Shown here piece after piece: positions 1-60,290 of a DNA stretch of 60,290 nucleotides. Each line of letters starts with the position of its first letter. The first letter of the stretch is position 1. The DNA is from Campylobacterota bacterium. Lineage in GTDB: Bacteria > Campylobacterota > Campylobacteria > Campylobacterales > Nitratiruptoraceae. The translations under genes were made by a program, and so were the position numbers. The stretch is taken from the NCBI GenBank assembly GCA_013153715.1, contig JAADDW010000006.1:1-60290 (forward strand), given 5' to 3'. The notes beneath the pieces are model-generated. The model ran no database searches and was not told where the DNA came from. It saw nothing but the letters and a program-made list of their open reading frames with translations.

Positions 1-61
1 TTGGAACAAGATGGAGATAGAGATGTGGCCCAAGCCGCATCGGTCAAGAGAAAGGAGAGAG

Positions 62-409
62 ATGGAGAGTAGAGCCCTTCTGGAACGGGAGATTTTGGCC
101 CTCCACTTCAGCGGGAGTTACATTACCAACAGGGAACTCCAGAGAGTGGGGGAGAAGATAGGCCTGCAGGTGGACCTGACCGATAGGGAGCGGCTCCTCA
201 AGAACTTGATGGCAAAGGCCCGGGAGTCCCGGAAGGAGTCCCAGCTCTTTCTGGAGCTGGCCCGTCTCTTCGAGGAGCGGGTCGCCTCCTACCGGGCCCT
301 GAAGGAGCGGTACCCCGAAGCTGGAGATATTGTGGAGGAGTATATTGAGAAGAGCCGAAGGAGTGGGGCACGGCTCCGGAGAGAGGCCCAGGTGAGCGCC
401 TATGAGTAG
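62..409 (+). CDS. Small conserved-looking protein of unknown function upstream of an Mrp ATPase
   Basis: I do not recognise this 115-residue, highly charged and mostly helical protein. It has no signal peptide or membrane segment, and about a third of its residues are Arg, Lys, Glu or Asp. I placed the start at the ATG at 62 because GGAG lies 4 bases upstream. An in-frame ATG at 11 would add 17 residues, and the frame stays open to the window edge, so an even earlier start cannot be excluded. The 3' end overlaps the following Mrp-type gene by 8 bp, which points to translational coupling and perhaps a shared role. Coding status is likely, function unknown. Confidence 0.6.
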   Translation: MESRALLEREILALHFSGSYITNRELQRVGEKIGLQVDLTDRERLLKNLMAKARESRKESQLFLELARLFEERVASYRALKERYPEAGDIVEEYIEKSRRSGARLRREAQVSAYE

Positions 410-1445
410 AGAGATCTGGAGAGTTCTGGAACAGGTTCCCTATCCGAAGATAGGGAAGAGTATTACGGAGTTGGGAATTGTAGAGGGGATCCAACAGGAG
501 GGGAAGAGGGTGACCATTACCCTCAATATGGCCAACAGGGAGCTCTTTCCCATTGTGGAGGCGACAATAGTGGACCTCCTCAAAGGGTACGATGTGGAGG
601 TGAAGCTCAAGGAGAGGCGAAAAAAGAGTATCCACTACGGCTCCACAGCCAACCCCAATAACAGGGCTCCCTATGCCAAGAACATTATTGCCGTCACCAG
701 CGGGAAAGGGGGGGTCGGGAAGAGTACGGTGAGCACCAATCTTGCCATAGCTCTAGCCCAGAAAGGGTACAGGGTGGGGCTCCTCGACGCCGACCTCTAC
801 GGCCCCGACCTCCCTAGAATGGTGGGGGTAGCCCATGAACAACTGCGGTGGGGGGAGGGGGACAAGATCATTCCCAGCGAAAACTTCGGGATCAAGATTA
901 TGAGTGTCGGCCTCACAACTCCGACCCCCGATACCCCCCTGGTCTGGAGGAGCAGTGTGGCGGTGAGCGCCCTCATCCAGTTTCTGGAGGATGTGGAGTG
1001 GGGGGAGCTGGACTTCCTCGTTATCGATATGCCCCCCGGAACAGGGGATATTCAGCTCACAGTGGCCCAGGAACTCCCTATTACGGCGGGAGTTCTCGTG
1101 ACAACTCCCCAGATGGTGGCTGTCGATGATGTGAGTAGGGCCATTGTGATGTTCAAGGAGATAGGGGTCCCCATTGGAGGGCTCATCGAGAATATGAGCT
1201 ACTTCATCGCCCCCGATACGGGGAGACGGTACAACATCTTCGGAGAGGGAGGGGGGAGGGCCCTGGCGGAGCGGTACTCCATCCCCTTCCTCGGAGAGAT
1301 CCCCTTGGATATGGAGATACGGAGCCTCAGCGACCAGGGGAGACCCCCTGTCGCCCTGGGAGATGGGAGGCAGAAGGGGTACTACAGGGCCATTGTGGAT
1401 CGGCTCCTCCAGACGGTCCCCTTCACCCTCGATCCCCCCTCTTGA
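402..1445 (+). CDS. Mrp/NBP35-family P-loop ATPase, variant lacking the CxxC motif
   Basis: 347 residues. An N-terminal DUF59/MIP18-like domain (about 1-80) is followed by a deviant Walker A P-loop ATPase domain with [10 protein letters not shown] at about residue 99. [12 protein letters not shown] and [12 protein letters not shown] are the usual Mrp signatures. Mrp proteins (ApbC, NBP35) carry and transfer Fe-S clusters as dimers bridged by a CxxC motif. Here the expected site reads [18 protein letters not shown], with no cysteines. A second, canonical Mrp with CPSC lies at 31995-33110 on the minus strand. This copy may therefore have another cargo or no cluster at all. It overlaps the upstream small gene by 8 bp and converges with lpxD, overlapping it by 23 bp. 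The family call is sure, the role is not. Confidence 0.9.
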
Positions 1446-2385
1446 CCATGCGGGCCAGGAGGGCCTGGAGTTTGAGCCAGAGTCTGTGTTCCATAATGGG
1501 GAAACCTGCATAGGTCTTCCCCCCTTCCAGACTCTTTGTCACCCCTCCCCGGGCCGCTATTGTGGCGAAATCCCCTATCTTCAGGTGGCCCGCCGTGGCG
1601 CTCTGCCCCCCCATGACCACATTGCGCCCCAATGTTGTGGAGCCAGAGATACCGACGAGGGAGGCCATGAGAACATTCTCGCCGATCTCGCAGTTGTGGC
1701 CGATCTGGATCAGATTGTCCAACTTTGTCCCCCTCTTGATCAGCGTCGTACCGAAGACCGCCCGATCGATGGTGCAGTTGGCCCCGATCTCCACATCGTC
1801 TTCGACGACCACATTGCCGTTCTGGTAGATCTTGACATGGCGCCCATCTCTGGTGTGGGCAAATCCGTAGCCGTCACTGCCAATAACTGTCCCGGCGTGG
1901 ATGATACACCTCTTCCCGATCTGGCAGTTGTGGTAGATGGTTACATTGGGATAGATGGTGGTCCCCTCTCCGATGGTGACCCTGTCCCCGACAAAGGTAC
2001 CGGGCATGAGGGTCACTCCGTCGCCGATCTGGGCCCCGTGGCCGATATAGACATTGGGGCCGATGACCACATCTCTCCCGATGGTGGGGGGATCTCCCTC
2101 TTCGGTGAAGGGAGGGGTGGCGAAGAGTTCGGTGATGTAGGCCAAGGTGAGGTAGGGTTCCTCGCTGATGAGGGCACTGCTCCCCTTGGGGAGGTGGGGG
2201 AGGAACTCCTCCCTCATAATGACCCCCCCTGCCCGGGTCTCCTTGAGGGCCGAGAGGTACTTCCTGCTCTCCAGAAAGCTGAGGTGGCACTCAGAGGCCC
2301 TGGGAAGGGCCTCCAATCCGCAGATGGGCCGATCCTCTCCCACCAGTCGGAGACCGAACCGTTCCGCTATCTCACCAAGTCTCAT
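1423..2385 (-). CDS. lpxD: UDP-3-O-(3-hydroxyacyl)glucosamine N-acyltransferase LpxD
   Basis: 320 residues, the usual LpxD length. A short N-terminal uridine-binding domain is followed from about residue 100 by many left-handed parallel beta-helix hexapeptide repeats (for example [17 protein letters not shown]) and a helical C-terminus. The segment [18 protein letters not shown] carries the conserved catalytic-type histidine, and [12 protein letters not shown] follows. The enzyme adds the second N-linked acyl chain in lipid A synthesis in the cytoplasm, so the organism makes a lipid A outer membrane. The start ATG overlaps the ilvN stop by 4 bp (ATGA), so lpxD is the last gene of the ilvB-ilvN-lpxD unit. 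Its 3' end overlaps the convergent Mrp-type gene. Confidence 0.95.
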
Positions 2386-2849
2386 CTCTCAATGGCCACC
2401 ACCCCGCTCCGGACAATCTCCTTGGGGTTGAACCGCTTGAGAGCCTCAATGAAGTTCCGGATCCTCTTGGGCTCGTCGGCGGCCATGATGATGGCCGTAT
2501 CCTTTCCAATATTGACAATGTTGCCGTTGTAGGCCCGACAGAGGGCCTCCACATCTGCCAGCCTCTCCTCCAGGGGGATCTTGGCCATGACCATCTCCTT
2601 CTCCACCAGCTCGCTATGTTCAATCACCTTGTAGACCGGAATCAGCTTGTGGAGCTGTTTGATGATCTGTTCGATGACCTGGGAATCCCCCTGGGTGACA
2701 ATGGTGAGTCGGGAGTAACTGCTCCCCGGAATTGGAGCCACCGTCAGACTCTCAATATTGTACCCCCTGGCGGCAAAGAGACCTGTAATACGGGTCAGAG
2801 CCCCATGTTCATTGAGGACGATAACCGATATAACTCTTCTCTCACCCAT
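2382..2849 (-). CDS. ilvN: Acetolactate synthase small (regulatory) subunit
   Basis: 155 residues. It begins with the classic ACT-domain opening [36 protein letters not shown] and has the family's C-terminal regulatory domain. It binds the catalytic subunit IlvB and confers valine feedback inhibition in branched-chain amino acid synthesis. I chose the ATG at 2849 because AAGGAT lies 5 bases upstream. The in-frame TTG at 2855 sits on top of that ribosome binding site. Only 2 bases separate it from the ilvB stop, and it overlaps lpxD by 4 bp. The symbol ilvH is equally used for this family. Confidence 0.95.
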
Positions 2850-2851
2850 TC

Positions 2852-4546
2852 TCAATCCTTGTACTCAAGTAGCATGTTGTAGAGGGTGCCCCCTGCAGGT
2901 ACCATAGGGAGTACATTCTCATACCGATCCACAATGACATCGATGAGGGCGACAACCCCTTTGCTCAAGGCGTCGTCAAGGGCCTTGTCAAACTCCTCCT
3001 TGGTCTTCACTCTGTATCCGACCCCTCCGAAGGCTTCGGCCACTCTGACAAAGTCTGGCTGGATAGAGAGATCTGTTTCGGCATACCGTTTGTCGTAGAA
3101 GAAGGTCTGCCACTGCCTCACCATTCCGAGGTAGCTGTTGTTGAGGATAATGTTGATGACCGGGAGTCTGTACTGGACAGCTGTAATGAGCTCCTGGATA
3201 TTCATGAGAATGGAGCCATCTCCGGTGAAGTTGACCACCACCTCATCTCCAACTCCCCGCTTCACACCTATGGCCGCTGGGAAACCGAACCCCATAGTTC
3301 CGAGGCCTCCGCTGGTAATGAACTCCCTCGGACGGGTGAAGGGGTAGAACTGGGCCGTCCACATCTGGTGTTGTCCCACATCTGTCGTAATTCGGGCCCT
3401 CCCCTTCAACTTCTGCCCCACCCTCTCAATGACCCACTGGGGTTTCAAGACCTCATCGCTATCCTTGTACTGGAGGGGGTGGAGCTCATCGTACCTCTTG
3501 AGGATCTCCCGCCACTTGGCGTACCGATCTGGGTCAATCTCCTTCTTGGCCAAGGGGAGGAGCTCCTGGAGGACAGCCTTCAGATCTCCGACGATGGGAT
3601 AGTTGACGGGAACCAACTTCCCAATACTGCTGGGGTCAATATCGATATGGATAACTTTGGCATATTTGGCGAACTCGGAGAGTTTCCCGGTCACCCTGTC
3701 ATCGAAACGGGGACCTAGGGCTATGAGGAGATCGGCTTCGCTCATAGCCATATTGGCGGCGTAGCTCCCATGCATCCCCACCATACCCAGAAGCTGGGGG
3801 TGGTCGTGGGGGAGGGTCCCCCGAGCCATGAGGGTCTCTACGGCCGGAATCTGGGTGGCATCTACCAGCTCCCGGACCAGATGGGCGCTGTTGGAGTGGA
3901 TAATCCCCCCTCCCAGATAGAAGATGGGCCGTGAGGCACTTTTGATAGCCTCGACGGCCTTCTTGATCTGCCGCACATTCCCTCTGATGGTCGGTTTGTA
4001 GGTTTCGAGCTTCACCTCCTTGGGATAGACAAATTCGGCCACCTCAGCAGTCACATCTTTCGGAATATCTATATGGACCGGGCCGGGTCTCCCGCTTCTG
4101 GCTATGTAGAAGGCTTCCGCCAGAATGCGGGGGAGTTCCCGGGCACTCTGGACAAGGTAGTTATGTTTCGTGCAGGGTCGGCTGATACCGACAGCATCGA
4201 TCTCTTGAAAGGCATCTGTCCCGATCATGGAGAGGGGAACCTGCCCACTGATGACCACCAGGGGGATAGAATCCATATAGGCTGTCGCCAACCCTGTAAC
4301 GGCGTTGGTGAAACCGGGTCCACTGGTAACAAAGGCGACCCCCACCTTTCCCGTCGCCCGGGCATAACCGTCGGCGGCGTGGACGGCGGCCTGCTCATGT
4401 CTCGTCAGAATGTGTTGGAAGTAGCGGTGTTTGTAGATCTCATCATAGACATTCATGATGGCTCCACCGGGGTAGCCGAAGACAACCTCGACCCCCTCCT
4501 CCCGCATAGCTTCGACAACCATCTGGGCGCCCCTCATCTTTGCCAT
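2852..4546 (-). CDS. ilvB: Acetolactate synthase large (catalytic) subunit
   Basis: 564 residues, full length for a thiamine-diphosphate-dependent acetohydroxyacid synthase. The N-terminal domain holds the catalytic Glu in RHEQAAVHAADGYARATGKVG. A central domain is followed by the C-terminal ThDP/Mg site with GDGSILMNIQEL and a downstream Asn pair (IILNNSYLG). The enzyme condenses two pyruvates, or pyruvate plus 2-oxobutyrate, to start valine/leucine and isoleucine synthesis. It heads the ilvB-ilvN-lpxD unit. GGAGGAGC precedes the ATG, and an AT-rich stretch with GATAAAAT about 35 bp upstream may hold the promoter. ilvA, which supplies 2-oxobutyrate, lies 1 kb upstream on the same strand. The symbol ilvI is a synonym in some genomes. 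Confidence 0.96.
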   Translation of the reverse strand: MAKMRGAQMVVEAMREEGVEVVFGYPGGAIMNVYDEIYKHRYFQHILTRHEQAAVHAADGYARATGKVGVAFVTSGPGFTNAVTGLATAYMDSIPLVVISGQVPLSMIGTDAFQEIDAVGISRPCTKHNYLVQSARELPRILAEAFYIARSGRPGPVHIDIPKDVTAEVAEFVYPKEVKLETYKPTIRGNVRQIKKAVEAIKSASRPIFYLGGGIIHSNSAHLVRELVDATQIPAVETLMARGTLPHDHPQLLGMVGMHGSYAANMAMSEADLLIALGPRFDDRVTGKLSEFAKYAKVIHIDIDPSSIGKLVPVNYPIVGDLKAVLQELLPLAKKEIDPDRYAKWREILKRYDELHPLQYKDSDEVLKPQWVIERVGQKLKGRARITTDVGQHQMWTAQFYPFTRPREFITSGGLGTMGFGFPAAIGVKRGVGDEVVVNFTGDGSILMNIQELITAVQYRLPVINIILNNSYLGMVRQWQTFFYDKRYAETDLSIQPDFVRVAEAFGGVGYRVKTKEEFDKALDDALSKGVVALIDVIVDRYENVLPMVPAGGTLYNMLLEYKD

Positions 4547-4595
4547 GTACAGCTCCTCGTTGCGAAGTTAATTGGAGTTATTTTATCCTAATTTT

Positions 4596-5519
4596 TCAAA
4601 TCGTGGTGAGAATTCGCTCCATACGGCGACACTCTTCGATGGCAAGTCCCTCCCGGACCCCTTCGTCAACCACCACCATCTGGGCATACCCACACTTTTC
4701 AAAGAGCTCCTCCAAGAGGACCAGACCGGCCAGGATCGCCTCCTCTCGTCCCGTCCCAACGAGCCTAGCCCGCTCCTCCTTGGAAAGGGCCAAGAGCTCC
4801 TTGTAGGCTCTGGCGATGTCGTTGCGATCAATCCTGGTCCCATCTACCTTCAACGGATCGTAGGTCCGGTATTCCAGCCCCAGTTTCAGGGCGGCTACCG
4901 TCGTCGGGGTTCCACCGGTGCCAACGAAGAGTTTGGGTTTGCCGAAAAATTCAAAAATATCGTGGCAGTATTCCCGGATCTCCCCCATCTTCCGCTTGAT
5001 TCCAAAATGGATCTCCTCCCTGCTCCTGTAGCGCTCGGCCACACTCAAAATCCCCAGGTCGAAACTCTTGGTCACCAGCTCTTGGCGGTGTTTGAGGATG
5101 ATCTCGGTGGAGCCCCCTCCAATATCGACCAGCAAGAACTTTTGAGGATCCAAGCCGACCCGTTCCAATCCGAAGGCGACCCCCTGGGCACTGTAATAGC
5201 TCTCAAGCTCGGGGGAGATGATCTCAATGAGAAAGCCACACAGCGCCTGGAGCTCCTCGATAGACTCCTTGCCATTCCGGGCCTTCCGAAAGGCTGCGGT
5301 GGCCACGGCAACCTTGGGATCTTTGGGATAGCGCTCCTTGATATTGCACAAGATCGTACCAACTTTTTTGAAGACCTCGGGGGAGATGGCCCCTCCCCCA
5401 TCGACCCCCCAACCGCTCCCCACGATCCACTCCATGCGCTCTTCAATCTCCAGATTGAGGCATTGGAGCCTGACGGCCCGCAAAGAGTTGGAGCCAATAT
5501 CGATGGCGACGATACCCAT
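4596..5519 (-). CDS. Ppx/GppA-family exopolyphosphatase / pppGpp phosphatase
   Basis: 307 residues of the ASKHA (actin-like) phosphatase fold. MGIVAIDIGSNSLRAVRLQ is the phosphate-1 motif, and VDIGGGSTEIIL with the following basic stretch is the phosphate-2 motif. The length matches the short, single-module Ppx/GppA proteins, which lack the C-terminal HD-like domain of E. coli Ppx. It hydrolyses inorganic polyphosphate and/or the pentaphosphate alarmone. Sequence alone does not tell which, so no symbol is given. Its ATG overlaps the ilvA stop by 1 base (TAATG), so the two are translationally coupled. Confidence 0.88.
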   Translation of the reverse strand: MGIVAIDIGSNSLRAVRLQCLNLEIEERMEWIVGSGWGVDGGGAISPEVFKKVGTILCNIKERYPKDPKVAVATAAFRKARNGKESIEELQALCGFLIEIISPELESYYSAQGVAFGLERVGLDPQKFLLVDIGGGSTEIILKHRQELVTKSFDLGILSVAERYRSREEIHFGIKRKMGEIREYCHDIFEFFGKPKLFVGTGGTPTTVAALKLGLEYRTYDPLKVDGTRIDRNDIARAYKELLALSKEERARLVGTGREEAILAGLVLLEELFEKCGYAQMVVVDEGVREGLAIEECRRMERILTTI

Positions 5520-6730
5520 TACCGCTCCTCATGGAAGCGGTAGCCGTGTTCCACCAGGAGGCGGCGAATCTCCTCCTGGTGCTCCCTCCCCTTGGTCTCC
5601 AAGGCGATGGAGACATTGGCATCTCCAAAGGCGAGGTGGGTCGATGTCCGATCGTAGCCGATGGAGACAATATTGGCGCTCACCCGGGCCAGGAGCTCTG
5701 TGAGCTTCATGAGGCTCCCGGGCTTGTCGATGAGGGTGACAATGAGCTTCATCTTCCTATAGCTCTTGATGAGCCCCTTCTCAATGATGACCGAGAGCAT
5801 GGTCACATCGATATTCCCTCCACTCAGGACAACGGCGATATTGGAGTCGGGGGGGAGATCGATCTTATCGTAGAGGAGGGCCGCTATTCCGACGGCCCCC
5901 GCTCCCTCCACCAGGAGCTTCTGGTTCTCCAGGAGGAAGAGGATACCGTCGGCGATCTCCTCATCGTCCACCTCCACAATCTCATCGACCGTCTCCAAGA
6001 TGATCTCCAAGGTCTTGGGTGAGGTGTCCCGGACAGCTATTCCGTCGGCGATTGTCCGGACCTCGGTGGTATCCACAGCCCGACCGAGGAGGAAGGAGTT
6101 CCGCATGGCCGGAGCGCCGGCGGCTGTCACTCCGATAACCCTGATTTTCGGGTCAATCTGTTTGACGGCACTGGCGATCCCCGCAATCAGCCCCCCTCCA
6201 CCGATGGGGACAATAATTCCGTCCAACTCCCTCCTCTCCCGGAGCATCTCCAAGGCGATGGTCCCCTGGCCGGCCATCACCTCCTCGTCGGCGAAGGGGT
6301 GGACAAAGCTCTTTCCCCTCTCCTCGGCCATCTGGGTGGCGTAGAGGTAGGCCTCGTCGTAGTTCTTTCCTGCCAGGACCACCTCGGCTCCATAGGCCTT
6401 GACCCCGTTGATCTTGGTGAGGGGGGTATTCTCGGGCATGACGATGGTCGCCTCCACATTGTAGTAGTGGGCGCTGAAGGCGACACCCTGGGCGTGGTTG
6501 CCTGCACTGGCCGCCACAACTCCCGCCTCCTTCTGGCTGTCGGTGAGGGTGGAGATCTTGTTGAAGGCACCCCTCAATTTGAAGGCCCCCGTCACCTGGA
6601 GGTTCTCCTTCTTCAGGAAGATATTCCTCCCTGTCCGCTTTGTCAGAAGGGGGGCGAAGGCAAAGGGGGTATTGACAGCTACCTTGGCCACCCTCTGGGC
6701 GGCCCTTTCAATCTGGGAGAGCGGAATCAT
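5519..6730 (-). CDS. ilvA: Threonine ammonia-lyase (biosynthetic threonine deaminase)
   Basis: 403 residues. The PLP lysine is in VTGAFKLRGAFNKI, and the serine/glycine loop SAGNHAQGVAFSA and the GGGGLIAGIA phosphate-binding loop are intact. A single C-terminal ACT-like domain (about 325-403) may sense an amino acid. The enzyme converts threonine to 2-oxobutyrate, the first isoleucine-specific step, and so feeds IlvBN encoded just downstream. The true start is the ATG at 6730, which overlaps the stop of the CoA-binding gene by 4 bp (ATGA). An upstream in-frame ATG at 6769 lies inside that gene and adds 13 unconserved residues. Confidence 0.95.
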   Translation of the reverse strand: MIPLSQIERAAQRVAKVAVNTPFAFAPLLTKRTGRNIFLKKENLQVTGAFKLRGAFNKISTLTDSQKEAGVVAASAGNHAQGVAFSAHYYNVEATIVMPENTPLTKINGVKAYGAEVVLAGKNYDEAYLYATQMAEERGKSFVHPFADEEVMAGQGTIALEMLRERRELDGIIVPIGGGGLIAGIASAVKQIDPKIRVIGVTAAGAPAMRNSFLLGRAVDTTEVRTIADGIAVRDTSPKTLEIILETVDEIVEVDDEEIADGILFLLENQKLLVEGAGAVGIAALLYDKIDLPPDSNIAVVLSGGNIDVTMLSVIIEKGLIKSYRKMKLIVTLIDKPGSLMKLTELLARVSANIVSIGYDRTSTHLAFGDANVSIALETKGREHQEEIRRLLVEHGYRFHEER

Positions 6731-7164
6731 TCTCCCCCCATGAGAGTACGGTGATCTACCATGGTACACCGGTTCTGGACCACCTTGAGCCCCGCCTCCC
6801 GAGCCATCCGGGCGGCCTCATCGTTGACAATCCCGACCTGGAACCAGACGACCCGCACATCACCCCTCCTAATGGCCGCCTCCACAATGGGAGGGAGGGC
6901 CGCCGGTTTCCGGAATATGTCGACCATATCGACCCTGAAGGGGATCTCCTCCAGACTCCTATAGACCTTCTCCCCGAGAATCTCCTCCCCTTTGGGATAG
7001 ACAGGGACAATCCGATACCCGACACTCTTCAGGTAGGAGGCGACTCTGTGGCTATCCTTCTGGGGATTGGGGGAGAGGCCGACGACGGCTATGGTCTCCA
7101 CCTCCTCCAGAATCTCCCTGATCTCATGGGGAGTGGCGTTGATCGTTGGAATGGGACACTCCAT
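6727..7164 (-). CDS. CoA-binding domain protein (YccU family)
   Basis: 145 residues, a single Rossmann-type CoA-binding domain. The N-terminal part has TIAVVGLSPNPQKDSHRVASYLKSVGYRIVPVYP, the typical nucleotide-binding start of the family, followed by VDMVDIFRKPAALPPIVEAAI. Homologues are small cytosolic proteins of uncertain function resembling the CoA-binding domain of succinyl-CoA synthetase alpha. The gene leads into ilvA with a 4-bp overlap, so it sits at the head of the ilvA-ppx run. Start ATG at 7164. The family is clear, the physiological role is not known. Confidence 0.88.
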   Translation of the reverse strand: MECPIPTINATPHEIREILEEVETIAVVGLSPNPQKDSHRVASYLKSVGYRIVPVYPKGEEILGEKVYRSLEEIPFRVDMVDIFRKPAALPPIVEAAIRRGDVRVVWFQVGIVNDEAARMAREAGLKVVQNRCTMVDHRTLMGGE

Positions 7165-7202
7165 ACTCTATCCTTACTTTTTGCTCGATTGTACCAAAAA
7201 AT

Positions 7203-7997
7203 CTATTGGACTCCCCTTTGTCCTGCGGAACAGTTCCTCGGAATGGTCCTCAACTTCTTGATGTAGGCGGCGAGAGCCCTGATCCGATTGACATCGGCCG
7301 GGTGGGTCGAGAGGAACTCCGGAACCTGCTGTTTGTTGGCCCGTCTCATCCTCTCCCAGAACCGGAGGGACTCCTCCGGATTGTAACAGGCCTTGTACAT
7401 GAGGTAGAGCCCCAGCTGGTCGGCCTCATACTCAAACTTCCTGCTGTAGGGGTAGAGTATCCCATACTGGGTCCCAACTCCATAGGCCAGATCGAAGAGG
7501 GGACCCCAGCTCTTCCCGCTGATCTGGAGCCCCTTGGCCAGAAGCTCTTTTCCCAAATTACCGACCATCGCCATGGAGACCCGCTCACTCCCGTGGCGGA
7601 GGAGGGCGTGGGCCACCTCATGGCCGATGACTGTGGCCAGCTGATCATCGTTCTCCACCAGCTTCAGGAGCCCTGTATAGACAAAGATCTTCCCTCCGGG
7701 GAGGCAGAAGGCGTTGACCTGGGGGGATTCGAGGACATAGAACTCCCACTTGTAGCCGGGGTGGAACTCCTGCTCCGCCACAGCCGCAATTCGGGAGGCT
7801 ACCCGTTTCACCATGGCGTTGTACCGAGGGTCCCGGGAGACCCGGGCCTTCTGGAGCACCTGGTCCCGGGCCTGGAGCCCCATCTGGATCTCCTGCTGGG
7901 GGGAGATTAGGAGGAGCTGGGGACGGTTGGTGTAGGGGTTCTTGGCACAGGCGAGGAAGAAGAGGAGAATGACCGGAAAGAGGAGAAACTTTCTCAT
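7203..7997 (-). CDS. M48-family metalloprotease, probable periplasmic lipoprotein
   Basis: 264 residues. The N-terminus MRKFLLFPVILLFFLACAKN is a lipoprotein signal peptide with a lipobox ending in Cys, so the protein is probably membrane-anchored in the periplasm. The zinc site HEVAH (in VIGHEVAHALLRHGSERVS) and the third-ligand region KFEYEADQLG are intact, as in BepA/YfgC-like and Oma1-like peptidases that act in outer-membrane quality control. I took the ATG at 7997, which has AGGTG 7 bases upstream; an ATG at 8000 is possible and one at 8015 unlikely. The gene follows feoB on the same strand, separated by a perfect hairpin at 8019-8050. Confidence 0.9.
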   Translation of the reverse strand: MRKFLLFPVILLFFLACAKNPYTNRPQLLLISPQQEIQMGLQARDQVLQKARVSRDPRYNAMVKRVASRIAAVAEQEFHPGYKWEFYVLESPQVNAFCLPGGKIFVYTGLLKLVENDDQLATVIGHEVAHALLRHGSERVSMAMVGNLGKELLAKGLQISGKSWGPLFDLAYGVGTQYGILYPYSRKFEYEADQLGLYLMYKACYNPEESLRFWERMRRANKQQVPEFLSTHPADVNRIRALAAYIKKLRTIPRNCSAGQRGVQ

Positions 7998-8018
7998 CAT
8001 ACCACACCTTTCCATTGG

Positions 8019-8050
8019 AATTACAGAAGCCGGAGCCGGCTTCTGTAATT
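8019..8050 (-). terminator. Perfect 15-bp inverted repeat between feoB and the M48 protease gene
   Basis: AATTACAGAAGCCGG at 8019-8033 is followed, after 2 bases, by its exact reverse complement at 8036-8050. In RNA this would form a very stable hairpin just 8 bases beyond the feoB stop. Neither side has a long U tract (only AATT ends), so it is not a textbook intrinsic terminator. It may end or stabilise the feoB transcript or be a protein-binding palindrome. Confidence 0.5.
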
Positions 8051-8058
8051 ATAACACC

Positions 8059-10155
8059 TTAATAACCGAGGAGAGCAAGGAGTCTGTAGGCGGTGAAGGC
8101 CGCTATCCAGGCTAGAATATTGGGGTAGATGGTGTAGAAGGCCCTCCAGGCCCACTGGGGAACCTCGGAGTAGAAGGTGCTCATGGCGGCAACACAGGGG
8201 CTGTAGATCATGATAATGAGGATGAGGGCGACTGCCGTCTTGAAATCGATATTCTCCCGAAGTTTGGAGATGAGGGTGGAACTCTCCTCCCCTCCCTCCC
8301 CGACGGCGTAGAGGGTGGCCAGGGTCGAAACGATAACCTCCTTGGCCGCCAGGCCGCTCACGACGGCCACACTGAGGCGCCAGTCGAAGCCGAAGGGGGA
8401 GAAGAGGGGCTCTATGGTCTTCCCGATCCTCCCCAGGTAGCTATACTCCAAATTTCTAGCGGCCAGCTCGTTCTGGAGCCGAACCCGCTCCTCCTGGGTC
8501 GTTGCCTGGGCCATCTTCTCCTCGTAGGAGTGGCGGAGCTCCCCGTTGAGGGGGTAGCTACTCAGGAACCAGATGACCATGGCGGCTCCGGCAATGAAGG
8601 TTCCGGCCTTCTTGATGAAGAGTTTGGTCTTGATCCAGAGTTCCATGGCCAGAACCTTCAGGGAGGGGAAACGGTAGGGGGGCATCTCCATAACGAAGGG
8701 TTCAGGTTCCCCCTTGAAGAGGAGCTTCCTGAGGATTTTGGCTACAACCAACCCCATGAGGGCCCCTCCGATGTAGATGGTGAAGAGGATATTCCCGGCA
8801 CTCTTGGTCGGGAAGAAGGCGGCAATGAGGAGGACATAGACCGGCAGTCTGGCGGAGCAGTTCATGAAGCCGAGAATCAACATGGTGATGAGCCGATCCT
8901 TGGGGTTCTTCAATGTCCGGGCGGCCATATAGGCCGGAACGGTACAGCCAAAGCCGCTGACCAGAGGGATAAAGGCCTTCCCCTGGAGGCCGAAATGTTT
9001 GAGGAAACCGTCCAGGAGGAAGGCGGCCCGGGCCATGTAGCCGGTCTGTTCTAGGAGATTGATGCCGAGGAAGAGGATCAAGATGTTGGGGAGGAACATG
9101 ATGATGGCCCCCACGGCCGGAACCACTCCATCTGTGATGACAGAGTTGAGGTCACCAGGGGGGAGAATTCCCCGGAGCCACTCTGCAAAGTTGGTAACGA
9201 CCTGGTCGATATACTCCATGGGGAGGGAGCCCACCTCAAATGTGACCTGGAAGAGGAGCCACATGAAGAGGAGGAAGATGGGGAGCCCCCAGATGGGGTG
9301 GATCAGAATCTGGTCGATCCTGTCTGTGAGGCTCTCCCTCCTGGGAAGGGTCACCACCTGCATAACGATACTCCGGGCAATGGCGCTCCTCTCATCGGCG
9401 AAGATGTCGGCGACACTCTCCGCATCGAACTCCAGTTTCAGCCTCCGAATACTCTCCCCCAGAGCCTCGTGGAGCTCCAAGAAGATGGGGAGGTCGTGGA
9501 TAATCTTGTAAATATCCTCATCGTTCTCCAAGAGGCGGATAGTGTAGAAACGGGCCAGATCCCTATCGTTGAAGTGGGGAGATTTGAGGAGGATCTCCAC
9601 CAGCCCTTCAATCTCCTCCTCGATCTTCTCATGGTAGTAGATCTCACAGTCACACCGCTCCTTCTGGAAGGTCTCGATGATCCGATCTACCAGCTCATCG
9701 ACCCCCCTCCCCTCCTTGGCCGAGGTGAGGACGACGGGGATACCTAGAAGTTTGGAGAGCATCTCCCCATCGATCCTCCCTCCCTGGGCCTCCACCTCAT
9801 CGACCATATTGACGACCAGGACCGTCCTCTTCCGCATATCGAGGAGCTGGAGGGTCAGAATGAGGTTCCGCTGGAGCACATTGGCGTCGACCACATTGAT
9901 AATGAGGTCGTACTCCCCCTCTATCAGGTAGTTTTTGGCCACATGCTCCTCCGGAGTGTAGGCGTTGAGGGAGTAGATCCCGGGGAGATCGACAATATCG
10001 ATCTCATACTCCCCCCTCTTGAAGGTGACCTCCTTCTTCTCCACCGTCACCCCGGCAAAGTTTCCGACATGGAGTCTCGCCCCGCTGATGGCGTTGATGA
10101 TCGACGACTTTCCCACATTGGGCTGTCCCACCATGACAGCCCGTATCTCCCTCAT
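8059..10155 (-). CDS. feoB: Ferrous iron transporter FeoB
   Basis: 698 residues. The N-terminal G domain has GQPNVGKSS (G1), DLPGIYS (G3) and NMVDE (G4). It is followed by a helical GDI-like spacer and, from about residue 285, a polytopic membrane domain with the two Gate-like halves, including LVSGFGCTVPAYMAARTL with its conserved cysteine and the NCSARLPVY segment. FeoB moves Fe2+ across the inner membrane and is the main iron importer of low-oxygen bacteria. It overlaps feoA by 4 bp and lies in an operon with a beta-barrel gene behind a Fur-box-like site. No sequence feature suggests inactivity. Confidence 0.97.
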   Translation of the reverse strand: MREIRAVMVGQPNVGKSSIINAISGARLHVGNFAGVTVEKKEVTFKRGEYEIDIVDLPGIYSLNAYTPEEHVAKNYLIEGEYDLIINVVDANVLQRNLILTLQLLDMRKRTVLVVNMVDEVEAQGGRIDGEMLSKLLGIPVVLTSAKEGRGVDELVDRIIETFQKERCDCEIYYHEKIEEEIEGLVEILLKSPHFNDRDLARFYTIRLLENDEDIYKIIHDLPIFLELHEALGESIRRLKLEFDAESVADIFADERSAIARSIVMQVVTLPRRESLTDRIDQILIHPIWGLPIFLLFMWLLFQVTFEVGSLPMEYIDQVVTNFAEWLRGILPPGDLNSVITDGVVPAVGAIIMFLPNILILFLGINLLEQTGYMARAAFLLDGFLKHFGLQGKAFIPLVSGFGCTVPAYMAARTLKNPKDRLITMLILGFMNCSARLPVYVLLIAAFFPTKSAGNILFTIYIGGALMGLVVAKILRKLLFKGEPEPFVMEMPPYRFPSLKVLAMELWIKTKLFIKKAGTFIAGAAMVIWFLSSYPLNGELRHSYEEKMAQATTQEERVRLQNELAARNLEYSYLGRIGKTIEPLFSPFGFDWRLSVAVVSGLAAKEVIVSTLATLYAVGEGGEESSTLISKLRENIDFKTAVALILIIMIYSPCVAAMSTFYSEVPQWAWRAFYTIYPNILAWIAAFTAYRLLALLGY

Positions 10156-10373
10156 TGTCTCACCTCGATACCCTCTGCCTCCTCCCGTCTCAAGGCGATT
10201 CGGGTCCCCTCGACCTCCACCTCCCAGGTCTCCTTCTTCAAGGTATGGTCCAGGAGGCGGAGGCGGTTCCCTTTGGAGACCCCCATAGCGAAGAGCCGCC
10301 CCTTAATGGGTTCGGGGGCCGTCACCCGCTCTATGATCCCGCTCTCTCCAATCTTCATCTCACTGACTCTCAT
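10152..10373 (-). CDS. feoA: Ferrous iron transport accessory protein FeoA
   Basis: 73 residues with the SH3-like FeoA fold: MRVSEMKIGESGIIERV, a GRLFAMGVSKGNRLRLLDHTL core and a C-terminal VEVEGTRIALRREEAEGIEV strand pair. FeoA is a small cytosolic partner needed for FeoB function. The ATG at 10373 has AAGGAGA upstream. A TTG six codons earlier contains that ribosome binding site and is rejected. The stop overlaps the feoB start by 4 bp, and the barrel gene ends 15 bp upstream. Confidence 0.93.
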   Translation of the reverse strand: MRVSEMKIGESGIIERVTAPEPIKGRLFAMGVSKGNRLRLLDHTLKKETWEVEVEGTRIALRREEAEGIEVRQ

Positions 10374-10387
10374 CTCTCTCTCCTTTC

Positions 10388-11485
10388 TCAAAAGGTGTAC
10401 TTCAGACCAACTCTCAAGATGTGGAGATCCCCCTCCCCCACCCGATCATCGACCCTCCCGTAGAGGGCCTCCAGGGAGAGGTCCTTCCAGAGCCGTCCCA
10501 CAAGGGAGAGATCTGCCTCGCTACTCTCCACCCCCTCCCCCCGAAAGGAGCCGTACTCCAGGGAGAGGTGGAGCTCTCCCAAGCAGAACTCGACCCCCAT
10601 CTTGGAGGCCTGAGCTCCCCGGGTCCCAATTCCCTCGAAACTCCGATCCTCCATGGAGGTGAAGAAGGGGCCTCCACCGAAACTGAAGATCGGCCCCGTA
10701 TCGCCAAACTCTCTATTGAAGGCTCCATAGAGCGTTCCGTCGGAGAAAGGGTACTCCAGGGCGAATCCGACCACCCTGCTCCCTATCTCCCCTATCCTTC
10801 TCTCCCCTACCTCCTCGGCAATATCCAGCTGGAAGGAGAGGATCACCCTCCCCACCTCTAGGGAGCCTTCGCCATAGAGGATGGCGGCCCTCTCCCCTAT
10901 TCGATAGAGCCAGAGGGAGGAGTTTCGGTAACGAATTCCCAGGAGGTCCATGGCTCCCCCTCCCCCCTCTCCTCCCACCACCTTCCAGAGGGGTTTGAAC
11001 TCTTCAATTCTCCCTCCGCTCTCCCAGCCGGCCATCTTTGTAATATGGCCCCCTGTCCAGGTAGTCTCCCCCCGGTACTGGAGGAGGACTCCCTCAAATC
11101 TGTTGGGGAGGAGACGGATCGGATCGCTGTCGGCGTGGGGGGTCTCCAGGGAGAAGCGGCCTACCAGCAGTTGGAGAGGACCGTTGTACTGGAGATAGAC
11201 CTCCTCAACAAGGGTGAACCCCTCCCCCCTCTCTCCGTAAAACTCCCCATGGGAGCTCTCGCCCCCCAGGGGATCGAGTCTGGAGAAGGTTATACCTCCC
11301 CCTACTCCTTGCTCCCCCTCCATCTCCAGATGGAGGGAGAACCTCCCTCCGAAGGCCCTCTCCCCTCCCCCCTCTCCCTGGGTTGAGATGTAGCCCAGGG
11401 CGATCTCCCCCCTTCCGTCGGTCTTCAGCTCTCCTGCAGGGAGGAGGGAGAGGAGAACCGCTACCCCAATAATGCCCTTCTCCAT
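10388..11485 (-). CDS. Predicted outer-membrane beta-barrel protein in the feo operon
   Basis: About 365 residues. A cleavable signal peptide (MEKGIIGVAVLLSLLPAGE) is followed by alternating amphipathic strands rich in Gly, aromatic and charged residues. The protein ends in RVGLKYTF, a C-terminal phenylalanine typical of barrels inserted by BamA. No plug or TonB box is apparent, so it looks like a porin and not a TonB-dependent receptor. It sits directly upstream of feoA-feoB and downstream of a Fur-box palindrome (11553-11567), which suggests an iron-regulated outer-membrane channel for Fe2+ or a small chelate. This function is inferred from position only. ATG at 11485 preferred; a GTG at 11488 is next to it. 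Confidence 0.75.
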   Translation of the reverse strand: MEKGIIGVAVLLSLLPAGELKTDGRGEIALGYISTQGEGGGERAFGGRFSLHLEMEGEQGVGGGITFSRLDPLGGESSHGEFYGERGEGFTLVEEVYLQYNGPLQLLVGRFSLETPHADSDPIRLLPNRFEGVLLQYRGETTWTGGHITKMAGWESGGRIEEFKPLWKVVGGEGGGGAMDLLGIRYRNSSLWLYRIGERAAILYGEGSLEVGRVILSFQLDIAEEVGERRIGEIGSRVVGFALEYPFSDGTLYGAFNREFGDTGPIFSFGGGPFFTSMEDRSFEGIGTRGAQASKMGVEFCLGELHLSLEYGSFRGEGVESSEADLSLVGRLWKDLSLEALYGRVDDRVGEGDLHILRVGLKYTF

Positions 11486-11552
11486 CACTCTCCCTTCAAC
11501 CTCTATCGGGAGTGTTATGGTACAGGAGAGGGCCTTAAGGGTAACTTAATAG

Positions 11553-11567
11553 TGATAATCGTTATCA
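11553..11567. promoter_or_regulatory. Fur-box-like palindrome upstream of the barrel-feoA-feoB operon
   Basis: TGATAATCGTTATCA is a perfect TGATAA-N3-TTATCA palindrome and matches the classic Fur operator core GATAATNATTATC in all but one position. It lies 68-82 bases upstream of the barrel-gene start, in the only intergenic stretch before the feo genes. A Fur-family regulator gene is 1.2 kb away. Iron-responsive repression of feo is known in many bacteria; binding here is inferred. Confidence 0.8.
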
Positions 11568-11605
11568 GCTTTGGAGTACTCTCCCTCCTCCCCCCTCAGA
11601 GGGGA

Positions 11606-11908
11606 TTAGAGGGCACCCCCCTCCAACTGGTTGTAGAACTCCATGAGCCTCTTTCTCACATCGGCAATCATGGCCGGAGTGGCCTCGGGAGACTCCAGCC
11701 AGACCGCCTGGAAATTCCCCTTCTCCGTGGTGTAGAGGGCCTCGTTCATAAAGGCGTTGTACTCCTCAATGGTCTTACAGACCCTCTTCTCTCCGGTCTC
11801 GGTATTGACCGCCTCTATGAACCACCCTCCCATACCGTTGGGTTTGATCTCGGCTGTCACAATGAGAATATCCTGACTCTCAACCTCTTCTCCCCTATTG
11901 TTCCGCAC
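11606..11908 (-). CDS. Small protein of unknown function following psd
   Basis: 100 residues with no signal peptide or membrane segment. The middle reads VTAEIKPNGMGGWFIEAVNTETGEKRVCKTIEEYNAFMNEAL, suggesting a small alpha/beta cytosolic domain with one cysteine. I do not recognise the family. Its start lies inside the 3' end of psd (14-bp overlap), so it is probably co-translated with psd. The Fur-box-like site lies just past its stop. Coding status is supported by the tight overlap and protein-like composition. Confidence 0.65.
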   Translation of the reverse strand: MRNNRGEEVESQDILIVTAEIKPNGMGGWFIEAVNTETGEKRVCKTIEEYNAFMNEALYTTEKGNFQAVWLESPEATPAMIADVRKRLMEFYNQLEGGAL

Positions 11909-12707
11909 TCTCTCTCCTTGCTATATGGTCTGTATATCGGACCCGCTCTCCGCTCTCCACCAGAAATTGGACCTCCTCCTCGAAGAAGAGGACAATGGTC
12001 GACCCCATTTTGAAATAGCCCAGGAGCTCCCCCTTCTTGAGCCAGAGCCCCTCGTAGTGGAAGATGCGGAGCTTCGGATCCCTGTTGGTCTCTATTCTCT
12101 CCTCGAAGACCAGAGTCATCTCCCCCACATTGAGGGCACCAATGAGGACAATAATAACAATTTTACCATCTTCCGTCCGACACTCCAAGATGAGCCGCTC
12201 ATTCTCCACGAAGAGGTTCACCTTTCTCTTGAGAAAGTAGAGGTTGACAGGGTAGAGTCTCCCTGGAACATGGATGACCCGACGGATCTCCAAGGTGTAG
12301 GGCATATGGTACCTGTGGTAGTCCCGAGGGGAGAGGTAGAAGTTGATATAGCTCTTCAGGAGATCGGTGGATTCTATCTCCGTGAGGAGATCGGCCACCC
12401 GATAGGCCATCCCCTTGATCTGGAGGGCCTTCCCCCCCTCCACCCTCCCCCTCTCCGTGACGAGGCCGTCGCAGGGGGCAATATAGTAACGGGAGTCGGC
12501 CTGGAGGGGTCTCTCCTCCTTAAGTGCCCGGGTGAAGAGGGCGTTAAGGGTCCGATAGCTCCCTGGCTCCTCGAACTCCTCCATATCGAGGCCCAGGAGA
12601 CCCACATAGGAGCGGTTGATAAATTTCTGGATGGGGCGGGGAAAGGGGTGGCTGGCAAACCGACCGAAGGCCCTGGAGACCATAGCTGTTATCACTCTTT
12701 TATCCAT
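11895..12707 (-). CDS. psd: Phosphatidylserine decarboxylase proenzyme
   Basis: About 270 residues. Conserved features are the Asp of APCDGLV, the paired histidines in SPRDYHRYHMPY, and the self-cleavage site in YFKMGSTIVLFF. There the Ser of G-S-T (about residue 236) becomes the N-terminal pyruvoyl group of the alpha chain. The site is MGST here, where LGST is usual. The enzyme makes phosphatidylethanolamine at the inner membrane. I prefer the ATG at 12707, preceded by GGGAG. The ATG at 12731 would lie only about 5 bases from the start site implied by the -10 at 12743-12748. A small unknown gene overlaps its 3' end. Confidence 0.93.
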   Translation of the reverse strand: MDKRVITAMVSRAFGRFASHPFPRPIQKFINRSYVGLLGLDMEEFEEPGSYRTLNALFTRALKEERPLQADSRYYIAPCDGLVTERGRVEGGKALQIKGMAYRVADLLTEIESTDLLKSYINFYLSPRDYHRYHMPYTLEIRRVIHVPGRLYPVNLYFLKRKVNLFVENERLILECRTEDGKIVIIVLIGALNVGEMTLVFEERIETNRDPKLRIFHYEGLWLKKGELLGYFKMGSTIVLFFEEEVQFLVESGERVRYTDHIARRESAEQ

Positions 12708-12742
12708 AGAACTCCCTTTTCTCTTGCTCATTTATAGAAGCT

Positions 12743-12748
12743 ATTATA
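12743..12748 (-). promoter_or_regulatory. Putative -10 element for psd
   Basis: On the minus strand this reads TATAAT, in an AT-rich divergent region between psd and the Fur-family gene. It supports a psd start at 12707 with a leader of about 29 bases. No clear -35 is seen, as is common in Campylobacterota. Confidence 0.45.
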
Positions 12749-12761
12749 TTCTATGCTGTAT

Positions 12762-12767
12762 TATAAT
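12762..12767 (+). promoter_or_regulatory. Putative -10 element for the Fur-family gene
   Basis: TATAAT (in TTATAATAGGG), 31 bases upstream of the Fur-family ATG. It is back-to-back with the psd -10 element, and no obvious Fur box overlaps it. Confidence 0.5.
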
Positions 12768-12797
12768 AGGGAGAGTTTCTTCAAGGAGTAGAGTAGA

Positions 12798-13241
12798 ATG
12801 GTGGAGAGCAGATTGAGAGAGTATATGACCATGCTCAAATCCAGGGAGCTCAAATCGACCCCCCAGAGGGTCGCCATGCTCCGCATTCTGGAGGAGATGG
12901 GCCACGCAGAGATAGAGGAGATCTACAACCATATCAAAAGGGATTTTGTCTCCATCTCCCTAGCAACGGTCTATAAGAATATCAACACCATGCGGGAGGC
13001 AGGTCTCATCCAGGAGATCAAAGTTCCCGAGAGGAGGAGCAGGTTTGAGATCGTCAAAGAGCCCCATAGCCACTTTCTCTGTCGCCAGTGTGGGAGGATC
13101 TACGACATTCCCCAGCCTCGGGTAGAGGAGCTCCAACTCCCAGAGGGGTTTGAGCCCCTCCACTACACCCTCACGGTGGAGGGGATCTGTCGAGAGTGCC
13201 GTGCGACCCCAGAGGGTGGGGAGAAAGGGGGAGAGGGATGA
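12798..13241 (+). CDS. Fur-family metal- or peroxide-responsive repressor (Fur or PerR type)
   Basis: 147 residues. A winged-helix domain includes LKSTPQRVAMLRILEEMGHAEIEEIYNHIKRDFVSISLATVYKNINTM. A dimerisation domain with metal-site residues follows: EPHSHFLCRQCGRIYDIP, whose HxH and CxxC resemble the structural zinc site, and a second cysteine pair, GICRECRA, near the C-terminus. Both Fur and PerR share these features, and the sequence alone does not settle which it is. A Fur-box-like site lies 1.2 kb away, before the feo operon. The gene starts 31 bases after a TATAAT and overlaps the thiamine-binding protein gene by 4 bp (ATGA). Confidence 0.93.
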   Translation: MVESRLREYMTMLKSRELKSTPQRVAMLRILEEMGHAEIEEIYNHIKRDFVSISLATVYKNINTMREAGLIQEIKVPERRSRFEIVKEPHSHFLCRQCGRIYDIPQPRVEELQLPEGFEPLHYTLTVEGICRECRATPEGGEKGGEG

Positions 13242-13564
13242 GTGTCCTCATGGAGATAGCCATCTTCCCTACCGATGTGGGAGAGAGCAAGAGCCGCTAT
13301 GTTGCCGAAGCCCTCAAAATCATAGAGGAGAGCGGTTACCCCTACCAGCTCACCCCCATGGCTACCATTGTGGAGGCCGAGACGGTAGAGGAACTGACCG
13401 CCCTCATCCCCAAACTTGCCCGGAAGATAGAGGAGATGGGGGCGAAGCGGATCTATAGCGTTGTGAAGTTCGATATACGGCCAGGCCGGAAAAATCGGCT
13501 CAGGGGAAAGATAGAGAGTGTGGAGAGGGCCCTCAGAGAAGGGCCCGACGGACAGCGTAGTTGA
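13238..13564 (+). CDS. MTH1187/YkoF-type thiamine-binding protein
   Basis: 108 residues, a single ferredoxin-like domain of the thiamine-binding (former DUF77) family. Signatures are MEIAIFPTDVGESKSRYVAEALKIIEESGYPYQLTPMATIVEA and KFDIRPGRKNRLRGKIESVERAL. Family members form tetramers and bind thiamine or a related pyrimidine; some associate with thiamine transport. The ATG at 13238 overlaps the Fur-family stop by 4 bp, so its translation is coupled to that regulator. The 3' end overlaps the convergent pdxA gene by 32 bp. Thiamine genes thiC and thiE lie elsewhere in the window. Confidence 0.85.
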   Translation: MSVLMEIAIFPTDVGESKSRYVAEALKIIEESGYPYQLTPMATIVEAETVEELTALIPKLARKIEEMGAKRIYSVVKFDIRPGRKNRLRGKIESVERALREGPDGQRS

Positions 13565-14459
13565 CGGCGTTAATGTAGCTGGTGGTGTTGATAGAGAATC
13601 CCTTTTTGTAGGCGATGTCAAAGGCCGTTCCGTGGTCTGGAGAGCTCCTGATAATAGGGAGACCCAGGGAGACATTGATGGCCTCGTGGAAGTAGAGGGT
13701 CTTGAGGGGGATGAGTCCCTGATCGTGGTAGAGGGCCACATAGTGGTGTTCTCTCTCCCGAATGTGGGGGGCAAAGGCGCTGTCTGGAACGAGAGGTCCC
13801 CGGAAAACCTTCTTCCCGATCCCCTTGTTGGCCCTCTTGATGGCCTTGGAGATCTTCTTCTCCTCATCTCCCAAGACCCCCCCATCGCCGGCATGGGGAT
13901 TGAGGCCGAGGACAGAGATCCTCTCGCTTCCGAAGAGGGGGTAGAGCCGGGTGAGAAACTCTGTGAGCCTTCCGGTCCTGATCTTCTTGGGAACTTTTCG
14001 GAGGGGGATATGGTCTGTGTAGAGGGCTATCCAGAGCTGGGGAACCCCCAAGACCATGATGATCTCCCTGCCAAAGCGGTGGCGGAGATAGTCGGTATGG
14101 CCTCTGTAGGGGATACCCGCCCTCTGCCACGCCTCCTTACTGATGGGGAGGGTGACCAGGGCATGGGTGATGCCGGCTGAGGTGAACTCCACCCCCTTCT
14201 GGAAGGAGCGGAAGCTGTACTCCCCACTCTCTCTGGAGACCTTTCCGGGTCTGATTGTGAAGGAACCTCCGATATACTCTATATCGAAATCGGAGGGAAT
14301 GGGAATATTGAGGAGCTGGGCGGCCTGCTCTATCATCTCATAGTTGGTGAAGTAGAGGGGGGTACAGAACTCTCTAATCTGGCTGTGGGCTCTGAGGGCG
14401 ATCTCGGGGGCGACTCCGTTGAGGTCCCCTATGGAGATGGCGATAATCGGCTTATCCAT
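13533..14459 (-). CDS. pdxA: 4-hydroxythreonine-4-phosphate dehydrogenase PdxA
   Basis: 308 residues. The start [20 protein letters not shown] is the typical PdxA opening (GDPxGIGPE in most homologues). YRGHTDYLRHRFG and LGLNPHAGDGGVLGDEE contain conserved metal and substrate histidines, and the C-terminal region has LYHDQGLIPLK. It oxidises 4-phosphohydroxy-threonine in the DXP-dependent vitamin B6 pathway, and its product is used by PdxJ encoded just upstream. The start ATG at 14459 overlaps pdxJ by 8 bp. An ORF extension to 14579 lies within pdxJ and is not real. Its 3' end overlaps the thiamine-binding gene tail to tail. Confidence 0.95.
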   Translation of the reverse strand: MDKPIIAISIGDLNGVAPEIALRAHSQIREFCTPLYFTNYEMIEQAAQLLNIPIPSDFDIEYIGGSFTIRPGKVSRESGEYSFRSFQKGVEFTSAGITHALVTLPISKEAWQRAGIPYRGHTDYLRHRFGREIIMVLGVPQLWIALYTDHIPLRKVPKKIRTGRLTEFLTRLYPLFGSERISVLGLNPHAGDGGVLGDEEKKISKAIKRANKGIGKKVFRGPLVPDSAFAPHIREREHHYVALYHDQGLIPLKTLYFHEAINVSLGLPIIRSSPDHGTAFDIAYKKGFSINTTSYINAVNYAVRRALL

Positions 14460-15234
14460 GGATCGCTTCCACCATCTGGGCCACAGCCCTCTCCAATCCG
14501 ACCCAGACACTCCGGGCAATAATGCTCTGGCCGATATTGAGCTCCTCAATATTGGGGATGCGGGTGATGGGAGCCACATTGTGGTAGTTCAGTCCGTGGC
14601 CCGCCGCAATGAGGAGCCCCGCCTTGGCTCCGTAGAGGGCGGAGTTCTCCAGAGCCCCCACAGCTTGGGAGAGCCGCTCCTTCAGCTCCCTTCTGGAGAG
14701 CTCCAGCTCTGGGATAGAGTGGGGAGTATGGGGGAGGTTGGAGTAGAGCATGGCGTAGATGTTGGCATACTCTCCTGTATGGAGCTCTACCATATCGGCC
14801 CCTGTATCGGCACTGGCCGCCACAATCTCAAAATCTGGATCGATGAAGAGGCTCACATCGATCTCCCGCTCCTTGAGGCGCTCTACAGCTTCACAGATCC
14901 GGTCAAACTGCCCTATCACATCGAGCCCCCCTTCAGTGGTCACCTCCTCCCTCCTCTCCGGGACCAGTGTCGCCCTGTGGGGGGCGAGTTCCGAGATGAT
15001 CTCCAGAATTCCCGGATCCAGGGAGCACTCGATATTGACCGGAAGGGGAGAGTGCTCCACAATTCTCCGGGCATCGTAGTCATTGATATGGCGGCGATCC
15101 TCCCTCAGGTGGATTGTCACCTGATCGGCCCCCGCCCTCCTCAAGATGGCCAGGGCCTCCAACGGATCCGGATCGTTGATCTTACGGGCCTCCCGAAGGA
15201 CAGCTATATGGTCGATATTGACTCCCAATCTCAC
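14452..15234 (-). CDS. pdxJ: Pyridoxine 5'-phosphate synthase PdxJ
   Basis: 260 residues of the TIM-barrel PdxJ family: [28 protein letters not shown] at the start, [17 protein letters not shown] in the middle, and [14 protein letters not shown] and [13 protein letters not shown] towards the C-terminus. It condenses the PdxA product with 1-deoxy-xylulose 5-phosphate to form pyridoxine phosphate. The start is GTG at 15234 and overlaps the tgt stop by 4 bp (GTGA). The operon is tgt-pdxJ-pdxA. Confidence 0.96.
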
Positions 15235-16352
15235 CGCTCCCTCCTTCTGTAAAATTCAGTTCTGAACTCCTGAAACCTTCCTTCTATTATAGCCTCTCTC
15301 ATCTCTCTCATCAATGTAAGATAGTAGTGGAGATTGTGGAGGGAGGCCAGTCGGTAGTAGGTGAGCTCCTTGGCCCTAAAGAGGTGGTTGAGGTAGGCCC
15401 GAGAGTAGTGGCGGCAGGTGTAGCAGGTACACTCTGGATCGATGGGATCGGGATCCTCCCTATACCGCCCGGCCTTGATGGAGAGTCTCCCCGAGCTGGT
15501 AAAGAGGGTTCCGTTCCGGGCGTTTCTGGTAGGCATGACACAGTCGAACATATCGACCCCCCGTTCCACAGCCTCGACCAGGTCTTCTGGAGTCCCGACC
15601 CCCATGAGATAGCGGGGTTTCTCCTCCGGCATGAGGGCCGTCGTCAACTCCACAGTATCATACATAGCCTGTCGCTCCTCCCCGACACTCAGTCCGCCGA
15701 TGGCGAAGCCGTCAAAATCCATCTCCGTCAGCTCCAGGGCGCTGATACGGCGGAAATGGGGGCTCACCCCCCCCTGGATAATGGCGAAGAGGGAGCGGTC
15801 CCTCCCGACCCCCCGCCTCTCCATCTCCCGGTGGTACTCCAGGGATTCCCGGGCCCATCTGGTGGTCCTCTCCACAGAGAGGGCCAGCCTCTCTTCCGTA
15901 GCTGGAAGGGCTACGAGATCGTCAAGGACCATCATAATGTCGCTCCCCAGATTGTACTGGATGTCGAGGACCTTCTTGGGGGTGAAGTGGTGGAGACTCC
16001 CATCTATATGGCTCTTGAAGGAGATCCCCTCCTCCTCTGTCTTGGAGATGGCGCTGAGACTGAAGGCCTGGAAGCCCCCGCTGTCTGTCAGAAAGCTCCC
16101 TCTGTAGCCGCTGAACCTGTGGAGCCCCCCCATCTTGGCAATTACCCGATCTCCGGGGCGGAGGTAGAGGTGGTAGGTGTTGGCCAAGATAATTGGGGTT
16201 CCCAGATGGTCTTCAAGGTCTCTGCTGTCGAGGCTCTTCACCGAGGCGGCCGTCCCAACGGCCATGAAAATGGGGGTCTCGATTGTGGAGTGGGCGGTCT
16301 TGAGGGTGGCCGCCCTCGCCCTTCCATCTCTCCCATCTATAGAGAATTCCAC
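15231..16352 (-). CDS. tgt: tRNA-guanine transglycosylase
   Basis: About 373 residues. Conserved parts are [13 protein letters not shown] (nucleophile-side Asp region), GGLSVGE, and the C-terminal zinc site [22 protein letters not shown] (CxCxxC plus His). It swaps guanine 34 for the queuine precursor preQ1 in His, Asp, Asn and Tyr tRNAs. I chose the GTG at 16352 because AAGGAG precedes it and the protein then begins [16 protein letters not shown], as in homologues. The frame is open upstream to 16490 but lies within the divergent gene. It is translationally coupled to pdxJ. Confidence 0.95.
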
Positions 16353-16366
16353 AGAACTCCTTGTGT

Positions 16367-16372
16367 TATAAT
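16367..16372 (+). promoter_or_regulatory. Putative -10 element for the TrkA-like gene
   Basis: TATAAT lies 19 bases upstream of the ATG at 16392, in the 39-bp gap between the divergent tgt and TrkA-like genes. The implied leader is about 13 bases and includes AAAGGT as ribosome binding site. Confidence 0.4.
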
Positions 16373-16391
16373 AGGGATCAAAAAGGTATCC

Positions 16392-17807
16392 ATGCACCAG
16401 AGCGATGTTCTGATCCTTGCCGATGGAATTGTAGCAAAACATCTGATCGATCGGATACTGGAGGATAGCTTCACCTCCAACCGGTACCACATCGTCTATA
16501 TGGATCAGGAGCTGAAGCCCGAAAGTTTCGGGGATAACTTCTTCTTCTACAACTTCGATCCTACCAGCTTTACCAAACTCTCCACCCTCTTCACCAAGAG
16601 TTTTAAAGAGGTGGTCATCGTCCTAGGGAACAAGATCGATACCGTCGCCTCCTACCAGAATGTTCGGACCCTGGACAAGAATATCTCCATCGTCCTCTTC
16701 GACCGGTGGGATCTCCAGATAGAGGATAAGAACTTCATCAAGATAGACGCCAACGAGATTCTGGCCAGCAGACTCTTCGACTACCTCCCCAATGTCCCCG
16801 TCATTGCCCAGAATGTGGGGCTGGGCCACGGGGAGATCATAGAGGTCCTCGTCCCCTTTGGGAGCGGCTATGTCTATCGCCATGTGGGGACCATCGAACA
16901 GAAGAGGTGGCGGATAGCGGCGATCTACAGAAACAACAAGTTGATCCTCCCCTCCTCCAACCTCATGATCTGGCCCAACGATCTCCTCCTCCTCATCGGG
17001 GAGCCGGAGGTTCTGAAGCAGGTCTTCAAATCGATAAAGAGGGAGGTAGGCCAGTTCCCCCTCCCCTACGGGATCAACAGCTACCTCCTGGTCGATATGG
17101 AGCGGAATACGAAGGCCCAGATCCGCCACATTCTCCGGGAGAGCCTCTATCTCCACAGCAAGCTGAAGGATCGGAAGCTCTTCATCAGAATTCTCAACCC
17201 CAACGATTTCGAGCTCCTCCGCCTCTTTCGGGACCATGAGAGCAGGAGTGTCGAAGTGATGGTGGACTACCGCTACAGAAAGACCCTAGAGGTGGTGGAG
17301 GAGGATCTGAAGCAGAGGAGGATCGGCCTCTTCATCCTCCACCACAGGGAGTTTCTCCAGAGGAAGATGAGGCGGTACCTCCACTCCCTCCACATTCCGG
17401 TCATCACCCTCTCCTTCGAGCAGTTGGAGAAGTGTGGGGAGATTGTCACCATGCTCACCCCAGATAAGAGGTTGGAGAATATCTCCTCCCCCATCTTCGA
17501 CATAGCCATCCAGCTCGGCCTCACAATCACCCTCTACGAGGACCACTCCCAGGAGCAGAATGAGACGGTGAAACGGATTGTGGAGCACTTTGAGAACCTG
17601 GCCCATATCTTCTCCAAGAGACTCCTCATCAAGAGAGCCCAGACCAACATTATCAAGGAGCTCATGTACCAGGAGCACCTCTTCATCCTCTACCCCTTCA
17701 CCGAAGGGATCGCCAACGCCAACCCCTTCAACCTCTTCTACACCGACCCCCTGAAACTCTTTTTCAAACTCAATCGGTTCCACCAGATCTTCATTCCCCA
17801 GGATTAG
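16392..17807 (+). CDS. TrkA-N/TrkA-C-like protein (COG3400 type), function unknown
   Basis: 471 residues, soluble. An N-terminal Rossmann-like segment ([19 protein letters not shown], about 1-110) and an RCK-C-like region (about 150-220: [57 protein letters not shown]) recall K+-channel-gating TrkA proteins. A second Rossmann-like part follows. The usual GxGxxG NAD motif is not obvious; the first loop reads ADGIVAK. No transporter gene is adjacent, so its partner is unknown. A much longer open frame extends upstream through tgt on the other strand, but the SD and -10 place the start at 16392. The domain call is moderate. Confidence 0.75.
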
Positions 17808-17830
17808 CCGAGGGGTTAGCCAAGATGTTG

Positions 17831-17836
17831 TATAAT
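17831..17836 (+). promoter_or_regulatory. Putative -10 element for aroB
   Basis: TATAAT within TTGTATAATTTTTT, 23 bases upstream of the aroB ATG, in the 52-bp gap after the TrkA-like gene. It is a probable promoter for aroB and the genes after it. Confidence 0.5.
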
Positions 17837-17859
17837 TTTTTTCAAAAAGTGGGGGTGCC

Positions 17860-18906
17860 ATGGGAGGTATTCAGATCCACCTAAAACGGGAGGAGAGGAG
17901 CTACCCAATCGAAATAGGGGAGCTTCCATCCATTGAGATAGAGGGAAAGTGTGGGATCGTCACCAATCCCAAAGTGGGGGGGCTCCACCTCGACTATCTG
18001 CTCCCCAAGGTGAAGGCCGACGAGCTCTACATCATCACCCTCCCAGATGGGGAGGATTACAAGAATATGGAGAGCCTCACCTTCCTTCTCGACCGCCTCT
18101 TCGACCATAGATTTGACAGGAGATCGACCCTCATCGCCTTCGGGGGAGGGGTGATCGGAGATATGACAGGGTTCGGGGCGGCCATCTATCAGCGGGGGAT
18201 CCCCTTCATTCAGATACCGACAACCCTCCTGGCCCAGGTGGACGCCAGCGTCGGTGGGAAGACCGGGATCAACAACCGGTTCGGGAAAAACCTGATAGGG
18301 GCTTTCCACCAACCCGAGGCGGTCTATATCGATACCTACTTCCTCAAAACCCTCCCAGAGCGGGAGTTCGCCGCCGGAGTGGCTGAGATCATCAAGATGG
18401 CGGTCATCTTCGATAGAGAGTTCTTCAACTGGTTGGAGGGGGCCGATCTGAGTCGGGAGGAGGATCTCCGGAAGGCGATCGGGAGGAGTATTGAGCTCAA
18501 GGCAGAGATTGTCGCCCTGGATGAGAGGGAGGGGGGAGTTCGGGCCAGCCTCAACTATGGCCACACCTTCGCCCATGTCATAGAGAATGAGACCGGCTAC
18601 AGGAGATACCTCCATGGAGAGGCTGTGGCTATGGGGATGGTCCTGGCCAACAGATTGGCCCTCCAGTTGGGGCTCCTGAAGGAGGAGGAGGCCCGCCGTA
18701 TCGAGGAGCTCCTGAAGAGGTACAACCTTCCGACCCGCTACCCTATCGAGGATCCAGAGGGCTTCTACGATCGGTTCTTCCTGGACAAGAAGAGCAGGGG
18801 GAGCCAGATCGCCTTTGTCCTCCCCAAGGGGATAGGCAGTTTTGAGATCAGAAGGGATATAGAGAGGGAGAGGGTATTGGCCGTTCTGAGAGAGTCTGCC
18901 CCATGA
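17860..18906 (+). CDS. aroB: 3-dehydroquinate synthase
   Basis: 348 residues. The NAD-binding region IAFGGGVIGDMTGFGAAIYQRGIPFIQIPTTLLAQVDASVGGKTGIN is nearly invariant in AroB. Zinc-ligand regions are AEIIKMAVIFD, LNYGHTFAHVIE and LHGEAVAMGM. It catalyses the second step of the shikimate pathway. It is followed with a 4-bp overlap by an MscS-type channel gene, so the channel, mtaB and the FtsH-like gene probably share its transcript. Confidence 0.97.
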   Translation: MGGIQIHLKREERSYPIEIGELPSIEIEGKCGIVTNPKVGGLHLDYLLPKVKADELYIITLPDGEDYKNMESLTFLLDRLFDHRFDRRSTLIAFGGGVIGDMTGFGAAIYQRGIPFIQIPTTLLAQVDASVGGKTGINNRFGKNLIGAFHQPEAVYIDTYFLKTLPEREFAAGVAEIIKMAVIFDREFFNWLEGADLSREEDLRKAIGRSIELKAEIVALDEREGGVRASLNYGHTFAHVIENETGYRRYLHGEAVAMGMVLANRLALQLGLLKEEEARRIEELLKRYNLPTRYPIEDPEGFYDRFFLDKKSRGSQIAFVLPKGIGSFEIRRDIERERVLAVLRESAP

Positions 18907-20522
18907 GGCTCCTCTTCATTCTCCTCGCCCTCCTCCTCGCCCTCAAGGGGGAAGGGGAGAAGGGGAGCTCCACCACCTCTCCCTCCAGCGGCTCCTCGAC
19001 CAGTAGTATTGAGCGGGAGCTGAAGCTCTCCACCTACAACGATGAGCTGAAAAAGATCGATGGGGAGATCGCCAAAAATGTCTGGCTCAAGAGGTATGAG
19101 AACTATAAGACCTACTACGCCATCAAAAAGGAGCTGGACGAGATTGAGAGGCAGATCAAACGGTACAAAAGGTATAGGAAGTACCGATCCAAGGTGAAGG
19201 AGCTCCAGGAGGCCCAGGTCACTCTGAAGAACCAGCTGGAGCTCCTGAAGGAGTACCAGCAGTCTCCCTTCCACGAGCTCCTGAAGCCCAAGGAGATTCC
19301 AGAGCCCCCCATTGTCAAGAACCCGCTGGACATCATAGAGGCCTTCTCCTACATCAAGAGGCTCACCTCGACCAGGGAGTACTACCAGACCCAGCTCCAG
19401 GACCTTCGGAGGGCCTTGGGACTCCTGATCGAGAAATATACCATCCTCCAGAAGAAGCAGGAGCTCCAGCCCTCCAAGGAGTTGAAGAAACAGCTGGAGA
19501 GTCTGAAGAAGGAGATCGACGACTTCGAGGAGAACCTCTCCATAGCCAAGAAGACCCTGGAGGTCTATGAGCGGAAGATTGAGGAGAATATCCTCAAAGT
19601 GACCGACGAGATCAAGCGGCAGAGCGAGAGGACCGCCATCATCGTCGCAACAATACTGGGGCTCCTCTTCATCAGCCTCATCATCAAATGGTTGATCCGC
19701 CGCTACATCCAGGACAACCAGCGGGCCTACATGGCCAACAAGTTTGTCAACTTCAATCTGGCCCTCTTCATCATATTGATCCTCCTCTTCTCCTACATCG
19801 AGAATGTCAACTACATTGTGACCATTCTCGGTTTCGCCTCGGCAGGTATCGCCATCGCCATGAAGGATATGTTCATGAGTCTCCTGGGCTGGATGGTCAT
19901 CGTTCTCGGAGGCTCCATCCATGTGGGGGATCGGATCAAGGTGATCAAGGAGGGCCACGAGTATGTGGGGGATGTTATCGATATTTCCCTCCTCAGAATT
20001 ACAATTCTGGAAGATGTAACCCTGACCAGCTACCTGAAAAATGTCCGTTCAGGTCGGGTCATCTTCATCCCCAATAACTACATCTTCACCGACCTCATCG
20101 CCAACTATACCCACCAGGGGCTCAAGACGGTCTGGGACAGCCTCAGCTATAATATCACCTTCGATTCCAACCATAAGAAGGCGGCCCACATCGCCAAGGA
20201 GGTGGCCCGAAAGTATGCCAAGGGATATACCGACATCGCCCGAAAACAGCTTAACAAGCTCCGGAGCATCTACCACCTCAAAAATACCAATGTCGATGTG
20301 CGGGTCTATACATTTACGGAGGAGTGGGGTATTCGGGTCAGTGTCTGGTACCAGACCAACTCCTACGCCACCCTCACCCTCCGGAGCACCATCTCGACAG
20401 AGATCATCGACCGCTATCTGGCGGAGCCCGACATTGAGATCACCTATCCGGCCCAGAGAATATTCTTGACAAAAGATGAAAAGCGTGATACATTGCCTCC
20501 ACAGAAGGAGGAGCAGGGGTGA
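18903..20522 (+). CDS. MscS-family mechanosensitive channel with a long periplasmic coiled coil
   Basis: 539 residues. A signal peptide (MRLLFILLALLLALKGEG) is followed by a long charged helical or coiled-coil region (about 40-235) that is probably periplasmic. Membrane helices begin about residue 243 (TAIIVATILGLLFISLIIKWLI) and about 285. The MscS pore/beta domain has ITILGFASAGIAIAMKDMFMSLLGWMVIVLGGSIHVGDRIKV and a cytoplasmic vestibule domain. Such proteins release solutes on hypo-osmotic shock. The extended N-terminus resembles larger MscS relatives. It overlaps aroB by 4 bp and mtaB by 4 bp. Confidence 0.88.
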   Translation: MRLLFILLALLLALKGEGEKGSSTTSPSSGSSTSSIERELKLSTYNDELKKIDGEIAKNVWLKRYENYKTYYAIKKELDEIERQIKRYKRYRKYRSKVKELQEAQVTLKNQLELLKEYQQSPFHELLKPKEIPEPPIVKNPLDIIEAFSYIKRLTSTREYYQTQLQDLRRALGLLIEKYTILQKKQELQPSKELKKQLESLKKEIDDFEENLSIAKKTLEVYERKIEENILKVTDEIKRQSERTAIIVATILGLLFISLIIKWLIRRYIQDNQRAYMANKFVNFNLALFIILILLFSYIENVNYIVTILGFASAGIAIAMKDMFMSLLGWMVIVLGGSIHVGDRIKVIKEGHEYVGDVIDISLLRITILEDVTLTSYLKNVRSGRVIFIPNNYIFTDLIANYTHQGLKTVWDSLSYNITFDSNHKKAAHIAKEVARKYAKGYTDIARKQLNKLRSIYHLKNTNVDVRVYTFTEEWGIRVSVWYQTNSYATLTLRSTISTEIIDRYLAEPDIEITYPAQRIFLTKDEKRDTLPPQKEEQG

Positions 20523-21757
20523 AGGTCTTTTTCAAAACATTTGGATGCCGTACCAATCTCTTCGATACCCAGATCATGGTGAGCAGATTGCGGGAGTTTA
20601 CCGTTACAGAGAAGGAGGATGATGCCGATATTGTTGTGGTCAACTCCTGCACCGTCACCAACGGAGCGGACAGCAGTGTCCGCAATTATATTAACAGGAT
20701 TCAGAGGAAGGGGAAGAAGGTCTATCTGACAGGTTGCGGCGCCTTCACCAAGGGGGAGGAGCTCCTGGCCCAGGGAAAGGTGGCGGCTGTCTTCGGCCAT
20801 TCGGAGAAGGAGAGGATCAACGAACTCCTCAAGAGGGAGGGGTACTTCGAGCTGGGGGATCTGGACCATATCGATAGGACGGTGGTCACCCACTTTGTGG
20901 GACGGAGTAGGGCCTTTATCAAGGTCCAGGAGGGGTGTGATTTCGACTGTAGCTACTGTATCATCCCCTCTGTCAGAGGGAGGGCCCGGAGCCTCGACGA
21001 AGGGCTCATAGTGGAACAGGTCCGCACCCTAGCGGCCAACGGCTTTGGAGAGTTTATCTTGACCGGAACCAATGTGGGGAGTTACGGGAGAGATCGGGGG
21101 AGCTCTCTGGCCAAATTGATGAAGAGGCTCTCCCTGATCAGAGGGGTCCGGAGAATTCGGATCGGATCCCTGGAACCGGTACAGATCGACCAGGAGTTCA
21201 GAGAGCTCCTGGGGGAGCGGTGGTTGGCCAAACACCTCCACATAGCCATCCAGCACAGCAGTAATAGAATGTTGGAGATTATGGGGAGGCGGAACAGAGT
21301 GGAGGAGGATCTGGAGCTCTTCCACGAAATTGGAGAGAGGGGGTTCGCCCTGGGGACAGATTTCATCGTCGGCCACCCCGGCGAGAGTGAGGAGATTTTC
21401 AGAGAGGCCCTCGCCCATCTCCGGGAGTTTCCCCTCACCCATATCCACCTCTTCACCTACTCCAGAAGAGATGGGACCAGATCGGCCTCCATGGGGGATC
21501 CGGTCAACGGGAGGATCGCCCGAGAGCGGTATAGAGAGATCAAGGAGATCGTAGCCCAGAAGAATATGGCCTTCAGACTCTCCCGAAGGGAGCCCCTGGA
21601 GGTGGTGGTCGAATCCCGACGGAAGGGAGGAGACTATTTTGGCTACGATCAGTTTTTCAACCCGGTCCGTATCGAGAGTTCCCTGGATCTCGCCGGTAAC
21701 TGGGTGAGAGTGGAGCAGTATGAGGTAAGAGAAGAGGCAAATGTGGCACGGTTTTAG
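20519..21757 (+). CDS. mtaB: tRNA t6A37 methylthiotransferase MtaB
   Basis: 412 residues. The N-terminal methylthiotransferase domain has its three cluster cysteines in KTFGCRTNLFDTQ, NSCTVTNGAD and LTGCGAFTKGEE. The radical SAM domain has EGCDFDCSYCIIPSVRGRARS (Cx3Cx2C), and a TRAM-like C-terminus follows. It adds a methylthio group to t6A at position 37 of tRNAs reading ANN codons. MtaB is favoured over MiaB and RimO by the short length and the GCRTN opening. The start is a GTG at 20519 overlapping the upstream stop by 4 bp. It overlaps the FtsH-like gene by 17 bp. Confidence 0.9.
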   Translation: MKVFFKTFGCRTNLFDTQIMVSRLREFTVTEKEDDADIVVVNSCTVTNGADSSVRNYINRIQRKGKKVYLTGCGAFTKGEELLAQGKVAAVFGHSEKERINELLKREGYFELGDLDHIDRTVVTHFVGRSRAFIKVQEGCDFDCSYCIIPSVRGRARSLDEGLIVEQVRTLAANGFGEFILTGTNVGSYGRDRGSSLAKLMKRLSLIRGVRRIRIGSLEPVQIDQEFRELLGERWLAKHLHIAIQHSSNRMLEIMGRRNRVEEDLELFHEIGERGFALGTDFIVGHPGESEEIFREALAHLREFPLTHIHLFTYSRRDGTRSASMGDPVNGRIARERYREIKEIVAQKNMAFRLSRREPLEVVVESRRKGGDYFGYDQFFNPVRIESSLDLAGNWVRVEQYEVREEANVARF

Positions 21758-23402
21758 GAAGAGACTCCTGATTCTGACTCTTTCGGTGGTCATTCTCCTC
21801 CTGCTCATCCTGATCTACGGGGTGAAGAGATCTATGCCTGCAACCCTGGATTACGGGACCTATGAGAGCCTCTTGGAGAACAACCTAATAGACAGGGCCG
21901 TCATCGGGAGGGAGTATATTCTCATCAGGAGCGCCGGCCAGCAGTTCCAGATTCCCAAGGAGTTGGTCGATCTCAAAGAGCTATACAGGAGAGTACCTGT
22001 CGAGATGGCAGAAGATTACAGCTACATCTATGATATTGTGACCATTCTCATTCTCGCCTTTTTTGTCGGCTATGTGGTCTTCTATCTCCGACGCCAGAAA
22101 CAGGAGCCCATTCCGATCCACCACCAGATCCAGATAGCCCCGGCCAATGAGATTGAGGACTATAGCTTCGACATCCGTCCCCAGGCCTCCTCGGTCCTCT
22201 TTGAGGATGTGGCCGGTATCGATGAGGTGAAGGAGGAGCTGGAGGAGATCATCGACTTCCTCAAGGATCCAAAGAAGTATACCTCCTTCGGTGTCAGAAT
22301 GCCCAAAGGGGTCCTCCTCATCGGCCCCCCCGGAGTGGGGAAGACCCTGATAGCCAAAGCTGTAGCCGGAGAGGCCCGGGTCCCCTTTTTCTACCAGAGT
22401 GGGAGCGCCTTTGTCCAGATCTATGTGGGTATGGGAGCCAAGAGGGTCCGGGAACTCTTCAAGAAGGCCAAGGAGATGTCTCCCAGCATCATCTTCATCG
22501 ATGAGATAGACGCCGTCGGAAAGGCTCGGGGAGGGATGCGGAACGATGAGAGGGAGGCGACCCTCAACCAGCTCCTGACAGAGATGGACGGCTTTCGGGA
22601 GAACAGCGAGGTCATTGTCATCGGGGCCACCAACAAGATTGAGATTCTGGATGAGGCCCTCCTCCGCCCGGGCCGTTTCGACAGGAGGATCTTCGTCTCC
22701 CTCCCCAACAGGTCGGACCGCCTCAAAATCCTAGCCATCTACCTCAAACGGATCCCCCACAGGGTCGATATGGACCACCTCGCCGAGATGACCGTCGGCT
22801 TCAGCGGGGCGGCCTTGAGCTCCCTGGTCAATGAGGCGGCCCTCCACGCCCTCAGACGGGGGGGAGAGGTTGTGACTATGGAGGATTTCGAGGCCGTTCG
22901 GGAGAAGGTGATCTTCGGGAAGAAGAGGGTCCTCAGCTTCAGCGACAAGGAGAAGGAGATCCAGGCCATCTACCAGGGGGCCAAAGCCCTCACGGCCTAC
23001 TGGTACGGCCAGGATTTCGATAAATTGAGCCTCATCGGAGGGGGAGTCAAGGAGTTTGACAAGGAGATCCTCTCCAAACAGGATCTTCTGGGGAAGATCA
23101 AGGTCCTCCTGGCAGGCTATACCGCCCTCTCCCTCCTCTTTAACGAGGAGTTCTCCATCAGCGCCGAAGATATACGGCAGGCCAAAGTTTTGGCCGAGGA
23201 GATGGTCCTCCGCTACGGCATGGGAGAGAGACTCTTTGCCGATGGGAGCGATGCCGCTCAAATTGTGGAGGAGTCCCTGGGGGAACTCAGGGAGTTTCTG
23301 GGAAGGAGGAGGGAGATTCTCAAGAGGTTGGCCCACCGTCTCCTGGAACGGGAGGTCTTGACCAAGGAGGATGTACGGGAGGCCCTGGGTGACCTTTTTT
23401 AG
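21741..23402 (+). CDS. FtsH-like membrane AAA+ protein with a degenerate zinc-protease site
   Basis: 553 residues. Two membrane segments (about 8-27 and 97-116) flank a short periplasmic part, as in FtsH. The AAA+ domain is intact: GPPGVGKT (about 195-202), [11 protein letters not shown] (250-260), and the SRH ending [11 protein letters not shown]. In the peptidase-like domain the zinc motif HEAGH is replaced by YQGAK (411-415, within [14 protein letters not shown]). An Asp aligned with the third ligand remains (SAEDIRQAK). It is thus predicted to unfold or remodel membrane proteins without cutting them. Divergent FtsH paralogues are known in Helicobacter; a true FtsH is presumably elsewhere. 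It overlaps mtaB and bioV, suggesting one operon. Confidence 0.88.
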
Positions 23403-23907
23403 CGGTTTCGGTTTCTGTTGCGAAAAGGCCCTCTTCAGAGAGTATCTGGAGGAGGGAGAGTTTGTGGTGGCCGGGTTCAGCTACGGAGCCCAGAAGGCCC
23501 TCAAAGAGGTTCTCTCCCGTCTGGAAGAGGGGAGGAGGGTAGAGAGGCTCCAACTCCTCTCGCCGGCCTATTTCGACCATCTCCCTAAGGCTCTGAAGGT
23601 CAGGGAGATAGAGAACTTCATGAGGAACCCGGACCTCTACATGCGGCTCTTCTACAGGAAGGCGGCCTACCCCTACACCGGAGATGTGGCCCCCTTCACC
23701 AGGAGACCGGAGCTCTCCCAGCTCAAGGAGCTCCTCTTTTTCCAATGGAAGGGGGAGGAGCTGGAGAGATTGAGGGAGGCGGGGGTAGTTCTGGAGGTCT
23801 ATATCGGCTCTCTGGACAAGATTGTCCCTCCCCAGAGGGTGGCGGAGTTCTTCAAAGCCTACGGGACACTCTACCAGATTGAGGGTGTGGGACATCTACT
23901 CCGATAG
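23389..23907 (+). CDS. bioV: Pimeloyl-ACP methyl ester esterase, BioV type
   Basis: 172 residues, a compact alpha/beta hydrolase. It begins [16 protein letters not shown], has the nucleophile elbow GFSYGAQKAL, and ends with the acid in YIGSLDKIVPP and the His in VGHLL. This length and the SGFGF opening match the BioV esterase of Helicobacter, which frees pimeloyl-ACP for biotin synthesis in place of BioH. The call rests on remembered family features. I prefer the GTG at 23389 because GGGAGG lies 6 bases upstream. An ATG at 23371 would overlap the FtsH-like gene by 32 bp. The remaining overlap is 14 bp. Confidence 0.82.
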   Translation: MTFFSGFGFCCEKALFREYLEEGEFVVAGFSYGAQKALKEVLSRLEEGRRVERLQLLSPAYFDHLPKALKVREIENFMRNPDLYMRLFYRKAAYPYTGDVAPFTRRPELSQLKELLFFQWKGEELERLREAGVVLEVYIGSLDKIVPPQRVAEFFKAYGTLYQIEGVGHLLR

Positions 23908-23918
23908 AAAGGGAAGAG

Positions 23919-24452
23919 ATGGATACCATCAGGATCGGTGTTGTCACAGCCAGTGACAGGGCGAGTGCGGGAATATATGAAGACCTGAGCGGTAAGGCGA
24001 TTGTGGAGACCATGGAGGAGTACCTCCTCAACCCCTTCGAGATTCTCTACCGCTGTGTCCCAGACGAGCAGGAGAGGATCGAGGAGGCCCTCAAGGAGCT
24101 CTGTGATCGGGAGGGGGCGGCACTGGTTGTCACCACCGGAGGGACGGGACCGGCTCCGAGAGATGTGACTCCGGAGGCGACAGAGGCGGTCTGTGACAAG
24201 ATCCTCCCCGGTTTCGGAGAGCTCATGAGGGCTGTCAGCCTCAACTATGTACCGACAGCCATTCTCTCCCGCCAGACAGCCGGCATTCGGGGGAAGAGCC
24301 TCATCATCAACCTCCCTGGAAAACCCAAATCCATCAGAGAGTGTCTCGATGCCGTCTTTCCGGCCGTCCCCTACTGTATCGACCTCATCGGCGGCCCCTA
24401 TATTGTGACCAACGAAGAGGTGATCAGAGCCTTCCGCCCCAAGGGGAGCTGA
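23919..24452 (+). CDS. mog: Molybdopterin adenylyltransferase (Mog/MoaB family)
   Basis: 177 residues, the MoCF-binding fold. IRIGVVTASDRASAGIYEDLSG at the start, VVTTGGTGPAPRDVTPEAT in the middle, and LPGKPKSIRECLDAVFPAVPYCIDLIGG near the C-terminus are typical of Mog. It activates molybdopterin by adenylation before Mo insertion, which implies molybdo- or tungsto-enzymes such as nitrate reductase or formate dehydrogenase. It lies 11 bp after bioV, and its stop overlaps the next small gene by 1 base (TGATG). Confidence 0.92.
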   Translation: MDTIRIGVVTASDRASAGIYEDLSGKAIVETMEEYLLNPFEILYRCVPDEQERIEEALKELCDREGAALVVTTGGTGPAPRDVTPEATEAVCDKILPGFGELMRAVSLNYVPTAILSRQTAGIRGKSLIINLPGKPKSIRECLDAVFPAVPYCIDLIGGPYIVTNEEVIRAFRPKGS

Positions 24453-24667
24453 TGGAGAGGGTTACAGAGCGGTATCGGGAGTGTATGGAAGGGCTCCTCC
24501 AGGAGCTGGAGCGGGAGTTCATGGAGATTCTGGCCAACAGGGAGTGGGATAAGGGAGAGAAGAATAGAAGGACCAAGCCCTTGGTCACCAAGAAGCAGAT
24601 CCTCCTCAACACCTTGGAGGCCCTCCAACTTGTGGATAGGGAGGGAAAGGACCCTACCTCTTCTTGA
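24452..24667 (+). CDS. Small charged protein of unknown function
   Basis: 71 residues, helical and strongly charged (MERVTERYRECMEGLLQELE and a C-terminal KKQILLNTLEALQLVDRE). No membrane segment or known motif was recognised. The ATG overlaps the mog stop by 1 base, which is good evidence of translation. The last 14 bp overlap the convergent ClC channel gene. Function unknown. Confidence 0.6.
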   Translation: MERVTERYRECMEGLLQELEREFMEILANREWDKGEKNRRTKPLVTKKQILLNTLEALQLVDREGKDPTSS

Positions 24668-26036
24668 GGGAGCGCTTCTTTCGGAGGAACCGTCTCCGGA
24701 GGCGTTGGAGACGGGTGAAATCCCGACGAGGAAGATCGACCTCTATCTTCTCAATCTCCTCTCCGATCTTCACCTCCAAAATCTCGCTCTTCTTCATAGC
24801 CAGTATCTGGGAGGGGAAGATACTCCTGTGGCCTGTGGCGAGGAAGCTGATGACGGCACTGATAGCCGCATAGTGGGCGATCTCCAGACCGAAGAGCTCC
24901 ACAGCCATAATTGTGGCGGCTATAGGGGTGTTGGTGGCTCCCGAGAGGACGCCGATGAACCCTAGGGCTGTGAAGAGGGTGATCCGCTCCGGGTCCAGCC
25001 ACTCGCCGAGGGCGTGGCCACTGGTGGCCCCAACGAAGAAGATGGGGGTGATGACCCCTCCACTCCCCCCTCCACTGAGGGTGAGGGAGGTTGTGAGAGT
25101 CTTGAGGAGAAAGGCGTACCATGGAAGGTCCCGGGCAAAGTAGGGATCCGGATTGAGGGTATCCTTGATGGTCTCCATACCGAGGCCGAGGTACTGCTCC
25201 CCGAAGATGAGGGCAATTCCAACAAGGGCGAGGCCGATGAGAAAGGATTTGAGGTAGATATTGAGTCTGATTCTCTCAACTCCCCTTTCAATCCACTGCA
25301 TAGCTGTAATCATGAGATCTGAGACAAAGCCGAAGAAGAGTCCCGCCAGAATGACCTCCAAGATGAGGGGGATATTGAGGACCATAGGTTGGTAGTAGTG
25401 GTAGTCGAAGTAGGTATAGTCGATGCCGAGGAACTGGGCTGTCGTGAAGGCCGCAAAACCGGCGATGAAGGAGGGGAGGAGGACATCGTAGAGGATGACC
25501 CCGATAATGAGGACCTCCACGCCGAAAATGGCTCCGGCAATAGGTGTTCCAAAGACAGCTGAGAAGCCGGCGCTGATCCCGCAGATGACCACCTTCTTCC
25601 GGTCCCTGTCGCTGAATTTGAGGAGGTCGCTGACGAAAGAGGCACTGGCCGCTCCGATCTGGCCGGCCGGTCCCTCCTTCCCCACACTTCCCCCCGAAAG
25701 AATGGTGAGGACTGTAGCCACAAGTTTGACAGGAACCACCTTTACATCTATCTTCCCATGGTTTTTGTGGACCGCCTCAATCACCTTCTCCGTCCCGTGG
25801 CCCTGGGCGGAAGGGGCAAAGGTTCTGACCATCCAGAGAACGAGAACCAGGGTGACGGGGAGAAGGAAGTAGTGGGGGAAGGGGAGCTCTCCCTGGAACT
25901 CCTCTCCATACTGAATGACCTTGAGGAAGAGGGTGACAATGGCACCCACCAGAATACCGATAAAGGAGGAGAGAACCATCCATTTAAAGAGAGTGACGAA
26001 GATGGCGCTCTGTTCGATGAGGTGCTTCTTCAACAT
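24654..26036 (-). CDS. ClC-family chloride channel or H+/Cl- antiporter
   Basis: 460 residues with about 10-11 membrane helices. ClC signatures are LSGGSVGKEGPAGQIGA (the GxEGP filter with its gating Glu), SGGGSGGVITPIFFVGATSGHALGEW, and GFIGVLSGATNTPIAATIMAVELFG. The first filter motif, usually GSGIP, reads SAQGHGTEKV here, a variant also common in ClcB-like proteins, so selectivity for chloride is not certain. The cytosolic tail after about residue 410 is short and ends in a very basic stretch (RLRRRFLRKKRSLKKR) without CBS domains. The leader faces the gene-poor tract at 26037-27048. Confidence 0.9.
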   Translation of the reverse strand: MLKKHLIEQSAIFVTLFKWMVLSSFIGILVGAIVTLFLKVIQYGEEFQGELPFPHYFLLPVTLVLVLWMVRTFAPSAQGHGTEKVIEAVHKNHGKIDVKVVPVKLVATVLTILSGGSVGKEGPAGQIGAASASFVSDLLKFSDRDRKKVVICGISAGFSAVFGTPIAGAIFGVEVLIIGVILYDVLLPSFIAGFAAFTTAQFLGIDYTYFDYHYYQPMVLNIPLILEVILAGLFFGFVSDLMITAMQWIERGVERIRLNIYLKSFLIGLALVGIALIFGEQYLGLGMETIKDTLNPDPYFARDLPWYAFLLKTLTTSLTLSGGGSGGVITPIFFVGATSGHALGEWLDPERITLFTALGFIGVLSGATNTPIAATIMAVELFGLEIAHYAAISAVISFLATGHRSIFPSQILAMKKSEILEVKIGEEIEKIEVDLPRRDFTRLQRLRRRFLRKKRSLKKR

Positions 26037-26482
26037 AGAGGGCCTTTAGAGATCGGTTTTCCCCCTCTCTCACCAGAAGACTCCCTCTACTCTCCCCGCC
26101 TCGGCGGGAGGGAGTTCTGACTTGAGAGCGGTGGTTACGGTACCTGCAATTCCTTCCATCTCTCCCAAAGGTTGGCGCCCAACCTTGGAGATATTCCCCT
26201 CTCCGCTCCTCGACACAGAGAGAGGGACTATCACCGACTATAATAGCCTGATACCATTAATACCGTCACTCCCATACCTGGGATCCTCCGGAGGCTCCGA
26301 GGATATACCCATCGAGTTGAGGAAGGGAGACTATTGTGTTTGCTACTTCACCCATAACACCCCTCGTGAGAGGGAGGGGTATCATAGGAGGATTTGCCAT
26401 TTATATGTTCTCTGACCACCTGATTTGGTATTGTGGCCGTAAACAGGAAGATACTTCAAAAAATCGACCAATTGGAGGAGCT
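26037..26482. other. Gene-poor tract with several hairpin-capable segments
   Basis: No convincing gene over 446 bp. Three hairpins can be drawn: CCCGCC/GGCGGG at 26095-26108; AAGGTTGG/CCAACCTT around 26167-26185; and ACCCCTC/GAGGGGT around 26359-26380. A TATAAT occurs at 26239-26244. It may include the ClC leader on the minus strand and a leader for the small ORF at 26483 on the plus strand. Confidence 0.4.
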
Positions 26483-26584
26483 ATGAACATTCTCATCACC
26501 ATTACCGCACTCTTTGCAATAGCTGGCATCGCCTACGCCATTTGTGGAGCGATCACACATGATAAGAGAACCCAAAATGGCTGA
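26483..26584 (+). CDS. Candidate 33-residue single-pass membrane peptide
   Basis: MNILITITALFAIAGIAYAI is a clear hydrophobic helix, followed by the short polar tail CGAITHDKRTQNG. The ATG at 26483 has a strong ribosome binding site (GGAGGAG, 3-4 bases upstream), which favours it over upstream in-frame ATGs. It is isolated in a gene-poor kilobase and resembles no family I can name. It may be a small membrane protein or a chance ORF. Confidence 0.45.
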   Translation: MNILITITALFAIAGIAYAICGAITHDKRTQNG

Positions 26585-27048
26585 AAATTGTCACTAAAGG
26601 TGTGTGAAGAACTCGGCATAACACAATCTGTATAACCAGACCCCGCTAGAGCCACCTCTACAGGCATTAATTCGGAGCGTCCCACCCTACTTATCTCAAT
26701 CCCTCTTTTAGCTCCCTATGAAGCCTCCCCTTCTTGAAGCGGTTGATTAAGATAGTGGCCTCCGTTGGTGGGGCATTGGGGAGATGACCTCGAACAGATC
26801 GGTAAGCCCTCTTCTGATACAGATGGGAGGCCCGTCCCCTTATGGCTTGAATTTGAGGCTGTTGCCCCGTCTCCGTATCACCTCCAGGGGCATATTTATC
26901 ACATTGTGAAGGGAATCGAGTACTCCTCTCCATTCCCGCTGGCAGGGGTATCAGCACATGAGAATTTCGACGAGATCATAGAGGGAGAGATATTTTTCAG
27001 AGAGTCTCTTTTTTCGGGAGGTTTGGTATGGTGTGAAGTCCTCATATT
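26585..27048. other. Gene-poor tract between the small ORF and tmRNA
   Basis: 464 bp with no recognised gene. The only longer frame (minus strand, 26691-26957) has no ribosome binding site and no known motif. It could be a decayed gene or untranscribed spacer downstream of tmRNA. No convincing terminator for the tmRNA is visible. Confidence 0.4.
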
Positions 27049-27423
27049 TGGTGGAGGTGTCGGGAATCGAACCCGAGTCCGGAAACAACCCACCATAGAC
27101 CTCTACGTGCGTAGTAGCGCCGATCAATTTCGGCTGGCAACAGCTCGACGCCCAAAGCTGGTTGCCAGCCTAGCCCTCGGTGTCGATCTTGGATCGGGCT
27201 CTCCAAGATCCAAGCCCTCTCGATGATGACCCCGCATGAGCTAGACCCAGAGGGCAGGGTCTAGTGCGAGGGACCGTAAATCTCTCTTACTTACGCCGCT
27301 ACAGCGTAAGCCGGTCGGTAGTCTGTATTGTTTGCGTCTATTTTTTTGGGCTCTTTTTACGGCATCGCCCAAGCCGGCACGCAGTCTATGGCAGACTGCT
27401 CCCGTCGAAGCCATGTCACCCCC
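27049..27423 (-). ncRNA. ssrA: Transfer-messenger RNA (tmRNA)
   Basis: On the minus strand the 5' end reads GGGGGTGACATGGCTTCGAC and the 3' end GGGTTCGATTCCCGACACCT followed by CCACCA. The T-arm and encoded CCA are therefore present, and the 7-bp acceptor stem pairs GGGGGUG with CACCUCC (one G-U). Length about 375 nt, normal for a one-piece tmRNA. It rescues stalled ribosomes by trans-translation. The tag frame lies at 27291-27335, and pseudoknot-like GC-rich inverted repeats follow it. It starts only about 20 bp after the trpA stop, so its promoter lies inside or at the end of trpA, or it is processed from a trpA transcript. Confidence 0.95.
27291..27335 (-). other. tmRNA tag-peptide reading frame
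   Basis: GCA AAC AAT ACA GAC ... GCG GCG TAA encodes ANNTDYRPAYAVAA. It shares NN, PAYA and the terminal small residues with remembered Campylobacter (ANNVKFAPAYAKAA) and Helicobacter (VNNTDYAPAYAKVA) tags. The Ala-Ala end is the usual ClpXP/ClpAP degron. The resume codon is most likely the GCA. Confidence 0.9.
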
Positions 27424-27443
27424 ATTTGTGGGGTAGAGCAGGT

Positions 27444-28184
27444 TCAGGAGTTGATAAGTTCCTTAATTCTTCCCGATAGCGATGATATTTTATCAATTTT
27501 CTGGGACTCTGTCAACCCATCATCCAGGAGGATCTTAATGAAGGCGCTTCCCACAATGACTCCATCTACCCCCTCTGCCCGCTCCCGAGCCGTACTCTCA
27601 TCGACTCCGAAACCGATATAGATCGGTGTTGTCGTCACCTCCCGAATAGCTTGGATAGTTGGCAGGAGCTCCTCCCTCTTCTTGGCTCCCGTAATCCCTG
27701 CATAGGCTACCAGGTAGATAAACTTCTTGGAGTCCCTCACTATTGTTCCGATCCGCTCTCTGGAGTCGGTGGGAGCCACAAAGTCGATGAGGGCGATCCT
27801 CTGCTCATCAAAGAGGGGGCGGTATCTCCTCCCCTCCTCATAGGGGAGATCGGGGATGATGAAACCGCTGACCTCCAGCTCCTTGGCTTCCTGGACAACC
27901 CTCTCCATACCCCGATGGTAGAAGGGGTTGAAATAGCCCATCCAGAGGGTATCGACCTTCTGAGCTACGGCCCGGGAGACCTCCAGGACATCTCTGAATC
28001 GGAACCCCCCCTGGAGGGCCCGCATATTGGCCTCCTCGATAACGGGACCATCGGCCACAGGATCGCTGAAGGGGATCCCCAACTCGATCATATCGCACCC
28101 CTTCTCCCTCATGGCCAGTATGAGATCGATTGTGAACTCTCTACTCGGATAACTGCATGTGATGTAGCCCACCAGCTTCTTCAC
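27444..28184 (-). CDS. trpA: Tryptophan synthase alpha chain
   Basis: 246 residues, TIM barrel. LVGYITCSYPSREFTIDLI, MIELGIPFSDPVADGPVIEEAN (catalytic Glu and Asp region), FIIPDLPYEEGRRY, and GFGVDESTARERAEGVDGVIVGSAF (phosphate site) are typical. It cleaves indole-glycerol phosphate to indole for TrpB. No trpB is adjacent. The start is a GTG at 28184 with AGGAGGGG upstream. The tmRNA gene begins 20 bp after its stop. Confidence 0.95.
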   Translation of the reverse strand: MKKLVGYITCSYPSREFTIDLILAMREKGCDMIELGIPFSDPVADGPVIEEANMRALQGGFRFRDVLEVSRAVAQKVDTLWMGYFNPFYHRGMERVVQEAKELEVSGFIIPDLPYEEGRRYRPLFDEQRIALIDFVAPTDSRERIGTIVRDSKKFIYLVAYAGITGAKKREELLPTIQAIREVTTTPIYIGFGVDESTARERAEGVDGVIVGSAFIKILLDDGLTESQKIDKISSLSGRIKELINS

Positions 28185-28250
28185 ACCCCCTCCTTTTTAG
28201 GTGCAATTATACCCTACTTTCCTCTCCCTTCCTAGTTTATCGGCTCATGG

Positions 28251-28256
28251 TATAAT
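28251..28256 (+). promoter_or_regulatory. Putative -10 element for panB
   Basis: TATAAT in GGTATAATATTG, 30 bases before the panB ATG, in the divergent gap between trpA and panB. It probably drives panB-ruvB and the next membrane-protein gene. Confidence 0.5.
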
Positions 28257-28285
28257 ATTGAGTAGAAGAGAGGAGGGGAACTGCT

Positions 28286-29062
28286 ATGGAAAAAGTGAGT
28301 CTCGGTCACATTCTCTCGGCCAAGGGGAAGAGAAAACTGGTCATGCTGACGGCCTACGACGCCCTCTTTGCCAAACTCTTCGACCCCTACACAGATATAC
28401 TCCTTGTGGGAGATAGCCTCAATATGGTCTTTGCAGGTGCCCAGGATACCCTCTCCGCCACGATGGACCAGATGATCTACCACACCCAGGCGGTCTGTAG
28501 AGGGGCCCAGCGGAGCTTCATTGTCTTCGATATGCCCTACGGGAGTTATACCGACCCCTCCACCGCCCTAGCCAACGGTCTCCGGGTCTATAAGGAGACC
28601 CGGGCCGACTCCGTCAAGCTGGAAGGGGGAGCCGAAAAGGCGGAGGTGATAGCCACCCTTGTGGAGAATGGGATCGCCGTCATGGGCCATATCGGTCTCA
28701 TGCCCCAACATGTCCGGGGAGAGGGGGGATACAGGATCAAAAGGGATCGGGAGAGAGTGGTGGAAGATGCCCTGGCCGTAGAGGAAGCCGGGGCCTTCAG
28801 TCTCGTTCTGGAGGGGGTCCAGGCCGATATAGCCGCCGCCGTCACAGAGGAGCTGAAGATCCCCGTCATCGGCATTGGTGCAGGGAGAGATGTTGATGGA
28901 CAGGTCCTGGTCTGGACCGATATGTTGGGATTTTTCACCGAGTTCAAACCCAAATTTGTCCGCCGCTACCTGGAAGGGGCCCAGCTGGTGGACGGGGCTC
29001 TCCGCCGTTATGTGGAAGATGTCCGATCTGGACGGTTCCCCAGTGAGAAGGAGAGCTACTGA
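28286..29062 (+). CDS. panB: 3-methyl-2-oxobutanoate hydroxymethyltransferase
   Basis: 258 residues. Metal and substrate motifs are [56 protein letters not shown] and [17 protein letters not shown], all characteristic of PanB. It makes ketopantoate from the valine precursor 2-oxoisovalerate for coenzyme A synthesis. AGGAGGGG lies upstream of the ATG. Its stop overlaps the ruvB start by 1 base (TGATG). Confidence 0.96.
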
Positions 29063-30060
29063 TGCGGATAGTCGATATTGAGCGGTTCACTCCCGAGGAA
29101 TCCTTTGAGAACTCCCTCCGCCCCAAGACCTTCGACGACTATATTGGACAGGAGCAGATCAAGAGGAACCTCCAGGTCTTCATCGAGGCCGCCAAGGGGA
29201 GGAGGGAGCCCCTGGACCATACACTCTTCTTCGGCCCCCCCGGCCTCGGAAAGACCACCCTGGCCAACATTATCGCCTCCCAGATGGGGACCACAATCAA
29301 GACCACCTCCGCCCCAATGATAGAGAAGAGCGGGGATTTGGCGGCCATCCTGACCAATCTGGAAGAGGGGGATATTCTCTTCATCGACGAGCTCCACCGC
29401 CTCTCCCCGGCCATCGAGGAGATTCTCTACTCGGCCATGGAGGATTTCAGACTCGATATTATCATCGGGAGCGGGCCGGCCGCCCAGACCATCAAGATCG
29501 ATATAGCCCCCTTCACCCTCATCGGGGCCACAACCCGGGCCGGGATGATCAGTTCCCCCCTCAGAGATCGGTTCGGCATGCACTTCCGCCTCCAGTTCTA
29601 CACCCCCCAGGAGCTGGCGAAGATTCTGGAGAATGGGGCCCAGAAGCTGGGGCTCCCCATCGAGAGGGAGGCAGCCTTGGAGATCGCCAGACGGAGTCGG
29701 GGGACCCCCCGAATAGCCTTGAGGCTCCTCAAGAGGGTGAGGGATTTTGCCGAAGTGGCCGGAGAGGGGAAAATTACGGTGGAGAGGGCCCGGGAGTCTC
29801 TGGAGGCCTTGGGAGTCAACGAGATGGGGCTCGACGAGCTGGACCTCAAACTCTTGAGACTCCTTGTGGAGGCTCGGGGGAGACCATTGGGACTGGGTAC
29901 CCTGGCGGCGGCCCTCAGCGAAGATGAGGGGACAATAGAGGAGGTCATCGAACCCTACCTTCTGGCCAACGGCTACATAGAGCGGACGGCTCGGGGGAGG
30001 GTAGCCACAGAGAAGAGTTACGAGATCATCAGACTCCGCCCCAGGGAGAGCCTCTTCTGA
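29062..30060 (+). CDS. ruvB: Holliday junction branch-migration helicase RuvB
   Basis: 332 residues. [23 protein letters not shown], Walker [15 protein letters not shown], Walker [16 protein letters not shown], sensor 1 [20 protein letters not shown], and the C-terminal winged-helix domain ([24 protein letters not shown]) are all present. The hexameric ATPase works with RuvA to drive branch migration in recombination. It is translationally coupled to panB, and 13 bp separate it from the next gene. Confidence 0.98.
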
Positions 30061-30073
30061 AAGGGAGAGGAGA

Positions 30074-31162
30074 ATGAAACCGATCCACTTCCTCGCCTTC
30101 CTCTTCCTCATCGTAGGCTATTTCACCTACCGCCTCTTCTCCCCCTACCTGGAGACTATGACCATAGCCGCCCTCTTGGCCCTGGCTACCTATAAGATTA
30201 ACAAATATTTCCTCACGACCCTTCCGGGTCGGGTTCTCCCCGCCCTCCTGAGTACCCTCATTCTGGGGGCCATCCTCTTCGCCCCCATCATCTACATCAT
30301 CACCAACGCCGCCTCCATTGTGGCCTATCTCGATATGGAGAGTATCAATAGGAGCTTTCTCTTCGTCAAGGAGTGGATTCGGGAGATTCTGGACAAGAGC
30401 GGTGCCATCGATGCTCCCATCCTCAAGAAGACCCTGGCCTCCTTTGACATTAAGGCCCTGGTCAACTCCATTGTAAAGGTGACCACCTTCTTGGGGGCCA
30501 AGAGCGCCAACTTCCTCAAGGATACCCTCCTCATCCTGATCTTCTACTTCTTCGCCAACCTCTACGGGAGGGAGATCCTCCTCTACTTCCAGAACCTGAT
30601 CCCCTTCTCCAAGGAGGAGTCCAAAACCATCTTTGAGAGTCTGGCGGGGGTCATGGGGGTCGTCTTCAACTCCATTATCGCCACAGCCGTTCTGGAGGGG
30701 GCCCTCTTCGGCCTCATTACAGCCTACTACGGTTACAACGGCATCCTCTTCGGCATCCTCTACGGCTTCGCCTCCCTCATACCCGTCGTAGGGGGGGTCA
30801 TCATGTGGCTCCCCCTCTCCATCGATCTCTATCTCAAGGGGAAGGGGGGGGAGGCCCTGGGGTTGGCCCTCTACTCCATCCTCGTCATCTCGGTGGTGGC
30901 CGACACCTTCGTCAAACCCATTATCATCCGATATATCGACAATCTCATGGTGGCCAATAGGGGGATGCGGATCAATGAGCTCCTCATCTTCTTCTCCCTT
31001 GTGGCCGGCCTCTCCAGTTACGGCTTCTGGGGAATGATTATCGGACCGGCCGTTATTACCCTGATGATCTCCATACTCCAGATCTATCCCCAGGTGGCAG
31101 GGAGAAGTTTCGAGAGGTGTGGGGAAGGGGTCAACTCTCTAAAATCTTCTCTATCTCCTTGA
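30074..31162 (+). CDS. AI-2E/PerM-family inner-membrane protein
   Basis: 362 residues with about 7-8 membrane helices: an N-terminal pair, a long amphipathic middle, and C-terminal helices. The C-terminal half has the family pattern YGFASLIPVVGGVIMWLPLSI and VVADTFVKPIIIRYI with GMIIGPAVITL. Members include proposed autoinducer-2 exporters and Na+/H+-antiporter-like proteins, and the substrate here is unknown. It follows ruvB by 13 bp. Its last 32 bp overlap the convergent ParA-like gene. Confidence 0.85.
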   Translation: MKPIHFLAFLFLIVGYFTYRLFSPYLETMTIAALLALATYKINKYFLTTLPGRVLPALLSTLILGAILFAPIIYIITNAASIVAYLDMESINRSFLFVKEWIREILDKSGAIDAPILKKTLASFDIKALVNSIVKVTTFLGAKSANFLKDTLLILIFYFFANLYGREILLYFQNLIPFSKEESKTIFESLAGVMGVVFNSIIATAVLEGALFGLITAYYGYNGILFGILYGFASLIPVVGGVIMWLPLSIDLYLKGKGGEALGLALYSILVISVVADTFVKPIIIRYIDNLMVANRGMRINELLIFFSLVAGLSSYGFWGMIIGPAVITLMISILQIYPQVAGRSFERCGEGVNSLKSSLSP

Positions 31163-31940
31163 AGGCCGGCTCCAAAATCCGTTTTTTGTAGTTTTCGCAG
31201 TCGGTCTTGAGGGATTTCTTGAAGCTGAGGATCTTGATCTCCTCTTTGTTGGCCCCCCGTTCAATGGCCTCCTTCAGCTCCCGATCCAGATCGAGCTCCA
31301 TATTGGCAAACTCCCAGACCGTAATTCCGAAGGCCCGAGAATATTTGATGGCGTCGCTGTCGGCCAGGACCACATAGTTCCTGTCGGCCTCGTCGATATA
31401 GTTGATCACCCCCTTTGTCTCGAAGAAGCCGTACTTATCCCCCAGGAATATATCGAACTGGAGCTCCAGGTCCCGCATCTCGTTCCACCGATTGAGGACG
31501 AAGAGGGTCTTGATTTTGGGGTTGGCATTCTTGATCTTCTGGTAGAGGTTGATGGCGCTGATGGCGTCGAGCTCCCCATCCATGAGGGGGATGATGACGG
31601 CGTCCAGGGCGTAGACCATACCGCTGTGGATGAGGGCATCCACCACATAGACGGTGGTCTTGTTGGCCCCCACATCCATGACAATATCGTTCTCCAGGAG
31701 GAGAATATCCCTGAGCTCCTCCCGCATATCCTGGCCGGCCACCCGCACCTTTTCGAGCCAGACCAGTCGGCTCTTCTCAAAGGAGATGCTATCCTCATTC
31801 TCATCATCGAACTCGAAGAAGGAGATGGGGTTCCCCCCCTTCTGGTAGAGGTAGGGGACGATGAGTTGCATGCTCACCGTACTCTTCCCCACCCCTCCCT
31901 TGGCATTGACGACGGCGATCTTCTGGTGCTTCTTACCCAT
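31131..31940 (-). CDS. Orphan ParA/MinD-like P-loop ATPase
   Basis: 269 residues. A deviant Walker [16 protein letters not shown], lies at the N-terminus, with Walker B-like DIVMDVGANKTTVYVVD and a later switch region VIIPLMDGELDAISAIN. The protein has no membrane-targeting amphipathic C-terminus that I can see. No ParB, parS-like site or FlhF/FliG-type partner is adjacent, so chromosome segregation is not implied. Similar orphan ATPases act in positioning of cell structures or in mobile-element maintenance. It lies between the PerM-like gene (32-bp tail overlap) and the canonical mrp gene. Confidence 0.8.
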   Translation of the reverse strand: MGKKHQKIAVVNAKGGVGKSTVSMQLIVPYLYQKGGNPISFFEFDDENEDSISFEKSRLVWLEKVRVAGQDMREELRDILLLENDIVMDVGANKTTVYVVDALIHSGMVYALDAVIIPLMDGELDAISAINLYQKIKNANPKIKTLFVLNRWNEMRDLELQFDIFLGDKYGFFETKGVINYIDEADRNYVVLADSDAIKYSRAFGITVWEFANMELDLDRELKEAIERGANKEEIKILSFKKSLKTDCENYKKRILEPAFKEIEKILES

Positions 31941-31994
31941 AGCCCCTCTTCACTTTTTGGCAAATTATAGCACAACCGGGCTAGGGAGAGTCGA

Positions 31995-33110
31995 TTACCG
32001 GGTGGAACAGGCACTCACTCCGGGAGGGGTTGTGGGTTGGATCATCTCGTTGCTCACTCCCCCCTCTTCATTGATCTTTTCGATAAAGTGCCACAATTTG
32101 TGGGCCGCCTTGTGGTACCGCTTAGCAGTCTCGCTGTCGGGGTGGTAGTAGACCACCGGTTTTCCCTCATCTCCCCCCTCCCGTATTGCGGGCTCTATCG
32201 GGATCTGGCCGAGAAGGGTCGTCCCATACTCCAGGGCCACATCGTGGGCTCCCCCCTTCCCAAATATGTCGCTCTCCGTTCCACAGCTGGGGCAGATGAA
32301 GCCACTCATATTCTCTACAATACCGGCTATCGGAATGTGGAGCTTCTTGAACATGTCGAGGCTCCTCCGACTATCGTCGAGGCTCACCATCTGGGGGGTG
32401 GTCACAGTGACCCCTGCCGTCACAGGGACACTCTGGGCCAGAGTGAGCTGGGCATCACCTGTTCCGGGAGGCATATCGATGAAGAGAATATCGAGATCGC
32501 TCCAGAGTATATCCCTCAGGAACTGTTCGACGGCCTTCATAATCATAGCCCCCCGCCAGATGAGACTCTGCCCCTCCTCCATGAGGAGCCCCATACTCAT
32601 CACCTCAACACCATATTTGGTCTCTATCGGCTTTACCTTGTTGCCTACAACCTCGGGCTGGACTCCGAGAATTCCCATCATTCGGGGAATGTTGGGCCCA
32701 TAGATGTCGGCGTCCAGGATACCGACCCTCTTCCCCTGCATCGCCATAGCTATGGCCAGGTTGACTGTGGTCGTCGATTTTCCGACCCCCCCTTTTCCAC
32801 TGCTGATCATGACGAAATTGTCGATCTGGGGGGCCAGATTCTTCCCTCTGCTAGAGGTCTCCCGGGGCATTTTGGGCTGGTGGATTGTCACCTTGACCTC
32901 CTTGGCCCCCTTGAGTTCCAACTTCTTCTCGATCTCCTCCCTCAACTGCTCTGCCACCTCCGGGGCACTCGATGTGATGTCGAGTTCCACCTCCACCCGC
33001 TCTCCATCGACTCTAACCGATTTGACAAAGCCGAAGGTGACAATATCCTTGGTAAACCCTGGATAGGTGACGGTACTCAGTACCTCTCTCACAACCTCTT
33101 CATTGATCAT
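31995..33110 (-). CDS. mrp: Mrp/ApbC iron-sulfur carrier protein, canonical copy
   Basis: 371 residues. An N-terminal DUF59/MIP18-like domain (about 1-80) is followed by the ATPase domain with [40 protein letters not shown] and MPPGTGDAQLTLAQ. The CxxC that bridges a dimer through a [4Fe-4S] cluster is present in NMSGFICPSCGTESDIFGKGG. It transfers Fe-S clusters to target enzymes. The C-terminal tail runs about 20 residues beyond the core (IQPTTPPGVSACSTR). A second Mrp-type gene without the CxxC is at 402-1445. Confidence 0.95.
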   Translation of the reverse strand: MINEEVVREVLSTVTYPGFTKDIVTFGFVKSVRVDGERVEVELDITSSAPEVAEQLREEIEKKLELKGAKEVKVTIHQPKMPRETSSRGKNLAPQIDNFVMISSGKGGVGKSTTTVNLAIAMAMQGKRVGILDADIYGPNIPRMMGILGVQPEVVGNKVKPIETKYGVEVMSMGLLMEEGQSLIWRGAMIMKAVEQFLRDILWSDLDILFIDMPPGTGDAQLTLAQSVPVTAGVTVTTPQMVSLDDSRRSLDMFKKLHIPIAGIVENMSGFICPSCGTESDIFGKGGAHDVALEYGTTLLGQIPIEPAIREGGDEGKPVVYYHPDSETAKRYHKAAHKLWHFIEKINEEGGVSNEMIQPTTPPGVSACSTR

Positions 33111-33154
33111 CGATCTTCCTCCTTCTCTCGACTCTCACACTCTGGTTGGGGGGC

Positions 33155-34522
<1,368 letters not shown>

Positions 34523-34545
34523 CTAGAGAGTTCCATCACCGCTCC

Positions 34546-34551
34546 ATTGTA
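34546..34551 (-). promoter_or_regulatory. Putative -10 element for thiC
   Basis: TACAAT on the minus strand (in TGTGTACAATGG), 35 bases before the thiC ATG, in the divergent ispDF-thiC gap. Confidence 0.4.
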
Positions 34552-34593
34552 CACAATCTTACTTAAAAAAGATAAAAAAAAGCTTTTATTGTG

Positions 34594-34599
34594 TATAAT
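34594..34599 (+). promoter_or_regulatory. Putative -10 element for ispDF
   Basis: TATAAT in GTGTATAATTTGG. It predicts a transcription start near 34606 and a leader of about 24 bases before the TTG start codon. It follows an A/T-rich stretch, as usual for Campylobacterota sigma-70 promoters. Confidence 0.5.
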
Positions 34600-34629
34600 T
34601 TGGTAACAGTTAAGTAAAAAGGATAAAAA

Positions 34630-35751
34630 TTGTCCGATATAGCTGTCCTGTTACTTGCCGCAGGGGAATCCAACCGGTTCGGACTGGGAGTGAAGAAACA
34701 GTGGCTCTGGATCGGGGAGGAACCCCTCTGGCTCTCTGTAGCCAGAAAGTTCAGGGGGTGGGGTTTCGAGAGGATCACAATAGCTGTCCCCGAAAGGGAG
34801 CTCCCCTTTTTCCGTAGATATTCGGAGTTTCCCGTTGTTCAGGGGGGAGCAACAAGGGAGGAGACGGTGAGAAAGGCCCTCCTCCAGATGGAGAAGAGCC
34901 CCCACCTTCTCATTAGCGATGTGGCCCGTCCCTGCCTCTCTAGAGAGCTGGTGGAGCGGATTCTCCTCCATAGGGATGAGGCCCCTTGCGTCGCCCCGGC
35001 CATAACTCCCCCCGATACAGTTGTGTATCAAAACGAAACAGTTGACCGCTCCCAGGTCCTCCTTGTCCAGACCCCCCAACTCTGCCACACCGAAACGCTG
35101 AAGAGGGCCTTGGAGGAGGGGAGGGGATTTACCGATGAGAGCAGTGCCATCAGGGCCCTTGGAGAACGGGTCCTCTATGTCAAAGGGGAGAGGGGGGCTC
35201 TGAAATTGACATTTGCCGAAGATCTCCGGTGGCTGGACTGCCTCACTCCCCCCTCCCAGAGGGGGAGAAGCGGGTACGGTTTCGATGTCCACCCCTTCAC
35301 CCCGGACCGCCCCCTCTACCTCTGTGGTCTGGAGATCCCCCACTCCCACGGATTGGCGGGCCACTCCGATGCCGATGTGGCTCTCCACGCCCTCATCGAC
35401 GGCCTCTTGGGTGCCGCCGGCTTCGGCGATATTGGAGAGCTCTTTCCAGACAACGATCCCCGGTACAAGGGGATCTCCTCTGTCCAGCTCCTCAAGGAGA
35501 CCCTCTCCCTTCTCACCTCCTGCGGTTTCAGAGTGGAACAGGTAGATATGACAATTATGGCGGAGCGGCCCAAACTCAAGGAGTTCAAACTCCCCATGGA
35601 GGAGAGACTCTCGGAGCTCCTCTCCCTGGAGAGGGGAAAGATCAATCTGAAGGCGACGACAACAGAGGGGTTGGGATTTGTGGGGAGAGAGGAGGGGATA
35701 GCCGCAACCGCCCTTGTCACCCTCAGATATTTCGATTGGAGTCGGAGATGA
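34630..35751 (+). CDS. ispDF: Bifunctional IspD/IspF isoprenoid enzyme
   Basis: 373 residues. The IspD half (about 1-215) has LLLAAGESNRFGLGVKKQ, QGGATREETVRKAL and TPQLCHTETLKRAL. The IspF half (about 220-373) begins SGYGFDVHPF and has the zinc and loop residues in GHSDADVALHALIDGLLGAAGFGDIGELFPDNDP. The fusion carries out the CTP-dependent cytidylyl transfer and the later cyclisation of the MEP pathway, and is typical of Campylobacter and Helicobacter. The start is a TTG at 34630 with AAGGAT 5 bases upstream. The stop overlaps the next gene by 4 bp. Confidence 0.96.
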   Translation: MSDIAVLLLAAGESNRFGLGVKKQWLWIGEEPLWLSVARKFRGWGFERITIAVPERELPFFRRYSEFPVVQGGATREETVRKALLQMEKSPHLLISDVARPCLSRELVERILLHRDEAPCVAPAITPPDTVVYQNETVDRSQVLLVQTPQLCHTETLKRALEEGRGFTDESSAIRALGERVLYVKGERGALKLTFAEDLRWLDCLTPPSQRGRSGYGFDVHPFTPDRPLYLCGLEIPHSHGLAGHSDADVALHALIDGLLGAAGFGDIGELFPDNDPRYKGISSVQLLKETLSLLTSCGFRVEQVDMTIMAERPKLKEFKLPMEERLSELLSLERGKINLKATTTEGLGFVGREEGIAATALVTLRYFDWSRR

Positions 35752-36638
35752 AGATCCTCATAGTCGAAAATGAGATCTACCTGGCCCAGAGTATAGCCAG
35801 CAAACTCTCTGAGAAGGGGTACACCTGCGAGATAGCCGCCTCGGTCCACGACGCCCTGAAGGAGGATGAGGTGGAGGTGGTCCTCCTCTCCACCAATATG
35901 AGTGGTCAGAACTTCTACCCCGTCATAGAGCGGTATCGGGAGAGCATCATTATCCTCCTGGTCTCCTATATCTCCCAGGATACGGTCTCCGATCCCCTCC
36001 AGGCAGGAGCCAACGACTACATTCTGAAGCCCTTTATGATCGAAGAGCTGATCCGAAAGATCGAGCACTTCATCGAGTACCAACGGCTCAAGGCCCAGAA
36101 CGAGTGTTACAAGAGCTATATCGACTACGCCCTCCAGGGGCTGGAGGTGGGGTATATCTCCATAAAGGAGCCCCTTCCCCTCTTCCTCAAGACCAACTAC
36201 CAGCGGTACGCCGACGCCTACGCCTTCCAATTTGCCGACCTGTTGGGGGAGACCTTCCGCTTCTACTCCCTTGCCGAGAAGGGGAGTCTCAACAGAATCA
36301 GGCAGGAGAAGGAGCGGCAACTCCTCTATATCACCGACTATCAGAGTCTCAAGAGGAGTGAGAGGGAACAGTTCCTCCAGGCTGTCGAGGGGAAGAGGGC
36401 CCTCATCTCGACGACGGAGCCTCTGGAGGAGGAGATCCCCTATAGGGTGGTGGAGTTGAAGAGCGATAACAAGATCTACGACATCAACGATATTCTGACA
36501 ATAGATGAGTATGTCAAATATGTGATCATTAATTATCAGAACAAATTTCCCGATACTATTCTCTCCAAGAAGTTGGGTATTTCCCGAAAAAGTCTATGGG
36601 AGAAGAGGAAAAAGTATGAAATCTTCAAAAAGAGATAG
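35748..36638 (+). CDS. HP1021-type atypical orphan response regulator
   Basis: 296 residues. The N-terminal receiver domain is MKILIVENEIYLAQSIASKL ... VVLLSTNM ... ANDYILKPF. The phospho-acceptor Asp is replaced by Ser48, while the conserved Lys is kept. The middle has no known catalytic motif. The C-terminus (DEYVKYVIINYQ...ILSKKLGISRKSLWEKRKKYEI) is a Fis/NtrC-like helix-turn-helix. Position and structure match Helicobacter HP1021 and its Campylobacter counterpart, phosphorylation-independent regulators that bind oriC and many promoters. It overlaps ispDF by 4 bp and the ATP-sulfurylase-like gene by 23 bp. A longer frame upstream within ispDF is not real. Confidence 0.9.
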   Translation: MKILIVENEIYLAQSIASKLSEKGYTCEIAASVHDALKEDEVEVVLLSTNMSGQNFYPVIERYRESIIILLVSYISQDTVSDPLQAGANDYILKPFMIEELIRKIEHFIEYQRLKAQNECYKSYIDYALQGLEVGYISIKEPLPLFLKTNYQRYADAYAFQFADLLGETFRFYSLAEKGSLNRIRQEKERQLLYITDYQSLKRSEREQFLQAVEGKRALISTTEPLEEEIPYRVVELKSDNKIYDINDILTIDEYVKYVIINYQNKFPDTILSKKLGISRKSLWEKRKKYEIFKKR

Positions 36639-37806
36639 CCTCTTCATCGACAGAGAGGCTCTCGCCACCCTGGCCCTCCTCCAGGAGGGTCTCCTCTACC
36701 CCGTCACCAAGTTGATGGGGTCCAAGGAGGCCCAGGAGGTCGATGAGACAAAGGAGTACCACGGAAGGTCCTTCCCCTTCCCCTTCATCTTCGCCCCTGC
36801 GGGGAAGAGAAATGAAGAGGTGCTCCGAAGGGCCCAGAGGGGGGATCAGCTGGACCTCATCGAAGGGGGAAAGAAGGTGGGGGAGATCGTTGTCGATGAG
36901 GTCTTCCCCATCGATCCGATCCAGAGGTTGAAGAGTATCTACGGAACCAGCGATACCTCCCACCCAGGGATCATCTCCACCCTCAAGAGAATGGGAAAGT
37001 ATGCCCTCAGCGGTGACTACTGGGTAGATTTCGACGAGGTCCACAGAACCAAGGAGCTCATAGTGAAGAGGAAGAGGGAGCTCAAGGCGAAGCGGGTCTC
37101 CGCCATCATGCTGGCCGCCAAACCCCTCCACAGGGCCCACGAGCGGCTGATCCGCCTCACCCTGGAGAATAGCGATCTCGTCGTCCTCTTCCTCCTCAAA
37201 CCCTACTCCAAGGAGAGGTTCACCTACGAACTCCGCCATAAGATACTGGATTACTTTGTCAAAAACTACCTCCCCAAGAACAGGGTCATTATAGCTCCCC
37301 TGGAGAATACCTACATCTTCGCCGGCTTCAACGAGCTCATCATCGACGCCATTGTCGCCCAGAATTTCGGTTGCACCAAACTTGTCGTCGGACAGAACCA
37401 CGCCGGCCTCAACCTCTACTACGACACCAAGAACAACCTCAAGAGCGTCTTTGACAGGCTCAAGGGGATCTCCATCGATATAGAGGTGATCAGCGAATTT
37501 GTCTATTGCAACGAGTGTAAGACAATTGTGAGCACCAATACCTGTCCCCACGGAAGCCACCACCATATCTGTTACCATGCCGACTCCATCATGGAGCTCC
37601 TGGAACTGGGGATCCTCCCTCCTGCCGTCCTGGTCAGGAAGGAGATCAGCGCCATTATCCTCAGCCGCTTCTTCCCCCACCGCTTCAAAAATCTCGGCAA
37701 ACTCTTTGCAGACTTCGTCCCCAGTCCGGGGCTCATGGAGAAGCACAGTGAAGAGGATTTCTATATTGAGCTCATGAAGCTCTACCAGACCACATCTCTC
37801 ACTTAG
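36616..37806 (+). CDS. ATP-sulfurylase-like protein with altered active-site motifs
   Basis: 396 residues with the overall layout of dissimilatory-type Sat: an N-terminal PUA-like part, a nucleotidyltransferase core, and the zinc-like region FVYCNECKTIVSTNTCPHGSHHH. The key core motifs are changed: QxRNPxHxxH reads MLAAKPLHRAHERLIR, keeping only the HxxH, and GRDHAG reads GQNHAG. The loss of QxRN, which binds sulfate and ATP, makes true sulfate adenylylation doubtful. Other Campylobacterota carry a similar gene between the HP1021-type regulator and pgpA. Its real substrate is unknown. No APS reductase gene is nearby. Confidence 0.8.
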   Translation: MKSSKRDSLFIDREALATLALLQEGLLYPVTKLMGSKEAQEVDETKEYHGRSFPFPFIFAPAGKRNEEVLRRAQRGDQLDLIEGGKKVGEIVVDEVFPIDPIQRLKSIYGTSDTSHPGIISTLKRMGKYALSGDYWVDFDEVHRTKELIVKRKRELKAKRVSAIMLAAKPLHRAHERLIRLTLENSDLVVLFLLKPYSKERFTYELRHKILDYFVKNYLPKNRVIIAPLENTYIFAGFNELIIDAIVAQNFGCTKLVVGQNHAGLNLYYDTKNNLKSVFDRLKGISIDIEVISEFVYCNECKTIVSTNTCPHGSHHHICYHADSIMELLELGILPPAVLVRKEISAIILSRFFPHRFKNLGKLFADFVPSPGLMEKHSEEDFYIELMKLYQTTSLT

Positions 37807-37817
37807 GAGTGGCTCCA

Positions 37818-38273
37818 ATGCGCAACTGCTTTCTCACAGGGTGTTATACAGGTCTCCTCCCCAAGGCCCCGGGAACATGGGGATCCCTTCTGGGGGTAGT
37901 CCTCGCCTTCCTCATCCTCCTCTTCCTCCCCCAATCTACCCTCTTCCTCCTGGCCCTCCTCATAACGGTGGTCGCCGTCAGGGAGATCGACAGATATGAG
38001 GCTGAAGGGGGGATCCATGACGATCCGAAGATAGTGATCGATGAGGTGGCCGGAGTCCTCTTCGGAGCCTCCATCCTCCCCTCCACCCACCCCCTCTGGC
38101 TCCTGGTCCTCCTGGTCATTTTCCGTATCCTCGACATAAAGAAACCCTCCCTCATCTCCAGGGCCGAGGGACTTCCCGGCGGAATGGGGGTGATGGCCGA
38201 CGATATTGTGGCTGGAATTGTGGGGGGGCTGGTGACCGGACTCCTCTTCGTCCTCTTCTCCCATCTCCCATGA
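37818..38273 (+). CDS. pgpA: Phosphatidylglycerophosphatase A
   Basis: 151 residues. FLTGCYTGLLPKAPGTWGSLLGV at the start, the catalytic acidic residues in DPKIVIDEVAGVLFG, and FRILDIKKPSLISRAEGLPGGMGVMADDIVAGIVGG are typical of PgpA. There are four membrane helices. It dephosphorylates phosphatidylglycerol phosphate at the inner membrane. GGAG 8 bases before the ATG at 37818 favours that start; a GTG at 37809 overlaps the ribosome binding site. It follows the Sat-like gene by 11 bp. Confidence 0.93.
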   Translation: MRNCFLTGCYTGLLPKAPGTWGSLLGVVLAFLILLFLPQSTLFLLALLITVVAVREIDRYEAEGGIHDDPKIVIDEVAGVLFGASILPSTHPLWLLVLLVIFRILDIKKPSLISRAEGLPGGMGVMADDIVAGIVGGLVTGLLFVLFSHLP

Positions 38274-38286
38274 GAAAGGAGGTTCC

Positions 38287-38946
38287 ATGCTGAAGCGGCT
38301 CTTAGAACTCATCCTCCCCTCCGAAGATACGGTCTATAAGAGGAACCTCATCGAGACAATTGTCAAGGAGGACCCCAGCCGATCCCCCAAGGAGCTCTCC
38401 ACCAAGGAGATAGGGGAGCTGGAGGAGCTCCTCAACACCCTCCTCCTGGAGAAGGGGGTAGAGTGTAAAGGGGGAGAGGAGAGAGTGGCAAGAGAGATCT
38501 TCCGAGGGAGGGGAAGGAGAAGGGGAGGTGGAGAGAGGAGGAGAGGGAGTTCTCCCTCCAGGTTCTATGAGAGGTTTGTAGGGGAGTATCTGGAGAGGAG
38601 GGGGTATATTGTCAAATACAGCAGTATCGAGAGGGGGAGACGGAAGGGAGGGATAGATCTGATCGGGGTGAAGCGGGAGGAGCTCCTCCTGGTCCGGTGT
38701 GAGAGGGGAAGAGCTAACCAGAAGTTCGGAATTACCAGGAGAGATATTGAGAGGTTCCTCAAGGAGACAGAGGAGTTCCTCCAGAAAAACCCCCAATACA
38801 GGGGGTATAGGGTCAAGAGAATTCTGGTCACCCCCAGGAGAATTGGGGATCCCTCGGCCACCGCCTTCCTCAAAGAGCAGAGGGAGCTAGTCGAATACCT
38901 CTACCTCCCCCTCCCTACCGACTATAGAGGGCCAGTATCCCCTTGA
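38287..38946 (+). CDS. Restriction-endonuclease-fold (PD-(D/E)xK-like) protein of unknown function
   Basis: 219 residues. After a charged helical N-terminus and a very Arg/Gly-rich linker (about 73-90), the C-terminal half reads RFYERFVGEYLERRGYIVKYSS...GGIDLIGVKREELLLVRCERG. This matches the Mrr-like layout, with a Glu helix, GxxDLIG Asp and the third-motif strand. The third motif usually ends in (E/Q)xK, but here it is RCER, so nuclease activity may be lost or changed. No methyltransferase is adjacent. It follows pgpA by 13 bp and overlaps the convergent SYLF gene by 32 bp. Confidence 0.7.
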   Translation: MLKRLLELILPSEDTVYKRNLIETIVKEDPSRSPKELSTKEIGELEELLNTLLLEKGVECKGGEERVAREIFRGRGRRRGGGERRRGSSPSRFYERFVGEYLERRGYIVKYSSIERGRRKGGIDLIGVKREELLLVRCERGRANQKFGITRRDIERFLKETEEFLQKNPQYRGYRVKRILVTPRRIGDPSATAFLKEQRELVEYLYLPLPTDYRGPVSP

Positions 38947-39559
38947 GAACCTTCAAGAAGCGGTTCTCCACCTTCCGCTCGAAGAGGTCGTAGAGCCGCA
39001 CATAGCCGGCCTTATAGAAGAGCTCATAGAGGTCGAGATCCAGCTCCAATCTACTCCCTGCAAGGGCGACTCCCACAAATGCCTCCCGGGATCGGGCGTA
39101 GTAGTAGGCTCCCCTTCTCCTCTTAAGATGGGTGATCTCCTCCCCTATGGGACCGATGGCCACATCTAGATCGATACCGAGGACCAGCTCCTTTCCATTG
39201 GCCAAGGTCTGGAGTATTCCCCCCTCCATGAAGAGGATCACTATGTCGATTCTCTCAGCTCCACTCTGCCACCCCAGATTTTCGCTGTACATCTTGATAA
39301 AGAGGGGGTTGGACCAGCCGTAGGGTGTCTGGAAGAGGATCACTCCCCTCCCCACCCTTCTCCCCTTCCGTCCCCCCTTCTCCACCATATTGGGTATAAT
39401 AGCAATAGCCCTTGCCTCTTTGAGGAGCTGGGGTGGAATTCTCTCTTTGGGAAAGAGCATGAAGCGCCGGAGGGCCTTGGCGGCGTCTAAAAGGAGCCTG
39501 TCGATAGGGGAAGCGTATGCGAAGGAGAGGAGGAGAGAGAGGATGAGGATCGTTCGCAT
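38915..39559 (-). CDS. Secreted SYLF/Ysc84-domain lipid-binding protein
   Basis: 214 residues. A signal peptide (MRTILILSLLLSFAYASP) is followed by a SYLF domain: ARAIAIIPNMVEKGGRKGRRVGRGVIL, DIVILFMEGGILQTLANGKELVLGIDLDVAIGPIGEE, and YYARSREAFVGVALAGSRLELD. Bacterial SYLF proteins are periplasmic or outer-membrane-associated and bind lipids; their exact role is unclear. A TATAAT lies upstream at 39583-39588. The end overlaps the nuclease-fold gene. Confidence 0.85.
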   Translation of the reverse strand: MRTILILSLLLSFAYASPIDRLLLDAAKALRRFMLFPKERIPPQLLKEARAIAIIPNMVEKGGRKGRRVGRGVILFQTPYGWSNPLFIKMYSENLGWQSGAERIDIVILFMEGGILQTLANGKELVLGIDLDVAIGPIGEEITHLKRRRGAYYYARSREAFVGVALAGSRLELDLDLYELFYKAGYVRLYDLFERKVENRFLKVLKGILALYSR

Positions 39560-39582
39560 TAGCTCCCTTTGTGAGATAGATT

Positions 39583-39588
39583 ATTATA
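39583..39588 (-). promoter_or_regulatory. Putative -10 element for the SYLF gene
   Basis: TATAAT on the minus strand (in GTTATAATAATC), 24 bases before the SYLF ATG, in the 44-bp divergent gap. Confidence 0.45.
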
Positions 39589-39603
39589 ACAAAGCTTGTA
39601 GGA

Positions 39604-40521
39604 GTGACAATAAGAGAGGCCTTTAAAGATTTCTACAGAAACTTCCCCCGCCACCAGATAGAGAGGGCCATTGAATTCTTCGCCTGTTTCGGAGGAGGAG
39701 AGCCCCTCTTCATTCCCGATACCTCCCAAGATCTTATCGACAATCTGACCCGACTTTTTGAGTCCTATAGTGAGATCAAACCCCTCATCTCCGTGGAGAA
39801 CGAGCACCTCCTCTCGGCCTTCGCTACAGGGGATAGACGGATCGAGAGCACTATCAGGAAGAGCTTCCTTTCGGAAGCCCAAGGCTATGCCGCCCTCTCC
39901 CAGCTCATTGAGGGGAGCTACATTCGGAAGGTCTTGAGCAGGGAGAGACTCCCTAAAAAGGAGGCCAAGAGGAGGCTCAAAAAGGAGCTGAGGCGGTACC
40001 GTATCCAGCATAAGGTCGCCTTCACCAGACCCTTTTACCGCTTCTGGTACCGCTACATCTACCCCAACGAAGAGCTCCTCCTCAATGGGGAGGGGGATCT
40101 CCTCCTCTCCATCGTTTTGGACGATCTGGACAACTTTGTCAGTCTCCTCTTCGAGGAGCTCTCCAACGAGCTCCTCCAGGAGCGGTTTGGTCGCTCCCTC
40201 TCCAGCGGGAGCTACTGGGATCGGAAGGTGGAGATCGACATCTACATGGAGCTCCCCAACGGGGAGAGTCTTGTGGGAGAGTGCAAGTGGAAGAACTCCA
40301 AAATCTGCAAACAGACCCTCAACTCCTTGAAGAAGAGGGCGGCCATTGCCGGAATTGAACCGACCTACTACGCCCTCTTCTCCAAGAGCGGCTTCTCCAA
40401 TGAGCTCCTCAAAATGGGGGATAGGAACCTCCTCCTCTTCGATCTGGAGGATTTCAAAGAGTGGAGTGAGGAGACCGTCTATCGGAAGAGGGAGAAGCGG
40501 CCCTACTCCTTTGAGTTCTAG
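39604..40521 (+). CDS. DUF234-type protein with a PD-(D/E)xK nuclease motif and no ATPase domain
   Basis: 305 residues. The first half has a winged-helix-like region (QGYAALSQLIEGSYIRKVLSRE) leading to YRFWYRYIYPNEELL, the hallmark of DUF234, normally the C-terminal part of archaeal-type ATPases. The P-loop half is missing. The C-terminus carries WDRKVEIDIYMELPNGESLVGECKWKNSKI, with the Asp and E-x-K of a PD-(D/E)xK nuclease intact. The start is a GTG with GGAG directly adjacent, so the initiation site is weakly supported. It ends 7 bp before the FNR-type palindrome. Function unknown; possibly a remnant of a mobile or defence-type gene. Confidence 0.65.
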   Translation: MTIREAFKDFYRNFPRHQIERAIEFFACFGGGEPLFIPDTSQDLIDNLTRLFESYSEIKPLISVENEHLLSAFATGDRRIESTIRKSFLSEAQGYAALSQLIEGSYIRKVLSRERLPKKEAKRRLKKELRRYRIQHKVAFTRPFYRFWYRYIYPNEELLLNGEGDLLLSIVLDDLDNFVSLLFEELSNELLQERFGRSLSSGSYWDRKVEIDIYMELPNGESLVGECKWKNSKICKQTLNSLKKRAAIAGIEPTYYALFSKSGFSNELLKMGDRNLLLFDLEDFKEWSEETVYRKREKRPYSFEF

Positions 40522-40527
40522 GAAGAC

Positions 40528-40541
40528 TTGATCTAGATCAA
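40528..40541. promoter_or_regulatory. FNR/NNR-type operator
   Basis: TTGATCTAGATCAA is a perfect match to the FNR-family consensus TTGAT-N4-ATCAA. Its centre (40534.5) lies exactly 41.5 bp upstream of 40576, the start site expected from the -10 element TACAAT at 40564-40569. This is the classic class II activator arrangement. Sites of this kind bind oxygen sensors (FNR) or nitric-oxide sensors (NNR/DNR). Confidence 0.85.
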
Positions 40542-40563
40542 TGACAGAGGGGGGCCGTTGACC

Positions 40564-40569
40564 TACAAT
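40564..40569 (+). promoter_or_regulatory. -10 element of the FNR-type promoter
   Basis: TACAAT, 22 bases after the FNR-type palindrome and 36 bases before the first ATG of the operon. Spacing fits a class II FNR-dependent promoter with a start near 40576. Confidence 0.65.
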
Positions 40570-40605
40570 TAGGAGAAATTTTATCTTAATTATCTGGAGG
40601 TTCCT

Positions 40606-40953
40606 ATGGTAGAGATTCCACACGATGCCCAGACCGTCCCTGTTGAAGGGGCTACAGTTGAGTTCAAGAGGTTCGAGAAGGATGGGGTGACCTACTACGC
40701 CTTCGATACCTCCCGGTGCGGCCCTCCCGAGCCCATGGTCAATGCCATGGCCGGACTCAAGCTGATCAAGGGTCCCGAGACTAAGTTGATTATGATCAAC
40801 CACAAAACCCCCATGGGGCTCCTCAACAAGATCGGGGAGAACTACGAGATCCAGAAGGAGGAGCTCCCCGACGGTCGGGTAGAGCTGATCTTCAGTTACA
40901 AACCTGGAGCCAGTGAGAAGGCCGATCTCACCGACTCCCACTGCCACGGCTAG
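40606..40953 (+). CDS. DUF2249 (TusA-like fold) protein with a Cys/His tail
   Basis: 115 residues. The core FDTSRCGPPEPMVNAMAGLKLI ... LIMINHKTPMGLLNKIGENYEI is a DUF2249 signature, a fold related to the sulfur carrier TusA, whose RCPEP active-site Cys is here echoed by RCGPPEP. The C-terminus ends DSHCHG, a possible metal-binding tail. DUF2249 proteins often occur with nitrogen-oxide or Fe-S repair genes. It is the first gene of the FNR-type operon, with GGAGG before the ATG. Only 15 bp separate it from the membrane protein. The biochemical role is unknown. Confidence 0.8.
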   Translation: MVEIPHDAQTVPVEGATVEFKRFEKDGVTYYAFDTSRCGPPEPMVNAMAGLKLIKGPETKLIMINHKTPMGLLNKIGENYEIQKEELPDGRVELIFSYKPGASEKADLTDSHCHG

Positions 40954-40968
40954 AAGGAGGGGGAGGGG

Positions 40969-42204
40969 ATGTTCAATATTTCCAAGGAGTTCGCTCCACC
41001 ATTCAGACTGATCGCCCCCTTTTTCATTACGGGGGTGGCCTTCTACCTCCTGGCCTCTGCCGCTCTCCTCTTCTATCCCGCAACATTCCACTACGGAGAG
41101 CTCTCTGTCGCCGGTTGGGTCCACCTCTTCCTGGTGGGCTATGTGATGATGGTCATCTTCGGAGCTATGGCCCAGCTGGTCCCCGTGGTGGTGGAGAGCG
41201 GCCACTTCAGCGTTGACTGGTACTACCTCATCTTCCCCCTCCTCCTGGGAGGAACGGTCACTCTCATTCTCGGCTTCTGGTTCAATCCGATCCTCCTGGG
41301 CTTCGGGGGACTCCTGGTCCTCTCAGCCATGGTCATCTTCGCCGTTGAGGTCCTCCTCACCATCAGGAGGAGTCATCTCGACTCCTTGACGGTCAAGGCT
41401 GTCAAAGTCTCCAATATCTTCCTCCTCATCGGAATTGTGACAGGCTTCCTCATGGCCCTCACCCTCAGCGGTCTCCTGGGGATAGATGTGGAGGCTATGG
41501 TGCGGGTCCACCTATTTGCGGTCCTCGGGGGGTACATTATGATCACCATCTTCGGGATCAGCATGGTCCTCCTCCCCATGTTCGGCCTGGCCCACGGCTT
41601 TGACGAGGGACCGGTCAAGGGAGCCTTCAGACTGATGGTGGTGGCTGTCACAATCGCCCTCCTCTCCCCCCTAGGGGGAAATTTCCTCTTCCTCGTCGCC
41701 TTCCAGCTCTCCCTCCTGGCTGTCGCCCTCTACCTCTACCAGATCGCCCTCATCTACCGGACCAGGGTGAGGAGGGAGACGGAGGTCTGGTACCTCTCCA
41801 TGGTGGCCGGCTACAGCTTCCTCGCCCTTGCCCTCCTCCTGGGATTCCTGGTCCTCTTGAGTGGTGGGGAGCTCAACCTGGTCTATGCCATGGTCTGGGC
41901 CCTCTTCGCCTTCTTCGCCTTCCTCATCAACGGCCACCTCTACAAGATTGTCCCCTTTCTGGTCTGGTTCCACAGGTTCAGCCCCCTTGTCGGGAAGCGG
42001 AAGGTACCGATGCTCCATGAGATGTATCCCAAGAGGGGGGCCGCCATGGAGTTCTGGTTCTCCCTCATCGGCTCCCTCCTGGTGGAGTTGGGTCTCCTCA
42101 TAGAGAGCACCACAGCCCTCCGGGCCGGAGCCAGCTTCCTTCTGGTGGGGGCCATCTTCCTCGCCACCTCCCTCAAATTTATGCTCATGTTCAAGGAGTC
42201 TTGA
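40969..42204 (+). CDS. Polytopic membrane protein resembling NnrS or heme-copper oxidase subunit I
   Basis: 411 residues with about 11-12 membrane helices. Histidines fall in or near helices: H52 (GWVHLFLVGY), H181 (RVHLFAVLGGY), H209 (FGLAHGF), H323 (NGHLYKIVPF) and H335 (VWFHRFSPL). They suggest heme or copper binding, as in NnrS or the oxidase subunit I superfamily. The full set of oxidase ligands is not recognisable. It is likely an inner-membrane metalloprotein acting in nitric-oxide or low-oxygen metabolism, but this is inferred from the FNR-type promoter and neighbours. It ends with a 1-base overlap (TGATG) with the MIP18-type gene. Confidence 0.75.
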   Translation: MFNISKEFAPPFRLIAPFFITGVAFYLLASAALLFYPATFHYGELSVAGWVHLFLVGYVMMVIFGAMAQLVPVVVESGHFSVDWYYLIFPLLLGGTVTLILGFWFNPILLGFGGLLVLSAMVIFAVEVLLTIRRSHLDSLTVKAVKVSNIFLLIGIVTGFLMALTLSGLLGIDVEAMVRVHLFAVLGGYIMITIFGISMVLLPMFGLAHGFDEGPVKGAFRLMVVAVTIALLSPLGGNFLFLVAFQLSLLAVALYLYQIALIYRTRVRRETEVWYLSMVAGYSFLALALLLGFLVLLSGGELNLVYAMVWALFAFFAFLINGHLYKIVPFLVWFHRFSPLVGKRKVPMLHEMYPKRGAAMEFWFSLIGSLLVELGLLIESTTALRAGASFLLVGAIFLATSLKFMLMFKES

Positions 42205-42512
42205 TGGCTAAAGTGACAGAAGAACAGGTTTACGACGCAATACGGACCGTCATCGATCCGGAAGTGGGCTTCAATCTCGTCGATATGGGGCTCATCTACG
42301 GCGTCGACATTGATGATGAGAACAATGTCCATGTCAAGATGACCCTCTCCACCCGAGGGTGTCCCCTCCACCAGATGATGCAACAGTGGGTTAAGGAGGC
42401 GGTAGAGCGGATCCCCGATGTGAAGGAGGCGACGGTAGAGATTGTCTGGGATCCCCCCTGGAACATCTCCATGGCCAGCGATGTGGTCAAAAAGGCCCTC
42501 GGTGCTGGCTGA
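42204..42512 (+). CDS. MIP18-family (DUF59) Fe-S cluster assembly protein
   Basis: 102 residues, one DUF59 domain. IDPEVGFNLVDMGLIYGVDIDDENNVHVKMTLSTRGCPLHQMM carries the conserved Asp-Pro-Glu opening and the Cys of the TxxxCP loop, and EIVWDPPWNISMAS closes the fold. Relatives (SufT, PaaD, the N-domain of Mrp) help deliver Fe-S clusters. Start ATG 42204 is coupled to the upstream stop. The operon context suggests it matures a metal centre of the neighbouring proteins. Confidence 0.88.
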   Translation: MAKVTEEQVYDAIRTVIDPEVGFNLVDMGLIYGVDIDDENNVHVKMTLSTRGCPLHQMMQQWVKEAVERIPDVKEATVEIVWDPPWNISMASDVVKKALGAG

Positions 42513-42732
42513 GATAAAGAGGGAGCTCCGCCACCTCTACGGAGCCGGGATCCTCTTCTTCTACTATATGAAATACCCGATCCTCATAGGGTTGCCCATA
42601 CTCTACAATTTCTACGACTATCCGAGGAATATCTACCTCGATATTCTCTGGCTCTGGTCGGCCGGATTGGTCATCAAAGATGGCGTTGTCCTATTTCTGA
42701 GATGGAAGAGGGGAGAGAAGCTATGGAGATAA
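42502..42732 (+). CDS. Small membrane protein of the FNR-type operon
   Basis: 76 residues, starting with GTG at 42502 behind AAGG. The sequence LAEIKRELRHLYGAGILFFYYMKYPILIGLPILYNFYDYPRNIYLDILWLWSAGLVIKDGVVLFL gives one or two membrane helices, with a basic end (RWKRGEKLWR). It overlaps the MIP18 gene by 11 bp and the next gene by 10 bp, so it is embedded in the operon. I do not recognise a family. Its start is not certain, since an ATG-initiated frame also reaches upstream. Confidence 0.65.
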   Translation: MLAEIKRELRHLYGAGILFFYYMKYPILIGLPILYNFYDYPRNIYLDILWLWSAGLVIKDGVVLFLRWKRGEKLWR

Positions 42733-43223
42733 AACTGGATACGAAGATCTACGATCTTCTCAAGGAGTACCCCTTTCTGGAAGATGAACTCATCAAGATC
42801 AACCCCAAATTTAAGAAGTTGAAGAACCCCGTACTCCGCCGGACGGTGACGAGGATCGCCTCCATCAGACAGGCGGCCCGGGTAGGGGGAATGGACCCCA
42901 TCGATCTCCTCAACAGAGTTCGGGAGAAGGTGGGACAGCCCCCCCTTCAGATGGAACTGGAAGGGGAGGAGGAGAGACCTGCACCGGAGTGGATTACCCG
43001 GGAACCTGTGGCGATCCTCGATGCCGACGAGCTCCTGGAGAAGGGGGAGAACCCTCTCACCCGTATCACCAAGCTCCTCCGGGAGATGGAAGAGGGAGAT
43101 GTTCTCCTCCTCCTCAGCAGTTTTAGACCGGAACCCCTCATCGGAGAGATGGAGAAGAGGGGATTTCCGGTCTACAGCAGTGAGGCCGAGGGGCGCCACT
43201 ACACCTATATTCTCAAGAAATAG
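42723..43223 (+). CDS. DUF1858-DUF2249 fusion protein
   Basis: 166 residues. The N-terminal domain (about 1-75: KIYDLLKEYPFLEDELIKINPKFKKLKNPVLRRTVTRIASIRQAARVGGMDPIDLLNRVREKVGQ) is DUF1858-like, as at the N-terminus of the Fe-S repair protein RIC/ScdA. A linker leads to a DUF2249 domain (about 95-166: PVAILDADELLEKGENPLTRI...FRPEPLIGEMEKRGFPVYS). Both domains recur near nitrogen-oxide stress genes. It is the last gene of the FNR-type operon. Its 3' end overlaps the convergent FmdE-like gene by 11 bp. The ATG at 42723 has GGGGAGAG upstream. Confidence 0.82.
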   Translation: MEIKLDTKIYDLLKEYPFLEDELIKINPKFKKLKNPVLRRTVTRIASIRQAARVGGMDPIDLLNRVREKVGQPPLQMELEGEEERPAPEWITREPVAILDADELLEKGENPLTRITKLLREMEEGDVLLLLSSFRPEPLIGEMEKRGFPVYSSEAEGRHYTYILKK

Positions 43224-43818
43224 TGACGAGGCGGTCCCAGAGCTCCCTATTGAGGAGGATCTTGGCTACCCGCTCCTGCCAGAGGCGGCGGAACTCCTTG
43301 ATCTCCTCCTCTCCACCCCTTCCCTGTTGGAGGGCGGCCATGAGCTCCCTCATGGCGGGATCGGGAGGGACTGGGGAAGGATCGTAGGAGAGGGTAACAC
43401 TCCTCCCTGTGGTGAGGGACCTCAACCCCACCTCCCCCTTCAGCTCCTCCACCCCGTAGTGGAGCTTGTTGGCCCTGCTGAACCTCCCTCCGATCCCTTT
43501 GAAGCCGGCCTCATCATTGACACCGCAGATGAAGGCTATGAGGGTTCCGATCACTCCATTGACCCCCTCCCCCTTTCTCCCTCTGATGAGGACCTCTATC
43601 TCCCCCCGAACGGGGAGCTCCTCTCCAAAGAGCTCCTGGAGCCCCATCTTGGCCATGAGATAGGCTCCCGCCACAGTGGGGCAGGAGTGGCCTGCCAATT
43701 TGACACAGTCGAGGTAGGTTATCTCGACAATTCCACTCTCTAGGGCCCCCAGAAACTCTGCCAAGGGGTCATAGAGGAGGATTGAGGGAACCTGGTCGAA
43801 AAAGTCTGGATAGGTCAT
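43213..43818 (-). CDS. FmdE-family protein
   Basis: 201 residues. The FmdE core motif is KLAGHSCPTVAGAYLMAKMGL (GHxCP), followed by a region with GVNGVIGTLIAFICGVNDEAG, where conserved Cys and Asp could bind metal. FmdE was named for a subunit of molybdenum formylmethanofuran dehydrogenase in methanogens, but bacterial homologues lack that enzyme and their role is unknown. No such dehydrogenase is nearby. The start overlaps the dus stop by 4 bp, so it closes the minus-strand run. It converges with the DUF1858-DUF2249 gene. Confidence 0.8.
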   Translation of the reverse strand: MTYPDFFDQVPSILLYDPLAEFLGALESGIVEITYLDCVKLAGHSCPTVAGAYLMAKMGLQELFGEELPVRGEIEVLIRGRKGEGVNGVIGTLIAFICGVNDEAGFKGIGGRFSRANKLHYGVEELKGEVGLRSLTTGRSVTLSYDPSPVPPDPAMRELMAALQQGRGGEEEIKEFRRLWQERVAKILLNRELWDRLVTIS

Positions 43819-44753
43819 GGTACTCCTTTGAAAAAATCTCTAATCGCCTCCCCCATCTCTTCGGGATCGGTGATTCTGTTGATCCTCTTCCGGAACTCTA
43901 TGGCTCCCGGATACCCTTTAGAGTAGGTATGGAGATGTTTCCGGAAGAGGATGGCTCCGTGATCCCCGTAGAAGTGGACCATCTGGTTCAGATGTTCGAG
44001 AACGATCTCCAACTTGAGGGGGGTTCCAATCTCCCCTTGGGACTCCTTGAGCTGGTGGAAGATCCACGGTCTCCCAATGGCCCCCCGTCCAATCATGACC
44101 CCGTAGGGGGTGATCTCCTCCAGGACCCAGCGGGCCTTCTCGTAGCTGTCTATATCTCCATTGGCAATGACCGGAATGGAGACGGCCTCCCGGGCCTCCC
44201 TGATGGCCTGGTAATCTACCTCCCCCTTGAACCCCTGGGCCCGGGTGCGGCCATGGATTGTGACAAAGTGGGCACCGGCCCCCTCGATCCTCTTGACGAT
44301 CTCCACAACCCTATTGGTCTCGAAGCCGAGGCGGATCTTGACAGAGGTGTACCTCTTCTTGGACCGCTTCCTGATCTCCTTCACAATGGCCTCCAGCCGG
44401 TCCAGATCTTTGAGGAGGGCGCTCCCGGCCCCCTGCTTCACAACCTTGGGGACGGGGCAACCGCAGTTGAGATCGATCCCGTCGATCCCCTCCATCCCGT
44501 TGAGGATCTCTACGGCCCGCCCCACACTCTCCGGATCGCTCCCGGCGATCTGGACAAAGTAGGGGCTCTCTTCGGGGGCCTTCCGGACCATCTTGAAACT
44601 CTTCTCGCTCCCGTGGATCAAGGCGTTGGCACTGACCATCTCACTCACTGTCAGATCGGCTCCAAACCTCTTGACCAGGGCCCGAAAGGGGAGGTCGGTA
44701 TAACCTGCCAGGGGGGCCAGAACATAGAGGGGGCGAGAGAAATCGAGCTCCAT
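43815..44753 (-). CDS. tRNA-dihydrouridine synthase
   Basis: 312 residues, FMN-dependent TIM barrel. LAPLAGYTDLPFRALVKRFGADL, FVQIAGSDPESVGRAVEIL, IDLNCGCPVPKVVKQGAGSAL (catalytic Cys), VTIHGRTRAQGFKGEVDY, VIANGDIDSYEKA and VMIGRGAIGRPWIF are typical of the DusB group. It reduces uridines in tRNA D-loops. The ATG at 44753 gives the normal start; an upstream extension lies in the neighbouring gene. It follows the unknown membrane protein by 7 bp and overlaps the FmdE-like gene by 4 bp. Confidence 0.93.
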   Translation of the reverse strand: MELDFSRPLYVLAPLAGYTDLPFRALVKRFGADLTVSEMVSANALIHGSEKSFKMVRKAPEESPYFVQIAGSDPESVGRAVEILNGMEGIDGIDLNCGCPVPKVVKQGAGSALLKDLDRLEAIVKEIRKRSKKRYTSVKIRLGFETNRVVEIVKRIEGAGAHFVTIHGRTRAQGFKGEVDYQAIREAREAVSIPVIANGDIDSYEKARWVLEEITPYGVMIGRGAIGRPWIFHQLKESQGEIGTPLKLEIVLEHLNQMVHFYGDHGAILFRKHLHTYSKGYPGAIEFRKRINRITDPEEMGEAIRDFFKGVP

Positions 44754-44760
44754 GGGACCC

Positions 44761-45771
44761 CTAGATAAAGAGTTCCAGAGGGTAGTTGCGGCCACACTCT
44801 TTGAGTTCGAGGTAGGCCTTGAAGTTGAGCCACTCCTCCTCATGGGTGGTCTCGAAGAACTCCTTGGCCTTCTCGATCATCTCCAGATCGAAGAGGGTGT
44901 AGAGGTAGCCCCCCTCGGCCTTCTCATCCCGCACCTTGAGGAGCTCAAAGAGTTTCAGCCGCTCATCGGGGCTCATAATCTCCTTGACCTTTCGGGCCAG
45001 ATCGATATAGTCCTGGGCTCCAAAGCGTTCCCCCATCTCCTGGATAATATAGAGAATATCGTCATAGTTGGGTTTGAGGGCCCCATCTTCCCGGGCCGCT
45101 AGATCGATGAGGTAGAAGAGGAGCTCCTTGTTAAAGAGCTTGACATACTCCTTGATCTTCCCAATATCGCTGAACCCCATATAGACCTTGAGGGACTTTC
45201 TACAGAGATCGATGGGGTACTCCTTGCAGTTCCTCAGAACGACGCCGCTGTAGGTGGGCTCCTCTTTGAGCCTGTTCTCAATATTCTTGACCAGGAGGGG
45301 GTTTCGGGGGGAGAGTTGGAAGTTGTCGATCTCCACATAGATACCGTTCTGAATATCCTTGATATATTCGAGGCTCTTCTTGAGCCGCTCATCCCTTGTC
45401 TCAATTCGGAACTCCCTGGGGACAATATCGCTGTGGTCAATGACATTCCCCAGGTTTCGGGCCTCCTGGGTCTTGTAGTTGTGGTCCCGGGGCTCCCGCA
45501 TGAGGGAGGCGGCCACAGCGTCCACCATCTTATCATAGTCCTTTCGGTACTTCTTGAGGACCATGAAATTCTTGAAGGAGTAGTAGGCCATGTGGAAGAA
45601 GGAGGCGAGGAACATGATGAACATCGGAATGACAATCCAGACAGCCACAGGGAGGGAGATGGGAATACCGAGAATCTCAAAGGTGTAGTTCCTATCGATC
45701 TGGGAATAGACGAAGCCTCCGACCAGCAACATCAGTACAATACTAAAAAAGATATATTTCTTGAGCCTCAT
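44761..45771 (-). CDS. Membrane-anchored protein of unknown function
   Basis: 336 residues. Two N-terminal membrane segments (about 6-22 and 38-66) are followed by a roughly 270-residue soluble, mainly helical domain rich in charged residues. No catalytic motif was recognised. The domain ends LKECGRNYPLELFI. Its position between rlmH and dus in a housekeeping run suggests a conserved lineage-specific protein. The start ATG is at 45771, 8 bp after the rlmH stop. Confidence 0.75.
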   Translation of the reverse strand: MRLKKYIFFSIVLMLLVGGFVYSQIDRNYTFEILGIPISLPVAVWIVIPMFIMFLASFFHMAYYSFKNFMVLKKYRKDYDKMVDAVAASLMREPRDHNYKTQEARNLGNVIDHSDIVPREFRIETRDERLKKSLEYIKDIQNGIYVEIDNFQLSPRNPLLVKNIENRLKEEPTYSGVVLRNCKEYPIDLCRKSLKVYMGFSDIGKIKEYVKLFNKELLFYLIDLAAREDGALKPNYDDILYIIQEMGERFGAQDYIDLARKVKEIMSPDERLKLFELLKVRDEKAEGGYLYTLFDLEMIEKAKEFFETTHEEEWLNFKAYLELKECGRNYPLELFI

Positions 45772-45779
45772 AGTCGCTC

Positions 45780-46238
45780 CTATTTGTGGTATGGGTGGTT
45801 GTTTATTATACTAAAAGCCCGAAAGAGCTGTTCGGCGAGGACAATCTTCGCCACCTTATGGCTCAGAGTGAGCTTTGAGAGGCTGATGGTCCGATGGCAC
45901 CGGTCCAGGAAGGTCTGGGGGAGGCCGTAGGCCCCTCCGATGTAGAAGGAGATTCTCGGATGTTCCCTGATGAGCTGGGCGAACTGGTGGCTCTCCAGCT
46001 CCTCCCCCCTCGGATCGAGGGCGATATTGAAGGTTTCCCGGGCCAGGAAGGGGAGGAGAGCCTCCTGGTAGGCCTCCCTCCCCTCTTCCCGACTCTGGGC
46101 CCTCTTTATCCTCTTGTCGAAAATATCGATAAACTCTATCCGGGCAAATCGGCGGCTCTGGGTAATGAAGGAACCGATGAGCTCCTTGAGACAGGGGTCA
46201 TCCCGTTTTCCGATGGAGTAGACGGTAACCCTATGCAT
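45780..46238 (-). CDS. rlmH: 23S rRNA pseudouridine-1915 N3-methyltransferase RlmH
   Basis: 152 residues, SPOUT fold. VTVYSIGKRDDPCLKELI at the start, ISFYIGGAYGLPQTFLDR (SAM-binding knot) and the C-terminal SLSKLTLSHKVAKIVLAEQLFRAFSIINNHPYHK are diagnostic. It methylates pseudouridine 1915 in helix 69 of the 70S ribosome. The ATG at 46238 overlaps the thiE stop by 8 bp; a longer frame upstream is not supported. Confidence 0.95.
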   Translation of the reverse strand: MHRVTVYSIGKRDDPCLKELIGSFITQSRRFARIEFIDIFDKRIKRAQSREEGREAYQEALLPFLARETFNIALDPRGEELESHQFAQLIREHPRISFYIGGAYGLPQTFLDRCHRTISLSKLTLSHKVAKIVLAEQLFRAFSIINNHPYHK

Positions 46239-46833
46239 AGGTGAGCCCCTTGATGAGGAGATCCCTCCCGACGGCCTTGAGCCAGACATGGGGAATGTGG
46301 TCGAAGAGCTGGACCCCTCCAATGGCGACGGCGGGGTGGAGAGATTCCCGGGCCAGAAGGGGGAGCCTCTCCCCCAGAGTGGTTGTCCCCTCTTTGGTCA
46401 GGGAGGGGCGGTAGGCCCCTATCCCTATGTAGTCGATTTCCAGCCTGTTACTCTCCCTCACCTCCTCCAGATTGTGGGTGGAGAGGCCTATCATCTTCCC
46501 CCTCCCCACCACGGAGCGGACCGCCCTTATCCCCCTATCCTTTCCCTGGACCCCAAACTCTCGGGAGAGCTCTGCCAGGTCCTCCTGCCCTATGTGGACC
46601 CCGTCACAGAGGGGGGCGAGGGAGAGGGTATCGTTGACAATGAGTTTTCCGGACCAGAGCCTCCTCAATCTGAGGAGCTCCTCCCTCTGCTCCTCGATCC
46701 CCCCCCTCTTATTCCGATATTGGACTATCTGGACCCTGAAGAGTCGGGCAATGGCGACAAACTCCTCCAGGGAGAGGTGGAACTCCCGGAGGAGATCTCT
46801 GTCACAGAGGGCGTAGATCTGGAGATCGTTCAC
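46231..46833 (-). CDS. thiE: Thiamine-phosphate synthase (ThiE/TenI family)
   Basis: 200 residues, TIM barrel. [58 protein letters not shown] and [16 protein letters not shown] correspond to the ThiE phosphate and pyrophosphate sites, with slight departures from the consensus (RDLL for TD, YRNK for LREK). It joins the thiazole and pyrimidine phosphates. A TenI-like role cannot be excluded. The start is a GTG at 46833. It overlaps accD by 32 bp and rlmH by 8 bp. Confidence 0.85.
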
Positions 46834-47692
46834 CGGAGACCTCTTCCGTCGGAGGGGGAGGGAGCATCACCTTCAGGAGATCGGCGATGGTCTCCTTCAT
46901 CTTCCCCCTCTCCACAATCATATCGATGAGGCCGTGTTCCAGGAGGAATTCGCTCCTCTGGAACCCTTCAGGGAGGTCGGCACCGATGGTCTGTTTGATG
47001 ACCCGCTGGCCGGCAAATCCGATAAGGGCTCCCGGCTCGGCCATAATAATATCCCCGATCATGGCGAAGGAGGCACTCACCCCTCCCATTGTCGGATCTG
47101 TCAGAACGGAGATATAGGGGATCCGCTCCTCATGGAGTCTGGCCAGGGCGGCACAGGTCTTACTCATCTGCATGAGGCTGAAGGTGCTCTCCTGCATCCT
47201 CGCCCCCCCGCTGGCACTCACAATGACCAGGGGCTCCCGTCTCTCCAGGGAGCGGTTGACCGCCCTCACAATCTTCTCCCCCTCTACACTTCCCAGGCTC
47301 CCCCCCATGAAGGCAAAATCGAAGACCACCAGCTGGGTAGGGACCCCCCCGATCCGACAGCTCCCACTGATAGCGGCACTGGCCCTCCCCGTCTTCTTCT
47401 TCCCCTCTTCCACCCTCTTCTTGTAGCTCTTCTTATCCACAAATTTAATGGGATCGACAGGCTCCAGATTGCCATCGTACTCGACAAAACTCCCCTCATC
47501 TGCCAATATCTCGATGCGCTCCTTGGCCCCGATCCGAAAGTGGTAGCCACACTTGGGGCAGACATTGTACCTATTTTTGACCTCCTTGTAGTACATGAGG
47601 GCGTTGCACTTGGGACACTTGATCCAGTGGCTGGGTTGCTCACTGACGCTGGGTTGGGATTTTCTGATTTTGAAGAGATCGCTGATACCCAT
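46802..47692 (-). CDS. accD: Acetyl-CoA carboxylase carboxyltransferase beta subunit
   Basis: 296 residues. An N-terminal C4 zinc finger ([37 protein letters not shown]) is followed by the crotonase-fold domain with [30 protein letters not shown] and [11 protein letters not shown]. With AccA it transfers carboxyl groups to acetyl-CoA to start fatty-acid synthesis. The ATG at 47692 overlaps the upstream stop by 1 base (TGATG). A GTG one codon earlier is also possible. It overlaps thiE by 32 bp. Confidence 0.97.
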
Positions 47693-48414
47693 CACTCACC
47701 TTTTAAGACAATTCCTGCTATCTTCTCGAAGACCTCCGGCTCCCGGGCCACCACAATTCTCCTCCCGTCCCGGTAGAGGTGGAGCCCCTGACACTGGTGG
47801 AGCCCCGCCTCTATGTCGTACTCCCGTATCTCCCCTATGAAGATGACGAAGCTGACATAGCGGGCATAGGCTAGGGAGAGGGCCACAGCTCCGGGACTTC
47901 TGAATTTGAAACCGGCCTCCTTCAACCCCTTCACAGTTTCGGGATTGGCGTAGGCCTTCTCAAAGAGTCCGACCCGGGAGTAGCTGTTGGGACGGACATC
48001 TTTGAGCCTCCCGTGGAGGAGGGAGCCCTTTTTGTAGAGCTCCCCATATTTGATGAAGAACTCCCCGTTGGCCAGGTTGACAATGAAGGAGAGGAGGGTT
48101 CTCTCCCCATCGAGGACGGCGACAGAGGAGCCGTAATAGGGGAAACGGGAGAGGAGGTTGTCGCTCCCATCTATGGGGTCCAGAACAATTCTGTACCTCC
48201 CCTCTCCGAAGAGCCCCCTCTCCTCCGAAACGATCTGGCCGTAGGGGGCCAGGGAGTTACAGAAGATCTCTTCGGCTACCAGATCTATCTTGGAGCTCCG
48301 ATCCCCTCCGGCTCCAATCCCCTCGTAGCGGTAATACTCCTCCTCCATGGGGCGGTGGATCAGGGAGAAGACCTTGAGGGAGGCCTCTCTGAGGGCTAGG
48401 AATATCTGCTCCAC
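47692..48414 (-). CDS. Inositol-monophosphatase-family phosphatase
   Basis: 240 residues. Metal-binding motifs are [43 protein letters not shown] (DPxDGxxN) and [13 protein letters not shown] near the C-terminus. The family includes inositol monophosphatase (SuhB), fructose-1,6-bisphosphatase and CysQ, and substrate cannot be told from sequence. It lies between gltD (1-base overlap, TAGTG) and accD (1-base overlap) and starts with GTG. Confidence 0.88.
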
Positions 48415-49793
48415 TACTCTAGAATTCTGAGGGCTATATTCTTTGCCGCCTCCCGCCCATCGTAGGCGGCTGTCACCACCAGATGGGCCCCCCGATAACA
48501 GTCTCCCCCAGCAAAGACACCGGGTTTGGTGGTCTCGTAATACTCATTTACCTTGATCGCCCCCCACTCATTGGTTTCGATGCCGTGTTTGGCCAGGAAC
48601 TCCAAGGGGGTATTCTCAAAGCCGAGGGCGAAGATCACCATATCGGCCTCCAAGGTAAATTCACTATTCTTGACGATCTCCAGCTTCCTCTTTCCGCTCT
48701 TATCCACAGTGGAGATGGTCTTGACAAACTGGACGGCCACCACCTCTCCCCCATCTCCTGTAATGATCTTTGTAGGGGCCACATTGTAGATGAATTCGGC
48801 TCCCTCCTCCTTGGCGTTCTTCACCTCCTTCCGACTTCCGGGCATACTCTGCTCATCTCTCCGATAGGCGCAGACCGCCTTTTTGGCTCCCTCACGGATA
48901 GCTGTACGGACGCAGTCCATAGCCGTATCTCCCCCACCGATGACCAGGACCGTCTTCTCCTTGACCTCCATCTCCTTGTCGTAGGGGTCGCCAAAGAGCT
49001 TACGCTGGATGTTGGTGAGGAAATCCATGGCCATGACGGCGCCCCGGGCATCTTCGTTCTCGATCCCTGCCCGACGGGGTTTTGTGGCTCCGATACCGAT
49101 GAAGATGGCGTCGTAACTCTCCAACAGCTCCCCAAAGTCCAGATTCTTTCCGACCTCGATACCGAGATTGAGTTGCATGCCGGCCTCCAGGAGCCATTCG
49201 ATCCGCCTCTGGACCACCTTCTTATCCAGCTTGAAGTTGGGAATTCCGTAGGTCAGGAGCCCCCCGGCCCTGTCGGCCCTCTCGAAGACATGGGGTTCGA
49301 TACCGTGGCGGAGGAGGAAGCTGGCACAGCTCAGACCGGCCGGACCGCTCCCGATAATGGCCACCTTCTTCCCCCTCTTCTTCTCCTCAAACTCAGGTCG
49401 GAGACCCCTCTTGAAACCCTCCTCGCTGATGAAGGTCTCGATAGCTCCGATCGTAATGGCCCCATACCCTTCGTTAAGGGTGCAGGCCCCCTCACAGAGT
49501 CTGTCCTGGGGACAGACCCGTCCCATGATCTCCGGGAAGGGGGAGGTCTCATTGCTGATCTTGAAGGCGAGTTCCAGATCCTTCTCTGCCACCGTCTTGA
49601 GCCAGTGGGGAATAAAGTTGTGGAGGGGACAGCTGTTGTGGCAGTAGGGATCCCCACACTGGACACAGCGGTCGGCCTGAATGGCCGCCTCATTGGGATT
49701 GTAGATCTCGTAGATCTCGCTGAAATTCTTGATCCGCTCGTTGACCGGCTTCTTGGCCGGCTCGATTCTCTCATTGAATATGAAATTCTGCAT
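48414..49793 (-). CDS. gltD: Glutamate synthase small subunit
   Basis: 459 residues. The N-terminal Fe-S domain has CVQCGDPYCHNSCPLHNFIPHW and the later CEGACTLNEGYGAI. The FAD site has VAIIGSGPAGLSCASFLL, and the NADPH site has VLVIGGGDTAMDCVRTAIREGA. It passes electrons from NADPH to the large subunit for glutamate formation from glutamine and 2-oxoglutarate. It is one base after gltB and overlaps the phosphatase gene by 1 base. Confidence 0.96.
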   Translation of the reverse strand: MQNFIFNERIEPAKKPVNERIKNFSEIYEIYNPNEAAIQADRCVQCGDPYCHNSCPLHNFIPHWLKTVAEKDLELAFKISNETSPFPEIMGRVCPQDRLCEGACTLNEGYGAITIGAIETFISEEGFKRGLRPEFEEKKRGKKVAIIGSGPAGLSCASFLLRHGIEPHVFERADRAGGLLTYGIPNFKLDKKVVQRRIEWLLEAGMQLNLGIEVGKNLDFGELLESYDAIFIGIGATKPRRAGIENEDARGAVMAMDFLTNIQRKLFGDPYDKEMEVKEKTVLVIGGGDTAMDCVRTAIREGAKKAVCAYRRDEQSMPGSRKEVKNAKEEGAEFIYNVAPTKIITGDGGEVVAVQFVKTISTVDKSGKRKLEIVKNSEFTLEADMVIFALGFENTPLEFLAKHGIETNEWGAIKVNEYYETTKPGVFAGGDCYRGAHLVVTAAYDGREAAKNIALRILE

Positions 49794-49794
49794 C

Positions 49795-52700
49795 TTACTC
49801 CCCTTCCTCCAAGTTCAACGGCACCTTACGGAGCTCTTTGGGTCTCACCATCCAGAAATTCCGTATCTCCATACGGAAACTATCAAGTATCGCCTTTGCC
49901 TTTCGGCTCCCCGTCTCATCATAGAATATCTGTAAGAGCTTCTTCAGGTAGTGGCGGGCCTCATCAAACTCATCTATATCTATTCGGCGGGCCTCCACGA
50001 GCTCCTGGTTGATCTTCTCCACAAAGGTATGGTCCTCATCATAGACGAAGGCGAGCCCCCCTGTCATACCGGCACCGAAGTTGATACCGGTCTTTCCGAG
50101 GATGACGACAATCCCTCCGGTCATATATTCGCAGGCGTGGTCCCCTGTCCCCTCGACGACGGCCAGGGCTCCTGAGTTCCTGACGGCAAACCGCTCTCCC
50201 ACCTCTCCGGCGACGAAGAGGGTCCCCCCTGTCGCCCCGTAGAGACAGGTATTTCCCGCAAGGCTGAAGTTCTCATGGTCCTCCTTGGCCGTAATGACAA
50301 TCTTTCCTCCATGCATTCCCTTGCCGACATAGTCATTACCGGCCCCCTTCACATTGATATGGACCCCGTTGATCAGGAAGGCTCCGAGACTCTGACCGGC
50401 AACCCCTTCTAGATTGATGGTGATATTACCGTCGCCGAGTCCCTTATCTCCGTAGTATTTGGCAATCTCCCCACTAATTCGGGCCCCAAAGCTCCTGTTG
50501 ATATTTTCGATCTTCCTGTTGACGATCACCTTCTTACCCGGATTTTCGATGGCGGGGTAGATCTCCTTGAGAATCTCCTTCTCATACTCGTTGGTATCAA
50601 AGGGTTCATTGGACTCCATCTGGCAGGTATCGACTCCGTCCAGTCGGACCAGAACCTGGGAGAAGTCAAACTTCTTGGCCAGATCGTTCTCCACAACCTT
50701 GAGGAGGTCGCTCCGCCCAATTATCTCCTCCAACCTCCTATAGCCCAGGTGGGCCAGAATCTTCCTCACATCTTCGGCAATGATGGTAAAGTAGTTGATC
50801 AACCTGTCAACGGTACCGACATAGTGTTCCCGGAGAAACTCATTCTGGGTCGCTATCCCGACAGTACACCTGTTGAGGTGGCAGACCCGGAGGATCTTAC
50901 ATCCGATAATGGTGAGAACTCCCGTTCCGAAGGCGTAGCTCTCGGCTCCCAGGAGGGCGGCCTTCACAATATCGAGTCCGGTCTTCAACCCCCCATCGGT
51001 CTGGAGCTGGACAAACTCCCGGAGCTCGTTGGCTTTCAAGGAGTTGTGGGCCTCCACGAGCCCCAGCTCCCACGGGTTCCCGGCGAACTTAATGGAGCTC
51101 AGGGGAGCGGCCCCCGTTCCCCCCTCTCCGCCGCTGATGATGATCTTATCGGCGTAGGCCTTGGCCACACCTGTCGCAATGGTTCCGACACCGGCCGTGG
51201 AGACCAGTTTGACGGCGATCTTGGCGTCTGGATTGACCTGCTTCAGGTCGAAGATGAGCTGGGCCAGATCCTCGATGGAGTAGATGTCGTGGTGGGGGGG
51301 AGGGGAGATGAGGGTCACTCCCGGCATAGTATGGCGGAGTTTGGCGATGAGCTCTGTCACCTTGTGGCCGGGGAGCTGTCCCCCCTCTCCGGGCTTGGCC
51401 CCCTGGGCTATCTTGATCTGGATCTCCTCGGCACTGCGCAGATAGGCAGGGGTCACCCCGAAGCGTCCCGATGCCACCTGTTTGATCTTGGAGTTCTTGA
51501 TGGTCCCGAAGCGGCTCTCATCTTCTCCCCCCTCTCCCGAGTTGGACTGGGCTCCGATGGTATTCATCGCTTCGGCAATACACTCATGGGCCTCAGGGGA
51601 GATGGAGCCGAGACTCATGGCGGCCGAGTCGAACCGCTTGAAAATATCTTCCACAGGCTCCACCTCATCGACGGAGATCGGCTTCCTATCGCTCTCCAAC
51701 TGGAGGAAATCCCTGATGAAGCGGAGCCCCCGACCATCTACGAGCTCCTTCAGCCTCCCATAATCATCCCAGCTCCCCGTTATGGAGACCCTATGGATCT
51801 GGTTGACCGTATCGGGGGAGAAGTCGTGGTATTCGGTGCCGGCAATATATTTGTAGAACCCTCCCATCTCCAGGGGGAAGAGCCGCTTTTCGATGTCGAT
51901 CTCGTAGGCACTCCTGTGGTACCGCTCCAGCCTCGCCTCAATATCCCCATAGCCCAGACCGGGGAGGAGGGCGGCACTATCTGTAAAGCAGTCCTCCACA
52001 ATCTCCCTACTCAAGCCGAGGACATCGAAGAGGGAGGCGTTCCGATAGCTGGCAATAGTGGAGATCCCCATCTTGGACATGATCTTGAGGAAGCCACCGT
52101 TGAGGGCGTTGATCACATTCTTAAACCTATTTTTCAGCTCGAAGGGGCTCAACTTCTTATTCTTGAGCCTCTCATAGACTGTGGCGAAGAGGAGGTAGGG
52201 ATAGACGGCGCTGGCCCCATACCCCACCATAACGGCGGCAGAGTGGGAGTCAACCACCTCCCCCGTTATGGCGACGATAGAGACCAGGTGGCGGATCTTC
52301 TCCTCCAGGAGGCGGCGGTTCAGCCTCCCAATGACCATGGCCATAGGGATCGTCTTCCTGTGGGGGCTCAACTCCCGATCGTCGAGGAAGACAATCCGGA
52401 CCCCCTCCTCCTTGACGGAGAGGATAATCTCATCGACCAATCTGTTGAGGGAGGCCCGGAGATCCTTCTCAAAGGCTGTGGAGAAGCTCCTATTCTTGAA
52501 GGCGGCCCTATACCTCGGATGTCTCTCATCCCCGTAGCTCCTCAGAATATCGAGCTTCTCCTTGATGAGAATGGGGGAGACCGCCTTGAGTCTGACGGCG
52601 TGGTGGGGATCCTCGTCGAGGATGTTGTGGATCTCCCCAAACCCTGTATTGAGGCTCATGACGATCTTCTCCCGAATAGGGTCGATGGGGGGGTTGGTCA

Positions 52701-54219
52701 CCTGGGCAAACTTCTGTTTGAAGAAGTCGGTGAAGCTCCGCTGGTGGTTACTGAAAGCGGCCATGGGGGTATCATCCCCCATACTCCCTACAGCCTCTTT
52801 CCCCTCCTTGATCATAGGTTCGATCACCTGCTCGATGAGCTCGTGGGTAATATTGTGGTACCGCTGTTTATGGACAATATCCTCTATCTCATACTCGCTC
52901 ATATCGGTAAAGGGGCTCTCAATATGCTCCTGGAGATAGACCATATGTTCATTGAGCCACTGGTCATAGGGGTTGGAGTTCTTGAGATAGTCATTAATAT
53001 CCTCATTTTTGAGGACAACCCCGTACTTCAGGTCGAGGGCGATCATCTCCCCACTCTGGAGCCTCCCCCTCTCGATAATCTCCTCCTCTGGGATCTGGAG
53101 AATTCCATACTCACTGGCGATGATGAGCCTATTGTCCCTGGTGATAATATATTTGGCCGGGCGGAGTCCGTTCCGATCGAGGACACAACCGACATAGCGG
53201 CCATCGGTGAGACTCACAGCGGCAGGCCCGTCCCACGCCTCGAAACAGGTAGAGGTGTACTCGTAGTAGGCTCGCAATTTGGCATCCATATGGGGGGCAT
53301 TCTGCCACGGGGCCGGAATGAGGGCCCGGGCCGCCTTGAAGAACTCCATACCGTTGACAATGAGGAACTCGAAGAAGTTGTCGAGGCTCTTGCTATCGCT
53401 GGCCTCCCTCTCCAAAGGGGGGATGATCTTGGCCAGCTCCTCATCGCTGAAGACCTCGCTCTTAATCGACTCACACTTGGCCAAGACATTGAGGCGGTTG
53501 GCGCTGATGGAGTTGATCTCCCCATTGTGGGCGATCATACGGAAGGGTTGGGCCAACTTCCATTTGGGGAGGGTGTTGGTAGAGAACCGCTGGTGGAAGA
53601 GGGCGAAACTTGCCTCGAAATCGGGATCCTGGAGGTCGGGGTAGAACATCTTGATATAGGTGGGCATCACTAGCCCCTTATAGACTATGGTCTTGGAGGA
53701 GAAGGAGGGGATATAGAACTCCCCATCGTCCTCCAACGCCCTCTCTATCTCCCGGCGGGTCAGATAGAGGAGGGCGTCTAGCCTCTTTTTGGCAATGAGG
53801 GAGCTGGGAGCAACGAAGATCTGGACAATGTGGGGGAGTGTCCGCTTCGCCTGCTCCCCCAAGGCCTCTGTATTGATGGGGACCTCCCTAATGTGGAGGA
53901 TCTTCAGGTCATTCTTCCCACAGATCTCCCGAAAGGTCTCCAGACTCTCCTCATCTCTGTAAAAGACCATGGCTACCCCGTACTCCGCTGGAAGGGTGAA
54001 CCCCTCCTGGTCGGCCACCTTCCTAAAGAAGCGGTGGGGCATGGAGAAGAGGAGACCGCTCCCATCTCCACTCTTCCCATCTGCCGCAATGGCCCCCCTG
54101 TGCATCATCCGCTCCAGGGCCCTAATGGCATCTTCCACATTCTCATGGGTGGCTCTGTTATCGATACTGGCAAGGAGTCCGAAACCGCAGTTGTCTCGGT
54201 AGCTTGTAAACTGGTCCAT
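49795..54219 (-). CDS. gltB: Glutamate synthase large subunit
   Basis: 1,474 residues. After a short propeptide the glutaminase nucleophile is Cys11 ([12 protein letters not shown]), followed by the Ntn amidotransferase domain, the central domain, the FMN domain ([45 protein letters not shown]), the [3Fe-4S] motif [12 protein letters not shown], and the C-terminal GXGXG beta-helix. It is the main ammonia-assimilating enzyme with glutamine synthetase. I prefer the ATG at 54219, with AAAGG 7 bases upstream, over the GTG at 54225. A -10-like TATACT lies at 54257-54262. A 974-codon antisense frame here is not a gene. Confidence 0.97.
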   Translation of the reverse strand: [1474 protein letters not shown]

Positions 54220-54256
54220 CAGCACGCCTTTTTAAAGGAAGTTTAATACTCTTTTT

Positions 54257-54262
54257 AGTATA
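54257..54262 (-). promoter_or_regulatory. Putative -10 element for gltB
   Basis: TATACT on the minus strand (in ACTTATACTAAAAAG), 37 bases before the gltB ATG, within the 100-bp AT-rich gap to recO. Confidence 0.4.
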
Positions 54263-54322
54263 AGTAGCATAATTTTATCCAATAGTCGGTTAAGGGAGAC
54301 TAAAACCCCTGGGGGAAACCCG

Positions 54323-54940
54323 ATGCAGGGTTACATATTGAAAACGGTCCCGGTCCGGGATGAGGATCTGGTGGTCCACCTCCTCACCTCCAGAAGGCTC
54401 TACAGACTCTACCGTTTCTACGGGGCCCGCCACAGCACCATCAATCTCGGTTACAAGATCGACTTCACCATCGAGTACCAGGGGGGATACCTGCCCAAAC
54501 TCCGTAATGTCATCCACCTAGGGACCCCGTGGCTCCGAGAACTCCCTAAAGTTGCGGTCTGGCAGAGCTGGATAACCCTTCTCTGGAACCACCTCCAGGG
54601 GGTGGGGACCATCGACCCCTTCTACCTCTCCCTCCTGGATGACCAGTCACGGTGGCTGGTGAGACAGGATCCCAAGAGGGCCATAGTGGAGGGTTATACC
54701 AGGCTCCTCGATTTTGAGGGAAGATTACAGAGGGAGGCCCTCTGTTTTCGGTGTGGGGGGATCATTGGGGGGGAGAAAATCGCCTTGGGCCCCTCCTTTC
54801 TCCCCGCCCATGGAGAGTGTATAGGGGGAGAGGGGGTCTCCATGGGAGGAGTCGGCCACCTCTTTACCTATTATGACAGCCAGTACCTCCAGGATAGGGA
54901 GATCGATCTCCTCTACAGAACCCTCTTGAAGGGACTCTAA
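54323..54940 (+). CDS. recO: Recombination protein RecO, short epsilon type
   Basis: 205 residues. MQGYILKTVPVRDEDLVVHLLTSRRLYRLYRFYGARHS is the OB-fold start seen in RecO of Campylobacterota, and CFRCGGIIGGEKIALGPSFLPAHGEC provides zinc-type cysteines near the C-terminus. RecO helps load RecA and anneal single strands in the RecFOR pathway. It is divergent from gltB, and its last 4 bp overlap the convergent unknown gene. The family call is good, though the sequence is diverged from the E. coli protein. Confidence 0.85.
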   Translation: MQGYILKTVPVRDEDLVVHLLTSRRLYRLYRFYGARHSTINLGYKIDFTIEYQGGYLPKLRNVIHLGTPWLRELPKVAVWQSWITLLWNHLQGVGTIDPFYLSLLDDQSRWLVRQDPKRAIVEGYTRLLDFEGRLQREALCFRCGGIIGGEKIALGPSFLPAHGECIGGEGVSMGGVGHLFTYYDSQYLQDREIDLLYRTLLKGL

Positions 54941-55620
54941 TTGGCGTCGAAGTCATCGACGATGAAATCTGTCCCCGCCAACATTCTCCCACCGTAATCG
55001 ATTTTCTGGAGAACTTTGACTCCGCTGACAGGATCTTCCACAACCCGGTAGAGCTGGCCATAGACCTGGATTGGATCGAAGATGAACTCTGCCACCTGGG
55101 CGGGACTCTCCCCCACCTTCAACCGCTCTGGGAGGAGGGTATCACAGATCGTATCGAGGTACCCCTCCCTCAAGACATCGTACTCGTCGAAATAGATGGA
55201 GCAGTCCACATAGTCGAGGGAGAGCTTCTCCCTCTCCACCTCCCCCTCCACCTCCAGGAGCCACTGGCCATCACCCTCCATGGAGCGGATATAGTAGATG
55301 TCGTGGAGGTCGGCCTCCTGAATGGAGTGGAGGAGATCGGTGATGTTGAGGTTGAAGAGGGTCACCTCATCGGGATAGACCGTCCCCTCCCCCACCCGAA
55401 TGAGACAGTCATCGGGATCGACCCCCCTCAACTCCAAGGGGGGTTCTAGAGCATCTGCCTCCCCCCCCTCCACAAAGTCGTTGATGAGCTCGAAGAGCTC
55501 CCGTATCTCCTCTTGACTCCCCATATCGTAGTTGTCCCAGTCAACCCCCTCCATCTCCAGACGGCTCACATTGTAGAGCTTGACAACCTTCGCCGATCCT
55601 TTGACCATTATGACACCCAT
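54937..55620 (-). CDS. Acidic cytosolic protein of unknown function
   Basis: 227 residues, strongly acidic (runs such as LEMEGVDWDNYDMGSQEEIRELFELI and a C-terminal DFIVDDFDAN). No signal peptide, membrane segment or motif was recognised. An ordinary gene seems likely because AAGGAGG precedes the ATG at 55620 and a TATAAT lies at 55641-55646. It lies between recO and flgL, but nothing in it points to either process. Confidence 0.65.
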   Translation of the reverse strand: MGVIMVKGSAKVVKLYNVSRLEMEGVDWDNYDMGSQEEIRELFELINDFVEGGEADALEPPLELRGVDPDDCLIRVGEGTVYPDEVTLFNLNITDLLHSIQEADLHDIYYIRSMEGDGQWLLEVEGEVEREKLSLDYVDCSIYFDEYDVLREGYLDTICDTLLPERLKVGESPAQVAEFIFDPIQVYGQLYRVVEDPVSGVKVLQKIDYGGRMLAGTDFIVDDFDAN

Positions 55621-55640
55621 AGAGCCTCCTTTTTTGAGGG

Positions 55641-55646
55641 ATTATA
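55641..55646 (-). promoter_or_regulatory. Putative -10 element for the acidic unknown gene
   Basis: TATAAT on the minus strand (in GGGTATAATCCC), 21 bases before the ATG at 55620. Confidence 0.45.
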
Positions 55647-55839
55647 CCCTTTTCCTCTAACTCTCCATTGAAGCGAACAGAGGGGGATCTCCCCCATCGA
55701 CGGTTCCCTTCTACCAATCCCCACAGGCTGAGACTGTCTCGATGGGTCCCGTTCCCATACCGATAACCTACCACATCTTCGCTATAGTGTCAATTATGGC
55801 CCCTATCAGAGGGGGAGAGACCTATCTCCGGACAAAGGA

Positions 55840-55866
55840 TAAAAAAAATCTTAAAATCGCCGATAA
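55840..55866 (+). promoter_or_regulatory. Sigma-28 (FliA) promoter for flgL
   Basis: TAAA at 55840-55843, a 15-base spacer, then GCCGATAA at 55859-55866: a full match to the FliA consensus TAAA-N15-GCCGATAA. The flgL ATG follows 34 bases later. The Fla promoter at 60030-60056 has the same layout. Confidence 0.85.
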
Positions 55867-55899
55867 TGGAGGGTGCACCATAATATATGGAGGAGAACC

Positions 55900-56799
55900 A
55901 TGCGGATAAGCAATGAAGCAATCTTCAACACTTTTATCAAGTATGACAAGGCGAAACAGAAGGAGATAGCCCGCCGCACAGAGGAGATCGCCTCTGGAAA
56001 GGGAATTCTGGCTCCCTCCGACGATTTCGCCTCTCTGGCCAAATCCTTGAAATTCAGGGGAATTGACAAGGAGCTCTCCAGCTATCTCACCAATATCAAC
56101 TCTGTCAAGATGAGGCAGACGGCGGCCGAGACAGCCATGACCAATATCGCCGATGCGGGGACAGAGGCCCGGACGGAGATTGTCCGTCTCCTCAATGTGG
56201 GAGTCCTCGATCTGGAAGATGCGGAGATCGTCAACCAGTATCTCCAGGACCTCAAGGATTATATGATCGACCAAGCCAATGTCCAGATTGGGGATACCTA
56301 CCTCTTCGGGGGTACCAAGAGCGGGACAAAACCCTTTGAGTGGGATGACAGCTCCAAAGAGCTCAAATATAACGGAAATGAGGAGGAACAGCGGGTCCCT
56401 GTCTCCAAGAGGTTCCAGGCTACGGCGACCTTCGACGGGAGTAAGAGGTTGGGACTCCAGGAGATGACAGATGTGATCGAACAGATCAGGAAGGCGATAG
56501 AGGATGAGAAGGATCTCTCCCAGATTACAGGCGCCCTCCTAGAACAGTTTGATCAGGGGTACAACAAACTCCTCCAGAACCGCTCATTCATTGGAGCCGA
56601 AGAGAGGACCTTGGAAGAGTTCGAGCAACAGCACGAGATGTACAAGACCGTCTACAACAACTTCATCTCCAATCTGGAAGATGCAGATATTACGGCGGCT
56701 ATTACAGGTCTCGAAAAGGCCAAGGTGGCCTACGAAGCCTCTATGGCTGTCTTCAACCAGAACAAGGATCTCTCGCTCCTCAAATATCTAGCCGCTTAG
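55900..56799 (+). CDS. flgL: Flagellar hook-associated protein 3 FlgL
   Basis: 299 residues, flagellin-like ends. The N-terminal D0/D1 region MRISNEAIFNTFIKYDKAKQKEIARRTEEIASGKGILAPSDDFASLAKSL and C-terminal helices (ALLEQFDQGYNKLLQNRSFIGAEERTLEEFEQQ) match FlgL, the junction protein between hook-FlgK and the filament. QVNIGD-like QANVQIGDTYLFGGTKSGTKPF is a family hallmark. It lies alone behind a sigma-28 promoter with GGAGGAG before the ATG. It converges on the small fliS-adjacent gene with a 4-bp overlap. Confidence 0.93.
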   Translation: MRISNEAIFNTFIKYDKAKQKEIARRTEEIASGKGILAPSDDFASLAKSLKFRGIDKELSSYLTNINSVKMRQTAAETAMTNIADAGTEARTEIVRLLNVGVLDLEDAEIVNQYLQDLKDYMIDQANVQIGDTYLFGGTKSGTKPFEWDDSSKELKYNGNEEEQRVPVSKRFQATATFDGSKRLGLQEMTDVIEQIRKAIEDEKDLSQITGALLEQFDQGYNKLLQNRSFIGAEERTLEEFEQQHEMYKTVYNNFISNLEDADITAAITGLEKAKVAYEASMAVFNQNKDLSLLKYLAA

Positions 56800-57041
56800 T
56801 AGCGGAACTTTTTGAGTTTCTGAAGGTCTTGCATCTGGTGCAAGATCTTCTTCCGCTCCTCTTGGGCGATCCCCTCTATCTCCCCAATGATCCGCTCCAC
56901 TCTCCTGAGCTGGGATGGGGAGAGGGCGGAGAGATCCAACTCCCTCAAAAGCCGATCCACCCTCTCAAACTCCCCCCTGTGGAGGGCGAGAAAGAGGGTA
57001 TCTATCCATCGATCTAGACCTTCGATTCTATCCCCTCCCAA
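56796..57041 (-). CDS. Small helical protein at the end of the flaG-fliD-fliS run, FliT-sized
   Basis: 81 residues, helical and charged (LDRWIDTLFLALHRGEFERVDRLLREL ... RRVERIIGEIEGIAQEERKKILHQMQDLQKLKKF). Size and position after fliS suggest a FliT-like flagellar export chaperone, but I see no diagnostic motif. The only start is a TTG at 57041 with no clear ribosome binding site, inside fliS (28-bp overlap), so initiation is uncertain and may depend on coupling. It overlaps flgL tail to tail by 4 bp. Confidence 0.55.
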   Translation of the reverse strand: MGGDRIEGLDRWIDTLFLALHRGEFERVDRLLRELDLSALSPSQLRRVERIIGEIEGIAQEERKKILHQMQDLQKLKKFRY

Positions 57042-57379
57042 CCAGATTTAAGATTTTCCAGAATCTCAATGAGATCCTTGGCCAGCTCCACATCATTCTT
57101 GGCATGGACCGTCAAAAGGGAGCGGTCAACAAAATCGTAGAGGAGATGGAGGTTTCGGGCGATCTCCCCCCCCTGCTCAAAATCGAGGGCACTGTCGAGG
57201 GCCCTCACAATATCGGAGACCCGGGTGATATTCTCCACCTTCGAGTGGATGTCCCCCCGTTCTATATCGCTGATAGCCCCCTTCAGCGAGAGGATCGCCC
57301 TCTCGTAGAGGAGAATGACCTGCCGCAAGGGCGAAGCTGTCTCTACGCTATTCTTAATGTAGGCATCGATAGGATTCAT
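57014..57379 (-). CDS. fliS: Flagellin export chaperone FliS
   Basis: 121 residues. The opening NPIDAYIKNSVETASPLRQVILLYERAILSLKGAI and the later ARNLHLLYDFVDRSLLTVHAKND are the FliS helical-bundle pattern. It binds the flagellin C-terminus to prevent premature assembly. It follows fliD by 32 bp, and the small 81-residue gene overlaps its end. Confidence 0.92.
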   Translation of the reverse strand: MNPIDAYIKNSVETASPLRQVILLYERAILSLKGAISDIERGDIHSKVENITRVSDIVRALDSALDFEQGGEIARNLHLLYDFVDRSLLTVHAKNDVELAKDLIEILENLKSGWEGIESKV

Positions 57380-57411
57380 CTACCCCCTTTCCTCTCTGTA
57401 ATTAGGTGTGA

Positions 57412-58719
57412 TTAAGTTGTCTCATCCGACGGCAACAGGGCGGCGATCTGTGTCTTCATATCGTTGAGCTGGGCCAGGATACTATCGAGATGGATAAACT
57501 GGGCCTTCAGAATCTCGCTCTCCTTTGTGATCCTTTCCACAACGGCCGCTATATCATCCTCATACCGATCGATCTTCTTGTCGTAGGAGAGCTCCTTCTG
57601 ATTCACCACTCCATCGGTGTCGAAGAGGGCCTCCAAGTAGGGCTGGAGGGAATTTTGAAGGTCGGAGAGGGCCGACTGGATCCCCTCCCTATCCTGGGAG
57701 AGTTGCTCCTCCAACTCTGTAGTCTTGAGGGAGATGTGGCCCGTTGTATGGTCCACCTCCATCAGGTTCCTCTCCATGAGGGGAGTGAGCCTCTGGAAGA
57801 TCTGGGACCGAATGGATTGGAGGGTGAAATCCCCTGCCAGTGGAGCTCCCTCTTCGCTCTGACTCTTGATATAGTCCACAAGGGAGTTATACTTTCCGAA
57901 AAGGTCCTCCAGGGAGCTCTTGATCGCCTCATCATCGTTGGCTATCTCAACGGAGACAGGGGTATCGGAGCTCTCCTTCACCTCAATCTCAATCCCCTCT
58001 ATCAGGTTGGAGAAGGTGTTGGTCTGACTCTCCACACTCTCTCCATATATGTCGATCTGGGCGTTCTGGGCCTCCTGAACATGGGAATCGGAGTAATCCC
58101 TTCCCAGCTCCAGATTGTCCAGGAGGTCTCCATCATCTTTGAGGGTGATGGCGTTGTCGGTCCCTGTCTCCCTAGAGGAGAGTATGAGTCGGTAGTTGTC
58201 TCCGTCAAAGAAGATGGAGGCGTTGACCTTGTCGGTTGCACTGTTGATCTTCTGGGCTATATCGTCGATGGTATCATCTGCGGTGTACTCTATATCGATC
58301 TCCTCCCCATCGATGGCGATGGTCAGGGTCCCATCTCCTGAAGCGACACTATCATCTCTATTCTCCACTCCGCTCTGGGAGAGCCAGACATCATTTTTGG
58401 CCAGCTGTTTAACGGTAAAATCCAGTTTGGTCGGATTGACCTTTTCGGGATCGGTCACACTCACCGAAGCGATACTCTCATCGGAGACGGTGACCACCTT
58501 CTGATCGAAGAGCTCCTCATCGATGAGGTTCTCAAAGCTCCCTTTAAAATCCTCTAACATGGAGACATAGCTCTCAAAGGCGGCCTTCTCCATCTCCACC
58601 TTATACTCTTTCTCCTGTATAATGGAAACCTGCTGATACTTGAGTTGCTCATATTTGTCCAGAATGGACTGGTAGTCAAACTGTCCGCTCAAGTTACTCA
58701 GATAGATCTCTCCGGCCAT
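57412..58719 (-). CDS. fliD: Flagellar filament cap protein FliD (HAP2)
   Basis: 435 residues. The N-terminal coiled region (LSGQFDYQSILDKYEQLKYQQVSIIQEKEYKVEMEKAAFESYVSMLEDFKGSFENLID), a central domain with VTDPEKVNPTKLDFTVKQLAKNDVWLSQSG, and a C-terminal coiled coil (LSYDKKIDRYEDDIAAVVERITKESEILKAQFIHLDSILAQLNDMKTQIAAL) are typical. FliD caps the filament and folds arriving flagellin. It starts directly after the flaG stop (TAGATG) and leads into fliS. Confidence 0.93.
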   Translation of the reverse strand: MAGEIYLSNLSGQFDYQSILDKYEQLKYQQVSIIQEKEYKVEMEKAAFESYVSMLEDFKGSFENLIDEELFDQKVVTVSDESIASVSVTDPEKVNPTKLDFTVKQLAKNDVWLSQSGVENRDDSVASGDGTLTIAIDGEEIDIEYTADDTIDDIAQKINSATDKVNASIFFDGDNYRLILSSRETGTDNAITLKDDGDLLDNLELGRDYSDSHVQEAQNAQIDIYGESVESQTNTFSNLIEGIEIEVKESSDTPVSVEIANDDEAIKSSLEDLFGKYNSLVDYIKSQSEEGAPLAGDFTLQSIRSQIFQRLTPLMERNLMEVDHTTGHISLKTTELEEQLSQDREGIQSALSDLQNSLQPYLEALFDTDGVVNQKELSYDKKIDRYEDDIAAVVERITKESEILKAQFIHLDSILAQLNDMKTQIAALLPSDETT

Positions 58720-59070
58720 CTATACCTCCTTATCCACCAGGAGACCCGACGACAGGTCATCCCCAATTCTCTTGACCATCTCAATGACCGCCTCCGGAGG
58801 GAACTGCTGAATCACAACTCCATCTCTCCTGTCAACGATCTTGACGACTCTAATACCGTCTCTCTCCTCCTCCACCTCCACTCGGAGGTTTGTGGTGAGG
58901 GTAGAGATCTCCTCTTCCAGTTGCTGGAGGAGCTCCCCTATATTCTGTTCCCCTGGGGACTCCTCTAACAGCTCCTCTAGGATCCGATCCTCTCCTGCTT
59001 GGTGGGTGGAGGGGAGTTCTCTCTGGTTCTGGAGGGGTGGAAGGGTCTGATCGATACTCTGAATTTCCAT
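58720..59070 (-). CDS. flaG: FlaG-family protein
   Basis: 116 residues. A disordered N-terminus leads to a C-terminal domain LRVEVEEERDGIRVVKIVDRRDGVVIQQFPPEAVIEMVKRIGDDL, the FlaG signature. FlaG proteins limit filament length and lie next to fliD in many bacteria. It begins 66 bp downstream of the flagellin stop and abuts fliD. No promoter of its own was seen; a hairpin-capable repeat lies between it and the flagellin gene. Confidence 0.9.
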   Translation of the reverse strand: MEIQSIDQTLPPLQNQRELPSTHQAGEDRILEELLEESPGEQNIGELLQQLEEEISTLTTNLRVEVEEERDGIRVVKIVDRRDGVVIQQFPPEAVIEMVKRIGDDLSSGLLVDKEV

Positions 59071-59111
59071 ACCCTACTCCTCAATCCCTGAACTCAGCCG
59101 GAGGCTCAGCT

Positions 59112-59138
59112 CAAGGATCGATAGGAGGAGACCCCCCT
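59112..59138 (-). repeat. Inverted repeat at the flagellin stop codon
   Basis: TCGATAGG and CCTATCGA frame a 10- to 11-base loop at the flagellin 3' end, overlapping the TAG stop. It could stabilise the abundant flagellin mRNA or attenuate read-through into flaG. No U tract follows. Confidence 0.35.
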
Positions 59139-59997
59139 ATCGAAGGAGCTGGAGCACAAGCTGGGACTGCTGTTTCGCCTGTGCCAGCATACTTGTACCG
59201 GACTGCATCAAGATGTTGTTCTTGGTGAACTCGGACATCTCTTTGGCAAAGTCGATATTTCTGATCCGTCCCTCAGCATCTCGGGTATTGACGGCCTGGG
59301 TCTCGTTGTTGGAGATGATCTTCTCCAACTCGATCTGGCGGGAACCGAAGTAGGCCTGCTGTTTATCGACAGCCCGAATGAGGCAGTCCACAGTTTCGAT
59401 TGTGGTCTGGGTCTTGTCGGAATCGGTTACATCGAGGGTGTAGTTGGTTCCGTTGATCTTGATGACAGAAGCCTCACCGGAGTTTCCTCCAGCAGTGGCA
59501 CTCATATTGATCCTGTCCACATTGATAGTCTGTCCCTTCCGTCCCCCGTACTGGATGAGGAAGAAGCTGTTATCGGCGACATCGAAGAGTTTCTTTCCGT
59601 TGAACTCTGTATCTTTGAAGACCTTGGAGATCGCCTCAGCCAATTTGTTAATATCCTCTTGGAGGGCACCCCGGGCATTGCCGTCAAGTGTTGTATTTCC
59701 TGCCTGGATCGCTTTGGCCTTGATGTCGTTGAGGACATTATAGACCTCTGTCAGGGAGCCTTGGGCGATCTGAGCCACTGAGATCCCATCTTGGGCATTT
59801 CGAGTACCCTGATCGAGGGAGTTGGCAAATGTCTTCAACTGGTCGGCTATATAGAGTCCCGCTGTATCGTCTGCACCTCTGTTAATTCTGTGGCCTGTAG
59901 CCAATCTCTCCAAATTTTTGTTGAGTGCCGCTTCGGTCTTCAACATATTGGCATGGGTAAAGTCTGCCTGGAAGTTGTAATTAATCTTGAGAGCCAT
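59137..59997 (-). CDS. Flagellin
   Basis: 286 residues, a short flagellin with almost only the conserved D0/D1 ends and a small middle. The N-terminal part has NYNFQADFTHANMLKTEAALNKNLERLATGHRINRGADDTAGLYIADQL. The C-terminal part has NTRDAEGRIRNIDFAKEMSEFTKNNILMQSGTSMLAQAKQQSQLVLQLL. The epsilon-type D1 segment TEVYNVLNDIKAKAIQAGN replaces the canonical TLR5-contacting sequence. A cysteine (VDCLIRAVDKQ) is unusual for flagellins. A sigma-28 promoter is at 60030-60056, and AAGGAGG precedes the ATG. flaG, fliD and fliS follow. Confidence 0.95.
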   Translation of the reverse strand: MALKINYNFQADFTHANMLKTEAALNKNLERLATGHRINRGADDTAGLYIADQLKTFANSLDQGTRNAQDGISVAQIAQGSLTEVYNVLNDIKAKAIQAGNTTLDGNARGALQEDINKLAEAISKVFKDTEFNGKKLFDVADNSFFLIQYGGRKGQTINVDRINMSATAGGNSGEASVIKINGTNYTLDVTDSDKTQTTIETVDCLIRAVDKQQAYFGSRQIELEKIISNNETQAVNTRDAEGRIRNIDFAKEMSEFTKNNILMQSGTSMLAQAKQQSQLVLQLLR

Positions 59998-60018
59998 AAT
60001 TTCGCCTCCTTATTTTTT

Positions 60019-60290
60019 TTACACTCCCATTATCGGGGGGTGGGAACTATTTTTTAGGAGGCCCTCCAATTTCTCCTCGATTTTCTGGAGGTGGTCCCCG
60101 ATGATCTCCACCCCCTTGAGGAAGTACTCCCTCCGCTCCTCCTCACCCACTCCGTAGAGACTCATGAGGAGGAAGGAGAGCTGGTGGAATGTGGCGGTCT
60201 GGAAGAGGTAGGTGGCCCTGGGGTTTTTGGAGGCGTGGCCCTTGACAGTTCTGTAGAAGGAGTTGGAGCGGCGGTAGATCTCCTCTACCG
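60019..60290 (-). CDS. 3' part of an unknown gene upstream of flagellin (cut by the window edge)
   Basis: The minus strand is open from the window end to a TAA at 60019-60021, giving 89 codons: VEEIYRRSNSFYRTVKGHAS through KLEGLLKNSSHPPIMGV. The protein is charged and helical, with no motif recognised. A stop-free frame of this length with normal codon use and no competing frame supports coding. The flagellin sigma-28 promoter at 60030-60056 lies within its last 10 or so codons. The start is outside the window. Confidence 0.6.
   Translation of the reverse strand, partial: VEEIYRRSNSFYRTVKGHASKNPRATYLFQTATFHQLSFLLMSLYGVGEEERREYFLKGVEIIGDHLQKIEEKLEGLLKNSSHPPIMGV
60030..60056 (-). promoter_or_regulatory. 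Sigma-28 (FliA) promoter for flagellin
   Basis: On the minus strand: TAAA (60053-60056), a 15-base spacer, then CCCGATAA (60030-60037), one base off the FliA consensus GCCGATAA. It precedes the flagellin ATG by 33 bases and lies inside the 3' end of the upstream coding frame. Confidence 0.85.

Follow-up and report, generated by a model that had tools for sequence, protein, structure and literature searches.

DrpA and DrpB of Thermus thermophilus are a DUF2249 and a DUF1858-DUF2249 protein encoded beside nitrate reductase genes (PMC6282519). According to the excerpts of that paper on which we draw throughout, drpAB expression was induced by anoxia and nitrate, and in the drpAB double mutant NarG was made independently of nitrate and had about one tenth of the activity (PMC6282519). 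In these excerpts the authors favour nitrate sensing and mention a possible maturation role; the excerpts deal with drpAB alone, and not with the neighbouring homologues of the genes g2 and g3 described below. It has also been reported that a DUF1858 gene adjoining nnrR in Bradyrhizobium is strongly induced during denitrification in an NnrR-dependent manner (PMC6710368), and that denitrifying Haloferax induces DUF2249 genes (PMC11218638). The latter report cites Pei et al. 2014 for a link between DUF2249 and the heme-copper oxidase superfamily. Our literature search found no papers on DUF59 with DUF2249, on NnrS with DUF2249, or on "metal-sulfur cluster assembly factor" with denitrification.

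In this study, we analysed five genes, g1 to g5, in a stretch of 60,290 nucleotides (the window), which corresponds to contig 21 of a genome of 1.5 Mb and 98% completeness; its nearest named relatives are annotated as Nitratiruptor. All five genes lie on the + strand. The product of g1 (40606..40953, 115 aa) is probably a divergent DUF2249-like protein with a TusA/SirA-like fold. Next to it, g2 (40969..42204) encodes a protein of 12 transmembrane helices with a heme-copper-oxidase fold, g3 (42204..42512) a DUF59/MIP18/SufT-type metal-sulfur cluster assembly protein, g4 (42502..42732) a small protein of 76 aa with hydrophobic segments, and g5 (42723..43223) a DUF1858-DUF2249 protein homologous to Thermus DrpB. 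The GTG at 42502 was used as the start of g4 and the ATG at 42723 as that of g5, the ATG at 42702 being conceivable as well. With these starts, g1 and g2 are separated by 15 bp, g2 overlaps g3 by 1 bp, g3 overlaps g4 by 11 bp, and g4 overlaps g5 by 10 bp; the coordinates confirmed the 15-bp or overlapping junctions described in an earlier sequence-only reading of this DNA. A gene for a DUF234 protein (39604-40521, +) lies on the same strand 5' of the operon.

A match to g2 was found in all 22 genomes searched in the Nitratiruptor family. The search for the five-gene order in other genomes, which the earlier reading had proposed, found it conserved: g1-g5 was intact in 19 of these 22 genomes, the remaining three loci being cut by contig ends, and Hydrogenimonas loci carried g1-g5 or nearly so. 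Sulfurovum and other Campylobacterota mostly had g1-g2-g3 alone. Since g1-g2-g3 recurs without g4-g5 across Campylobacterota, these three genes probably form the core of the operon, and g4-g5 may have been gained or lost by lineage.

The FNR/NNR-type operator TTGATCTAGATCAA occupies 40528..40541 (no strand assigned), and its centre at 40534.5 is at -41.5 relative to a predicted +1 at 40576, which is implied by the -10 hexamer TACAAT (40564..40569, + strand). The placement of the palindrome given in the sequence-only reading was thus correct. The perfect TTGAT-N4-ATCAA palindrome occurs in six copies in the whole 1.5 Mb genome, two of them in the window. When 94 distinct upstream regions were compared, the operator was perfect in 51 and had one mismatch in 30, so that 81 of 94 had at most one; the base-shuffled expectation was 0.08 perfect and 2.4 one-mismatch sites. 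In these regions the operator centre was mostly 59-69 bp 5' of the start codon, and a -10-like hexamer began exactly 29 nt past the centre in 53 of the 94, the same spacing as in the window. The conservation of the operator over the shuffled expectation, together with the fixed -10 spacing, strongly supports a predicted CRP/FNR-family class II promoter in front of g1. The class II geometry proposed earlier is borne out by these data, and the conserved gene order and operator speak for a genuine operon of five genes. The second perfect palindrome of the window, at 40786-40799, was rejected as a regulatory site because it lies inside the g1 coding sequence and has mostly two mismatches in the relatives, indicating a coincidence. 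A further perfect FNR-type palindrome was observed in the nap-nor island (L168 12483-12496), 5' of a porin-like gene.

The genomic surroundings of the operon were then compared. In close relatives the operon stands at the head of a nap-nor-nir island. In a complete Nitratiruptor-family relative (G001), it is followed in turn by a convergent FmdE-like gene, by napA with its accessory genes, by a gene of the CRP/FNR type, and by norC-norB and nirS-like genes. Across Campylobacterota, g1-g2-g3 is often directly upstream of napA. Where the operon and napA were on one contig, they were within 11 kb of each other in 23 of 37 genomes. Of the 61 named loci with room downstream, 39 had napA there on the same strand; siroheme/heme d1 genes were present in about 40% of the loci with room upstream. 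In the genome to which the window belongs, operon and nap are separate: napA is on another contig and has other genes upstream. The corresponding island genes of this genome were typed as napA, napG, napH and nirJ-like, a CRP/FNR-type gene lies inside its nap-nor island, and the genome has normal norBC. In the window, an FmdE-like gene (43213-43818, -) is convergent with g5, and it may belong to the island since the same neighbour stands between the operon and napA in the complete relative.

Co-occurrence was examined in 150 genomes of the order, using presence lists that we compiled. In raw counts that ignore kinship, cytochrome cd1-type genes were present in 55 of 68 genomes with g2 compared to 8 of 82 without it, and norB in 51 of 68 compared to 9 of 82. 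As 13 genomes with g2 had no cd1-type gene, g2 does not belong strictly to denitrifiers. The check for norB had been suggested in the earlier reading, and its outcome agrees with the proposed link to nitrogen-oxide metabolism. That reading had also suggested a redox or nitric-oxide system, of which the nitrogen-oxide link stands; the context found here is that of nitrate/nitrite respiration rather than of redox functions or NO stress in general.

Related gene sets were found in other phyla. Thermus plasmids carry nar, drpA, drpB, a gene for a 144-aa COX1-like protein, protoglobin, a g2 homologue and a DUF59 gene. Sinorhizobium B11 has nor, hemN, DUF2249, a g2 homologue, a protein with two DUF2249 stretches, DUF59, NnrS, nirK and a CRP/FNR gene, and the haloarchaeon Haloprofundus has nirK, three DUF2249 genes and a g2 homologue. 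The Thermus 144-aa protein, which adjoins drpB (L149 10521-10955), matched weakly to the last quarter of COX1 and is possibly a four-helix single-unit oxidase homologue.

The AlphaFold model of g2 had a mean pLDDT of 87.6 and the 12-helix fold of the catalytic subunit of the heme-copper oxidase superfamily. Its 27 best Foldseek matches were all heme-copper oxidases or NO reductases, with E-values down to 2.8e-5 and TM-scores up to 0.75, and nothing else was matched with confidence. Family scans gave no match for g2 itself, its sequence found nothing relevant among solved structures, and a profile comparison with NorB was not significant, the alignments being shallow. A haloarchaeal relative scored above the COX1 Pfam cut-off, best across its residues 22-105, which ties the g2 family to this superfamily by sequence too. 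Catalytic heme-copper oxidases and NO reductases have six conserved histidines (two hemes, CuB/FeB), and this full set was not conserved in g2. Across four phyla only H52 in TM2 and H181 in TM6 were invariant, H79, H209 and H323 were conserved in closer relatives only, and the canonical copper/FeB ligands (HH of TM7, HxH of TM10) were absent. As only two histidines are conserved across the four phyla, the simplest reading gives g2 a single heme and leaves it without a canonical copper centre. A likely heme in the membrane protein agrees with the earlier reading, which had proposed to look for one.

The earlier reading had called this membrane protein NnrS-like. However, the NnrS profile (PF05940) gave no match to g2 at E<=1, the hhalign comparison of the two profiles had a probability of 3.6%, which is not significant, and a true NnrS is encoded elsewhere in the genome (216 bits). 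We therefore rejected membership of the NnrS family; g2 belongs among the heme-copper-oxidase homologues, at a greater distance. A g2 paralogue is encoded on contig 27 of the same genome (L002 811-2676), with a hemerythrin-like gene and a further short gene ahead of it, and the match at the corresponding place in a relative (G003) was above the NnrS Pfam cut-off. A third COX1-family protein besides CcoN and NorB (L138 1429-3063) was below all NCBIfam cut-offs.

Among the other proteins, g3 matched DUF59 (PF01883) at 4.3e-21, above the cut-off, and was below the cut-offs of the SUF-associated protein, SufT and PaaD models. It was 39% identical to the Thermus DUF59 protein over 97 aligned positions. 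The Fe-S or metal-cluster flavour that the earlier reading gave to the gene set is upheld by g3, in which C53 is invariant. In g5, DUF1858 was confirmed and DUF2249 was just below the Pfam cut-off. As in DrpB, DUF1858 is followed by DUF2249, here in one copy, near nitrate-respiration genes; g5 was 34% identical to Thermus DrpB over 161 aligned positions, and among 72,556 plasmid records it matched Thermus DrpB only. The match of g1 to DUF2249 (PF10006) was far below the Pfam cut-off (E=0.068), and that of the Aliarcobacter g1 was likewise below it (E=6e-5). The g1 model resembled SirA (3hz7; TM 0.75 to the target, rmsd 2.1, weak E-value), C113 at the C-terminus and H66 were invariant, and C38, in a TusA-like position, was nearly so. 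Thus the domain calls made from the sequence alone hold for DUF59 in g3 and DUF1858 in g5, whereas those for DUF2249 did not reach the cut-off. No family match was found for g4 in the family scans, and a PHROGs search of g1 and g4 returned nothing.

We are highly confident that this is an accessory operon of nitrate/nitrite respiration with a CRP/FNR-type promoter and an oxidase-fold protein in g2. More tentatively, and with somewhat less than an even chance, we propose a maturation or protection mechanism around a single-heme membrane protein; for the identity, the context and this mechanism taken jointly, we consider the chances to be evenly balanced. A CRP/FNR-type regulator would switch the operon on in response to falling oxygen in the presence of nitrogen oxides. 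g2 would carry one heme b, held between TM2 and TM6 close to the periplasmic side; without the usual copper site it may be a redox- or NO-responsive heme protein and not an oxidase. Cytosolic g3 would deliver metal-sulfur clusters in cooperation with g2, the TusA-fold proteins g1 and g5 would act with these two, and the four may mature or protect Fe-S/Mo/heme nitrogen-oxide reductases during exposure to nitrite and NO. It is a speculative idea, with the chances clearly against it, that across phyla a single-heme g2 without a canonical copper site acts in the membrane, together with a carrier of metal-sulfur clusters and two proteins of the TusA fold, in loading or repairing the cofactors of nitrogen-oxide reductases when NO is present. 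If true, this would be a maturation pathway so far undescribed.

The operon could instead work in sensing as proposed for Thermus DrpAB, with g2 and g1 sensing nitrate, nitrite or NO at the membrane and g5 signalling to denitrification regulators. In favour of this, g5 is a DrpB homologue, and drpAB deletion freed NarG expression from nitrate in the excerpts cited above (PMC6282519). However, NarG of the double mutant was also largely inactive, and family scans of the five proteins revealed neither a DNA-binding nor a phosphorelay domain. DUF59 would have no obvious place in such a scheme, and the reductases to which the operon's relatives are linked differ between phyla. The NarG that is kept in the Thermus mutants at about one tenth of its activity points to maturation. 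Because the module contains a cluster-assembly protein and goes with different reductases in different phyla, we prefer, with moderate confidence, a role in maturing or protecting reductases to one in sensing, and regard sensing as unlikely.

Other explanations concern the role of g2 itself. With its heme-copper-oxidase/NO reductase fold and its usual place close to nitrogen-oxide genes, g2 may be an enzyme that consumes or detoxifies NO and a pared-down relative of nitric oxide reductase; NnrS, also a heme-copper-oxidase homologue, is linked to NO stress, which counts for this explanation. The lack of the canonical copper/FeB ligands, with H52 and H181 alone invariant across phyla, and the normal norBC in the same genome argue against an enzyme of this kind, which we consider quite improbable. 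As a membrane protein with a likely single heme b encoded upstream of napAGH, g2 might also transfer electrons from quinol to a periplasmic partner and feed Nap or a maturation step. NapGH of the island already serve this, however, and g2 is conserved beside Nar and NirK too, so electron transfer seems very unlikely. Maturation or protection around g2 is the reading that we prefer.

As the same unexplained set of proteins goes with nitrate/nitrite respiration in at least four phyla, textbook accounts of denitrification may still lack a shared step. In Thermus, the Drp proteins, for which nitrate sensing is at present proposed, may belong to a larger module that includes a membrane heme protein and a factor for cluster assembly. 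This would explain, in a way open to testing, why the nitrate reductase of drpAB mutants is poorly active.

HCOH proteins, credited to Pei et al. 2014, are reportedly 12-TM heme-copper-oxidase homologues with two conserved histidines, and would share with g2 the fold, the 12 helices, the two histidines and the denitrification context. With NnrS (PF05940), a membrane heme protein of nitrogen-oxide metabolism, g2 would have a distant kinship of fold. Compared with MIP18/SufT DUF59 proteins, g3 is a clear DUF59 member, yet outside the narrower models. The closest likeness is to Thermus, where DUF2249 and DUF1858-DUF2249 proteins likewise stand beside nitrate reductase genes and homologues of g2 and g3 lie just downstream of drpAB. 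The differences are that DrpB carries two DUF2249 domains and g5 one, that the gene order of the drp locus differs from that of the window operon, and that g1 is only remotely like DrpA, with no significant BLAST match. The earlier statement that no system with this gene set had been described was therefore too strong. Judged from these comparisons of sequence, the operon is a relative of a half-described Thermus system, composed of the Drp proteins and a heme-copper-oxidase homologue, and is not wholly new.
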